Assembly: GCA_020027965.1 (NCBI GenBank)
Contig: JAHRHE010000018.1
Coordinates: 1-36,712, forward strand
Length of the DNA stretch: 36,712 nt
From: Nitrospirota bacterium
GTDB lineage: Bacteria > Nitrospirota > Nitrospiria > Nitrospirales > Nitrospiraceae
Direction of reading: 5' to 3'
The notes under the pieces are model-generated. The model worked only from the letters and a program-made list of their open reading frames with translations. It was not told where the DNA came from and ran no database searches. Position 1 is the first letter of the stretch. Every line of letters starts with the position of its first letter. Below, one piece after another: positions 1-36,712 of this stretch. The translations under genes were made by a program, and so were the position numbers.

Positions 1-91
1 CTCCATCAGAGCCTCGGCTATCTCAGTCCGCTGGAGTTCGAACGACGGATCCGTGACCCTTAACCCGGTGTCCACGAAACCCGGGGTAGCT

Positions 92-220
92 CAGGAGTCA
101 TTTCTAGGCCACTGCGGAGCGGGACGCGCACGGCGGCTTGGCTGAGAAGGCAAGTATTTCTAGGATCTTCCTGTTGACACCGCTCCCTTGAAAAAGTAGC
201 CTGTCCCTGGTTGTCCGCTC
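92..220 (+). repeat. Dispersed GC-rich repeat, long copy 1
   Basis: This copy has three modules in order: A, a GAGTCATTTCTAGGCCACTG segment; B, a GGAGCG(A)GGCG...CGCG core followed by GGCGGCTTGGCTGA; and C, TTGACACCGCTC then TTGAAAAAGTAGCCTGTCCC. Modules B and C recur almost unchanged at 3183-3285. Module C read in reverse (GGGACAGGCTACTTTTTC) resembles sequences often seen around REP-associated tyrosine transposases; that link is an inference. Confidence 0.75.
174..202 (+). promoter_or_regulatory. Sigma70-like promoter inside repeat module C
   Basis: A perfect -35 TTGACA (174-179) is followed after 17 bp by TAGCCT (197-202). The same pair with the same spacing occurs at 2637-2665 and 3250-3278, each time upstream of a plus-strand gene. 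The -10 is weak (3 of 6 consensus bases), so activity is uncertain. Confidence 0.35.
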
Positions 221-443
221 GGCCTTTTGTGTTTTAATCCGGCAGCGCTAACTAAATCACTGCTGAATAAAGGAGAGCAAATCGGTCCCGCGCGCGTGTC
301 AGCAACCATTTCTCCGCCATGTGCGAGGAAGGGCTTGTCAGCACTCAAGAACTTCCTGCTGCACCTTGGTCTTTGAACGCTCATGACGGCTTTGACACTC
401 GTAGGTTTTGACGACTAAAATTCCCTCCTTGCGAGGGACGCAT

Positions 444-935
444 ATGCGTCGACTCTGTACGGCCCTGAGCCTACTCACGTTGGTCGGTTGTGGCGCCAGC
501 CCCCCTGTTGATCCACCATTCCTGCCAGTAAGTCACGCTCCACTCAATGTCCCAGGAGGTCTCCGCCTGGTCGATGCCTCCTTCGCGACCCAGATTCACG
601 ATCGCCAGCCGGCGCGAGTCTCCTCATCCCTTTCCATGCCGACGAGCGAAGGCAGCGACCTATCATTCTGGATGGAACTCGCCTGCACTGGGCTCTGTTA
701 TCAGCGACTCGCTGCGAAAGGCCAGGTGATCGTGTTCCTTGAGTGGTACAAGGAGGAGAGCGGCCTTCTCCTGAAACAAGCCAGGACGCCGCTGAATGTG
801 AAAGGCTCCCGCTGGCGGACGTGGGGGACGAAGCATGTCAGTGTCGGTAATTGGGTCGCGGTTGTGCGAGCAGGGGATGCCTCCTGGGTCTGCTTGCGTG
901 AGCAGTGCCATTTTAGCATTGCAGTCCAGCCGTAG
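444..935 (+). CDS. Small putative lipoprotein, unknown function
   Basis: The protein has 163 residues. The N-terminus is a lipoprotein signal: a basic start (MRR), a hydrophobic stretch and a lipobox LVGC with Cys17, so it should be anchored to a membrane. ATG 444 is chosen over the in-frame TTG at 408 because a GAGGG site lies 6 bases before it and the signal sequence begins there. The mature part is rich in beta-type sequence, has several Cys residues (a CTGLCYQ stretch and WVCLREQC near the end) and ends in a hydrophobic strand. I do not recognise a family. It stands alone between two copies of the dispersed repeat, and a repeat-borne promoter candidate lies about 240 bp upstream. Confidence 0.65.
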   Translation: MRRLCTALSLLTLVGCGASPPVDPPFLPVSHAPLNVPGGLRLVDASFATQIHDRQPARVSSSLSMPTSEGSDLSFWMELACTGLCYQRLAAKGQVIVFLEWYKEESGLLLKQARTPLNVKGSRWRTWGTKHVSVGNWVAVVRAGDASWVCLREQCHFSIAVQP

Positions 936-1398
936 CCAGGGTATCTTCTGATCACCGCGGGGTCGGAGACAAAGGGGTCGTCGGAAACAAAGGGATCGGG
1001 AGTCATTTTTAGGCCACTGCCGAGCGAGGCGCGCGTCACGATTCTGATGTGATGCATGTGTATTGACTTAGTTGTTCTCGACGATGGCACACTCTTGCTT
1101 TGTGGACCGGCTGCGGCAGGAGCCGGCCGCACGGGAAACCCTGGAGCAGGCAGTCAAGACTGTTCAGATATAAAAGCCTGACCCCATCGCACTGACCTGA
1201 ATCTATCCGGAGTGCGATCGATGCCACCACAATGTCCCTGTAGGGTCGGCAGTGGACACTGGCGTTCTCACGCGAACATACCTCGCCTGCTATAAGTTAT
1301 TACTTCTCTAAGAGTTGAGAGCCAAGGCGGGTTGGCCCAGATCTTGAATTCGATCTCCCAGACTTGGTACCGGCTCTAGACCAACTGGTAGGCAAGCC
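936..1398. other. Non-coding stretch with repeat fragments
   Basis: No gene is supported. The stretch holds a fragment of the dispersed repeat (996-1036), preceded by two imperfect direct copies of a GTCGGAGACAAAGGG-like word (962-994). Around 1166-1192 a TATAAAAGCCTGACCCCATCG sequence resembles the edges of REP-type elements. The remainder shows nothing recognisable. Confidence 0.55.
996..1036 (+). repeat. Dispersed GC-rich repeat, short copy 2
   Basis: Module A (TCGGGAGTCATTTTTAGGCC, 996-1014) is followed directly by a shortened module B (CGAGCGAGGCGCGCG, 1021-1035). Module C is absent. Confidence 0.65.
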
Positions 1399-1995
1399 AT
1401 GGAGTTACGAAACACCGAGGACCAGTCCAGCTGCACACAGATGCTATCTGGAATCTGTGGTGTGCTGGTCCTCGGCTCGGTCGTCCTTGGTTTCCCATCC
1501 TCGACAGATCCCGATGTCGTTCTCAGCAGTCCCCGAGTCACGAGGCAAGAGTTCGCCCGTACCATCACGTGGTATGCCAAGCGTTATAGGATCGATCCCG
1601 CTCTGCTACGGGCTGTCATCGTAACAGAATCGAGTTTCAATCCGGCAGCAGTTTCACATAGGGGGGCGGCCGGGCTCATGCAACTGATGCCTCGCACAGC
1701 GGCGGCATTGAACCTACACGACCCCCTCAACCCGATCGAGAATGTCCGCGCAGGTGCGAAACAGCTCCGGCACCTCTTGACCAGATTTAAGGGCAACCTC
1801 AGGCTGGCGTTGGCTGCCTACCATGCCGGTGAAGCGAGGGTTCGGTATCACGGTGGGGTTCCGCCGATCAAGGAGACGCGCGCCTACGTCCGAACGGTCC
1901 TGCGATACTACCATGCTTTCAAACCCCACAAACCTCACAAACCCCGCTTACCGGCAAGGAAGCCGGCAGTCCGAAAGTTGGGAGATCGGGCTTAA
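1399..1995 (+). CDS. Lytic transglycosylase, SLT domain
   Basis: This 198-residue protein would be a periplasmic enzyme that cleaves the MurNAc-GlcNAc bond of peptidoglycan and leaves a 1,6-anhydro end. A hydrophobic signal segment lies at residues 15-32, followed by an SLT (PF01464) domain at about 50-175. Visible family motifs are the catalytic Glu77 in TESSFNP, GLMQLMP (92-98), AYHAGE (140-145) and ETRAYV (159-164). The C-terminus is a short basic tail with a KPHKPHKP repeat. The start at 1399 has GGTAGG upstream; ATG 1441, just before the hydrophobic segment, is an alternative. The protein is short, essentially only the catalytic domain, and has no operon partner. The family call is secure; the individual role is unknown. 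Confidence 0.9.
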   Translation: MELRNTEDQSSCTQMLSGICGVLVLGSVVLGFPSSTDPDVVLSSPRVTRQEFARTITWYAKRYRIDPALLRAVIVTESSFNPAAVSHRGAAGLMQLMPRTAAALNLHDPLNPIENVRAGAKQLRHLLTRFKGNLRLALAAYHAGEARVRYHGGVPPIKETRAYVRTVLRYYHAFKPHKPHKPRLPARKPAVRKLGDRA

Positions 1996-2054
1996 GGCGC
2001 CGAGAGGCTCTTCATCGAACAATAGTGGGCAAGGCGAGTGTCGCAGAAACGGGG

Positions 2055-2104
2055 TCGGGAGTCATTTCTAAAGGATCGCGGAGCGAGGCGGGGCGCGCGG
2101 ACGA
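2055..2104 (+). repeat. Dispersed GC-rich repeat, copy 3
   Basis: Module A (TCGGGAGTCATTTCTA, 2055-2070) is joined to module B (GCGGAGCGAGGCGGGGCGCG, 2079-2098). The copy lies just after the transglycosylase gene and 40 bp before the start of the next small gene. Confidence 0.7.
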
Positions 2105-2145
2105 GGAAGTTTGGAGGCGACGTCAGATTGGAGAAGACATAGCTG

Positions 2146-2502
2146 ATGAAGAAGGGCTTGTGGCTCTACGGGATGGCAGTCGTGTCGGGGATCTTGGTGT
2201 GGGTGGTTGTGTCCACGGTCTCCGGCAGGAGGGAAGCGTGGGATTCCGAGTGGTATTTCCTTATTGGAATCCCGGTGGTCTGTGTGGTGTCTGCTGGGCT
2301 TGGCTTTGTTGAGCCGAGCCGGCCATGGAGATGGGGCGTGGCTCCGCTCTTGGCGCAGGCGGTGTGGATGATCGTGACCCAAGGGGCTGGCAACCTCTTG
2401 CCGCTTGGCTTGGTGGTGTTCGGTGTGCTCGCCATTCCTTCGGTGATGACCGCCTGGCTTGGCGCACTCATTGGGAAGAAAGTCGCACGCGTGATGCCCT
2501 GA
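2146..2502 (+). CDS. Small integral membrane protein, unknown
   Basis: The protein has 118 residues with four hydrophobic segments at roughly residues 5-26, 37-55, 65-82 and 86-108, and it starts MKKG and ends in a short basic tail. Ribosome site GGAGAAG (2130-2136) lies 9 bases before the ATG. No catalytic or binding motif is visible and no family is recognised; a small inner-membrane protein is all that can be said. It is isolated, with a copy of the dispersed GC-rich repeat on each side (2055-2104 and 2505-2552). A minus-strand reading across it encodes low-complexity sequence and is not credible. Confidence 0.6.
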   Translation: MKKGLWLYGMAVVSGILVWVVVSTVSGRREAWDSEWYFLIGIPVVCVVSAGLGFVEPSRPWRWGVAPLLAQAVWMIVTQGAGNLLPLGLVVFGVLAIPSVMTAWLGALIGKKVARVMP

Positions 2503-2504
2503 CA

Positions 2505-2552
2505 AGCGGAACGAGGCGGGGCGCGCACGGCGGGGCCGATTTCGTTTCCTAA
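2505..2552 (+). repeat. Dispersed GC-rich repeat, copy 4 (module B)
   Basis: GCGGAACGAGGCGGGGCGCG followed by CACGGCGGGGCCGATTTC matches module B of copy 1. It begins three bases after the stop codon of the small membrane protein. A diverged module C follows at 2636-2672. Confidence 0.65.
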
Positions 2553-2635
2553 AATGGAGTGGTCTCGCCCCTCCGCTTGAGTACGGCGAAGCGTGCTCCT
2601 GGCCAAGCAAGCTTCCTCAGTCCTGCAGGTACAGC

Positions 2636-2672
2636 GTTGACAGGAGTCTGCTGAATCAGTAGCCTTTCCCCA
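2636..2672 (+). repeat. Diverged module C of the dispersed repeat, with promoter-like boxes
   Basis: GTTGACA, then CTGAATCAGTAGCCTTTCCC, matches module C of copies 1 and 5 with substitutions. TTGACA (2637-2642) and TAGCCT (2660-2665) keep the 17-bp spacing even though the spacer sequence has changed. The start codon of the PEGA-type lipoprotein gene lies 56 bp downstream. Confidence 0.5.
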
Positions 2673-2720
2673 TTCATCTGTCCGGTTCATGACATCGCCC
2701 AGGGAGGACCGCGCAAGGTC

Positions 2721-3140
2721 ATGCGAGGATCGTTGCTTGCAGCCCTCATGCTGGTGCTCACCGACTGCGCGTCCGTCATCAACGGCAGGACGCAAGAGAT
2801 CAGCATCACGTCTGATCCGCCCGGAGCGACTGTCTGGGCAGTGGCCCGGTTGGATCGCTACGGGCAGAGGGTAGAGCCCTCCGACCGCATCTCAGTCACA
2901 ACGCCGGGCACGCTTCGCCTGACACGAGTAGATTCGTATCAATTGCTCGTTCAGAAGGAGGGCTACCTGCAACAGGAAGTGCGAGTGGAGCACAGGTATT
3001 CCTGGTGGGCCTATCTTGATGTCATTCCCGTACTCTTGGATCTGATGGTGATCAATGAAACGCTCGGCGGGTTGTATGCCTTTGACGACTTACATCTGAC
3101 CCTCGTCCCGGACGAGAGACCCCGGACCAAGTCTGACTGA
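2721..3140 (+). CDS. PEGA-like lipoprotein
   Basis: The protein has 139 residues. Residues 1-16 form a lipoprotein signal ending in LTDC with Cys16. The mature part begins ASVINGRTQEISITSDPPG; the SITSDPPGATVW segment is the hallmark of PEGA-type surface domains (PF08308), small beta folds found on secreted and membrane proteins. A second part (about 60-90) has the LRLTRVDSYQLLVQKEGY pattern that usually completes the domain, and a hydrophobic stretch follows near residues 95-115 (WAYLDVIPVLLDLMVI). A GGGAGG ribosome site lies rather far (13 bases) from the ATG. Function is unknown; related proteins are common as single-gene lipoproteins. A promoter-like pair in repeat module C lies immediately upstream. 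Confidence 0.7.
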   Translation: MRGSLLAALMLVLTDCASVINGRTQEISITSDPPGATVWAVARLDRYGQRVEPSDRISVTTPGTLRLTRVDSYQLLVQKEGYLQQEVRVEHRYSWWAYLDVIPVLLDLMVINETLGGLYAFDDLHLTLVPDERPRTKSD

Positions 3141-3182
3141 GGGCCAGCTCCTACGATCCGATCTCGTTGGAACATTCAGTCC

Positions 3183-3285
3183 TTGGGGAGCGAGGCGGGG
3201 CGCGCGCGACGGCTTGGCTGAAAATGGAGGTATTTCTATACCACTCCTGTTGACACCGCTCTATTGAAAAAGTAGCCTGTCTCCG
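3183..3285 (+). repeat. Dispersed GC-rich repeat, long copy 5
   Basis: Modules B and C are present. GGGGAGCGAGGCGGGGCGCG plus ACGGCTTGGCTGAAAATGG is followed by TATTTCTA, CTCCTGTTGACACCGCTC and TTGAAAAAGTAGCCTGTC. It is nearly identical to 112-205. The copy ends 37 bp before the globin start codon. Confidence 0.75.
3250..3278 (+). promoter_or_regulatory. Candidate promoter of the truncated haemoglobin gene, inside repeat
   Basis: TTGACA (3250-3255), a 17-bp spacer and TAGCCT (3273-3278) lie 44 bp before the globin ATG, a sensible distance for transcription start and ribosome site. The boxes belong to the dispersed repeat, so the gene may use a repeat-borne promoter. Confidence 0.4.
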
Positions 3286-3321
3286 GTGTTCCATTCCCAC
3301 TGACAATCCAAGGAGAGACTC

Positions 3322-3702
3322 ATGGCCCAACCAACCACTGCGACCTTGTATGCACGCCTCGGCGGGTATGCTGCCATTGCAGCCGTTGCTGATGATCTGC
3401 TGCCGCGCCTGATGTCGGACCCTCAGCTGGGCCGCTTTTGGGCAAACAGGGCAGCGGATAGTATCCGTCGGGAGAAACAGTTGCTCATTGATTTTCTCTG
3501 CGCGAGTGCGGGGGGGCCCTTGTATTATACCGGCCGAGATATGGCGGCCTCGCACAAGGGGATGGGAATTAGTGCCAGGGATTGGGACCTATTCCTCGGC
3601 CATTTGCGTGCGACTCTGGATAAATTTCGGGTTCCCGAACAAGAACGGCGCGAAGTCCTGGCTTTTATCGAAAGCACGCGAGCCGCCATCGTTGAAAAAT
3701 AA
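3322..3702 (+). CDS. Group I truncated haemoglobin
   Basis: The 126-residue length is usual for group I (trHbN) 2-over-2 globins, haem proteins that bind O2 and NO and often act in NO detoxification. Family features are the N-terminal LYARLGGYAAI, the PQLGRFWAN segment at 35-43, KQLLIDFLCASAGGPLYYTG in the E-helix region, and the F-helix SHKGMGI carrying the proximal haem ligand His78. AAGGAGAG lies just before the ATG. The gene stands alone. In a nitrite-oxidising or other nitrogen-cycling organism an NO-protective role would be logical, but this is inferred. The repeat-borne promoter upstream is described separately. Confidence 0.93.
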   Translation: MAQPTTATLYARLGGYAAIAAVADDLLPRLMSDPQLGRFWANRAADSIRREKQLLIDFLCASAGGPLYYTGRDMAASHKGMGISARDWDLFLGHLRATLDKFRVPEQERREVLAFIESTRAAIVEK

Positions 3703-3740
3703 TGACGAGGAGGTGGGGTCTGCCATACGGAATGACGTAT

Positions 3741-3778
3741 TGCGGAGCGAGGCGGGTTGCGTGCGGCGCGGCGGCGCA
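3741..3778 (+). repeat. Dispersed GC-rich repeat, copy 6 (module B)
   Basis: TGCGGAGCGAGGCGGGTTGC followed by GTGCGGCGCGGCGGCGC is a variant of module B. It lies between the globin gene and the delta-60 gene fragment, and nearly touches the end of that fragment. Confidence 0.55.
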
Positions 3779-3788
3779 CAACCCCCCC

Positions 3789-3956
3789 CTAGCGGCCCAG
3801 GTACCGCGCCTGCGCGAAATCCGACCTGTCAAGGCTGTTACTGGTCAGTCTCAGCCCCGCCGCGACGATATCGCCATTCGGCTGCACCGCCATGGCGAAA
3901 GCCGCATCCCGGAATCCTGCGAAATCGGTCGTCACCCTGCCGAGGGTCGTCAGGTC
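3789..3956 (-). pseudogene. C-terminal fragment of a delta-60-repeat protein
   Basis: About 55 codons on the minus strand read GRVTTDFAGFRDAAFAMAVQ, then PNGDIVAAG and DFAQARYLGR before a TAG stop. This is the delta-60 repeat (TIGR02608/PF17164; consensus G+VTTDF-G-DDAAYAVAVQPDGKIVVAG), normally found in long tandem series in large secreted proteins. Only one repeat is left. The reading frame upstream (to 4142) is Pro/Ser/Arg-rich with no repeat pattern and looks non-coding. This is therefore a relic of a larger gene. The intergenic context and flanking repeat fit DNA decay after rearrangement. Confidence 0.6.
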
Positions 3957-4200
3957 GGGGGGTCGGGCTTTGGCGTCCTGACAGTCTCCTGGTGACACCG
4001 AGGGATTTCGGGTGGGGGAGGTGGCAGCACAGCTCGAGCGGGAGGTGGCGACACGAATCGGGGTCCTCCGTTCGGGGGCGCCTGGCGGGTCCCCCATGGC
4101 TGGGGGTGTTCCGTGACCCCCAACCCTGGGCAGACTCACCACCTGTAGTCCCGGTTGCTCAGGGAGCTGACGGTGGAGTGTTAAAAAGAAACAGGGTCAC

Positions 4201-4605
4201 TTAGGCTTTCGCATGATCCTGCGGTAGCCCGATTAAGCGAACCGGCTCACGGCCTTTGAGATGGTCGGGCGTAATGACATACGTCCCGTACATAGTCGCT
4301 TCCCAAACCGACTGAGCGGCGTGCAGGTTTCCACCAGTTACCGCGTACGTCATCCCACCAACCACACCGCCGACAAGCGCAATGCCGACCTTAAACGCCC
4401 CATAGGGAATTGTGAGCAGCCAACTCGCAGCCTGTAAGCTAGCGCCTGCCGGTGTTCTATCCGGGGGATCCCCACCGGTCGTCCTGGCCAGTCCCGGCGG
4501 CACGATCAGCAGGCTCAAGAACGACACAAGGACCACGACCGATAATATCTTGGTCCACGGGCTCGGAACAGTCACTCTGCGGAAGTCAGCCAGTTCGCGT
4601 ATCAT
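4201..4605 (-). CDS. Conserved-looking small membrane protein, unknown
   Basis: The protein has 134 residues. A hydrophobic segment at about 19-40 (ILSVVVLVSFLSLLIVPPGLA) looks like a signal peptide or anchor. A second Gly-rich hydrophobic segment follows at about 62-90 (LLTIPYGAFKVGIALVGGVV, GGMTYAVTGG). The C-terminal part reads AAQSVWEATMYGTYVITPDHLKGREPVRLIG. From memory, proteins with this Gly-rich helix plus a GTYVITP-type tail occur in Nitrospirota and Desulfuromonadales, but no function is known to me. AGGAGGTG (4611-4617) is an excellent ribosome site 6 bases from the ATG, which fixes the start. No operon partner is present. Confidence 0.75.
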   Translation of the reverse strand: MIRELADFRRVTVPSPWTKILSVVVLVSFLSLLIVPPGLARTTGGDPPDRTPAGASLQAASWLLTIPYGAFKVGIALVGGVVGGMTYAVTGGNLHAAQSVWEATMYGTYVITPDHLKGREPVRLIGLPQDHAKA

Positions 4606-5102
4606 GCGACACCTCCTAGATTGTCTTTTTCCTTGTCACTCTTCTACTCGGTATGTGGTCGAACCCGACGACGAAAAGTCCCTACAGGTTCTACAGATCT
4701 GGCATCTCTCATACCGAGAGCGGGACATACCGACTGATTGGAGATGTGCAGGAACCATTCCAACTGGCAGTAAGGTTGGTAACCATCAAAGGACTTAGAA
4801 TTCCAAGGCTTCTGAGATGTGGCAAGGTGAAAAGCGTTCAAGGTGAACGATAAAGAAGGAAGCAATTACACACTGAGCCTGGTAAAAGCTACACGGCCGA
4901 TTTGGCGCACGGGCGAGAGTTGGAGGGAGAAAATCCGCTGGTCAGCTCTGATCCTTAAAAAAAAGTAGCCTGCCCCCTGGTTTTCCACTCGCATGAGTCG
5001 GCCATGAGCGTCTTGACAGAGACAGGGGAATGAGCAAGGGAAAGGCGTGTTTTGGGGTTTCCTGAGGGTGTTCGAGCCGCCCCCCTCAAATGCAAAGTCT
5101 TA
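4606..5102. other. Non-coding stretch
   Basis: No gene is supported on either strand. It contains the leader of the minus-strand membrane-protein gene, and a partial module C of the dispersed repeat at 4955-4992. The remainder shows no clear motif. Confidence 0.55.
4955..4992 (+). repeat. Partial module C of the dispersed repeat
   Basis: AAAAAAAAGTAGCCTGCCCC then CTGGTTTTCCACTCGC matches the right end of copy 1 (AAAAAGTAGCCTGTCCCTGG, TTGTCCGCTC). The TTGACA half is missing, and no plus-strand gene follows. Confidence 0.55.
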
Positions 5103-6689
5103 TCACCGGGCCATCGGAGCGTGTTCCTCGCGCCGGCGGGCGGAATAGGCAGAGGCCTGCACGTCGCGGGTGAGGCACTCGCGCCCGAAGGTGATCAGGT
5201 GGTGCGCGACCATGGCGATCTGGAACACCGACTCGATATTACCCTGGCGCAGCTCCCGCCAGGCCATCTTCCAGAATTGTCCGCGGTAATCGCTGCAGAT
5301 CCCGACGCGCCAGGCTGTGCGCGAGAAGACCTCGACCGCGCGCCGGACGTTGGCCCAGGTGAGCTGGTCTAGCGGACGCGCCGGCCGCTTGCGGTTAGGG
5401 TAGGTCTTCTTCGCCTGCGTAGCATAGCGCGCGTAGATCTTTCGCGGCTCGTACGCCTCGCGGATCACCCGCTTCCACCTCGCCACCACGTCCTCGTAGG
5501 GCTGCAGGTACTCGATGTTCGAGTCGCGCCCCTCGCCCGAGTTCAGGCGGCTCGCCTTCTGGAGCCGCTCGTAGAGCGGCGTCTGCGGCAGGGCGACGAG
5601 CAGGTTCGACGTCACGATCGGGATCTGGGAAGCCTCGATGAACTCCAGGATCGCGTCCGGCGTCTCCGGGGTGTCGGTGTCCAGCCCGAGGATGATCCCG
5701 GCGGCGACCTCGATCCCGTAGCTGTTGATCGTGTCCAGGGCCTGGAGGATCGGTGTGCGGAGGTTCTGCGTCTTCCTCATGGCTCGCAGGGCGTCCGGCT
5801 CCGGCGTCTCGACGCCGCAGAAGACATTCGTCATGAACGCCTCGCGCATGAGCTCCAGGATCTCCGGGTACCCGGCGACGTTCAGCGTGAGCTCGCAGGA
5901 GAGGCGAACCGAATAGTCTCGGCGCTGCTGCCACTCGACGAGGTGCGGCAGAAGGTCCAGCGCGGCCCGGGGATTCGCGATGAAGTTGTCGTCCACGAAG
6001 TAGGCCAAGATCTGCGGCGGTCTCTTGAGCCTTGGGTTTCTCCCGTAGAGCGCGGGGATGTCGCAGAACTCGCAGGTGAAGGGGCAGCCGCTGGAATACT
6101 GGACGCACCCGAGCAGGTACTGGCGGATGTCGATCAGGCGATAGGCGGGCGTCGGGAACTCGGTCATCGGAAGGCGGTCGATCGTGCGGTAGACGATCTG
6201 CCTCTCGGGGCGCGCCGCGGTCTCGTCGAGCCGGCGGAACAGCTCGAGCGTCCCGTCGCCAACCTCGCCGCAGTGGAGGAGGTCGATCTCCGCGTAGTGC
6301 TCGGGCGCTGCGGAGACCGAGGGCCCGCCGAGGGCGATCACCTTGCCTTCGCGGTGCGCGCGGCGCGCGAGGTCGAGAATCTGCCCGCGCTGGATGTGCA
6401 TGCCCGACACGAGGACGGCGTCGGCCCAGGCGAGCTCGCTTTCCATCACCGGCCGGATGTTCTCGTCGACGAACCGGACCTGCCATTCCCGGGGCACGAG
6501 CGCCGCGATGAGGAGAATCCCCTGGGGCGGCATGAAGGCCTTGACGGGCCCCATCAGGGGAAAGGCGTGGTCGAAGGTGGCGAAGGCCTTCGTGTAGGCG
6601 GGAAAGATGCAAAGGATGCGCCGGACATTCGCCGGGCGGAATGTCCGTACGGTGACCGTCGGGGCAAAGAGCGTCGAAGGTGCCGACAT
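5103..6689 (-). CDS. B12-binding-type radical SAM protein, HpnP-like, with internal deletion
   Basis: The protein has 528 residues. A cobalamin-binding-type Rossmann domain (about 22-155: ILCIFPAYTKAFATFDHAFP, FMPPQGILLIAALVP, VLVSGMHIQ, ALGGPSVSA) precedes a radical SAM core with Cys202, Cys206 and Cys209 (GCPFTCEFCDI) and a C-terminal DUF4070-type region (MPYEDVV-like YLQPYEDVVARWKR). The sequence style resembles HpnP, which methylates hopanoids at C-2, but the DUF4070 family has other members, so the substrate is uncertain. There is no DxHxxG B12 ligand motif, as is common in this group. Family members have about 14 residues between the conserved PxQxxxE and FVDDNF; here RPPQILA runs straight into YFVDDNF (Ala229-Tyr230), suggesting an in-frame deletion. 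GAGAGG lies 5 bases upstream of the ATG. The gene is isolated. Confidence 0.8.
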   Translation of the reverse strand: MSAPSTLFAPTVTVRTFRPANVRRILCIFPAYTKAFATFDHAFPLMGPVKAFMPPQGILLIAALVPREWQVRFVDENIRPVMESELAWADAVLVSGMHIQRGQILDLARRAHREGKVIALGGPSVSAAPEHYAEIDLLHCGEVGDGTLELFRRLDETAARPERQIVYRTIDRLPMTEFPTPAYRLIDIRQYLLGCVQYSSGCPFTCEFCDIPALYGRNPRLKRPPQILAYFVDDNFIANPRAALDLLPHLVEWQQRRDYSVRLSCELTLNVAGYPEILELMREAFMTNVFCGVETPEPDALRAMRKTQNLRTPILQALDTINSYGIEVAAGIILGLDTDTPETPDAILEFIEASQIPIVTSNLLVALPQTPLYERLQKASRLNSGEGRDSNIEYLQPYEDVVARWKRVIREAYEPRKIYARYATQAKKTYPNRKRPARPLDQLTWANVRRAVEVFSRTAWRVGICSDYRGQFWKMAWRELRQGNIESVFQIAMVAHHLITFGRECLTRDVQASAYSARRREEHAPMAR

Positions 6690-6703
6690 ACACGCCTCTC
6701 TCT

Positions 6704-6749
6704 CAAAGAGTTGGGGTCATCTCAAAATATTTGCGCAAAGAGTTGGGGT
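6704..6749. repeat. Two 14-bp direct repeats upstream of radical SAM gene
   Basis: CAAAGAGTTGGGGT occurs at 6704-6717 and again at 6736-6749, 32 bp apart, about three helical turns. They lie 15-60 bp upstream of the minus-strand start codon at 6689, so they could be binding sites for a regulator or simply a duplication. Confidence 0.5.
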
Positions 6750-7033
6750 TAGGCATGCGTACGGGTGCCAAACTGATTGGCCCAGGTCGGCGGGCACGCC
6801 AGAACTATCATTGTCAACGCGAGAAGGACTCGCCAAGACGTCTTCATTTGTCATCCTCTGTAGATGGTTCAAGATAGCTAGGGGAAGAAGTTACTGTGTG
6901 CTGAGACCCCGGCGTCGCTGCTCGTAACTGATTAGTAATTACTATACCAGCTGGATGTACAACGGCCTAATGATTTGCGTTGTGCCGACGTGGCAGGTGA
7001 CACACGAAGTGACAAACGATCTCAGGCACCGTT

Positions 7034-7066
7034 GCGCGGAGCGGGGTGGGGCGCGCGCGGCGGAGG
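7034..7066 (+). repeat. Dispersed GC-rich repeat, copy 7 (module B)
   Basis: GCGCGGAGCGGGGTGGGGCG followed by CGCGCGGCGGAGG is a variant of module B. It ends 43 bp before the start codon of the PH-domain gene. Confidence 0.55.
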
Positions 7067-7109
7067 TCCTGGGACTCGGAGAACATGAACGAGGGTCGCG
7101 CTGGTTCCC

Positions 7110-7553
7110 GTGACCGAGACAGCGAAGACTGATGAGATGGTACGCTGGAGCACGTATCCCTCGTGGGCGCACTTTACCTGGTTGTACTGCTTCAGCGCGA
7201 TGGCCGGTGTTCGCAGCTTGCTCGGTCTGCGGTGGGGGATGAGCGGATGGGAGGTCTGGCTGGGCGGCGCGATGGTATTGCTGCTGTGCGCCGTCGCGCT
7301 ACGCCGGTGGGCACGGTATGCCCTCACGTCGCGTCGAGTGATCGTGACAAACGGGTATACGGGCCGAGACATCCAGGTGCTTCCGCTCGAGGATATTGCT
7401 GATGTGACGGTCAGTCAGGGCCCCATCGCGCAGTTCTTCGACATCGGGACTCTTGTCATCCGATCCCTCAGCGGGGACCGGGTCATCTCGCTGCGAGAGG
7501 TCCGCGATCCGGAGGTCATCAAGACTCGCATCGAGGCGCTCAGGACGAAATAA
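7110..7553 (+). CDS. Bacterial PH-domain membrane protein (YdbS-like)
   Basis: The protein has 147 residues. Two hydrophobic segments (about 22-40 and 48-64) precede a domain with the bPH_2 (PF03703) pattern: RYALTSRRVIVTNGYTGRDI, QVLPLEDIADVTVSQGPIAQ, FFDIGTLVIRS. In this family the LT..R+I...G + domain is cytoplasmic and of unknown ligand. The start is uncertain: GTG 7110 has GAGGG 14 bases upstream, and ATG 7137 is an alternative that would lose nine residues. No neighbour suggests a role; the gene is followed by the helicase in the same direction after 200 bp. Confidence 0.8.
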   Translation: MTETAKTDEMVRWSTYPSWAHFTWLYCFSAMAGVRSLLGLRWGMSGWEVWLGGAMVLLLCAVALRRWARYALTSRRVIVTNGYTGRDIQVLPLEDIADVTVSQGPIAQFFDIGTLVIRSLSGDRVISLREVRDPEVIKTRIEALRTK

Positions 7554-7644
7554 CAGGTTGACGGCAGACGGTTCATGGTGTAGAGTGAGACCATCTCACC
7601 ATCGTGATGGTCCGGCGTGGGTGAGGCTCAACCATAACGGACTT

Positions 7645-7659
7645 CGCGATCGCATCGCG
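7645..7659 (+). promoter_or_regulatory. Small perfect inverted repeat in helicase leader
   Basis: CGCGAT, CGC, ATCGCG forms a perfect hairpin about 95 bp before the helicase start. A second weak stem (GACCATC/GATGGTC) lies just upstream. DEAD-box helicase leaders are sometimes structured and cold- or self-regulated, but nothing more than the fold is visible here. Confidence 0.3.
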
Positions 7660-7753
7660 ACCAGGTCCTGTTTGGAGCGGACTCCCTCCTGATTCTGTCT
7701 CCCCTCGGTTCCCTGATCCCGTGACAATGCGATCATAACGGAAGGATAGTGCT

Positions 7754-8998
7754 GTGCAGACGACTGCTCATGCTCATTTTCACACCCTTGGTTTGTCCGA
7801 AGCCCTGGTCCATGACCTGACCAAGGCAGGTTTTACTCAACCCACGTCCATTCAGGCGCAGGCCATTCCGCCTGCCCTGGCAGGACGAGACGTGCTGGGA
7901 TGTGCGCAGACCGGCACCGGCAAGACCGCTGCGTTCGTGATCCCCATGATCGAACGGTTGGCGGCGATGCCGAACGGGCACCCGCGCGGCCTGATTCTGG
8001 CCCCGACCAGAGAACTGGCTCTCCAGATTCAAGAAACGATCGATAAGTTCGGTCGAAGCAAGCACATCGTTGCGACGACGCTGATCGGGGGAGCCGACAT
8101 GCAGGCCCAGGTCCGAGGACTTCGCCAGCATCCGGATATCCTCGTCGCCACGCCGGGGCGGCTCCTGGACCATATGTGGAACGGGACGGTCAATTTGGCA
8201 CCGATGAAGATGCTGGTGCTGGATGAGGCCGACCGCATGCTCGATATGGGGTTTGCTCCCCAGATCAATCAAATCCTGGACGCTATGCCGGAGGAACGGC
8301 AAACCCTCCTCTTCTCCGCCACCCTGCCGGCTGATCTGGCCAGCCTGGCCCGCGCGAGCGTGAAGAATCCGGTGCGCGTCATGATCGCGCCTCCGGCGAC
8401 GACGGCCGACGGCATCACGCAGGCGGTACACCATACCACCCACGACACCAAGGCCAATCTCTTAGTCTCGCTGCTGGGGACGGAACACGGCACGGTGCTC
8501 GTCTTTACACGGACGAAGCATCGCGCGGACCGGCTGGGCCGCGTACTGGGGAGCGCCGGGCACAAGGTCGCCGTCCTGCATGGGAACCGGAGCCTCTCGC
8601 AGCGACGACGGGCGCTGGAAGGATTCAAGCGCGGCACGTTTCGCGTGCTGGTCGCGACGGACATCGCGGCCCGCGGCATCGACGTGGCGAACATCGGCCA
8701 CGTGGTCAACTTCGACCTGCCGAAGTGCCCGGAGGACTATGTACACCGGATCGGGCGAACGGCGCGCATGAATGCGACGGGGCGGGCGACCAGTTTCGTG
8801 ACCGCCGAGGACCACGATCAACTGCGGGCGATTGAAAAGCTGCTCGGCCAGCCGGTGCCCCTTGCAGCGGGGAGTCCTGCTCCAGGGCTTCCCATGCGCG
8901 GCTCTGAACAGCCGGCGCACCTTCGGCGGAGTCACGGGCGGTCGGGCGACCGGCAGCATTCGGAACGAAGAGCTTGGCAACGAATCCCCGCTCGGTAA
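7754..8998 (+). CDS. rhlE: DEAD-box ATP-dependent RNA helicase, RhlE-like
   Basis: The 414-residue protein unwinds RNA duplexes with ATP; RhlE-type enzymes act in ribosome assembly, RNA decay and cold adaptation in the cytoplasm. All core motifs are present: Q motif (FTQPTSIQAQAIP, 27-39), Walker A AQTGTGKT (51-58), PTRELA, TPGR, DEAD (157-160), SAT (187-189), and in domain 2 VLVATDIAARGIDV and HRIGRTAR. After the core the C-terminal tail is short, basic and of low complexity (GSPAPGLPMRGSEQ and an RRSHGRSGDRQ stretch), as usual for RhlE. GTG 7754 has GAAGGA 7 bases upstream. A strong intrinsic terminator follows, so it is a single-gene unit. Confidence 0.93.
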   Translation: MQTTAHAHFHTLGLSEALVHDLTKAGFTQPTSIQAQAIPPALAGRDVLGCAQTGTGKTAAFVIPMIERLAAMPNGHPRGLILAPTRELALQIQETIDKFGRSKHIVATTLIGGADMQAQVRGLRQHPDILVATPGRLLDHMWNGTVNLAPMKMLVLDEADRMLDMGFAPQINQILDAMPEERQTLLFSATLPADLASLARASVKNPVRVMIAPPATTADGITQAVHHTTHDTKANLLVSLLGTEHGTVLVFTRTKHRADRLGRVLGSAGHKVAVLHGNRSLSQRRRALEGFKRGTFRVLVATDIAARGIDVANIGHVVNFDLPKCPEDYVHRIGRTARMNATGRATSFVTAEDHDQLRAIEKLLGQPVPLAAGSPAPGLPMRGSEQPAHLRRSHGRSGDRQHSERRAWQRIPAR

Positions 8999-9040
8999 TC
9001 CCCCCAGCGGGCACATCCGAACGGGATCGTCGGGTCTGTG

Positions 9041-9080
9041 CACGCCTGCTGGTCATAAGCCAGCAGGCGTGTTTATTTAT
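9041..9080 (+). terminator. Rho-independent terminator after helicase
   Basis: A perfect 12-bp stem, CACGCCTGCTGG (9041-9052) and CCAGCAGGCGTG (9060-9071), with a 7-base loop is followed by TTTATTTAT. It lies 43 bp after the helicase stop codon. Confidence 0.9.
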
Positions 9081-9174
9081 AGCCCGGCGCTCAAGAGGAT
9101 CACTGGATGGGCTCCTCGGCTGACCAAGGTCTGGAACGGGTGCGGGACCTGACCCTCCGCGGAAAACAACATGG

Positions 9175-9260
9175 TCGGGAGTCTTTTTCGGGAACGCTTG
9201 TTGACGCTGACACCCTGTCGTGCAGTGGGGGAGAAGCGGCGTGGAGCGGGGCGCCTGGCG
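9175..9260 (+). repeat. Degenerate traces of the dispersed repeat
   Basis: TCGGGAGTCTTTTTC (9175-9189) resembles module A, TTGTTGACGCTGACACC (9199-9215) recalls module C, and GCGTGGAGCGGGGCGCC (9239-9255) resembles module B. The order differs from the long copies, so this may be a rearranged or chance set. Confidence 0.3.
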
Positions 9261-9806
9261 TTATCCTCGCTCCGCTTTCAGCAAAATGTTAGAGGGCAGG
9301 GATTTATCGAGGAGCTTTCGTGCTTGCTCCACGCCGACGACAGGGAGCCGCTTAGGGTCCAACAGGCCGACCTGGACAAGGAGCGACGCTTGATCCCAGT
9401 AGATGTGCTCATGCGCGATCCTGCCATGCTCAAACTTCATCACCACGACATGCGGTAGCTCGACGTGCTTGCCTGTCGGCGGGACCCCTGGGAGCATATA
9501 GTCCAGGGGAACGTTGTGGGTGAAGCTGAGCACCAACTCATCGATGACCTGATCCTGTCCCACCGTGCGCGAGATTCGCGTGATCGTGGTGTCCGCCGGC
9601 ATCTTGCCGACGAAATAGCGCTCGTAGAAGCGGCGGACCTCGACGGCGCCGACCCCGCCTGCTACTGTTGGCAGGTTGAGGAGATACGGCTCTGCGACCA
9701 TTGTGCGCATGGTCGCGTCCACGTCGTGGTCAACAAACTCATACTTCACGTGGGCATCGAAGACTGCCCCGAGGTCGGCGGTGTTGAGGGCCGTGTGGTC
9801 ACGCAT
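9261..9806 (-). CDS. NTF2/SnoaL-like protein
   Basis: The protein has 181 residues. The pattern is that of the SnoaL-like/ester-cyclase branch of the NTF2 fold: an N-terminal helix with HVKYEFVDHDVDATMRTM, then YLLNLPTVAGGVGAVEVRRF, a central strand set with DELVLSFTHNVPLDYMLPGV, and a late VVVMKFEHGRIAHEHIYWDQ. The fold is a cone with a ligand pocket; members include polyketide cyclases, hydrolases and many orphan proteins, so the reaction cannot be stated. AGGAG lies about 8 bases before the ATG. It is a lone gene, convergent with the helicase and followed upstream by a dispersed repeat copy. Confidence 0.8.
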   Translation of the reverse strand: MRDHTALNTADLGAVFDAHVKYEFVDHDVDATMRTMVAEPYLLNLPTVAGGVGAVEVRRFYERYFVGKMPADTTITRISRTVGQDQVIDELVLSFTHNVPLDYMLPGVPPTGKHVELPHVVVMKFEHGRIAHEHIYWDQASLLVQVGLLDPKRLPVVGVEQARKLLDKSLPSNILLKAERG

Positions 9807-9946
9807 GGTCGGTCTCCTTGTCTTCTGGCAGACAGGAGCGTGAAATTGGGAATCGAGAAGCTTCCTTTCGCAGCGAGAGACGGAGCCTCATTGTGAAGGG
9901 AAACGTCAGGTCTTTTCAAGTATGCTTGGCTGGGATTGGCAAAGAG

Positions 9947-9985
9947 TGTGGAGCGAGGCGGGGCGCGCGTAGCGGGGCGGCCGGT
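9947..9985 (+). repeat. Dispersed GC-rich repeat, copy 8 (module B)
   Basis: GTGTGGAGCGAGGCGGGGCG followed by CGCGTAGCGGGGCGGCC matches module B closely. It sits in the spacer between two minus-strand genes (9807-10048). Confidence 0.65.
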
Positions 9986-10048
9986 TTCTGGGAGCGGAAA
10001 CGCAGCAACGGTGTAAGGAGCCGTCCTCGGACTCACGTCTCCGATCGG

Positions 10049-10612
10049 CTAAGGTGAAATGTCATAGGCGGCAGCCAGTTGCTCGGTCAGCTCTGTGCAC
10101 TGCCGCCTGCTCGGAGCCTCGGGGCACATCGCAAGGAGCGCGACCGAAAAGGTTGCATCGGGGTGATGCTCCAACAACGCCGCATAGATCTTGGCCATGA
10201 GTTGCGGCACCTCCTTAGGAACCTGCGCAAGGAGATCACGGTAGATCACTTCCCACGCCGCTCGCCGCGCCAACTCGATCTCGCCGACGGAGGGGATTTG
10301 CGCCGTGACTTTTGGCAGTTCAGCCTGCAGAGCCTGAAACATGCCTTTTGCCTCAGCGAGGTCGGCTTCGGCGTGCGCCAAGTCCTCCTTGGCCTTGTTG
10401 ACGGTGTGCTCATCCACGTGGCCCGCCACGTGCCTCGGCAGGACCTGTTGGTAGTGGCCTCTCGCCAGCCTCACAGCCGACTCGAGCTGGCTCACTCGTG
10501 CTGACAGCTCGCGGCTGCGGCTTTTCAGCTCCTCCGCCTTGGCCCGCTGGGACTGGGCTTGCCGCCATAGGGTTCGATACCGGTCCAGGATCCCGCCTTG
10601 TTCCGGACTCAT
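10049..10612 (-). CDS. Coiled-coil protein, unknown function
   Basis: The protein has 187 residues, counting from ATG 10612, which has GGAGGAG 8 bases upstream; an upstream start at 10645 would add 11 residues without a better site. Residues about 10-100 are almost entirely charged helix with heptad-like hydrophobic spacing (AKAEELKSRSRELSARVSQL, AKEDLAHAEADLAEAKGMF), a probable coiled coil. The C-terminal part (105-187) is helical too, with an ARRAAWEVIYRDLLAQVPKE segment and two Cys. No signal peptide or membrane segment is seen, so it is probably cytoplasmic. I do not recognise the family. No partner gene is adjacent. Confidence 0.6.
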   Translation of the reverse strand: MSPEQGGILDRYRTLWRQAQSQRAKAEELKSRSRELSARVSQLESAVRLARGHYQQVLPRHVAGHVDEHTVNKAKEDLAHAEADLAEAKGMFQALQAELPKVTAQIPSVGEIELARRAAWEVIYRDLLAQVPKEVPQLMAKIYAALLEHHPDATFSVALLAMCPEAPSRRQCTELTEQLAAAYDISP

Positions 10613-11139
10613 GGGCTCTGCTCCTCCCCACGCGAGGCCGGCCACAGCCGGCCGCGTCTTGTGGAAAGTTGAACTGCAAATGGAACGCTCATCACCGAGC
10701 CATCATAGTAACTGAGTTACCTCATGGAGGGAAGCTTTTCCTGCGTTTTCTGCTTCCTCACAGAAGCGGACACGAGCGCGGCTCCCGGCCGAATACTTGC
10801 GATGCGCGCGCGACGCGTCTGAACCGTTTTCCTGACGATTATTCCTCGGAAATGGCCTTGGGCATCCTTGCCTACTCGGATGACCATGCCTCGCTGCACA
10901 AAGAGGGTCGGGGAATGGGTTGCTGGAAGAATTGCATCATAAGCGGATCTCTTGTTGACCTTATGCAGAACAGGGCATTGACCGCTCTTCGCAGGTGGGT
11001 TACCCTAGCGGCGCGTTCGGAAGGCAATTGAAGGAGAGTACCGGCAAAGTGTTGTGTCAAAAGCGAAGGGCCACCTCAGTGCAGCAACCTGGATGCAGGC
11101 TCTAGGTACCATTACGTCTCTCACTCCAATCGTGCTTCT
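10613..11139. other. Intergenic region without a supported gene
   Basis: This gap holds the leader of the coiled-coil gene and the upstream region of the lipoprotein gene. Short reading frames exist on both strands, but none has a ribosome site with a plausible protein. A divergent promoter region is expected here; I see no clear boxes. Confidence 0.5.
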
Positions 11140-12144
11140 GTGCCAAGGCGTTTCTACTCACGCAGCTCGCTGTTCTCATCGGCCGTGTGCGGCCGGCTGC
11201 TGCTCGGCGCTCTCGCGCTGCTGCTGCCCGGTTGCGCGCTGCAACGGTCGTTCACTCCAGACCCAGGGGCCCACTTTGCGCGGGAATGCGCCCCACCACC
11301 CGCTTCCGCCCCACTGCCTTCAACCCCATCAGGCACAGAGACGCGCGAGAGCCAGCAGATTGAGCCCTTTTCCCCTCGATTTCACCGAATCGCCGCTGCG
11401 CTCGGCCTTCTCCCGCTGCTCACTAAGAGCGTTGCTCTGGAAAGGGAGCGGGCTGCAAAGAAGGAAGGGGCCGAGGTCGGGCTGATCCGAGTCCGTCAGC
11501 AAATCCTGGCTCGGACAGTTCTGGCCACGCTGGAGGCCACCAGCCTTGCGGCTGTGGTCCGTTGCGAACAGGCACGCGCCGACTTACTGGCTGACAGCCT
11601 CGCTGAAAAGCAGTCAAAGAGCAGGCAGCTCGCCACCGTGGTCTCGCTCATCATCGAGAGCGCGACGATGATCGCGACCGGTGGCTTGATTCTGGCCGGC
11701 CACGAGATTACCGAAGGGATCGTGGCGCTGGTCGGCGGCAGTTTGGCCGCGACCATCGCAGGAGTCAGCCTCTATCAGCCGGGGCGGCATGACTTTCAGC
11801 ACCCTACGAATCTCCTCAAAGAGATCTGGGAGAATCCCCAGCAGGCCCAGTACTTCCCGGGGCCGGTCTGGCGGTTCTTAGGCGAACCCACTGAGGTCGG
11901 CAAGAGCCTGCGCGAACAGCTCGTGGCGAGCTGGAAGGAGCTGAGCCACATCGAGGGGCAGACGGATGAGGAACAGCGGCAGCGCTTCAGCCTGCTGTTC
12001 GGAACGGGCGGCACCTATACCATCGAGGATCTTCGCTCGCGCGGGGCCATGCTGGAAATGCTCGCGGCGGCCATCGATCTCATGCACGAGGAACTCGAAC
12101 TCCTTGTCCGGGAGATGCTCCTGCGGGAGGAACTGAAGGAGTAG
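11140..12144 (+). CDS. Large putative lipoprotein, unknown function
   Basis: The protein has 334 residues. A signal with lipobox LLPGC (Cys32) is followed by a Pro-rich linker (35-65). The mature part is largely helical: residues 85-160 are charged and Ala-rich (LATLEATSLAAVVRCEQARA), 165-215 form two hydrophobic Gly/Ala helices (VVSLIIESATMIATGGLILA, GIVALVGGSLAATIAGVSLY), and the C-terminus is charged helix. The two hydrophobic helices could be a hairpin inserted in the membrane. The GTG start has no clear ribosome site, so the true start may differ by a few codons, although the signal sequence argues for it. No family is recognised. Confidence 0.65.
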   Translation: MPRRFYSRSSLFSSAVCGRLLLGALALLLPGCALQRSFTPDPGAHFARECAPPPASAPLPSTPSGTETRESQQIEPFSPRFHRIAAALGLLPLLTKSVALERERAAKKEGAEVGLIRVRQQILARTVLATLEATSLAAVVRCEQARADLLADSLAEKQSKSRQLATVVSLIIESATMIATGGLILAGHEITEGIVALVGGSLAATIAGVSLYQPGRHDFQHPTNLLKEIWENPQQAQYFPGPVWRFLGEPTEVGKSLREQLVASWKELSHIEGQTDEEQRQRFSLLFGTGGTYTIEDLRSRGAMLEMLAAAIDLMHEELELLVREMLLREELKE

Positions 12145-12389
12145 GCGAGCCCGACGGCGCGAGAACCCCGAGCGACTTGTCAGCCAGAGCCTTGCCTGAA
12201 AGGCAGGTTCGGGATTGCCCCAGGTCTTACAATCACACATGTCTCACCAGGAGAGCTCTGGTGGTTGGGGAGCGAGGGGGGAGACGCAGGGCTGGAGCTT
12301 CCAACTCCCCGAGGCGCGTAGGGAGCACCACTGCGAGAGAAGGACCTTCGCCATGGTGCTCAGCCTACGCGTCGAGGTACCCGAGGAAT
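12145..12389. other. Intergenic spacer
   Basis: This convergent spacer lies between the lipoprotein and TM-helix genes. TTGGGGAGCGAGGGGGGAGA (12265-12284) weakly resembles module B of the dispersed repeat. No terminator with a clear U-tract was found. Confidence 0.4.
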
Positions 12390-13082
12390 TTAGGAGGACT
12401 CGCTGCCTCGCCGGCGCTTCTCAGCCAGGCTTTTGATGATCTCTGCAGCCGCGTCTTTTCCACCCAAGCCAAAGGCGATCGCCAACCCCAGTCCGATAGT
12501 GGCAAATACAATTTGGACCGACGACGTCAGGATGGTCGTGTCAATCCCGATCTGCTCGAGAGCCATGGTGGCTGCAAACACGACCACCACAAACCGCGCC
12601 GCCTTGGAGAGGGCCACGGCCCCTTGGAGCTTGTTGGCGGTGGCAGCGTTGCGCACGACTTCCCCCACAAAGTGGCCAAGCAGAAGGCCTCCGGCCACGA
12701 CGAGGACCGCCCCAATCAATTTGGGGATGAAGAGGACAAATCGCTCCAGGAGCTGGGAGACCGCAGCCAGCTCGACCGCATTGGCCGCACTCAGGAGGAA
12801 CACCAGGATGACCAGCCAGTACACCAAGAACCCCAGGATATATCCCGGAGAGCGACCAAAGCCCAAGCGAGCCAGAAGATCATTCAGCTTGATTTTGTCG
12901 GTATACTCATCGACATGGGCGAGCTTGAGAAGTTTCTCCACAGCCGTCCGCAGTCCCCTGGCCACCAGCATGCCAACAAACAGTAAGAGAATCGCCACCA
13001 GGACGCCCGGAACCTTGCTCAAGATTCCGCTTAACACCTGTTGAAACGAACCCACGATCAGGTTCCACCAATCTTGCGGCAT
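12390..13082 (-). CDS. MscS-type TM-helix membrane protein
   Basis: The protein has 230 residues with four hydrophobic segments (about 20-45, 82-98, 113-138 and 160-215). It carries the conserved TM-helix repeat (PF05552) typical of a branch of mechanosensitive-channel-like proteins: LLLFVGMLVARGLRTAVEKL near the N-terminus and IGLGLAIAFGLGGKDAAAEI near the C-terminus. The C-terminal cytoplasmic beta domain of true MscS is missing; the protein ends soon after the GGKDAA motif. Gating activity is therefore an inference. Ribosome site GGAGGT (13088-13093) sits 5 bases from the ATG. It is isolated on the minus strand. Confidence 0.85.
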   Translation of the reverse strand: MPQDWWNLIVGSFQQVLSGILSKVPGVLVAILLLFVGMLVARGLRTAVEKLLKLAHVDEYTDKIKLNDLLARLGFGRSPGYILGFLVYWLVILVFLLSAANAVELAAVSQLLERFVLFIPKLIGAVLVVAGGLLLGHFVGEVVRNAATANKLQGAVALSKAARFVVVVFAATMALEQIGIDTTILTSSVQIVFATIGLGLAIAFGLGGKDAAAEIIKSLAEKRRRGSESS

Positions 13083-13238
13083 CGCGCACCTCCAGGAAGG
13101 ATGGTTGGCGAGGGCCAGGCCGAGAACCCTCTACTAGGGAGACGAGGAGTGCCACATTGTGGAGGTCTTGTCAATGTTTAATCCCGCCCTGCCCGAAGTT
13201 GTTACGCCAGGGTAATCTGAGATGGCCCTGATTTGACA

Positions 13239-13278
13239 GACACCTCGACACGGGGGCAGCAAGTCCCCGGGAGGTGTC
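13239..13278 (+). repeat. Inverted repeat upstream of transposase fragment
   Basis: GACACCTC (13239-13246) pairs with GAGGTGTC (13271-13278), and an inner GGGG/CCCC stem extends it. The structure covers the bases just before the ATG of the transposase fragment. TGATTTGACAGACACCTC at its left might be an IS end. A translation-blocking hairpin would fit what is known of IS elements. Confidence 0.5.
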
Positions 13279-13280
13279 GC

Positions 13281-13412
13281 ATGGGTCTACGGAAACGCTT
13301 CACATCCGAGTTCAAACGCGAAGCGATGCGAACATTGGAGAGTGGCAGCCGCGTGGCACCGCGGCCATGCCCTGCTCCGGCCGCATCGCCTTTTGCTCAG
13401 TACTTTCGGTGA
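13281..13412 (+). pseudogene. IS3-family transposase OrfA, N-terminal fragment
   Basis: Forty-three codons begin MGLRKRFTSEFKREAMRTLE. This is the characteristic start of IS3/IS911-type OrfA (R+RFT-EFK-EAV+LL), the helix-turn-helix protein that binds the IS ends. After ESGSRVA the sequence turns into Pro/Ala-rich nonsense and stops at TGA, so the rest of OrfA and all of OrfB are gone. The GGGAGGTGTCGC before the ATG provides a ribosome site. The element is a dead remnant. Confidence 0.75.
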
Positions 13413-13711
13413 ATGACGCCTGTATTCAAGCCAATCGACCTCTCTGTTTGTGATGGTGATGGGGTTCAATGTAGTGGGCCAAGCAGGAGGTGCCGCGGGG
13501 TCCGCGGGGGGGATCGTCCACCGCGCAAGTCATTGAAGCCTTGGGACTATCTCCTCATCCTGCCCAGCCAGGTTAACGTCGAGGTTCCGTGCTTTTGCCC
13601 TTGCGTTTCCAGGGAGACTTCTCTATCGTGGCACATCCAATTCAGGGGATGCTTCGTATCTGTGAGAAAGAGGGTCCTCAGGGTGTCCCATCAAACAGGA
13701 GGGAGGGGCGT

Positions 13712-14308
13712 ATGATGCACGGGAGTGACCGGAGGGTATGGGTTGCACTGGCTGGACTTGGGGCGGTGGTGGCGGTCGCGCTCGCCGGATGTGAGACTAC
13801 GTCTACGACGCCGGGAACGGCCTCCAGCATGACGCAGAAGGGGGCGGTGCCGAAGGATGGCGAACTGCCACTGGCCGGGGATTACAAGACGTGGCCAAAG
13901 TTTCTTACCGGAATCGACAAGGAACAGGTCAAGCAGGTGCGCGACATTTACATCAATCCGGTCGGCGCACAAACCATGGCCGGCAAGGAATTTCCCAACG
14001 GCACCGTGATGGTCATGGAGATCTATAAGGCCAAAGAAAATATGGATGGCACACTGGAGAAAGCCCCCGATGGAAAGCTGGTCAAGGGTGATCTTGCCAA
14101 AGTGTTCATCATGGGCAAGGGCGACGGCTGGGGCCAGGCGGCGCCGGACAATCTGAAGACCGGAGCGTGGGTCTTCTCAGCCGCTGGTCCCGATGGCAAG
14201 CCGCTCGCGGAAGATTTCACGAAATGCCGGGCCTGTCATGTCCCGCTCGCTCAGAAGGATTTCGTCCATCGGTATGACGAGTACTTCGAGAAACGCGGGC
14301 GTACTTGA
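13712..14308 (+). CDS. Cytochrome P460-family lipoprotein
   Basis: The protein has 198 residues. A signal with lipobox ALAGC (Cys25) anchors it in the envelope. A P460 domain (PF16694) follows: a YKTWPKFLTG motif, VRDIYINPVGAQTMAGKEFP, NGTVMVMEIYKA, WGQAAPDNLKTGAWVFSA and the c-type haem site Cys172-Arg-Ala-Cys-His176 near the end. P460 enzymes oxidise hydroxylamine (with NO) and carry a Lys-haem crosslink, while the related cytochromes c'-beta bind NO without it. I cannot tell from sequence alone which this is. ATG 13712 follows GGAGGGAGGGG. A terminator lies about 60 bp downstream, so it is a single-gene unit. A role in NO or hydroxylamine handling is inferred. Confidence 0.88.
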   Translation: MMHGSDRRVWVALAGLGAVVAVALAGCETTSTTPGTASSMTQKGAVPKDGELPLAGDYKTWPKFLTGIDKEQVKQVRDIYINPVGAQTMAGKEFPNGTVMVMEIYKAKENMDGTLEKAPDGKLVKGDLAKVFIMGKGDGWGQAAPDNLKTGAWVFSAAGPDGKPLAEDFTKCRACHVPLAQKDFVHRYDEYFEKRGRT

Positions 14309-14370
14309 GCGGATTCGCTCGCCCCAATTCTGAATGGACTCTGGGAAAGTAAATCGCTTCCCGGGTATAC

Positions 14371-14407
14371 AAAAGCCTGCTGATCGAAGGGTCGGCAGGC
14401 TTTTTGT
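14371..14407 (+). terminator. Rho-independent terminator after P460 gene
   Basis: AAAAGCCTGC (14371-14380) pairs with GCAGGCTTTT (14395-14404); the run of T continues to 14405 and then GTTT. The A-stem-T arrangement would also work, less well, on the opposite strand. Confidence 0.88.
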
Positions 14408-14505
14408 TTGAGCGCAGAGAGCAGATAGGGCGTCCTGGTCAATCCCATGGGCTCCCCATCCCTCACCAGCTACTCCTGGACACCTCCCCAAACCTGGCGA
14501 ACGCG

Positions 14506-14532
14506 TGTAACCTTTTCCCCAGTCAGAACGAC
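14506..14532 (+). promoter_or_regulatory. Candidate ECF-sigma promoter of the Spy-like gene
   Basis: TGTAACC (14506-14512), then 16 bases, then CGAC (14529-14532) fits the general AAC...CG(T/A) form of ECF promoters. It lies 83 bp upstream of the Spy-like start. If right, the ECF factor encoded downstream may control it. The call rests on short motifs only. Confidence 0.28.
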
Positions 14533-14614
14533 TTCATACAAGAGGGGGGTGAACTGAGACCGGCGTCGAGCCGGTCGCCAAGGTCCCCTCGGTGACACAA
14601 CAAAGGAGGTCGGT

Positions 14615-15232
14615 ATGAACGGCGGACTTAAAATCGTCCTTGGGATTGCAATGGGCACAGTACTGTTCGGGGTGGCATCCTCATCCACGTGGGCAGACGG
14701 GCGGTCCGGTTGCGGGGGCGGAGAAGGCCATGCGTTCGGGATGGCCTTGCACGGTATGCCAGGCCACGGCGGGGGGCACCATGGTGCGCTCCGTCATCTG
14801 CTCAGGCATCAGAAGGAGGTCGGTTTGACGGACGACCAGGTCGCCAAGCTGAAGGCCCTGGCGCTGGACCAGGACCGCGCGCAGATTCGGGCTCACGCGG
14901 ACGTCCTGGTGGCGGAGCGGGAGCTCAGGGCGCTCGTCTGGGACGAGAAGACGGACCTGTCCGTTATCGAAGCCAAGGTCAAAGAGGCCGAAGCGCTCGA
15001 AGCCAAGCTGCGCTTCTCGGGGATCAAAGGGAAACGCGCCCTCCTCGCGGTGCTGACTCCCGAGCAGCGCGACAAACTGAAGGCCGTTCGTGAACAGATG
15101 CGGGAATCCCATCGGGCCCGGATGCTGAGCCAATGGTTCGAACAGGTGGACCAGGAGGAGATCGCCGAAGGGGTGCCCCCCACGCTGGAGGCCGAGCCAC
15201 GTGCGGCAGGGGGGACTCTGCCGGCCAGCTGA
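14615..15232 (+). CDS. Spy/CpxP-like periplasmic protein
   Basis: The protein has 205 residues. A signal peptide (1-27, ending STWA-D) exports it. A Gly/His-rich stretch (31-57, with GMPGHGGGHHG) could bind metal ions. The remainder is an all-helical domain with the LTxxQ-type motif twice: VGLTDDQVAKLKAL (69-82) and AVLTPEQRDKLKAV near residue 149, which is the Spy/CpxP/ZraP signature. These proteins are periplasmic chaperones or metal-responsive accessory factors. AAAGGAGGT is a strong ribosome site. It heads a run of four same-strand genes with an ECF sigma factor, so envelope or metal stress is the probable theme. Confidence 0.83.
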   Translation: MNGGLKIVLGIAMGTVLFGVASSSTWADGRSGCGGGEGHAFGMALHGMPGHGGGHHGALRHLLRHQKEVGLTDDQVAKLKALALDQDRAQIRAHADVLVAERELRALVWDEKTDLSVIEAKVKEAEALEAKLRFSGIKGKRALLAVLTPEQRDKLKAVREQMRESHRARMLSQWFEQVDQEEIAEGVPPTLEAEPRAAGGTLPAS

Positions 15233-15352
15233 GCCCTAGGGTGGCGCGACGGTACGGTGAGAGTCCGGTCTGGATGTCGTGCGGTGCCGTTCCTGGGTGA
15301 GGTATGATGCGGGGGCTGGGCACGCAGTGGCCAGGGGCCCAGTCTCATTGGG

Positions 15353-15952
15353 GTGCAGACACAGGTGGCGGATGATCTCGAGATTATCCACCGGGTGTTG
15401 CACGGGGAGATCGACCTGTTTGCGGCGTTGATCACCCGGTATCAGCAGCACGTGGCAAGAATCGTCAACCGGCATGTGCCATCCGATCGCGTGGCGGAGG
15501 TCGGCCATGACGTCTTTATCCGGGCGTACGGGAGCTTGCCGCGCTTTTCCGGTCACGTACCATTCGAGCATTGGCTGTCCGGCATCGCCGTCCGGACCTG
15601 CTATGAGTTCTGGCGGGCAAATCGGCGGGAGGAACTGCCGGTGAGTGCCCTGACCACCGAGCATCAGCAGTGGATCGAGCGTATCCTGGCGGCGGAATCG
15701 GAGGACCGATTTCGTGAGCAGGCCAGACGACAGGAGGCGACGGAGCTGCTGCAGTGGGCGTTGGGCCATCTCTCGGCCGACAACCGCCTCGTGCTCACCC
15801 TGGTCTCTCTCGAGGGCTATTCCGTTCGCGAAGCGGCCAGCCTGCTGGGGTGGAGCGTCGCCACCGTCAAAGTACGGGCATATCGGGCCCGGCAGGCGCT
15901 CCGCAAGCTGTTCCTCGAAAGGGAGGCACAGGAGCATGACACGACTCAGTGA
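15353..15952 (+). CDS. ECF-type RNA polymerase sigma factor
   Basis: The protein has 199 residues. Region 2 (about 8-75) shows LFAALITRYQQHVARIVNRH, VAEVGHDVFIRAYGSLPRFS and FEHWLSGIAVRTCYEFWRAN. Region 4 (about 135-185) shows LSADNRLVLTLVSLEGYSVR, EAASLLGWSVATVKVRAYRA and RQALRK, a clear HTH that would read the -35 element. It directs RNA polymerase to a stress regulon. The GTG start at 15353 has only a weak purine site. The last 17 bases overlap the next gene, which encodes a short one-TM protein, so translational coupling to an anti-sigma factor is likely. Overall layout recalls CnrH-type metal-response systems. Confidence 0.9.
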   Translation: MQTQVADDLEIIHRVLHGEIDLFAALITRYQQHVARIVNRHVPSDRVAEVGHDVFIRAYGSLPRFSGHVPFEHWLSGIAVRTCYEFWRANRREELPVSALTTEHQQWIERILAAESEDRFREQARRQEATELLQWALGHLSADNRLVLTLVSLEGYSVREAASLLGWSVATVKVRAYRARQALRKLFLEREAQEHDTTQ

Positions 15953-16253
15953 CGAGGATCTCAACAAAGTCGAGTGCGCATTGGCGGAAGCCCATCGCTC
16001 CCGCCAGGAGCCCGTTCTCAGCGCGGACTGGGCCTGCGACGTCATGCGGGACATCCGCCAGGAAACCGCAGGCCGTGGTCATGCAATGCCCACCACGGGG
16101 ATCGCTCGCATCGTGTGGCAGGGCGCCGCGGCCGCGGCCGCGCTGGCTCTGATCCTATGCGCCACTGCCTTGATTGACACCAGCCGGGACCCGGTTGAGC
16201 TCACCGCGCTGTTGTCGGATGAGCTCGAGGCCGGGGCTCCGCTCGTCGAGTGA
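15936..16253 (+). CDS. Putative anti-sigma factor, one membrane span
   Basis: The protein has 105 residues. The N-terminal 55 are soluble and charged (SDEDLNKVECALAEAHRSRQ, EPVLSADWACDVMRDIR), then one hydrophobic segment at about 66-86 (VWQGAAAAAALALILCATAL) and a short acidic periplasmic tail. It overlaps the sigma gene by 17 bases and has AGGAG just before its ATG. The topology and position are those of small anti-sigma factors such as CnrY; no zinc-binding HxxxCxxC motif of the ZAS type is visible. The role is inferred from context and not from sequence homology. The next gene begins within 30 bases of its stop. Confidence 0.65.
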   Translation: MTRLSDEDLNKVECALAEAHRSRQEPVLSADWACDVMRDIRQETAGRGHAMPTTGIARIVWQGAAAAAALALILCATALIDTSRDPVELTALLSDELEAGAPLVE

Positions 16254-16279
16254 GGGGACGTATGCAGGAGGGACCGGTC

Positions 16280-16690
16280 ATGACAAGAGGAAAACTGTGG
16301 AGCGGACTCATCGTCCTGTTCCTCGCCGGAACGCTGACGGGCATCGTCGGGACCTCCCTCTATAACCGGTTTGAGCAGCAACACCGATGGGAGCGGGGGC
16401 CAGCTGCGAGGCACGAACGGATCATGAAACGCCTGACACAGGAATTGTCGCTCTCGTCGGCCCAGCAAGCCGACATTGAACCGATTGTCAGCCGGATATA
16501 TGTGGAGGTCTTGCAGTTGCGCTTCCAGCATCAACCGGAAGTCGAACGGATACTCGCGCACGGCATCGCGGACCTCAAGGCCAAGTTGTCCGCAGACCAG
16601 CAGGCGAAGTTGGATGGACTATATGCCAGGGTCCAACAGCGCTGGCAGGTCTCACGCGACTATCTGCAGGCTGCTCAAGAACGACGTTGA
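16280..16690 (+). CDS. Membrane-anchored Spy/CnrX-like sensor candidate
   Basis: The protein has 136 residues. A single N-terminal membrane anchor (LWSGLIVLFLAGTLTGIVGT) is followed by a periplasmic helical domain with His/Arg-rich start (QQHRWERGPAARHERIMKRL), LSLSSAQQADIEPIVSRIYV and LSADQQAKLDGLYARVQQ. This is the layout of the CnrX/ZraP/Spy group, where the domain senses metals and controls the anti-sigma factor. ATG 16280 is preferred, with AGGAGGG (16266-16272) 7 bases upstream; ATG 16262 and GTG 16250 are in-frame alternatives that overlap or nearly touch the preceding stop. It is the fourth gene of the Spy-sigma-anti-sigma run. The metal ligand residues cannot be fixed from sequence. 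Confidence 0.65.
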   Translation: MTRGKLWSGLIVLFLAGTLTGIVGTSLYNRFEQQHRWERGPAARHERIMKRLTQELSLSSAQQADIEPIVSRIYVEVLQLRFQHQPEVERILAHGIADLKAKLSADQQAKLDGLYARVQQRWQVSRDYLQAAQERR

Positions 16691-17087
16691 GACACATGGC
16701 GTGTTCGTCAGCATGGTGTGCACGGCCCGAAGTTCTCCGGATTTACTCTTTGGCCCCTTGTGTACCGTGCACGGAAGGGACGAACGATGTTAGGAGCTCC
16801 TTCGTGGTTGGCCATCGTCTGACTGGCTCTATGGATCCTTATCGAGCTCAGCTACAGCTTCTGCCCCTGTAGGAGTCCCCTCAGTCGCCATGTCTTTCCT
16901 GTTCGACAGGGTCAACGTTGCGAGGCTGGACAAAGCGGGTGACACAGCCGGGGCTTCCCTGTGAGTGCCCAAAGGATATCACCACTGACCAGTCGTTCAC
17001 CCGCCTGAAGTGGCGCGCAGCGTTGACTTTTAACCCGTTTCACTCTATATCTGACCCGCCCATCATTCTGCTTTCGGGAAAGTCCTG
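16691..17087. other. Intergenic region with a broken small ORF
   Basis: No intact gene is visible. A UGA-interrupted membrane peptide frame lies at 16787-16894 and is listed separately. No terminator is clear after the preceding operon. Confidence 0.45.
16787..16894 (+). pseudogene. Possible UGA-interrupted small membrane protein
   Basis: ATG 16787 has GGAAGGGA 6 bases upstream. It reads MLGAPSWLAIV, then TGA, and the same frame goes on LALWILIELSYSFCPCRSPL, a plausible single membrane helix that continues for at least 25 codons. Changing TGA to TGG would restore an amphipathic start-plus-helix peptide. It may be a decayed gene, a very short peptide, or chance. Readthrough or selenocysteine cannot be supported: there is no visible structure after the UGA. 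Confidence 0.3.
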
Positions 17088-17990
17088 ATGCGCTGCCGGC
17101 CACAGAAGGGTTGCTGGGAACTCCTCTCTGCCACGGCACTGGGGGCCCTCTGGCTGCTGTCAGGGGCCGGCGGACCCGTGCTGGCGGAGCCTTCCGCCGT
17201 GGAGCCTCCGGCCAAGGTCACGGTCGTCGCGGAAGGGAACACGCCGTTCTTGCCGGACATGTCGCTGGATGAAGCCCGTGGACGGGCCCGTGACGAAGCC
17301 CGGCGCAATGCCCTCGAGCAGGCGGTCGGGGTCTTCGTGCGGGCCACGTCCGTGGTCCACAATTCTCAGATTGCCGATGAGCTGATCTCGTCCGTCGCGC
17401 GCGGCGTGATCGAGGAAGAGCAGTGGACGGACGAGAGGATTGAAGAGGTCAAGGGCGGCAAGCGCGCCGGTACGCTGGTGTCCGTCTACCACACCAGGCT
17501 CAAGGCCCTGATCCGTCCCGTCAGAGTTGAACGGCGCGGTGCATTTGAGCTGCGCGCCTCCCTGAACAAGCACGTGTTTCAGGATGGGGAGGAAGCGCTG
17601 ATCACAGTGCGGTCGAGCCAGCCGGCTTATGTGCACCTGTTCAGCGTGACCCAGGATGGCAATGTCACGCTGCTCTTCCCGAATCGCCTGGTAGCGAAGA
17701 ATCTTCTGGGCGCCGATCAGGACCTGGTGTTCCCCAGCGATTCCCAGAAGGCACTTGGCATTCGCCTCCGCGTGATGCTCCCCCCGGGCAGCAAGCGGGT
17801 TGTGGAACACATCAAGGTCATCGCAACCAGGAAGCCCATCACACTCGCCAAGGAAGAGTCCTCAGGTAGCGTGTTTCGCACCTTCGCAAGTCGTGAGGCG
17901 GGGTTGATCCAGCATGTAGTCAAGAACCTGGCCCTGCTGGAGGATGAGGACTGGACTGAAACCACCTTGCCCTACGAGGTGAGGCAATGA
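17088..17990 (+). CDS. Periplasmic protein with LPP20-like and DUF4384 domains
   Basis: The protein has 300 residues. A signal peptide (1-33, ending VLA) leads to a first domain (45-150) with the pattern of LPP20/FlgT-type proteins: AEGNTPFLPDMSLDEARGRA, ARRNALEQAVGVFV, then a long helix. A second domain (150-290) is DUF4384: ELRASLNKHVFQDGEEALIT, SQPAYVHLFSVTQDGNVTLL, FPN. DUF4384 is a beta-rich domain found in secreted and cell-surface proteins, often next to caspase-like peptidases. Its stop codon overlaps the start of the next gene (ATGA). The two make a translationally coupled pair of envelope proteins whose joint role is unknown. Confidence 0.8.
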   Translation: MRCRPQKGCWELLSATALGALWLLSGAGGPVLAEPSAVEPPAKVTVVAEGNTPFLPDMSLDEARGRARDEARRNALEQAVGVFVRATSVVHNSQIADELISSVARGVIEEEQWTDERIEEVKGGKRAGTLVSVYHTRLKALIRPVRVERRGAFELRASLNKHVFQDGEEALITVRSSQPAYVHLFSVTQDGNVTLLFPNRLVAKNLLGADQDLVFPSDSQKALGIRLRVMLPPGSKRVVEHIKVIATRKPITLAKEESSGSVFRTFASREAGLIQHVVKNLALLEDEDWTETTLPYEVRQ

Positions 17991-18985
17991 AGGGAGGGCC
18001 TGTGCATACTCGGGCTCGCGCGGACTGGATCATCGCGGGCATGATCGGAGCCCTCTGTTTGGTCGGGGCGGCGCCCCGTGCCGTGGCGCAGACCGCTGGG
18101 CCCGGTGAGGTCATCGAAGCCGTCGGTTCCGGAGAGATCAATTGGACGACCGGCTGGATCAAGGCCGGTGGGCTGGGAGTGCCGCCGCCGCAAGCGACAC
18201 CGAGCCAGGCCAAAGAGATGGCCGAGCGCGCGGCCTACATCGTGGCGCTCCGCAACCTCGCGGAAATCGTCAACGGTGTGCGCGTGGATGCGGAAACCGT
18301 GGTGGAGAATTATCTCGTGACAAGCGACACGATCAAGACCCAGGTCAGCGGCTTCATTCGCGGAGCCCAGAAGGTCAAGAGCGATCTGGAGCCGGACGGC
18401 AGCGTGCGCATGCTCGTCCGGATGCCGCTCTGGGGATCCGATGCGCTGATTACGGCCTTCACCCACGAGAGGTCGGTGCGCTCTCAGAAGCTCCCTGCGG
18501 AGCCGCCGACTCAGGGCGGGTCGACCGGACTCGTGATCGACGCGAGGGGCTTGGGCGCCAAGCCGGCTTTTTTTCCGCTCTTGCTGGATGAACAAGGAAC
18601 GGTGGTCTATGGTCCTGAGACGGTCGATCAATCCATCACGGAAAAGGAGGGGTTGGTCGAGTATCACACCCTGCCAAAGGACGCTAACCTGAGCTCCCTG
18701 TTCGGCGAGCACCTGTCGGTGATCCGCCCTGTCCGGATCACCGCACCTCCCCGGCAAGGACCCCGGCCTCTGAAGATCAAGGGGTTCAAAAGAGCCGGTT
18801 CCCTCAAAACCAACATCTTGATCAGCAGCGAGGATGCAAAGAAGATTCGGGAAAATCCCAGCCTGATGGCGGCCTTACGGAACTCGAAAGTCGTCGTGGT
18901 GACCGATCCGTTGGTTGGAGGCATACAGGGGCGTTCCCAGGAAGACGGCCTCCTGGCCGCCGGTCTGGCCGCCCCGGTTCCCTGA
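17987..18985 (+). CDS. Periplasmic LPP20-family protein
   Basis: The protein has 332 residues. It has a signal peptide (about 1-35, ending AVAQ), then a domain (40-165) with the LPP20 pattern (PF02169-like): EAVGSGEINWTTGWIKAGGL, AKEMAERAAYIVALRNLAEI, VSGFIRGAQKVKSDLEPDGS, VRMLVRMPLWG. Residues 175-330 are mixed and not recognised; they include LLLDEQGTVVYGPETVDQSI and end hydrophobic. ATG overlaps the preceding stop by four bases, so the pair is co-translated. Function is unknown; proteins of this kind in other bacteria assist outer-membrane or flagellar assembly. Confidence 0.78.
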   Translation: MKGGPVHTRARADWIIAGMIGALCLVGAAPRAVAQTAGPGEVIEAVGSGEINWTTGWIKAGGLGVPPPQATPSQAKEMAERAAYIVALRNLAEIVNGVRVDAETVVENYLVTSDTIKTQVSGFIRGAQKVKSDLEPDGSVRMLVRMPLWGSDALITAFTHERSVRSQKLPAEPPTQGGSTGLVIDARGLGAKPAFFPLLLDEQGTVVYGPETVDQSITEKEGLVEYHTLPKDANLSSLFGEHLSVIRPVRITAPPRQGPRPLKIKGFKRAGSLKTNILISSEDAKKIRENPSLMAALRNSKVVVVTDPLVGGIQGRSQEDGLLAAGLAAPVP

Positions 18986-19142
18986 GCGTCCGGGAAGAAG
19001 GGTCCCTGCGACGCCCGGTCGCACCGAGTCTCAAGCCGGCCACCCCCCATTCTCCTTCCTTGTTCCTTTCGATTCTCGGCGGGATCCATTGTGCCGGTGG
19101 GGGCACGTCCCCCCGCCAGCGCCCAATGCCGGATGAGGCGCT

Positions 19143-19183
19143 GAACCCGACCGGGCTCGTCGGGCTCGAGGCGGGTCGGGTTC
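19143..19183 (+). promoter_or_regulatory. Ten-bp inverted repeat before cyclase gene
   Basis: GAACCCGACC (19143-19152) and GGTCGGGTTC (19174-19183) are perfect complements with a 21-base GC-rich loop. The structure ends 21 bases before the cyclase ATG. It could be the terminator of the LPP20 pair (only a short T-run, GATTCTT, follows) or a leader hairpin. Confidence 0.5.
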
Positions 19184-19204
19184 GATTCTTGTGGAGATGA
19201 AGAG

Positions 19205-21091
19205 ATGACGACGGCATCGGTGAACAATCTGGCCAGCGTGCGTGCGGGACGGATCGGGATCACCATTGGAATCGGGCTCACGCTGCTCGTTCTGGGCTTG
19301 TTTCAGCTCGGTGCCTTCGAGTGGCTGGAGCTTCGATCCTATGTGCTGTGGCATGCGCTGCTCCCCAGGCAGGCTCTCGACACCAGGGTGCTCCTCGTCA
19401 GAATTGACGACGAGAGTGCGGCGCGGCTGCAGTTGCGTCCCACCGCCATTCCCCGACGCATGTATGCGGCTGCAGTGAGGCGCTTGGCTGATGCCGGCGC
19501 GAGGATTGTTGCGTTCGATGTGGTCTTTGCTCGCTCAGAGGACCCTGTGCAGGATGCGGATTTGGCGCAAGCCATTGCCGAGGCCGGAAACGTGATCCTC
19601 TCCCGCTATATCGGGGTGGAGAGGCACGAGAAACCGCTGCCGATGTTCCGGAAGGGAGAGTTGGGAGAGGCCTTGATCAACTTTCGGTTGGATCGCGATA
19701 ACCTGCTTCGGGATGTTCACCTCGTCTCGATGGACTTGTCCGGAAGCGCGCAGGAACCCGAGCCGGTGCTCACGCTCGGTCTGGAGGTGGCGCGACTCTT
19801 TTTGGACCCCAGCGGGGGACAGGAATTAGATCTGGATGATCCCTCCGAGCTCGGGCTTGGCACGCTGCGGGTCCCTTCTCCGGATGGGCGCATGCGAGTG
19901 CATTACTATGGCCCCCCTGGGACGTTCCCCCATCTTTCTTTTTGGCGGGCCGTGCGAGGCGATCTGGCGCCGGACGAAGTGCGGGGGAAAATCGTCTTGA
20001 TCGGAGGGGCTGCTCCCACGCTGCACGACACGTACCTCACTCCCTTCACAGAAAAATGGGTGCAGACCCTCGCGGGACCCTCGGCGGAGAAACAGACCGT
20101 TCGGATGGACGGAATGGAAATCCATGCCAACGCCATCCAGACCATTCTGGACCGAAGCTTCATCCACGGAAGTCGGGATTGGTGGTGGCTAGTCCCAGGT
20201 CTTCTGGTCGGGTTGGGTGCGCTGGGCACTGCGCTGTTGCTCTGGAGTCGGACTAGGCCGAGGGCGGTCGCGGTGCTCTGGGGGGTCCTTCTCGTTGGAA
20301 TCCCGGCGGCAGGGTACGGGTTCTTCCGCTGGCGCTGGTATTGGCTCGATGTGGTTCCCCTAACCATGCTGGTCGTGGCGCAAGCCTCGGCCGCGGTGGC
20401 ATACCAGCGCTACCTGGAAGGCCAGAAGCGAAGGGTCGTGCAGCAGATGTTCGGCCGCTACGTCTCACCCCAAGTGGTCGAGCATCTGATCCGAAATCCA
20501 GACACGGCCAACCCCAGCGGCCGAAAGGAGCGCCTGACCGTATTTTTCTCTGACTTACGCGGATTTACTGGCCTGTCCGAGTCCATGGAGCCACAGGAGG
20601 TGCAACGGTTCTTGAACGAGTATTTCACCGAGATGACCCGCATTCTCTTCAAGCATAGTGGCACGCTGGATAAGTTCATGGGTGATGCGATCATGGCCTT
20701 TTTCGGGAATCCGGAACCACAGCCCGACCATGCCCGCCGAGCCGTCCGGATGGCCATCGAGATGCAGGAGGTTGTGGCCCGCCTCAATCGGGCATGGTCA
20801 GCGGTCGCACGTCCGACAATCGGGGTGGGAATGGGCATCAATACCGGCGAGGTGACGGTGGGTAACCTGGGCTCCGAGCAGTTTCTGGATTACACGGTCA
20901 TCGGGGATCCCGTCAATCTGGCCTGCCGTCTGCAAGAGCATGCGAAGGCCGGAGAGATCCTCATCGCGCAGGCCACGTACGATGAAGTCAAGGACACAGT
21001 CGAGGCGGAACGGCTGGAGCCGATCCAGGTCAAGGGGAAGAGCGAGCCCATTACTGTCTACCGAGTGATCAGCAGACGGGATGCGGGGTAA
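19205..21091 (+). CDS. CHASE2-class III adenylate cyclase
   Basis: The 628-residue protein makes cyclic nucleotide in response to an extracytoplasmic signal. Order: one TM (about 18-38), a periplasmic CHASE2 domain (45-330, with RIDDESAARLQLRPTAIPRR and EIHANAIQTILDRSFI), three TMs (about 323-395) and a cytoplasmic class III cyclase domain (about 440-625). Metal ligands Asp450 (FSDLRGF) and Asp494 (GDAIMAFFG), the purine-selecting Lys490 and Thr564 (DYTVIGDPVN), and the transition-state Asn571 and Arg575 are all present. Lys/Thr favour ATP, the pattern of class IIIb cyclases such as CyaC, which respond to bicarbonate. GGAGATGA precedes the ATG. It converges with the pilus ATPase gene, 21 bp away. 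Confidence 0.92.
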   Translation: MTTASVNNLASVRAGRIGITIGIGLTLLVLGLFQLGAFEWLELRSYVLWHALLPRQALDTRVLLVRIDDESAARLQLRPTAIPRRMYAAAVRRLADAGARIVAFDVVFARSEDPVQDADLAQAIAEAGNVILSRYIGVERHEKPLPMFRKGELGEALINFRLDRDNLLRDVHLVSMDLSGSAQEPEPVLTLGLEVARLFLDPSGGQELDLDDPSELGLGTLRVPSPDGRMRVHYYGPPGTFPHLSFWRAVRGDLAPDEVRGKIVLIGGAAPTLHDTYLTPFTEKWVQTLAGPSAEKQTVRMDGMEIHANAIQTILDRSFIHGSRDWWWLVPGLLVGLGALGTALLLWSRTRPRAVAVLWGVLLVGIPAAGYGFFRWRWYWLDVVPLTMLVVAQASAAVAYQRYLEGQKRRVVQQMFGRYVSPQVVEHLIRNPDTANPSGRKERLTVFFSDLRGFTGLSESMEPQEVQRFLNEYFTEMTRILFKHSGTLDKFMGDAIMAFFGNPEPQPDHARRAVRMAIEMQEVVARLNRAWSAVARPTIGVGMGINTGEVTVGNLGSEQFLDYTVIGDPVNLACRLQEHAKAGEILIAQATYDEVKDTVEAERLEPIQVKGKSEPITVYRVISRRDAG

Positions 21092-21112
21092 CGAGGTAGC
21101 GGCTTAGCGGGG

Positions 21113-23434
21113 CTACTTGATGGCCACCGCCTTGACCTGCTTGTACGTGGTGACGCCCTGGAGCACTTTGTGAATGCCGTCTTGGACCAAGGTGGTCATC
21201 CCCTCCTCAAGGGCGAGCCTGAGCATCTCCTCGGTCTTGGCTTTGTTCTGGATCAGTCGTTTCATGCGGTCGGTGCCGAGTAGCATTTCGTGAATGGCTA
21301 TCCTGCCCCTAAACCCGCTCTTATTACAGGCCTCGCAACCCTTGCCCTTCGAGAGCTGGAAGTTGTTATCGTATTTGAGTCCCAGCTTGGCCCAATATTC
21401 CGCCCCATAGCCGGCCATCAGTTCGTTGAACTCTTCGACGGGCGGATGGTAGGTGGTCTTGCAGTCCTTGCAGATCTGCTTACACAACCGTTGGGCCAAG
21501 ACGCCCAGCATGGCGTCCGCAAAGCTAAATGGGTCGCACCCCATGTCAAGCAAGCGGGTCAAGGTTTCCACCGAGCTGTTGGTGTGCAGGGTGGTCAAGA
21601 CCAGGTGCCCCGTGAGAGAGGCCTCGATCCCCGTATCGGCCGTCTCTTTGTCCCGCATCTCACCGACCATGATCACATCCGGGTCAGCTCGGAGGAAGGC
21701 GCGCATCGCCATCGCGAAGGTAAATCCGATCTTCGGCTGGACCTGTACCTGGCGAAGGCCATACTGCGTAATTTCGACGGGATCCTCGGCGGTCCAGATC
21801 TTACGTGCAGGTGTGTTGATGAACCCGAGGACGGAATGCAACGTGGTCGTTTTCCCGGAGCCTGTCGGACCCACACAGAGGATGATGCCATACGGCTTCT
21901 CGGCCAGAATTCTCAGCTCACGCAGGTTTCGGTCAGAGAACCCCATTTTCTCCAGGGGGAGCGGCTCACTGGCCGAGAGGATCCGCATGACCACGTCTTC
22001 GTTGTACCCGGCGGTCGGAATGGTGGCCACGCGAAGCTCAATCTCTTTATTGTCTGCGAGCTTGTACTTGATCTTCCCGTCTTGAGGTTTGCGCCGCTCG
22101 GCAATGTCCAGGTTGGACATGATCTTGAGCCGGGAGACAATGGCGCGCCGGTAGCTCTGCGGGATCTTCATGTACTCGAAGCAGGTTCCGTCAACACGGA
22201 AGCGAACGACGGTCTCCCGTTTCTCACCGTAGGGCTCGATATGAATATCGGAGCTGCCCATCCGGAACGCGTCTGCGATCACCTGGTTGGCCAGCCGGAC
22301 GATGGCGTTGTCGTTCTCGTCGACAACGCCGGTCCCAAGCTGTTCCTCCTGCTGCTCCATGGCTTCGCTGACCAGCTCGCCAAGGATGTCCGAGATGTTG
22401 CCTCCCGCCGTACCGGACATGCTGTCCGACTGGCCGGTCGCCGTCTTCAGGAATTGGAGGATGTCGCGCCGCAGCGCGACGGAGAACCGGATGCTCTGGC
22501 CCGGGAAGATCCGCTTGATGTCCTGGATCTTGTCCAAATTACTGGGATCATCGATCAGGATCTCGATGGAGTTCTTGTCGCGCTTGAGGGGAGTCCAATA
22601 GTTCTTCTTCAGATAGTCGACGTTGAGCGTCCTCATCAAGGCGGGGTCGACGAGGATTCGATCATCATATTCGACATGCGGGCACTTAAAGAACTGGCTG
22701 AGAGATTTGCCGATTTCGGCTTTCGGGACCTTGTACCGGTCGATTAGAAGGGCCTCGATGTCCGTGGTGCCCTTCCTGGCTTCGGCAATGGCGGAGTCCA
22801 ATTCCGCCTGTGTGATCAGGTTGTTAGCCACCAGGTGATCGAACTTCGTCACCGCTTTCTTGGAGAGTTTGCGCAGGTTATAGAACGCAATGCCCAGGCC
22901 CTTCGCGATCTCAGCGACCGACTCCTCGTCCTTTTTCGTGAAGCGGGTTCCGCCCTTCTTGTTGAGAAGCTGGATGACGCCCATGAGATACTTATTTTCG
23001 GCGACGATCGGATAGGTCAGGACCTGCTTCGTGCGGAAACCGGACTTCTTGTCCCAGGAGTTGTCGTGCAGGAGGGACGGATGGATGCTGCCCAACTCGG
23101 TCCGGTTGTAGGCGTCGCTGATGTTGACGGGGCGGAGGTACTTGGCCGTGAAGCCTGCGAGGCTCTGCTCGCTGATGGGGACACGGATTTCTTCGACCGA
23201 ATCGATGTGGGGAACCTTCGAAAAGATCTCCTTCTTCTCGGGATCGACCGCGTAGAGGGTCAGCCCCTCGGCGTCGAAGAGACTCAGGATATCCTTGTGG
23301 AGGTCTAGGAGGATTTGGTCCAGATCCTTGGCCGCATGGATCTGGTTGGTGATGCGTCGGACCTGCTCCGCATACGCGACCTTCTGCTGTAATTCCTGCA
23401 GGTTCTCAGGATGGACTTTTGTCTCTGATGCCAT
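21113..23434 (-). CDS. PilB/GspE-type ATPase with N-terminal GAF domain
   Basis: The 773-residue protein powers type IV pilus assembly or type II secretion. Order: GAF domain (about 20-190), a degenerate T2SSE-N/MshEN domain (195-330) and the ATPase core (380-770). Motifs are Walker A GPTGSGKTT (522-530), Asp box around 548-552, Walker B DPDVIMVGEMRD (584-595), His box TGHLVLTTLHTN (608-619) and a zinc tetracysteine (CKQICKDC, GCEACNKSG). The GAF fusion is unusual for PilB and suggests allosteric control. The MshEN region lacks the RLG of the c-di-GMP motif, having KFDHLVANNLI instead. GAGGACGCGCG lies before the ATG. It follows proS after a 293-bp gap with its own candidate promoter. No other pilus genes lie in the window. 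Confidence 0.9.
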   Translation of the reverse strand: MASETKVHPENLQELQQKVAYAEQVRRITNQIHAAKDLDQILLDLHKDILSLFDAEGLTLYAVDPEKKEIFSKVPHIDSVEEIRVPISEQSLAGFTAKYLRPVNISDAYNRTELGSIHPSLLHDNSWDKKSGFRTKQVLTYPIVAENKYLMGVIQLLNKKGGTRFTKKDEESVAEIAKGLGIAFYNLRKLSKKAVTKFDHLVANNLITQAELDSAIAEARKGTTDIEALLIDRYKVPKAEIGKSLSQFFKCPHVEYDDRILVDPALMRTLNVDYLKKNYWTPLKRDKNSIEILIDDPSNLDKIQDIKRIFPGQSIRFSVALRRDILQFLKTATGQSDSMSGTAGGNISDILGELVSEAMEQQEEQLGTGVVDENDNAIVRLANQVIADAFRMGSSDIHIEPYGEKRETVVRFRVDGTCFEYMKIPQSYRRAIVSRLKIMSNLDIAERRKPQDGKIKYKLADNKEIELRVATIPTAGYNEDVVMRILSASEPLPLEKMGFSDRNLRELRILAEKPYGIILCVGPTGSGKTTTLHSVLGFINTPARKIWTAEDPVEITQYGLRQVQVQPKIGFTFAMAMRAFLRADPDVIMVGEMRDKETADTGIEASLTGHLVLTTLHTNSSVETLTRLLDMGCDPFSFADAMLGVLAQRLCKQICKDCKTTYHPPVEEFNELMAGYGAEYWAKLGLKYDNNFQLSKGKGCEACNKSGFRGRIAIHEMLLGTDRMKRLIQNKAKTEEMLRLALEEGMTTLVQDGIHKVLQGVTTYKQVKAVAIK

Positions 23435-23513
23435 CGCGCGTCCTCTTGGAGTTCCCAGGTCCTCCGGCGCCAGAAAATGGGTCCTGCGCCGCTGCCGAGT
23501 CTGATCGCATACA

Positions 23514-23542
23514 AGCGTAGGCCGACTTCACTTCCAAGGCAA
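23514..23542 (-). promoter_or_regulatory. Candidate promoter of the GAF-ATPase gene
   Basis: On the minus strand TTGCCT (23537-23542), 17 bases, then TACGCT (23514-23519) lies 80 bp upstream of the ATPase start codon. The -10 is moderate and the call rests on box matching. Confidence 0.28.
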
Positions 23543-23727
23543 GGAAAAAGCGAGAACCTTATTAGCCTCAAGTCGTGCGGATTGGCCCAAGGCCGGATTC
23601 AGACCACAACCTGGCCCCGTCGCCAGGAACGAGAACAGAGCCCCTGTTGCAAGCCCCCTGTGCCCCCGCGGGAAGCCTCGCCCACGCGCGATGCGACGGC
23701 CTATCCTTGCAGGTCCTCAGTATGGCC

Positions 23728-25437
23728 TCAGGTCTGGGCCTGTTCCACACGCTCCTTCACGCGCTCCAGTACTTCGGCGGGAGGCAGCCGAGTGACGGCG
23801 CCGGTCTTTCGCTCCTTGAGTTCAACCGCCCCTTGTGCCAACCCTTTCTCGCCGATGATGAGCTGGTAGGGCACGCCGATGAGATCGGCGTCATTAAATT
23901 TGACGCCGGCCCGCTCGTCGCGATCGTCCCACAGCACCTCGACCCCAGCGGCGACGAGAGCCTCGTATACGTTCCGGGCCGCTTGAGACACCTGGCTGGA
24001 CGGGCTCAGCGGCAACAGGTGAAGCAGGAAGGGGGCGATGGGGACTGGCCAGATGATGCCCTTGGCATCGTGGTTCTGCTCGATGGCCGCGGCTGCGGTA
24101 CGGCCGACCCCGATCCCGTAACACCCCATCACGGCGAACTGCTCATTGCCTTGAGGATCGAGGTAGGTGGCCTTCATTGCCTGACTGTATTTGGTTCCCA
24201 GCATGAACACATGGCCCACTTCGATCCCGCGGGCGACACTGAGTGTGCCGTCCCCATGCGGGGAGGGGTCGCCGGCCATCGCGCTCCTCAGGTCCCCGAA
24301 TGTCTCGACCTTGAAGTCACGGTCACAGTTCGCATCCACATAGTGCGTGTCGCCCTCGTTTCCGCCCACGACGATGTTCCGCATCACCCTGACCGCGTGG
24401 TCGGCGACGAGGCGCGTCCGACGAAGGCCGATGGGGCCAGCAAACCCGACCGGAGCCCCCGTCACGGCCGACACGGTCTCCGGGGAGGCCAGTTCGAGAT
24501 CCTGGCAGCCCAGGAGTTTCTTGATCTTGACTACGTTCGCTTCGTGGTCCCCGCGAATCAGGACCGCGACGGTTTCTTTCGGCGTCGTGAAGAGGAGGGT
24601 CTTCGCCAGTCGCCGTGGCGTGGTCTTGAGAAATGCGCAGACTTCCTCGACGGTGCGGAGGCCTGGCGTGGGGACTTTCCGAAGGGGCCGGAACGGTTCG
24701 TCGGAGGTCTCCGTGGGCAGGCGCAATTCAGCGCGCTCTATATTCGCGGCATACGTGCCTCCTTCCGCATAGACAATCGTTTCCTCTCCGGTCTCGGCCA
24801 AGACCATAAACTCATGCGAGGAGATTCCGCCGATCAGACCGGTATCCGCCTCGACGGGGCGGAAGGTGAGGCCGCATCGAGTGAAGATGCGGACATAGGC
24901 GTCGTACATCTTGCGGTAGCTGAGCTTTGCGGCCTCTTCGTCCTGATCGAAGCTGTACGCGTCTTTCATGATGAACTCGCGCCCCCGCATCAGACCGAAT
25001 CGAGGACGGATCTCGTCTCGAAACTTCGTCTGGATCTGGTAACAGTTGAGCGGGAGTTGCCGGTACGAACGGACTTCCCGGCGGATCAGGTCGGTGATCA
25101 CTTCTTCGTGCGTCGGGCCCAGGCAAAACTCCCGCTCGTGGCGGTCTTTGAACCGCAGGAGCTCCTTCCCATAAAAGTCCCACCGACCGGTCTCCCGCCA
25201 GAGCTCAGCGGGAGAGGCGATGGGCATCAGCACCTCCTGGGCACCGGCTCGGTCCATCTCCTCGCGGATGATGCACTCAATCTTCCGGATGACGCGGAGC
25301 CCGAGGGGGAGGTAGGTGTAGATCCCGGCTGCCACCCTGCGGATCATCCCGGCTCTCATCATCAGCCGATGGCTGACGACCTCGGCCTCGCCGGGATCTT
25401 CGCGCAGGGTGGGGATCAGCAGCTGCGAAACGCGCAT
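23728..25437 (-). CDS. proS: Prolyl-tRNA synthetase, bacterial type
   Basis: The 569-residue enzyme charges tRNA-Pro with proline in the cytoplasm. It is the bacterial type with an inserted YbaK-like editing domain (about 225-385) that removes mis-charged alanine. Class II motifs: motif 1 region RVIRKIECIIREEMDRAGAQ, motif 2 FRDEIRPRFGLMRGREFIMK, motif 3 GIGVGRT. The anticodon-binding domain (about 470-560) ends with RVKERVEQAQT. Length agrees with the family. The start ATG 25437 has no strong ribosome site; a heptad-repeat array ends 17 bases upstream. It follows rseP on the same strand, so it is probably part of the uppS-cdsA-dxr-rseP cluster. Confidence 0.97.
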   Translation of the reverse strand: MRVSQLLIPTLREDPGEAEVVSHRLMMRAGMIRRVAAGIYTYLPLGLRVIRKIECIIREEMDRAGAQEVLMPIASPAELWRETGRWDFYGKELLRFKDRHEREFCLGPTHEEVITDLIRREVRSYRQLPLNCYQIQTKFRDEIRPRFGLMRGREFIMKDAYSFDQDEEAAKLSYRKMYDAYVRIFTRCGLTFRPVEADTGLIGGISSHEFMVLAETGEETIVYAEGGTYAANIERAELRLPTETSDEPFRPLRKVPTPGLRTVEEVCAFLKTTPRRLAKTLLFTTPKETVAVLIRGDHEANVVKIKKLLGCQDLELASPETVSAVTGAPVGFAGPIGLRRTRLVADHAVRVMRNIVVGGNEGDTHYVDANCDRDFKVETFGDLRSAMAGDPSPHGDGTLSVARGIEVGHVFMLGTKYSQAMKATYLDPQGNEQFAVMGCYGIGVGRTAAAAIEQNHDAKGIIWPVPIAPFLLHLLPLSPSSQVSQAARNVYEALVAAGVEVLWDDRDERAGVKFNDADLIGVPYQLIIGEKGLAQGAVELKERKTGAVTRLPPAEVLERVKERVEQAQT

Positions 25438-25453
25438 CGTATAGACGCTACCA

Positions 25454-25525
25454 GCCGTCAGCGCTCAGCCCTCAGCTCACAGGAATGGATCCCTCCCGAG
25501 CTGAAGGTTGACGACTGAACGCTGA
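25454..25525. repeat. Heptad inverted array 1 (rseP-proS spacer)
   Basis: Left arm: GCCGTCA, GCGCTCA, GCCCTCA, GCTCA (25454-25479). Right arm: GAGCTGA, AGGTTGA, CGACTGA, ACGCTGA (25498-25525). Every unit is 7 bp with TCA or TGA at its end, and the two arms are partly complementary (about 17 of 24). The right arm ends 8 bp from the rseP stop codon (25534-25536). The transcript could form a hairpin between the two coding regions. Confidence 0.8.
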
Positions 25526-25533
25526 GAGCTCCT

Positions 25534-26925
25534 TTACCGGGAAATTAGCCGCTCGATGTCATTCCAGAAGGCGAACACCATGATGCCGACCAGCAAGAGG
25601 AGACCGACCTGCTGGGCGATCTCGCGTTGACGCTCTCCGAGCGGCTTGCGTTGGATCGCTTCGATCCCGAAGAAGAGGAGATGGCCGCCGTCGAGAATGG
25701 GGATCGGGAGCAGGTTGAGCACGCCGAGGTTGATGCTCAAGATCGCGATCAAGAAGACCACGTTCGACATCCCTTGCGCAGCCGCTTCCCCCGAGATGTT
25801 GGCGATCGTGAGCGGGCCTCCGATATTCTTGCTGGAGATCTCACCCGCAATCATTTTGTAAATCCCGACGATCGTGAGTTCGGTCCATCCCCAGGTGGCT
25901 CGCAGGCCATCCACGGCGGCCAAGAGCGGCGTGGAAGTCCGGAGCACAGAGCGTCCGGGTCCCGAGATCCCGATCTTTCCCACTTCGACCGGCTTGCCAT
26001 CCACGATGGCCTTCTCCGCACTCGGCGTGACGGTCAAGGTCAGGATTCGTCCGTCCCGGTCCACCTGGAAGTGGAGTGGGCGGTTGGGGCTCTCCTTGAC
26101 CATGCCGGTCATCTGCGACCAAGTGTGAATGGCCTGGCCCTCGATTGCCACGACTCGATCGCCATCCTTGAACCCGGCCGCCATCGCCGGAGTTCCGCTC
26201 ATGACGGCGGTGATGACCGGAGGGGTCTCCTCGATCCCAAGGTGGTAGCTGAGCATGTCTTTCCCGTTCTCCTGGACGTGCGCAGCGCCCGGGGTCACGA
26301 CGATCGTCTTGACCTGATCGCCCCGGCGGATGTCGAGTGTCAGGGCCTTTCCGTCACTCTTGGACACGGCATCCAGAAGTTCGCTCCTGGTCGAAATGTC
26401 TTTCTCATCGACACGCAGGACCCGGTCGCCCACCTTGAGGCCCGCCAGATCGGCGGGCGATCCCGGCAATACGGCCTCGATGTCAGGGGTGAGGTCCTTG
26501 AACGTCGGGACAAACAGCGGGGCCCCGGTCGAGAGCCATCCCGCAAAGATTAGGTAGGCCAGCAGAAAATTGAACCCCGGACCCGCGGCGACAATCAACA
26601 TCTTGCGCAGCAGAGGCTGGTGGGCGAAGGACCGGCGTTGCTCGTCGGGCGTGAGGGCTTCGGCTTCATCTTCCCCGAACAACTTGACGTAGCCGCCGAG
26701 CGGGACAGCGGAAACCAGATACTCGGTTTCGCCCACCTGCCGGCCCAGCAGCTTCGGTCCGAAACCTAGGGAGAATTTCAGGACTCTGACGCCGACCCAA
26801 CGCGCGGCCAGGAAATGGCCCAGCTCGTGGAACGAGACCAGCACACCGAGGACGATCAAAAACCACCAGAGCTTCTGGGTCAACACCCAGATCACATCCG
26901 GCGACCATGCCATTATTGAACCCAC
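25534..26925 (-). CDS. rseP: Site-2 membrane metalloprotease RseP
   Basis: The 463-residue M50 zinc protease cuts membrane-embedded anti-sigma factors and leftover signal peptides. The first TM helix holds HELGH (33-37), the zinc ligands and catalytic Glu. Two PDZ domains follow (about 155-220 and 240-315, with PGSPADLAGLKVGDRVLRVD and GTPAMAAGFKDGDRVVAIEG), and the last TM part has LNLLPIPILDGGHLLFF with the third zinc ligand Asp. The GTG start 26925 has AAGGAG 6 bases upstream; ATG 26913 is in frame but too far from it. It lies 46 bp after dxr and is followed by proS after a heptad array. A link to the local ECF system is possible but not shown. Confidence 0.97.
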   Translation of the reverse strand: MGSIMAWSPDVIWVLTQKLWWFLIVLGVLVSFHELGHFLAARWVGVRVLKFSLGFGPKLLGRQVGETEYLVSAVPLGGYVKLFGEDEAEALTPDEQRRSFAHQPLLRKMLIVAAGPGFNFLLAYLIFAGWLSTGAPLFVPTFKDLTPDIEAVLPGSPADLAGLKVGDRVLRVDEKDISTRSELLDAVSKSDGKALTLDIRRGDQVKTIVVTPGAAHVQENGKDMLSYHLGIEETPPVITAVMSGTPAMAAGFKDGDRVVAIEGQAIHTWSQMTGMVKESPNRPLHFQVDRDGRILTLTVTPSAEKAIVDGKPVEVGKIGISGPGRSVLRTSTPLLAAVDGLRATWGWTELTIVGIYKMIAGEISSKNIGGPLTIANISGEAAAQGMSNVVFLIAILSINLGVLNLLPIPILDGGHLLFFGIEAIQRKPLGERQREIAQQVGLLLLVGIMVFAFWNDIERLISR

Positions 26926-26971
26926 GGTATGCTCCTTAGTATTAATCGCGAGTGAGTAATTCTGAACTCAG

Positions 26972-28135
26972 TCATGACCGCGCCGCCGCGCGGACCAGGG
27001 CGCCTGCCTTTTCACGAGCCCAGCGATCCGCCTCCAACGCGTCCTCCAGCGTTCTGACTTCGTGAGGCGTGTGCGCGTTCATGGCGGCGCGGATCACGTC
27101 GGCGATATCCAGGAGGCCGATCTTTTCCTCTAGATAGGCCGCCACCGCAACCTCGTTCGCCGCGTTGAGGGTGGCCGGCATCGTTCCCCCGGTCCTCAGG
27201 GCCTCGTAGCCCAACCCCAGACAGGGAAACCGGACATGGTCGGGCTCGTAAAAGCTCAAATGGCCGATCCGCGCCAGGTCCAGGGGCGGAGGCTCCAGCG
27301 GAAGCCGTGCCGGATAGTTCATCGCATATGAAATCGGGGTGCGCATATCAGGTAGTCCGAGCTGAGCGAGTACCGAGCCATCCACATATTCTACCAAAGA
27401 ATGAATAATGCTTTCCCGGTGGACCAAGACCTCAATCTGCGTGGGCGGGATGTCGAAGAGCCATCGAGCCTCCACCACCTCAAGCCCCTTGTTCATTAAT
27501 GTCGCGGAATCAATGGTAATTTTCGCGCCCATTTTCCAGTTCGGATGCTGGAGGGCCTGCTGAGGTTTCACGTCCCGCATCTGATCCCGGGAAAGTTCCC
27601 AGAGCGGGCCTCCGGAGGCAGTCAGAATCAGGCGCCGAACATCCTCCCGCCGGTGGCCTTTCATGGATTGGAAGATCGCGCTGTGCTCGCTGTCCACCGG
27701 CAGAATGGTCACACCGTGGGCGCGGGCTTCTTCTTGCATCAGCGCGCCTGCCATCACCATCGGCTCTTTGTTGGCCAAGGCCACGCATGTGCCGGCTTTG
27801 ATGGCCGCCAGCGTCGGCACGAGGCCGGCCCCGCCGACAATGGCCGAAATGACCAGATCGGTCCCCGGCCATCGAGCCACTTGGGCAACGCCATCAGGCC
27901 CGGGCAAGATCTCGACCCCGGCCTCCTGACACCGGGCGCGCAGCCGGGCGGCCGCAGCCGGATCGGACAGTGCCACCGCGGCCGGCTTAAATACGCGGAG
28001 CTGCTCCTCCAGCCTCTCGTCGTTGGTGCCGGCGGTGAGGCCGACGACCTGGAACTGTCCGGGAAACTTGGCCACGATGTCGAGCGTGTTCGTGCCAATC
28101 GAGCCAGTGGAGCCCAGAATCACGATTTTCTTCAT
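26972..28135 (-). CDS. dxr: 1-deoxy-D-xylulose 5-phosphate reductoisomerase
   Basis: The 387-residue enzyme converts DXP to 2-C-methyl-D-erythritol 4-phosphate with NADPH, the committed step of the MEP isoprenoid pathway. N-terminal NADPH motif GSTGSIGTNTLD (8-19), metal and substrate motifs LPVDSEHSAIFQ (146-157 region), ITIDSATLMNKGLEVVEARW and VLVHRESIIHSLVEYVDGSV, and the C-terminal helical domain are all present. Length is normal. GGAG stands 6 bases before the ATG. It lies between cdsA and rseP; the cdsA-dxr spacer contains a heptad array. The product feeds the undecaprenyl synthase uppS two genes upstream. Confidence 0.98.
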   Translation of the reverse strand: MKKIVILGSTGSIGTNTLDIVAKFPGQFQVVGLTAGTNDERLEEQLRVFKPAAVALSDPAAAARLRARCQEAGVEILPGPDGVAQVARWPGTDLVISAIVGGAGLVPTLAAIKAGTCVALANKEPMVMAGALMQEEARAHGVTILPVDSEHSAIFQSMKGHRREDVRRLILTASGGPLWELSRDQMRDVKPQQALQHPNWKMGAKITIDSATLMNKGLEVVEARWLFDIPPTQIEVLVHRESIIHSLVEYVDGSVLAQLGLPDMRTPISYAMNYPARLPLEPPPLDLARIGHLSFYEPDHVRFPCLGLGYEALRTGGTMPATLNAANEVAVAAYLEEKIGLLDIADVIRAAMNAHTPHEVRTLEDALEADRWAREKAGALVRAAARS

Positions 28136-28153
28136 CGTATCTCCAGGAATTTC

Positions 28154-28232
28154 GTGAGGCGTAAGGCGTTAGGTGAGAGGACTATTTCCGCCCCTGAGCC
28201 GTCCACCTGACGCCTCACCACTCACGCCTTAC
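28154..28232. repeat. Heptad inverted array 2 (cdsA-dxr spacer)
   Basis: Left arm: GTGAGGC, GTAAGGC, GTTAGGT, GAGAGG (28154-28180). Right arm: ACCTGAC, GCCTCAC, CACTCAC, GCCTTAC (28205-28232), whose complement is again GTnAGGC-like. Aligned one unit out of register, 17 of 21 bases pair. The cdsA stop codon (TAA on the minus strand, 28229-28231) lies inside the last right-arm unit. Confidence 0.85.
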
Positions 28233-29107
28233 GTCCCTTTCACCAGCGTCACGTAATAGTAAAACACCGGAGCCGTAAACAGCAGGCTGTCCAGCCGATC
28301 CAGCATTCCGCCGTGCCCGGGAATCACGACCCCCGAGTCCTTCACTCCGGCGCTCCGCTTCAGTGCGGACTCAGCGAGATCTCCCATGACGCCTGCGAGG
28401 GTGAGCAACACCCCGACCACCAGGCAATCGGTGACGCCGAATGACGGCAAGAACCAGATCCGGGCCAGCAGGGCTGCCCCGAGCGCGAGCACGAGTCCGC
28501 CTATCAGCCCCTCAACCGTCTTGTTGGGGCTGACCACCGGGGCCAGCTGGTGTCGACCAAGGCTCGTACCGACATAGTAGGCGCCCGTGTCTGCGGCCCA
28601 GGTCACCAGAAACACAAAGAAAACCAAGAAGTCGCCTTCAGGAAGTGCGCGAGTCAACAACAGGCACCCGAGCGTGAGCGCCACGTACACCACGCCGAAG
28701 ATCACCACAGCGGAGTCCTCCAGGCCCTGTCTGAAATCGCGCCTGGAGAGGAGACGGTAGGATAACACTGCAATCAGCGTCAAGAGGAGGACGGTCCGAT
28801 CAGAGACAATCCACGGCCACTGCAAACTTACCAGCGTAGCAGCCGCAGCCCCCAACCCCAGCGCCATCGTGGCCGGAACGCGCTGGTCCCGAAAGTACAG
28901 GCGGTAGAATTCCCGCAGGGCTAGCAGAGCCGCGGCGGTCACGAGGACGAAGAAGGCGCTAGCGGGTGTGTAACGGACCAGGAGGTAGAACAGCGGAACG
29001 AACACGAGGGCTGCGTACAGCCGTCGGGCATCGGGAGTCCGCCGCGAACGTGGCGCCTCGTAAGGTCGGGTCGTCGCCTGCTCGGCGCCCAAAGAATCCG
29101 AATTCAC
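28229..29107 (-). CDS. cdsA: Phosphatidate cytidylyltransferase
   Basis: The 292-residue integral membrane enzyme makes CDP-diacylglycerol from CTP and phosphatidic acid. It has about eight hydrophobic segments. The signature near the C-terminus is present: SALKRSAGVKDSGVVIPGHG then GGMLDRLDSLLFTAPVFYYY. TWAADTGAYYVGTSLGRH is the internal conserved segment. The N-terminus has an extra 25-residue hydrophilic stretch. GTG 29107 overlaps the uppS stop by four bases (GTGA), so it is translationally coupled. The last bases of the gene, including the stop codon, form part of heptad array 2. Confidence 0.96.
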   Translation of the reverse strand: MNSDSLGAEQATTRPYEAPRSRRTPDARRLYAALVFVPLFYLLVRYTPASAFFVLVTAAALLALREFYRLYFRDQRVPATMALGLGAAAATLVSLQWPWIVSDRTVLLLTLIAVLSYRLLSRRDFRQGLEDSAVVIFGVVYVALTLGCLLLTRALPEGDFLVFFVFLVTWAADTGAYYVGTSLGRHQLAPVVSPNKTVEGLIGGLVLALGAALLARIWFLPSFGVTDCLVVGVLLTLAGVMGDLAESALKRSAGVKDSGVVIPGHGGMLDRLDSLLFTAPVFYYYVTLVKGT

Positions 29108-29901
29108 AGCCCGCTCGGTGGATAGATCGGCCCTGGGACCCGGCCGAACCGGCGTTCCCTCTTCTGATATTCAAGAAGGGCCAGGAGGCCCTCGCGGCGC
29201 CGGAAGTCGGGCCAGAGGGTCGGGGTGAAGTACATTTCGGTGTAGGCCAGTTGCCAGAGGAGAAAGTTGCTGATGCGGGCCTCACCGCTGGTGCGGATCA
29301 GGAGATCAGGATCCGGCAGGCCGTGGGTGAAGAGGTAGCCTTCCATGACGGCTTCGTCAATCTCATCCGGTTGCACCTTCCCATCCTTGCAATCCTGCGC
29401 GAGGCGGCGGACGGCATCCACAATCTCGGATCGGCCACCGTAGCTGAGCGCCACGTTCAACAACAATCTATCGAGGTGGGCGGTCTCCCGTTCCACCCTT
29501 CGCACCCACTCCCGCGCCGATGACGGAAGCCAGTCGATCTGACCAATAGCTCGAAAGCGGGCTCCTTTTTCGATCAAGGCCTCCATCTCGCTCTGTAAAT
29601 ACTGCTCGAGTAGGGCCATCAGCGCGTTGATTTCGGCCGAGGGCCGCTTCCAATTCTCCTGAGAAAATGCGTAGATGGTTAAGGCCTCGATCCCCAGTTC
29701 GCCGGACAGGGTGATGATCTCGCGGACCGATTTGATCCCTTCGGCGTGGCCGGCGATGCGGGGGAGACCGCGCAGCTCCGCCCAGCGGCCGTTGCCATCC
29801 ATAATAATCGCCACGTGCCGGGGAAGCAGATCGACGTCCAGGAGGGAGATCAGTTCGGCTTCCGAGAGGTGTTCGACGCTGGTCGCAGTACCCTTCGTCA
29901 T
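29104..29901 (-). CDS. uppS: Undecaprenyl diphosphate synthase
   Basis: The 265-residue enzyme (from ATG 29901) condenses isopentenyl diphosphate onto farnesyl diphosphate in cis to give the C55 lipid carrier for peptidoglycan and other wall polymers. HVAIIMDGNGRWA carries the catalytic Asp, followed by HAEGIKSVREII and, at the C-terminal end, DLLIRTSGEARISNFLLWQL and AYTEMYF. A TTG start at 29952 would add 17 residues with no better ribosome site; AAGGA lies 14 bases before ATG 29901, so the start is uncertain. It is the first gene of the minus-strand cluster, divergent from tldD. Confidence 0.96.
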   Translation of the reverse strand: MTKGTATSVEHLSEAELISLLDVDLLPRHVAIIMDGNGRWAELRGLPRIAGHAEGIKSVREIITLSGELGIEALTIYAFSQENWKRPSAEINALMALLEQYLQSEMEALIEKGARFRAIGQIDWLPSSAREWVRRVERETAHLDRLLLNVALSYGGRSEIVDAVRRLAQDCKDGKVQPDEIDEAVMEGYLFTHGLPDPDLLIRTSGEARISNFLLWQLAYTEMYFTPTLWPDFRRREGLLALLEYQKRERRFGRVPGPIYPPSGL

Positions 29902-30052
29902 GCGGCTGGTGATGATCCTTTCCTTCGGCTGAGGCCTTCCTGGAAGGCCCAATGGCAGGTCTGCTCAGTCTAAACAGCAGGGCTCCAAAAGTCAAACGAT
30001 ATGTACCGGAATCCCCTGAGATATCGAGGGACAAGCACCTGCACACGTCCCA

Positions 30053-30082
30053 TTGCGCGTGTTGAAAACAATGGGCTATACT
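30053..30082 (+). promoter_or_regulatory. Candidate promoter of tldD
   Basis: TTGCGC (30053-30058), an 18-bp spacer and TATACT (30077-30082) lie 32 bp before the tldD ATG in the divergent uppS-tldD spacer. The -10 is good, the -35 only partial. Confidence 0.38.
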
Positions 30083-30113
30083 CTACCGCTCTCTCTAGGA
30101 GGTGGGGCCGACC

Positions 30114-31547
30114 ATGAAAACTGATCAGGAAGTGGAACTCACGCGATTCGGCGTGACCGAACTCGAAGTGCGCAGAACGTTGGGGAAAGTCAAAGTTCCC
30201 AGCGTGGACTACGCGGATCTCTACTTCGAATCCGTGGCGTCCGAATCGGTCTCGATGGAAGAGGGCCTCGTCAAGCGCGCCACCAAGAGCGTCTCGCAAG
30301 GGGTCGGCGTGCGGGCCACGGCCGGCGAGAAAACCGGTTTTGCGTACTCGGATGAAGTGACCCGGCAGGACCTCGAGATCGCAGCGGAGACCGCCCGCTA
30401 TATTGCCAATGCTCCGCAGGGCGATCATCCGGTCCCGGCGACCCATCGGACGAAGCCGAGCCGAAATCTCTATCCGGCCGAGACATCCATCGCGGAGGTT
30501 GCGACCAGGGACAGGATCGAGCTGCTGAATCTGATCGATGCCGAGGCGCGGCGGTACGATCCTCGGATCAAGAACGTCATGGCCTCCTTCAACACCGAGT
30601 ACAAGATCGTCGCAGTGGCCACGTCCGAGGGCCTGCTCGTGGGCGATATTCAGCCCCTCTCCCGCTTGCAAGTAACCTGCATCGCGGAGGAAGGCGCCAA
30701 CCGCCAAATCGGCACCTTCGGCGGCGGCGGCCGCGCCGGGTTCGAGTTCTATCGCGACCAGGACCGGTACCTGCGTTACGCCAGAGAGGCGGCTAGGCAA
30801 GCTATCCTGAACCTGAGCGCCGTGGACGCTCCGGCGGGGGTCATGCCGGTGGTGCTGGGCGCGGGCTGGCCAGGCATCCTCCTGCACGAGGCCATCGGGC
30901 ACGGTCTGGAGGCGGACTTTAACCGGCGCAAGACCTCGGCCTTCACCAGCCTGATGGGGCGACTGGTCGCCTCGGAGGTCTGCACGATCGTGGATGACGG
31001 GACCATCCCGTTCCGGCGCGGCTCGCTCAACATGGACGATGAAGGCACGCCCACCAGCCGGACCGTGCTGATCGAGCGCGGGATTCTGAAGGGATACATC
31101 ACCGACCGCCTCAATGCGCGGCTGATGGGGATTCCGCTGACCGGCAACGGCCGCCGCGAAAGTTTCCAATGCATCCCGCTCCCGCGCATGACGAACACGT
31201 TCATGCTCGCCGGAGAATCGGATCCGGAGGACATCATCCGCTCGGTGAAACGGGGGTTGTACGCGGTTTCTTTCGGAGGCGGGCAGGTGGACATCACCAA
31301 CGGCAAATTCGTGTTTTCGGCCAGCGAAGCCTATCTGATCGAGGATGGCAAGGTGACGCGTCCGGTCAAGGGGGCCACCTTGATCGGGAGCGGACCGGAG
31401 ATCCTCACGCGCGTTTCGATGGTGGGCCACGATCTCAAGCTGGATGAGGGAATCGGCACCTGCGGAAAAGACGGGCAGTCGGTGCCGGTCGGCGTCGGTC
31501 TTCCCACGATTCGCGTCGACGAGATCACAGTCGGCGGTACGGCCTAA
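30114..31547 (+). CDS. tldD: TldD zinc metalloprotease subunit
   Basis: The 477-residue protein is the catalytic partner of the TldD/TldE (PmbA) heterodimer, which degrades unfolded peptides and matures some modified peptides (microcin B17) or helps in CcdA turnover. The active site is His258-Glu259-x3-His262 in LHEAIGHGLEADFNRRKTSA. Other family sections are MPVVLGAGWPGILLHEAIGH, VVDDGT-like CTIVDDGTIPFRRGSLNMDD and the C-terminal ESDPEDIIRSVKRGLYAVSF. ATG 30114 is preferred with AGGAGG at 30097-30102; an in-frame GTG lies at 30102. It is followed by pmbA on the same strand after heptad array 3. Confidence 0.96.
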   Translation: MKTDQEVELTRFGVTELEVRRTLGKVKVPSVDYADLYFESVASESVSMEEGLVKRATKSVSQGVGVRATAGEKTGFAYSDEVTRQDLEIAAETARYIANAPQGDHPVPATHRTKPSRNLYPAETSIAEVATRDRIELLNLIDAEARRYDPRIKNVMASFNTEYKIVAVATSEGLLVGDIQPLSRLQVTCIAEEGANRQIGTFGGGGRAGFEFYRDQDRYLRYAREAARQAILNLSAVDAPAGVMPVVLGAGWPGILLHEAIGHGLEADFNRRKTSAFTSLMGRLVASEVCTIVDDGTIPFRRGSLNMDDEGTPTSRTVLIERGILKGYITDRLNARLMGIPLTGNGRRESFQCIPLPRMTNTFMLAGESDPEDIIRSVKRGLYAVSFGGGQVDITNGKFVFSASEAYLIEDGKVTRPVKGATLIGSGPEILTRVSMVGHDLKLDEGIGTCGKDGQSVPVGVGLPTIRVDEITVGGTA

Positions 31548-31555
31548 GCCAGGGC

Positions 31556-31668
31556 GTGATTCGTCATCCGTCACTCGTCACTCGCGGCAAGAGGGCGAGC
31601 AAAACGGAGATGAGCTTCTCTTTCCTCACGAATGACGAATGACGGGTGACGAATGACGAGTAACGACT
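31556..31668. repeat. Heptad inverted array 3 (tldD-pmbA spacer)
   Basis: Left arm: GTGATTC, GTCATCC, GTCACTC, GTCACTC (31556-31583). Right arm: CACGAAT, GACGAAT, GACGGGT, GACGAAT, GACGAGT, AACGACT (31627-31668). Aligned, 23 of 26 bases pair. The array begins 8 bp after the tldD stop codon. The pmbA start codon (31653-31655) and first codons are inside the right arm. Confidence 0.9.
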
Positions 31669-33005
31669 TCAAAGAGCTGGCGGGCGATCTGCTCGCTCAG
31701 GTGAAAAGGAAAGGGGCGACCGAGGCGGAAGTCATAGTCGCCGATGGGCACACCTTTTCGGTGCAGGTGCGTCTGGGCGAGGTGGACCGACTGACCAAGG
31801 CTCGGGAGAAGCGGCTGGGCCTGCGCGTGTTCTTCGGAAAGCGGTCCGCCAGCGCGTCCACGTCGGATTTCACGAAAGAGGCCCTCGAGTCTCTGGTGTC
31901 CGACACCTGCACCTTGGCGCGCGCGGTGGTCGAGGACCCGACCTCCGGCTTACCGGCTGGAGACCTGATGGCCACAGATCTGCCGGATCTCGATCTCTAT
32001 GATCCGACGGAGCTGGACACCGAAACCCAGATCGAGCTGGCTCGACGGACCGAGGCGGCGGCGATGGCGGCAGATCCCAGGATTACCAACTCCGAGGGGG
32101 CCGACTTCGACTCCTCTGCCGGGAGATTCGTGCTGTGTAACAGCCTGGGGTTTGTCGGGGAGCAGCGCAGTTCCAGTTTCTCGGTGTCGGTGTCGCCGAT
32201 CGCGATTGAACCGGGCAATGGCGGCATGCAACGGGATTCCTGGTATGCCGTCCAGCGCAAGTTCGCGCGGCTGGACAGCCCGGAATCGGTGGGCCGGGAA
32301 GCCGCGCGACGAACCGTGCGCCGTCTGGGGGCGCGCAAAGTCTCCACCCGGCGTGCGCCCGTGATTTTCGACCAGGAGACGGCCGGCAGTCTGCTCGGCC
32401 ATCTCTGCAGCGCCGCATCCGGCTACGCCCTGTACAAAGGCGCCTCTTTCCTCATCGGACAACTGGGCAAACGGCTGGCGCCGGACTTCGTGACCATTTA
32501 TGACGATGGGCGGCGACCAGGGGGACTTGGCTCGAGACCCTTCGATGGCGAGGGTCTGTCCTCCAGAAAGACCACCGTGGTGGACCGCGGGGTGCTGGCC
32601 AGTTATCTGCTCGACACCTATTCCGGTCGGAAGCTGGGTCTGGCTTCGACCGGGAATGCCTCGCGCGGGGTGGGGGACAGCCCGTCGGTGGGACCGACCA
32701 ACTTTTACCTGATGCCCGGCTCCACCGAGCCGGCTGACATCATCAGGTCGGTCAAGGAAGGCCTGTATGTGACTGAGCTGATCGGATTCGGTGTGAATAT
32801 GGTCACGGGGGACTACTCTCGCGGAGCGGCCGGACTCTGGATCGAGAACGGCGAGCTGGCCTATCCTGTGGAGGAGATCACCATCGCGGGTAACCTCAAG
32901 GAGATGTTCGCCGGCATCGAAGTCATCGGGAACGATCTGGAATTTCGAGGCCGCATCGCCAGCCCGACGATCAAGCTCCGCGAGATGACGATCGCCGGAA
33001 ACTAG
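31653..33005 (+). CDS. pmbA: TldE/PmbA metalloprotease partner
   Basis: The 450-residue non-catalytic partner of TldD lacks the HExxxH motif, as is usual. Family traits are an N-terminal FKELAGDLLAQVKRKGATEA, VIVADGHTFSVQVRLGEVDR, the central NSEGADFDSSAGRFVLCNS and a late VGPTNFYLMPGSTEPADIIR. The ATG lies inside heptad array 3 (right arm), and the first six codons (M-T-S-N-D-F) come from that array; no clear Shine-Dalgarno is present. No other start upstream or nearby is plausible. It pairs with tldD just upstream. Confidence 0.96.
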   Translation: MTSNDFKELAGDLLAQVKRKGATEAEVIVADGHTFSVQVRLGEVDRLTKAREKRLGLRVFFGKRSASASTSDFTKEALESLVSDTCTLARAVVEDPTSGLPAGDLMATDLPDLDLYDPTELDTETQIELARRTEAAAMAADPRITNSEGADFDSSAGRFVLCNSLGFVGEQRSSSFSVSVSPIAIEPGNGGMQRDSWYAVQRKFARLDSPESVGREAARRTVRRLGARKVSTRRAPVIFDQETAGSLLGHLCSAASGYALYKGASFLIGQLGKRLAPDFVTIYDDGRRPGGLGSRPFDGEGLSSRKTTVVDRGVLASYLLDTYSGRKLGLASTGNASRGVGDSPSVGPTNFYLMPGSTEPADIIRSVKEGLYVTELIGFGVNMVTGDYSRGAAGLWIENGELAYPVEEITIAGNLKEMFAGIEVIGNDLEFRGRIASPTIKLREMTIAGN

Positions 33006-33007
33006 GA

Positions 33008-33137
33008 GCCGATGGCGTATGGCTGATGGCTGATGGTCGGAGGGTCGAAAGGCCACCGGCTTTCGTGGCCTATGCGATGTGACTGAAGGCGCGAAGTCAG
33101 GTCTCCGGACCATAGGCCATTCGCCATAAGCCATATG
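33008..33137. repeat. Heptad inverted array 4 (pmbA-hydrolase spacer)
   Basis: Left arm: GCCGATG, GCGTATG, GCTGATG, GCTGATG (33008-33035). Right arm: CCATAGG, CCATTCG, CCATAAG, CCATATG (33110-33137). About 20 of 25 bases pair. A separate perfect GGCCAC/GTGGCC stem lies in the loop (33051-33070). The array begins two bases after the pmbA stop codon and ends 20 bp before the hydrolase ATG, leaving GGAGGTG free as ribosome site. Confidence 0.88.
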
Positions 33138-33157
33138 CTCTTCGTTGGAGGTGCGTC

Positions 33158-33877
33158 ATGGCGGAGACGTTCAGCGATCGAGATCTCAAAGACGGTCTCG
33201 TCCAGTATCCGAGCGAACGCGTGACGGTACGTGCCTATCTGGTGGCGCCGCCCGCCAAAGTACCACGGCCGGCTATCATCGTGGTCCAGGAGTGGTGGGG
33301 GCTCAACGATCATATCAAGGATGTGGCCCGACGCTACGCGAAGGAGGGGTTTGTGGCCATCGCCCCGGACCTCTATTCCCGCCTGGGCGACAAGGTGACC
33401 GCGGACCCTAATGAAGCTGGCAAGCTGATGAACACCCTGCAGCAGGAGGACGGGCTCAAGGATTTGAACGCCACAGCGGCGTACTTGAAAACGGCACCCG
33501 GTGTGAACGCCGCGCGCCTCGGGGTGACCGGGTTCTGCATGGGTGGGTCCTATGCGCTGATGCTTCCATGTGTCAATCAGGCGATCAAGGCAGCGGCGCC
33601 GTTCTACGGGTGGATCCCCAATCCTGATACGCCTCTCCAAAAGCTAGCTTGTCCTATCCTTTACATTTATGGTGAAGACGACGGATTCATTACCAAGGCT
33701 GAAGTGCAGCGGCTGGCAGACGCGCTAAAGAAATACAAGAAGGCCGGCGAGATCAAGGCCTACCCGGGAGCCTCGCACGCGTTTTTCAATGACACCCGGA
33801 AGGACGTGTACAAGCCGGCTGAGGCGAAGGATGCCTGGAACAGGGCGTTGGCGTTCTTCAAGAAGCATCTGGGATGA
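33158..33877 (+). CDS. Dienelactone hydrolase family protein
   Basis: The 239-residue alpha/beta-hydrolase is of the dienelactone hydrolase type (PF01738), opening lactone rings or hydrolysing related esters. Catalytic triad candidates are Cys127 in GFCMGGS, Asp175 in YGEDDGFI and His207 in GASHAFFND, with EWWG (45-48) as the usual glutamate. GGAGGTGCG lies before the ATG. It has no signal peptide and should be cytoplasmic. It is followed after 3 bp by a DUF2007-like gene, so they form an operon that probably begins with tldD. The substrate is unknown. Confidence 0.93.
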   Translation: MAETFSDRDLKDGLVQYPSERVTVRAYLVAPPAKVPRPAIIVVQEWWGLNDHIKDVARRYAKEGFVAIAPDLYSRLGDKVTADPNEAGKLMNTLQQEDGLKDLNATAAYLKTAPGVNAARLGVTGFCMGGSYALMLPCVNQAIKAAAPFYGWIPNPDTPLQKLACPILYIYGEDDGFITKAEVQRLADALKKYKKAGEIKAYPGASHAFFNDTRKDVYKPAEAKDAWNRALAFFKKHLG

Positions 33878-33880
33878 GAT

Positions 33881-34177
33881 GTGACCGAGGCTCGGCTTGC
33901 CCTCGACTCAAATATTGCCGGCATTCCTCTCAGCTTAGTGTATATCGCAGGAAACTTGGTCGAAGCGAAACGAGTGGAAGCAGTGCTCAAGGGTCTACGA
34001 ATTGATTACGTGTTGGAGTTGGAAGAGTTTATGAGTACGTCGATCATAGTCATGGCTACGCACTATGTGGGACTGCATGTGTATGTGCCTTCGGCTCGTC
34101 ATGAATTCTGTAAGACCGCCCTCGAGCAGCAAGGCTTACTCAACACGATTCCGCTGGACGGGTTTCAGGAAAGCTAA
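33881..34177 (+). CDS. DUF2007-like small protein
   Basis: The protein has 98 residues. The core (15-75) has the pattern of DUF2007/putative signal-transducing proteins (PF09413): LSLVYIAGNLVEAKRVEAVL, KGLRIDYVLELEEF, then an IVMATHYVGLHVYVPSARHE strand-helix. These small domains are found in many bacteria, often alone; their biochemical role is not known to me. The GTG start lies three bases after the hydrolase stop, so the two are coupled. The next gene begins six bases after its stop. Confidence 0.68.
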   Translation: MTEARLALDSNIAGIPLSLVYIAGNLVEAKRVEAVLKGLRIDYVLELEEFMSTSIIVMATHYVGLHVYVPSARHEFCKTALEQQGLLNTIPLDGFQES

Positions 34178-34183
34178 ATTGCG

Positions 34184-34678
34184 ATGGCTCTGAACCAGGA
34201 AGACGGGAAGAAAATGCTGCAACTGCTCACTTCGCGCTACAACGACCGGCATTGGCGTAAGAAGATCGAGAAGACCTTGAGCTTCCCGCCGACCGGACTC
34301 GGGGACGAAGTCCACCGGGCCCTGTTCCTCTACCTCAAACATGGGCTGAAAGCGTACAAATCCCGCCGCGCCGATCCAGATTCCTGGATCGTAGGCGGGT
34401 ACGCGACCGCCGAGGTCATCCAGCGAGCCACGTTCAATCCGACCGTGGTCGGACCCTCGATCACGAAGGAGGACGTCGCGATCCTGGGTGCCGACCCGGG
34501 CCCCGAGGTGGACGAAGCCTGGTGGGAGGACATGCTGGTCGCCTGGTTTGAAGCACCGGAAGAGGGAGAGCAAGGGGAGCAGGAAAAACCGGAATCGGCG
34601 TCAGGAGAGGACTCCACCGGACCGACTCGGTCGGCTTCCGACACTTCTCCTCAGCGACCAGTGACGGATGACCGCTGA
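34184..34678 (+). CDS. Hypothetical protein with repeat-derived C-terminus
   Basis: The protein has 164 residues. The first 115 are a compact helical part (KKMLQLLTSRYNDRHWRKKI, DEVHRALFLYLKHGLKAYKS, GPSITKEDVAILGADPG, WWEDMLVAWFEA), probably cytoplasmic. From 125 it is a Glu/Ser/Pro-rich low-complexity tail, and its last eight residues and stop codon are encoded by heptad array 5. No family is recognised. It is the last gene of the plus-strand run; the caspase-like gene converges 15 bp downstream. AGGAAAG lies 11 bases before the ATG. Confidence 0.7.
   Translation: MALNQEDGKKMLQLLTSRYNDRHWRKKIEKTLSFPPTGLGDEVHRALFLYLKHGLKAYKSRRADPDSWIVGGYATAEVIQRATFNPTVVGPSITKEDVAILGADPGPEVDEAWWEDMLVAWFEAPEEGEQGEQEKPESASGEDSTGPTRSASDTSPQRPVTDDR
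34651..34678. repeat. Heptad array 5, single arm
   Basis: TCAGCGA, CCAGTGA, CGGATGA, CCGCTGA (34651-34678) follow each other with a 7-bp period, three ending in TGA. The last TGA is the stop codon of the gene. A matching second arm is not evident. Confidence 0.6.
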
Positions 34679-34693
34679 CCGAATTTCTTCAGG

Positions 34694-36220
34694 TTAACGC
34701 TTCAGATCGATCAGGTGGAGTTTTGCCCGCTCGCCCAGGAGATCGGTGCCCGGGAGGAGCTGAGGCGATTGCTCGGCATTCGCCCGCCTGGCCGCGGTCT
34801 CAACCTGCGGCTTGAGGTAGTCGTACAACTCCTCCACGTCCACCGCGCCATCCTTGTTGGCGTCGGCCTCTCCCTGCAACCCTTTCAGGAAATAATAGGT
34901 GAAGAGCCCGTGACGCTTCTCTGGGAACGCGGAGCTAATTTGATTCCCGGCTGCCGCTGACAGCACGACCATATTTTGGCTGGCCAGTAGTGGGTTCTCG
35001 ATCGTGACCAGCATCGGCCGCGTTCCCTTGGCAATGACCGACCGGCCCCCGGTGCCGGAGAAGCAGGAGTCCATCACGACCGTCACCTGGGCAGCGGGGA
35101 GATCGCCGAGCACTTTGTAGAGCTGCGTCAGTGGGTAGCCGGTTTCCTCGAGAAAGGCCGGGTCGCCATCGTAGGGGACCAGGAAGGCCTGGTTGGTGTT
35201 CGGATCAGGGGCGCCGTGGCCGCCGTAATAGACGAACACTTCCGACTCCTTGTGATCTGCGACCTGCTTCTGGAGCCATTTCTCAAATCGCGCGCCGAGC
35301 TGGCTGCGGGTCGCGCGCTCGTTGAGCAACATCACGACGTTCTGCTCACGATAGCCCAGCGCCTTGGTCAGGTACTGCTTGACCATCTCCGCATCCCGCT
35401 TCGCATAGTCCACCTTGGGCAAGTCGCGATAGTCCTCGATCCCCACGATCACGGCGTACGCGTGGTCTTTCGGCGCGACCTTCGTGGCCGGGGGCGCCAG
35501 CTCGGCGTCGAGCTTGGCGAGTTCGGCTCCGCCGAAAAGGGTCGAGGTGATACCACCGATCCGGCCCATTCCTGGCCCCCGCAAGCTCGCGAGATAATCG
35601 GTCTGGAGGTGATCAACGAGAGGGGGCAAGAGCCCGGCCGTGGCTGATGGGACGACGACGTATCGGACGATGGAGTCCAGCGACGCCTTCCGCCGGACGC
35701 TTGAGCCATCCTTTGCCACGGTCACCTTGTGGGTCTTCTTCCAGACCTGAGCGCCGGTGGAAACGTTGTAGAGCTGGAGCTGGAGGTGCATGGTCACCTC
35801 GTACCTGGACCCGAAGAGCGCGACCGGCACGTCGGCTTCGAATTCCTTCACGTCACCAACCAGCAGGAGATCGGCCTGCTGCTTTCGGGCGGCGGCCAGG
35901 ATCTGTTCCGAATCCGCCGGCTTGCCCGCCTGATGAGGCACGTTCAGAGGGACCACATCCTTCAAGGTGTGGGTGCGGAGCAGCGTGTCCCGCAAGGTGT
36001 GCTGAATGGCGGCCTCCAGGTTCTCGTCGAGCGGCTCGCCGTCGTAGGTGACCTTAGCTGTGTCGACCGGTCCGATCGCGAGGACCGTGGGGACTTCCTG
36101 CTCCTGGACCGGAATGCTGAGCGCGTGCGGAGCGATGTCGGGCACGCAGGCGCTGGGCAGCGCGCCGACCACCAACAGGAATCCGAGCGGAATCAATCGG
36201 AGACGGCCGTGAGCGAACAT
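34694..36220 (-). CDS. Caspase-like lipoprotein with EF-hand loop
   Basis: The protein has 508 residues. A lipoprotein signal ends at LPSAC (Cys25). Residues 40-240 form a beta-rich domain with a TolB/CsgG-like feel (VPTVLAIGPVDTAKVTYDGE, AARKQQADLLLVGDVKEFEA, HLQLQLYNVSTGAQVWKKTH). Residues 250-445 are a caspase (peptidase C14) domain with the catalytic His335 in YYGGHG and Cys386 in DSCFSG. A canonical calcium-binding EF-hand loop follows at 453-464 (DANKDGAVDVEE: Asp453, Asn455, Asp457, Asp461, Glu464). An outer-membrane or periplasmic caspase homologue is predicted, perhaps calcium-regulated. GGGAGGG lies before the ATG. It follows a small lipoprotein gene after 25 bp. Confidence 0.9.
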   Translation of the reverse strand: MFAHGRLRLIPLGFLLVVGALPSACVPDIAPHALSIPVQEQEVPTVLAIGPVDTAKVTYDGEPLDENLEAAIQHTLRDTLLRTHTLKDVVPLNVPHQAGKPADSEQILAAARKQQADLLLVGDVKEFEADVPVALFGSRYEVTMHLQLQLYNVSTGAQVWKKTHKVTVAKDGSSVRRKASLDSIVRYVVVPSATAGLLPPLVDHLQTDYLASLRGPGMGRIGGITSTLFGGAELAKLDAELAPPATKVAPKDHAYAVIVGIEDYRDLPKVDYAKRDAEMVKQYLTKALGYREQNVVMLLNERATRSQLGARFEKWLQKQVADHKESEVFVYYGGHGAPDPNTNQAFLVPYDGDPAFLEETGYPLTQLYKVLGDLPAAQVTVVMDSCFSGTGGRSVIAKGTRPMLVTIENPLLASQNMVVLSAAAGNQISSAFPEKRHGLFTYYFLKGLQGEADANKDGAVDVEELYDYLKPQVETAARRANAEQSPQLLPGTDLLGERAKLHLIDLKR

Positions 36221-36245
36221 ACAACCCTCCCGGTGGAGCCTGCCG

Positions 36246-36632
36246 TCATCTGGTAAAATTGACCACCTTCCCGCGCACCTCGATGCAATAGGTCGTCAGC
36301 AGCAAATAGGAGGTGACGGAAGAACTCGACGTAACTTCGATCAAGGCTTCTCCGCCCCTACCTTTGACCATGTCGAAAATCAAGTCGGCCAGCGACATGG
36401 GGTTCTTGACGGGGAGAAACAGCACAATATACCCACAGGAGGAGGCTTCCTCTGCTCCCCCCAGCACGATGTAGTTCCCGGTCGCCGGCATGGTGGACGG
36501 AGCGATCGCTCCAGGGGTCACGCAAGCCGCGGTAAGCCACGCGACCAGCCCGCAGACGGCCCACACGCCGGCGGCCTTCCATCGGCCGACTCCGACTACC
36601 CGCACCCCCGATGCCCGACCGGACGCGTTCAT
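36246..36632 (-). CDS. Small putative lipoprotein, upstream of caspase-like gene
   Basis: The protein has 128 residues from ATG 36632. The N-terminus is basic, then a hydrophobic stretch ending in LTAAC (Cys37), a plausible lipobox. The mature part has a conserved-looking NYIVLGGAEEASSCGYIVLF, LPVKNPMSLADLIFDMVKG, then GGEALIEVTSSSSV. I have seen similar small lipoproteins of the SCGY...ADL...GA-ALI type but know of no function. An in-frame TTG at 36671 would extend it by 13 residues; no ribosome site decides the start. With only 25 bp to the caspase-like gene, the two form an operon. Confidence 0.65.
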   Translation of the reverse strand: MNASGRASGVRVVGVGRWKAAGVWAVCGLVAWLTAACVTPGAIAPSTMPATGNYIVLGGAEEASSCGYIVLFLPVKNPMSLADLIFDMVKGRGGEALIEVTSSSSVTSYLLLTTYCIEVRGKVVNFTR

Positions 36633-36712
36633 TTGAACTTTTTGACGGCAATCCCGTTGACGACGGTGCAATCTGAAGCCACGATGGGGAGGAAAAATAT
36701 CGATCTCCGATG

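Follow-up and report, generated by a model that had tools for sequence, protein, structure and literature searches.

Gene organization of the locus

The window, i.e., the whole stretch of DNA that was analyzed, comprises 36,712 nt of contig JAHRHE010000018.1 (assembly GCA_020027965.1) from a Nitrospirota bacterium (Nitrospiraceae). Both ORFs of the original prediction (34694-36220 and 36246-36632, both on the minus strand) were found, together with the following features:

34694..36220 (-): caspase-like lipoprotein gene, 508 aa (P0001), from the ORF, a Peptidase_C14 match and the predicted structure
36246..36632 (-): small lipoprotein 1 (lipo1), 128 aa (P0002), with presumed lipid Cys C37, invariant C66 and C116, and a predicted YbjQ/RcsF-like fold
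36629..36712 (-): lipo2, 3′ end only, continued on contig C154 (minus strand of locus L062, from 16 to about 375)
36629..36632 (-): ATGA, shared by the lipo2 stop and the lipo1 start, read from the sequence
36146..36220 (-): signal peptide of P0001 with its lipobox, up to C25, the presumed site of lipidation (invariant in 12/12 orthologues)
35579..36103 (-): N-terminal alpha/beta domain, residues 40-214, weakly LpoB/TolB_N/LptE-like, from weak Pfam matches, secondary structure of the model and a weak profile match to 5t10
34697..35479 (-): caspase domain, residues 248-508, from Pfam and structure model matches
35216..35218 (-): codon of catalytic H335 (invariant in 12/12 orthologues; H in 52/53 paralogue ORFs)
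35063..35065 (-): codon of catalytic C386 (invariant in 12/12 orthologues; C in 52/53 paralogue ORFs)
34997..35059 (-): loop 388-408, 3′ of the catalytic Cys (pLDDT <50; R393, G399 and R401 invariant)
34829..34864 (-): D453-E464 within the caspase domain, an EF-hand-like loop, from orthologue alignment, model and paralogue count

Bases 1-99 of contig C154, from the same genome, are exactly identical to window positions 36614-36712, and on this contig lies another small lipoprotein gene, lipo2, which is homologous to lipo1 and whose stop codon overlaps the lipo1 ATG. The simplest reading of this 99-base overlap is that the two contigs are adjacent, which agrees with the gene order in 11 other genomes carrying the three genes (hereafter the triad). 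The order lipo2-lipo1-caspase is predicted to form one operon running past the window end; the two-gene operon proposed originally holds for the pairing of small lipoprotein and caspase but missed the third gene, beyond the contig end. The same -4 overlap between lipo2 and lipo1 occurs in 11/12 triad loci, using the start codons there (TTG in three). A scan of L062 (1-700) revealed no sigma-70-like promoter 5′ of lipo2, a result that is uninformative with 0.2 expected by chance.

Conservation and genomic context of the triad

Among the matches listed for the 147 relatives searched, the triad was present in 12/12 genomes with a full-length orthologue, so that the proposed check for a conserved gene pairing in other Nitrospirota came out positive. 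The genes lie on one contig in 11 genomes and across the contig overlap in the genome of the window. These counts rest on 12 genomes (9 loci recurring in the wider relative set were counted once), and in each genome the searches scored no more than about 10 or 11 candidates. The triad also occurs in pieces at the edge of a thirteenth contig, and in G437 a tandem lipoprotein pair adjoins caspase pieces. Accidental pairing of the lipoproteins and the caspase was considered as a candidate explanation and is ruled out by the 12/12 count.

The triad genomes belong to two families that differ in the flanking genes, and in 3 genomes of the second family the triad is kept with no other shared neighbour in the 8.6-16.6 kb compared. 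This survival of gene order through the change of other neighbours argues against three unrelated envelope lipoproteins that only share a convenient promoter and are linked neither physically nor functionally. G023, which lacks both the N-terminal half of the caspase and the lipoprotein pair next to it, argues in the same direction, as does G009, in which a caspase from another part of the tree adjoins two related lipoproteins (a divergent pair that the tandem-pair search missed at its threshold, as it may have missed others). Such an unrelated trio would nevertheless be consistent with two distant full-length relatives, L087 (Nitrospinota, 39% identity) and L088 (Nitrospira sp., 36%), which have no such lipoproteins on their short contigs (5-7 kb), indicating that the protease core can exist without them. 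It would also fit the lipoproteins that occur alone, relatives of lipo1/lipo2 being present at other loci in 40/147 genomes searched, triad genomes included. Altogether, we regard the unrelated trio as quite unlikely.

In a tree of 82 rows (12 triad, 53 paralogue and 17 further domains, with a midpoint root and a long-branch warning; L090, L100, L107, L114, L116 and L119 of alignment A4 were left out), a branch supported at 100/98 has the triad caspases on the same side. The 40 paralogue loci contained lipoproteins of the lipo1/lipo2 family in one case and a TRL lipoprotein in another.

The neighbourhood also bears on a cell-death or defence module acting from the envelope. The PADLOC caspase model matches P0001 at 2.6e-18, and in L072 the genes upstream of the triad include TIR and TPR genes, which have homologues in the two other loci of the same genus. 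However, this PADLOC model describes a generic caspase domain, the neighbours in the genome of the window are TldD/PmbA, DLH and UDG genes, and tblastn found no relative in viral contigs. Moreover, the caspase-type defence systems known so far act in the cytoplasm, whereas the predicted signal peptides would put the triad parts outside it. We consider a defence role very unlikely. A viral origin was also considered and rejected, the viral contigs having given no tblastn relative. In the viral fold library, giant-virus caspases matched the C14 domain.

The caspase domain and its catalytic residues

Peptidase_C14 spans residues 255-488 of P0001 (E 8.8e-16, 58.7 bits vs a cut-off of 21.4), and the domain was matched in 12/12 orthologues at E up to 0.1. 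Note that the PF00656 search of the same genome listed contig C34 and missed the window gene, though the latter is over the cut-off by hmmscan. The NF047832 model (EACC1-associated caspase) gave 97.8 bits, under its curated cut-off of 140. The intact His335/Cys386 dyad of the original prediction was confirmed, since H335 and C386, together with D276 and D384, are invariant in 12/12 orthologues. The dN/dS of the caspase domain (0.03-0.10 across five close pairs) excludes a chance ORF. D276 and D384 are the presumed acidic S1 residues for a basic P1, their equivalence to TbMC2 Asp95/Asp211 being inferred from alignments; acidic residues of this kind hold the basic P1 in a metacaspase, as described in PMC6426788. 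The basic loop 388-408 is possibly a processing loop.

The structure model of the protein (pLDDT 78) gave metacaspase-4 as the best match of the caspase domain (Z 24.6, rmsd 3.4, 230 aligned), with metacaspase-9 (Z 23.3, rmsd 2.3, 215 aligned) and MALT1 (Z 22.0) also matched. The model follows caspase-like chains through residue 508, so a small-subunit-like half would be present in the fold as modeled. P0001 therefore resembles type I and II metacaspases in fold but differs by its 12-19% identity to the metacaspase structural matches and by being a predicted bacterial lipoprotein. With orthocaspases (C14), it shares the C14 domain, the His/Cys dyad, the presumed S1 aspartates and the caspase fold, while it differs by its predicted lipidation, its LpoB/TolB-like N-domain, two conserved partner lipoproteins and an EF-like loop in the small-subunit half.

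These residues also weigh on whether the caspase domain could be a non-proteolytic scaffold or binding module that keeps the fold only. Pseudo-orthocaspases are described as common in bacteria (PMC3501461, PMC6426788), and a 2012 survey found the dyad kept in 57% of Nitrospirae caspase homologues and lacking in 43% (PMC3501461), which indicates that inactive members occur. In contrast, the triad orthologues all retain H335/C386, the dyad is present in 52/53 paralogue ORFs, and the presumed S1 aspartates are conserved; a mere scaffold thus appears highly improbable. At the level of sequence, the triad behaves as an operon kept as a unit under purifying selection, with an intact dyad and conserved presumed S1 acids.

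The EF-hand-like loop

The 12-residue EF pattern D453-N455-D457-G458-E464 is located between predicted helices 439-451 and 462-479, giving an EF-hand-like helix-loop-helix in the model. D453, D457 and E464 are invariant in 12/12 orthologues, and G458 is replaced by K in 3. The Pfam EF-hand models were all below cut-off on P0001 (EF-hand_5 with 16.5 vs 25.9 bits, and also EF-hand_1 and EF-hand_6). The calcium loop initially placed just after the peptidase domain does exist as an EF-like loop, but it lies inside the caspase domain.

The suggestion that this loop may regulate the protease, as metacaspases need calcium, was weakened on two grounds. First, p20-only bacterial orthocaspases are described as calcium-independent (PMC5756287), and the metacaspase argument therefore does not transfer. 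Second, the loop is a feature of the group, being common to 49/53 Nitrospirota paralogue ORFs, which rules it out as a distinguishing feature of the window caspase. Of 73 caspase ORFs of the wider set in which the dyad is intact (loci L086 onwards, some with more than one ORF), 26 lack this loop. The 53 paralogue ORFs come from 40 loci chosen by hand from the top matches of the window protein and are not random, with several per genome; they include three distant ORFs (L170_2385, L172_2235 and L173_6628), and ORFs of 100 bits or less were omitted.

Predicted lipidation and the N-terminal half

A lipoprotein signal peptide ends at the lipidated Cys, and the lipoboxes read from the sequence are LPSA|C25 in the caspase protein and LTAA|C37 in lipo1. 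C25, C37 and C24 of lipo2 are each invariant in 12/12 sequences, so that all three products are predicted lipoproteins, in line with the tethered caspase homologue proposed at first. According to the E. coli sorting rule based on Asp at +2, anchoring in the outer membrane can be inferred, because no Asp occurs at +2 in any of the 36 triad lipoprotein sequences.

In contrast, the idea that an envelope form is unusual was not borne out. The strict lipobox rule holds for 28/53 Nitrospirota paralogue caspase ORFs (and about 15 of the other 25 by eye), which rules out lipidation as a distinguishing feature of the window caspase. Nor are predictions of export new for caspase homologues: PMC3501461 and PMC6426788 mention N-terminal helices as possible signal peptides, as well as Tat-type signals of pseudo-orthocaspases from cyanobacteria. 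In the literature covered on periplasmic or lipoprotein caspases (in part), Nitrospira caspases or metacaspases, and EF-hand orthocaspases (in part), we found neither the triad operon nor a lipoprotein caspase with partner lipoproteins.

The Pfam scan of 12 N-domains (10 triad, 2 distant; E up to 1) matched LpoB in 9/12 (best 4e-4), LptE in 3/12 (best 1.8e-4), TolB_N in 3/12 (best 6.6e-4) and FlgT_M in 3/12, as well as the unrelated-looking Mannosidase_ig, also in 3/12. The profile match to 5t10 was weak (E 0.13). The TolB/CsgG-like N-terminal half of the original prediction is thus retained as weak LpoB/TolB_N/LptE-type matches, but the window N-domain itself had no Pfam match over the curated cut-off (LpoB, 20.7 vs 22.3 bits) and, in contrast to such periplasmic domains, is fused to a caspase domain. 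The structural alignment rows cover residues 248-508 only, and the fold of the N-domain was therefore barely probed. Separately, the viral fold library gave a weak phage CsgG match (E 2.8e-4).

The small lipoproteins

In lipo1, the non-lipid cysteines C66 and C116 are invariant, as is a GxxAL core. The structure model (pLDDT 69) matched DUF74/YbjQ (Z 7.5), RcsF (Z 6.3) and the IgaA periplasmic domain (Z 6.1), followed by dodecins (Z about 5.5), bearing in mind that Z of 6-7.5 can reflect a common arrangement; Foldseek gave no match to this model at E up to 0.001. The core motif of the small lipoproteins aligns to the YbjQ profile, and the comparison of the family profile with YbjQ (31.4) exceeded all 200 column shuffles (maximum 18.0). 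Against RcsF, the smaller alignment scored 11.3, below the shuffle 95% point of 13.6, and the deeper family alignment scored 17.9 (95% point 13.4, maximum 19.7) in a weak test where the YbjQ-vs-RcsF control reached only 19.1; lipo1 as a single sequence showed no significant likeness to RcsF. With moderate confidence, profiles and models place the small lipoproteins closest to the YbjQ/RcsF fold class. RcsF is an outer-membrane stress sensor. The likeness to RcsF/YbjQ (UPF0145) lies in the predicted lipo1 fold and core motif, whereas E. coli RcsF has four Cys against two conserved non-lipid Cys in lipo1 and belongs to the Rcs phosphorelay, the small lipoproteins being in an operon with a protease.

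The family also shows weak matches to LIC20211-type and TRL-like lipoproteins: NCBIfam LIC20211 matched 19/19 lipoproteins of alignment A5 at E up to 0.1 (best 1.9e-7) and Pfam TRL matched 5/19 (best 2e-4). However, lipo1 is far below the LIC20211 curated cut-off (16.5 vs 130 bits), and the TRL comparison reached a probability of only 26%. We found no literature on LIC20211.

It could be argued that the small lipoproteins are substrates of the protease, released or processed in the periplasm, given their co-conservation, tight gene coupling and faster evolution (dN/dS 0.15-0.31 in four of the five close pairs, higher than in the caspase domain). Yet their invariant residues (two Cys and the GxxAL core) look structural, and relatives occur elsewhere in the 40/147 genomes mentioned above, with no caspase near them in the two such loci examined (L074 and L075, 14-17 kb). 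We hold the substrate reading to be unlikely.

Proposed role of the triad

Our preferred reading, which we put forward tentatively and with somewhat less than even confidence, is that the triad consists of an outer-membrane-tethered Arg/Lys-directed protease and two small regulatory lipoproteins. After export, all three proteins would be anchored in the outer membrane, facing the periplasm, and the LpoB/TolB-like N-domain would place the C-terminal protease in the periplasm. The caspase would cleave after Arg or Lys, perhaps once its own basic 388-408 loop is processed. The two YbjQ/RcsF-fold lipoproteins would regulate the protease, in a dedicated role as sensor, inhibitor or cofactor, and would not be its substrates. 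The EF-like loop would most likely bind Ca2+ and stabilize the small-subunit half, and would not be a switch peculiar to this protein.

A bolder extension, which we judge rather unlikely, is a sensor-protease relay in which the two RcsF-fold lipoproteins would sense the envelope state and gate the tethered caspase, the latter cutting periplasmic or outer-membrane proteins after Arg/Lys; the same doubt applies jointly to its backdrop, an expansion of Nitrospirota lipoprotein caspases with exchangeable N-terminal domains.

Many of the caspase genes in this lineage appear to encode lipoproteins, and in one branch two small lipoproteins are retained in the operon. As a conserved cassette, the triad suggests a place for proteases of the caspase type in the bacterial cell envelope, accompanied by dedicated partners. 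If the protease is active, the triad would offer a testable system for caspase-type proteases outside the cytoplasm, and the partner genes would open direct access to how the protease is regulated and selects its substrates. If the relay were true, it would represent a caspase-based envelope stress response in bacteria.

Operon anatomy

The operon at the end of the window consists of three predicted lipoprotein genes in the order lipo2-lipo1-caspase (hereafter the triad), which are placed as follows:

34694-36220, minus strand: caspase-like predicted lipoprotein of 508 aa, with a lipobox leading to C25 and a Peptidase_C14 match
36246-36632, minus strand: small lipoprotein lipo1 of 128 aa, whose lipobox ends at C37
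36629-36712, minus strand: 3′ end (last codons) of lipo2, the remainder being on C154, another contig of the same assembly

The three-gene operon extends beyond the window end, where positions 36614-36712 are identical to the start of C154 (L062:1-99), an exact 99-base overlap; most likely, the two contigs are neighbours in the genome. This second small lipoprotein gene, located downstream of a uracil-DNA glycosylase gene on C154, has a stop codon that overlaps the lipo1 start (ATGA), and the two small lipoproteins are homologous (probability 99.6 by profile comparison). Two PmbA/TldD metalloprotease genes are also found near the operon (window 30102-33005), and most loci of the window's family contain homologues of them.

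Conservation of the triad

Some relative of the caspase protein (E up to 1e-10) was identified in 133 of the 147 relatives searched, and a full-length orthologue in 12 of them, own genome counted; identity is at least 45% in the other 11. Nine of these belong to the window's family and three to another family of the same order. In all 12 genomes, both small lipoproteins adjoin the caspase; the three genes share a single contig in 11 of these genomes, and in our genome they span the 99-base contig overlap. The pairing of caspase and small lipoprotein is thus kept in other Nitrospirota. The 4-base overlap of lipo2 and lipo1 was found in 11/12 loci for the start codons assigned (TTG at three loci), and no neighbour beyond the triad was common to the three other-family loci and the remaining ones (8.6-16.6 kb stretches compared). 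The dN/dS values ranged from 0.03 to 0.10 for the caspase domain and from 0.06 to 0.21 for the N-terminal half (five close pairs), and from 0.15 to 0.31 for the lipoproteins (in the four pairs with computable values). Note that genes for a TIR-domain protein and a TPR protein lie upstream of the triad at one locus (L072:3576-6976), with homologues in L070 and L071, of the same genus.

A lipoprotein-profile search of 395 genomes of the phylum provided one further tandem pair (G437), adjoined by caspase pieces; its 6-kb contig is broken up by N. In another genome (G023), the caspase gene is reduced to its C-terminal part (L086:6004-6624), next to a gene identified by eye as nucleoside diphosphate kinase; the N-terminal half and the adjacent lipoprotein pair are absent, and a related lipoprotein gene is kept elsewhere. 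Two distant full-length relatives, from a Nitrospinota bin (39% identity) and a Nitrospira bin (36% identity), are each preceded by a gene whose product looks, by eye, like an outer-membrane barrel, and no triad-type lipoproteins were found near them on their 5- and 7-kb contigs.

Caspase domain and calcium loop

The Peptidase_C14 match covers residues 255-488 (58.7 bits for a cut-off of 21.4), and the catalytic H335 and C386 stand exactly where the original prediction had placed them. In the structural model (mean pLDDT 78), residues 248-508 matched metacaspase-4 (Z 24.6, rmsd 3.4, 230 aligned), metacaspase-9 (Z 23.3, rmsd 2.3, 215 aligned), MALT1 (Z 22.0, rmsd 3.1, 217 aligned) and 3bij, a Geobacter protein of known structure (Z 21.8, rmsd 2.8, 212 aligned). 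Domain score, dyad and modelled fold all class the protein as a predicted C14 protease. D276 and D384 are invariant in 12/12 orthologues, as well as in 53/53 paralogue ORFs (caspase ORFs from 40 Nitrospirota loci), and would be equivalent to the two aspartates that hold basic residues in a trypanosome metacaspase (PMC6426788). The loop 388-408 past the catalytic Cys has low model confidence, yet R393 and R401 are invariant, making it a candidate processing loop.

In the model, the EF-like loop D453-E464 is flanked by two helices, as in an EF hand, and it falls within the Peptidase_C14 match and not, as had been proposed, directly after it. Since its pattern occurs in 49/53 paralogue ORFs (40 loci), while 26 of 73 wider ORFs have the dyad and lack the pattern (28/73 have it), the loop is a group feature that the fold can manage without. 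Orthocaspases, which are without p10, are described as calcium-independent in a review (PMC5756287), and 7 archaeal caspase homologues were noted to carry an EF-hand motif (PMC6426788). Calcium control of the window caspase is a possibility.

N-terminal domain and small lipoproteins

Alignment of residues 40-214 from 12 proteins (10 of the triad, 2 distant) gave Pfam matches (E up to 1) to LpoB in 9/12 members and to LptE, TolB_N, FlgT_M and Mannosidase_ig in 3/12 each, the window domain itself scoring under the Pfam cut-offs for these families. Since most of the matched families are envelope domains, it is plausible that the N-terminal domain belongs to this class.

The lipo1 model (mean pLDDT 69, about 80 over residues 61-128) best matched DUF74/YbjQ (3qkb: Z 7.5, rmsd 3.3, 81 aligned), followed by RcsF (2l8y: Z 6.3, rmsd 2.6, 77 aligned), the IgaA periplasmic domain (9biy: Z 6.1, rmsd 3.1, 76 aligned) and dodecins (Z about 5.5); with an E limit of 0.001, Foldseek alone gave no match. 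When the lipoprotein profile was searched against PDB sequences (E up to 10), a single chain came back, a UPF0145/YbjQ protein (E 1.8). Against 12 YbjQ sequences, the profile of 19 triad lipoproteins scored 26.0 (maximum of 200 column shuffles, 16.3) and that of 39 family members 31.4 (shuffle maximum 18.0). RcsF as a single sequence scored 11.3 with the 19-sequence profile (shuffle 95% point 13.6) and 17.9 with the 39-member profile (95% point 13.4, maximum 19.7), the YbjQ-RcsF control itself giving only 19.1. On account of the structure matches and the YbjQ profile scores, YbjQ/RcsF is the best-supported fold class, with moderate support for the small lipoproteins sharing it. Each of the 19 lipoproteins also matches NCBIfam LIC20211 at an E limit of 0.1, the best at 1.9e-7. 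Relatives with the same two conserved Cys occur at other loci of Nitrospira-type genomes (L044-L061; g18, other genera), and no caspase was found near them in two longer loci examined.

Family history and envelope caspases

A branch with 100/98 support separates the 12 triad proteins from the rest in a tree of 82 caspase domains, which is midpoint-rooted and carries a tool warning of long branches. Lipoproteins of the lipo1/lipo2 family were found in only one of the 40 paralogue loci (G009, L175:8500-10638), where a PEGA-domain lipoprotein caspase, placed elsewhere in the tree, is followed by two overlapping members; this may represent a second, independent association. Dyad deviations among the 53 paralogue ORFs are limited to Q in one and G in one. 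A caspase relative in G023 (L192:7001-8788) has no GHG and DSCFSG motifs and is likely a pseudo-enzyme. Our genome also carries another lipoprotein caspase (L188:4363-8369, contig C34); a DUF4384 protein is encoded ahead of it, and after it come a putative outer-membrane barrel, judged by eye, and a TRL lipoprotein (E 2.9e-26 to Pfam TRL).

The original prediction considered an envelope caspase to be unusual, and this view is not sustained: 28 of the 53 paralogue ORFs, picked from the top hits for the window protein, satisfy a strict lipobox rule and about 15 of the other 25 show a lipobox by eye, suggesting that envelope caspases are common in this set. A 2012 survey (PMC3501461) gives a high density of caspase homologues in Nitrospirae (1.11 per 1000 proteins), only 57% of which retain the dyad, and 46 sequences with N-terminal helices that are possibly signal peptides. 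As Tat-type signals were also proposed for pseudo-orthocaspases of cyanobacteria (PMC6426788), caspase export as such is not new. Lipoprotein caspases were not found described in the available sections of PMC3501461, PMC6426788 and PMC8195603, nor by term searches of PMC8283722 and PMC4933709, nor among the matches listed by literature searches on periplasmic or lipoprotein caspases and on Nitrospira caspases. As far as the literature surveyed goes, the triad is new as an architecture and as an operon.

Proposed role

In E. coli, lipoprotein sorting depends on residue +2, and lipoproteins without Asp at this position go to the outer membrane. Since none of the 36 triad lipoprotein sequences has Asp at +2, the triad proteins would be exported and anchored in the outer membrane. 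Alongside the anatomy, operon structure, conservation, selection and dyad established here, we propose that the caspase would cleave after Arg/Lys and that the two small lipoproteins would regulate it. The conserved fold, the constant pairing in the clade and the resemblance to RcsF modestly favour the small lipoproteins as regulators of the caspase rather than its substrates.
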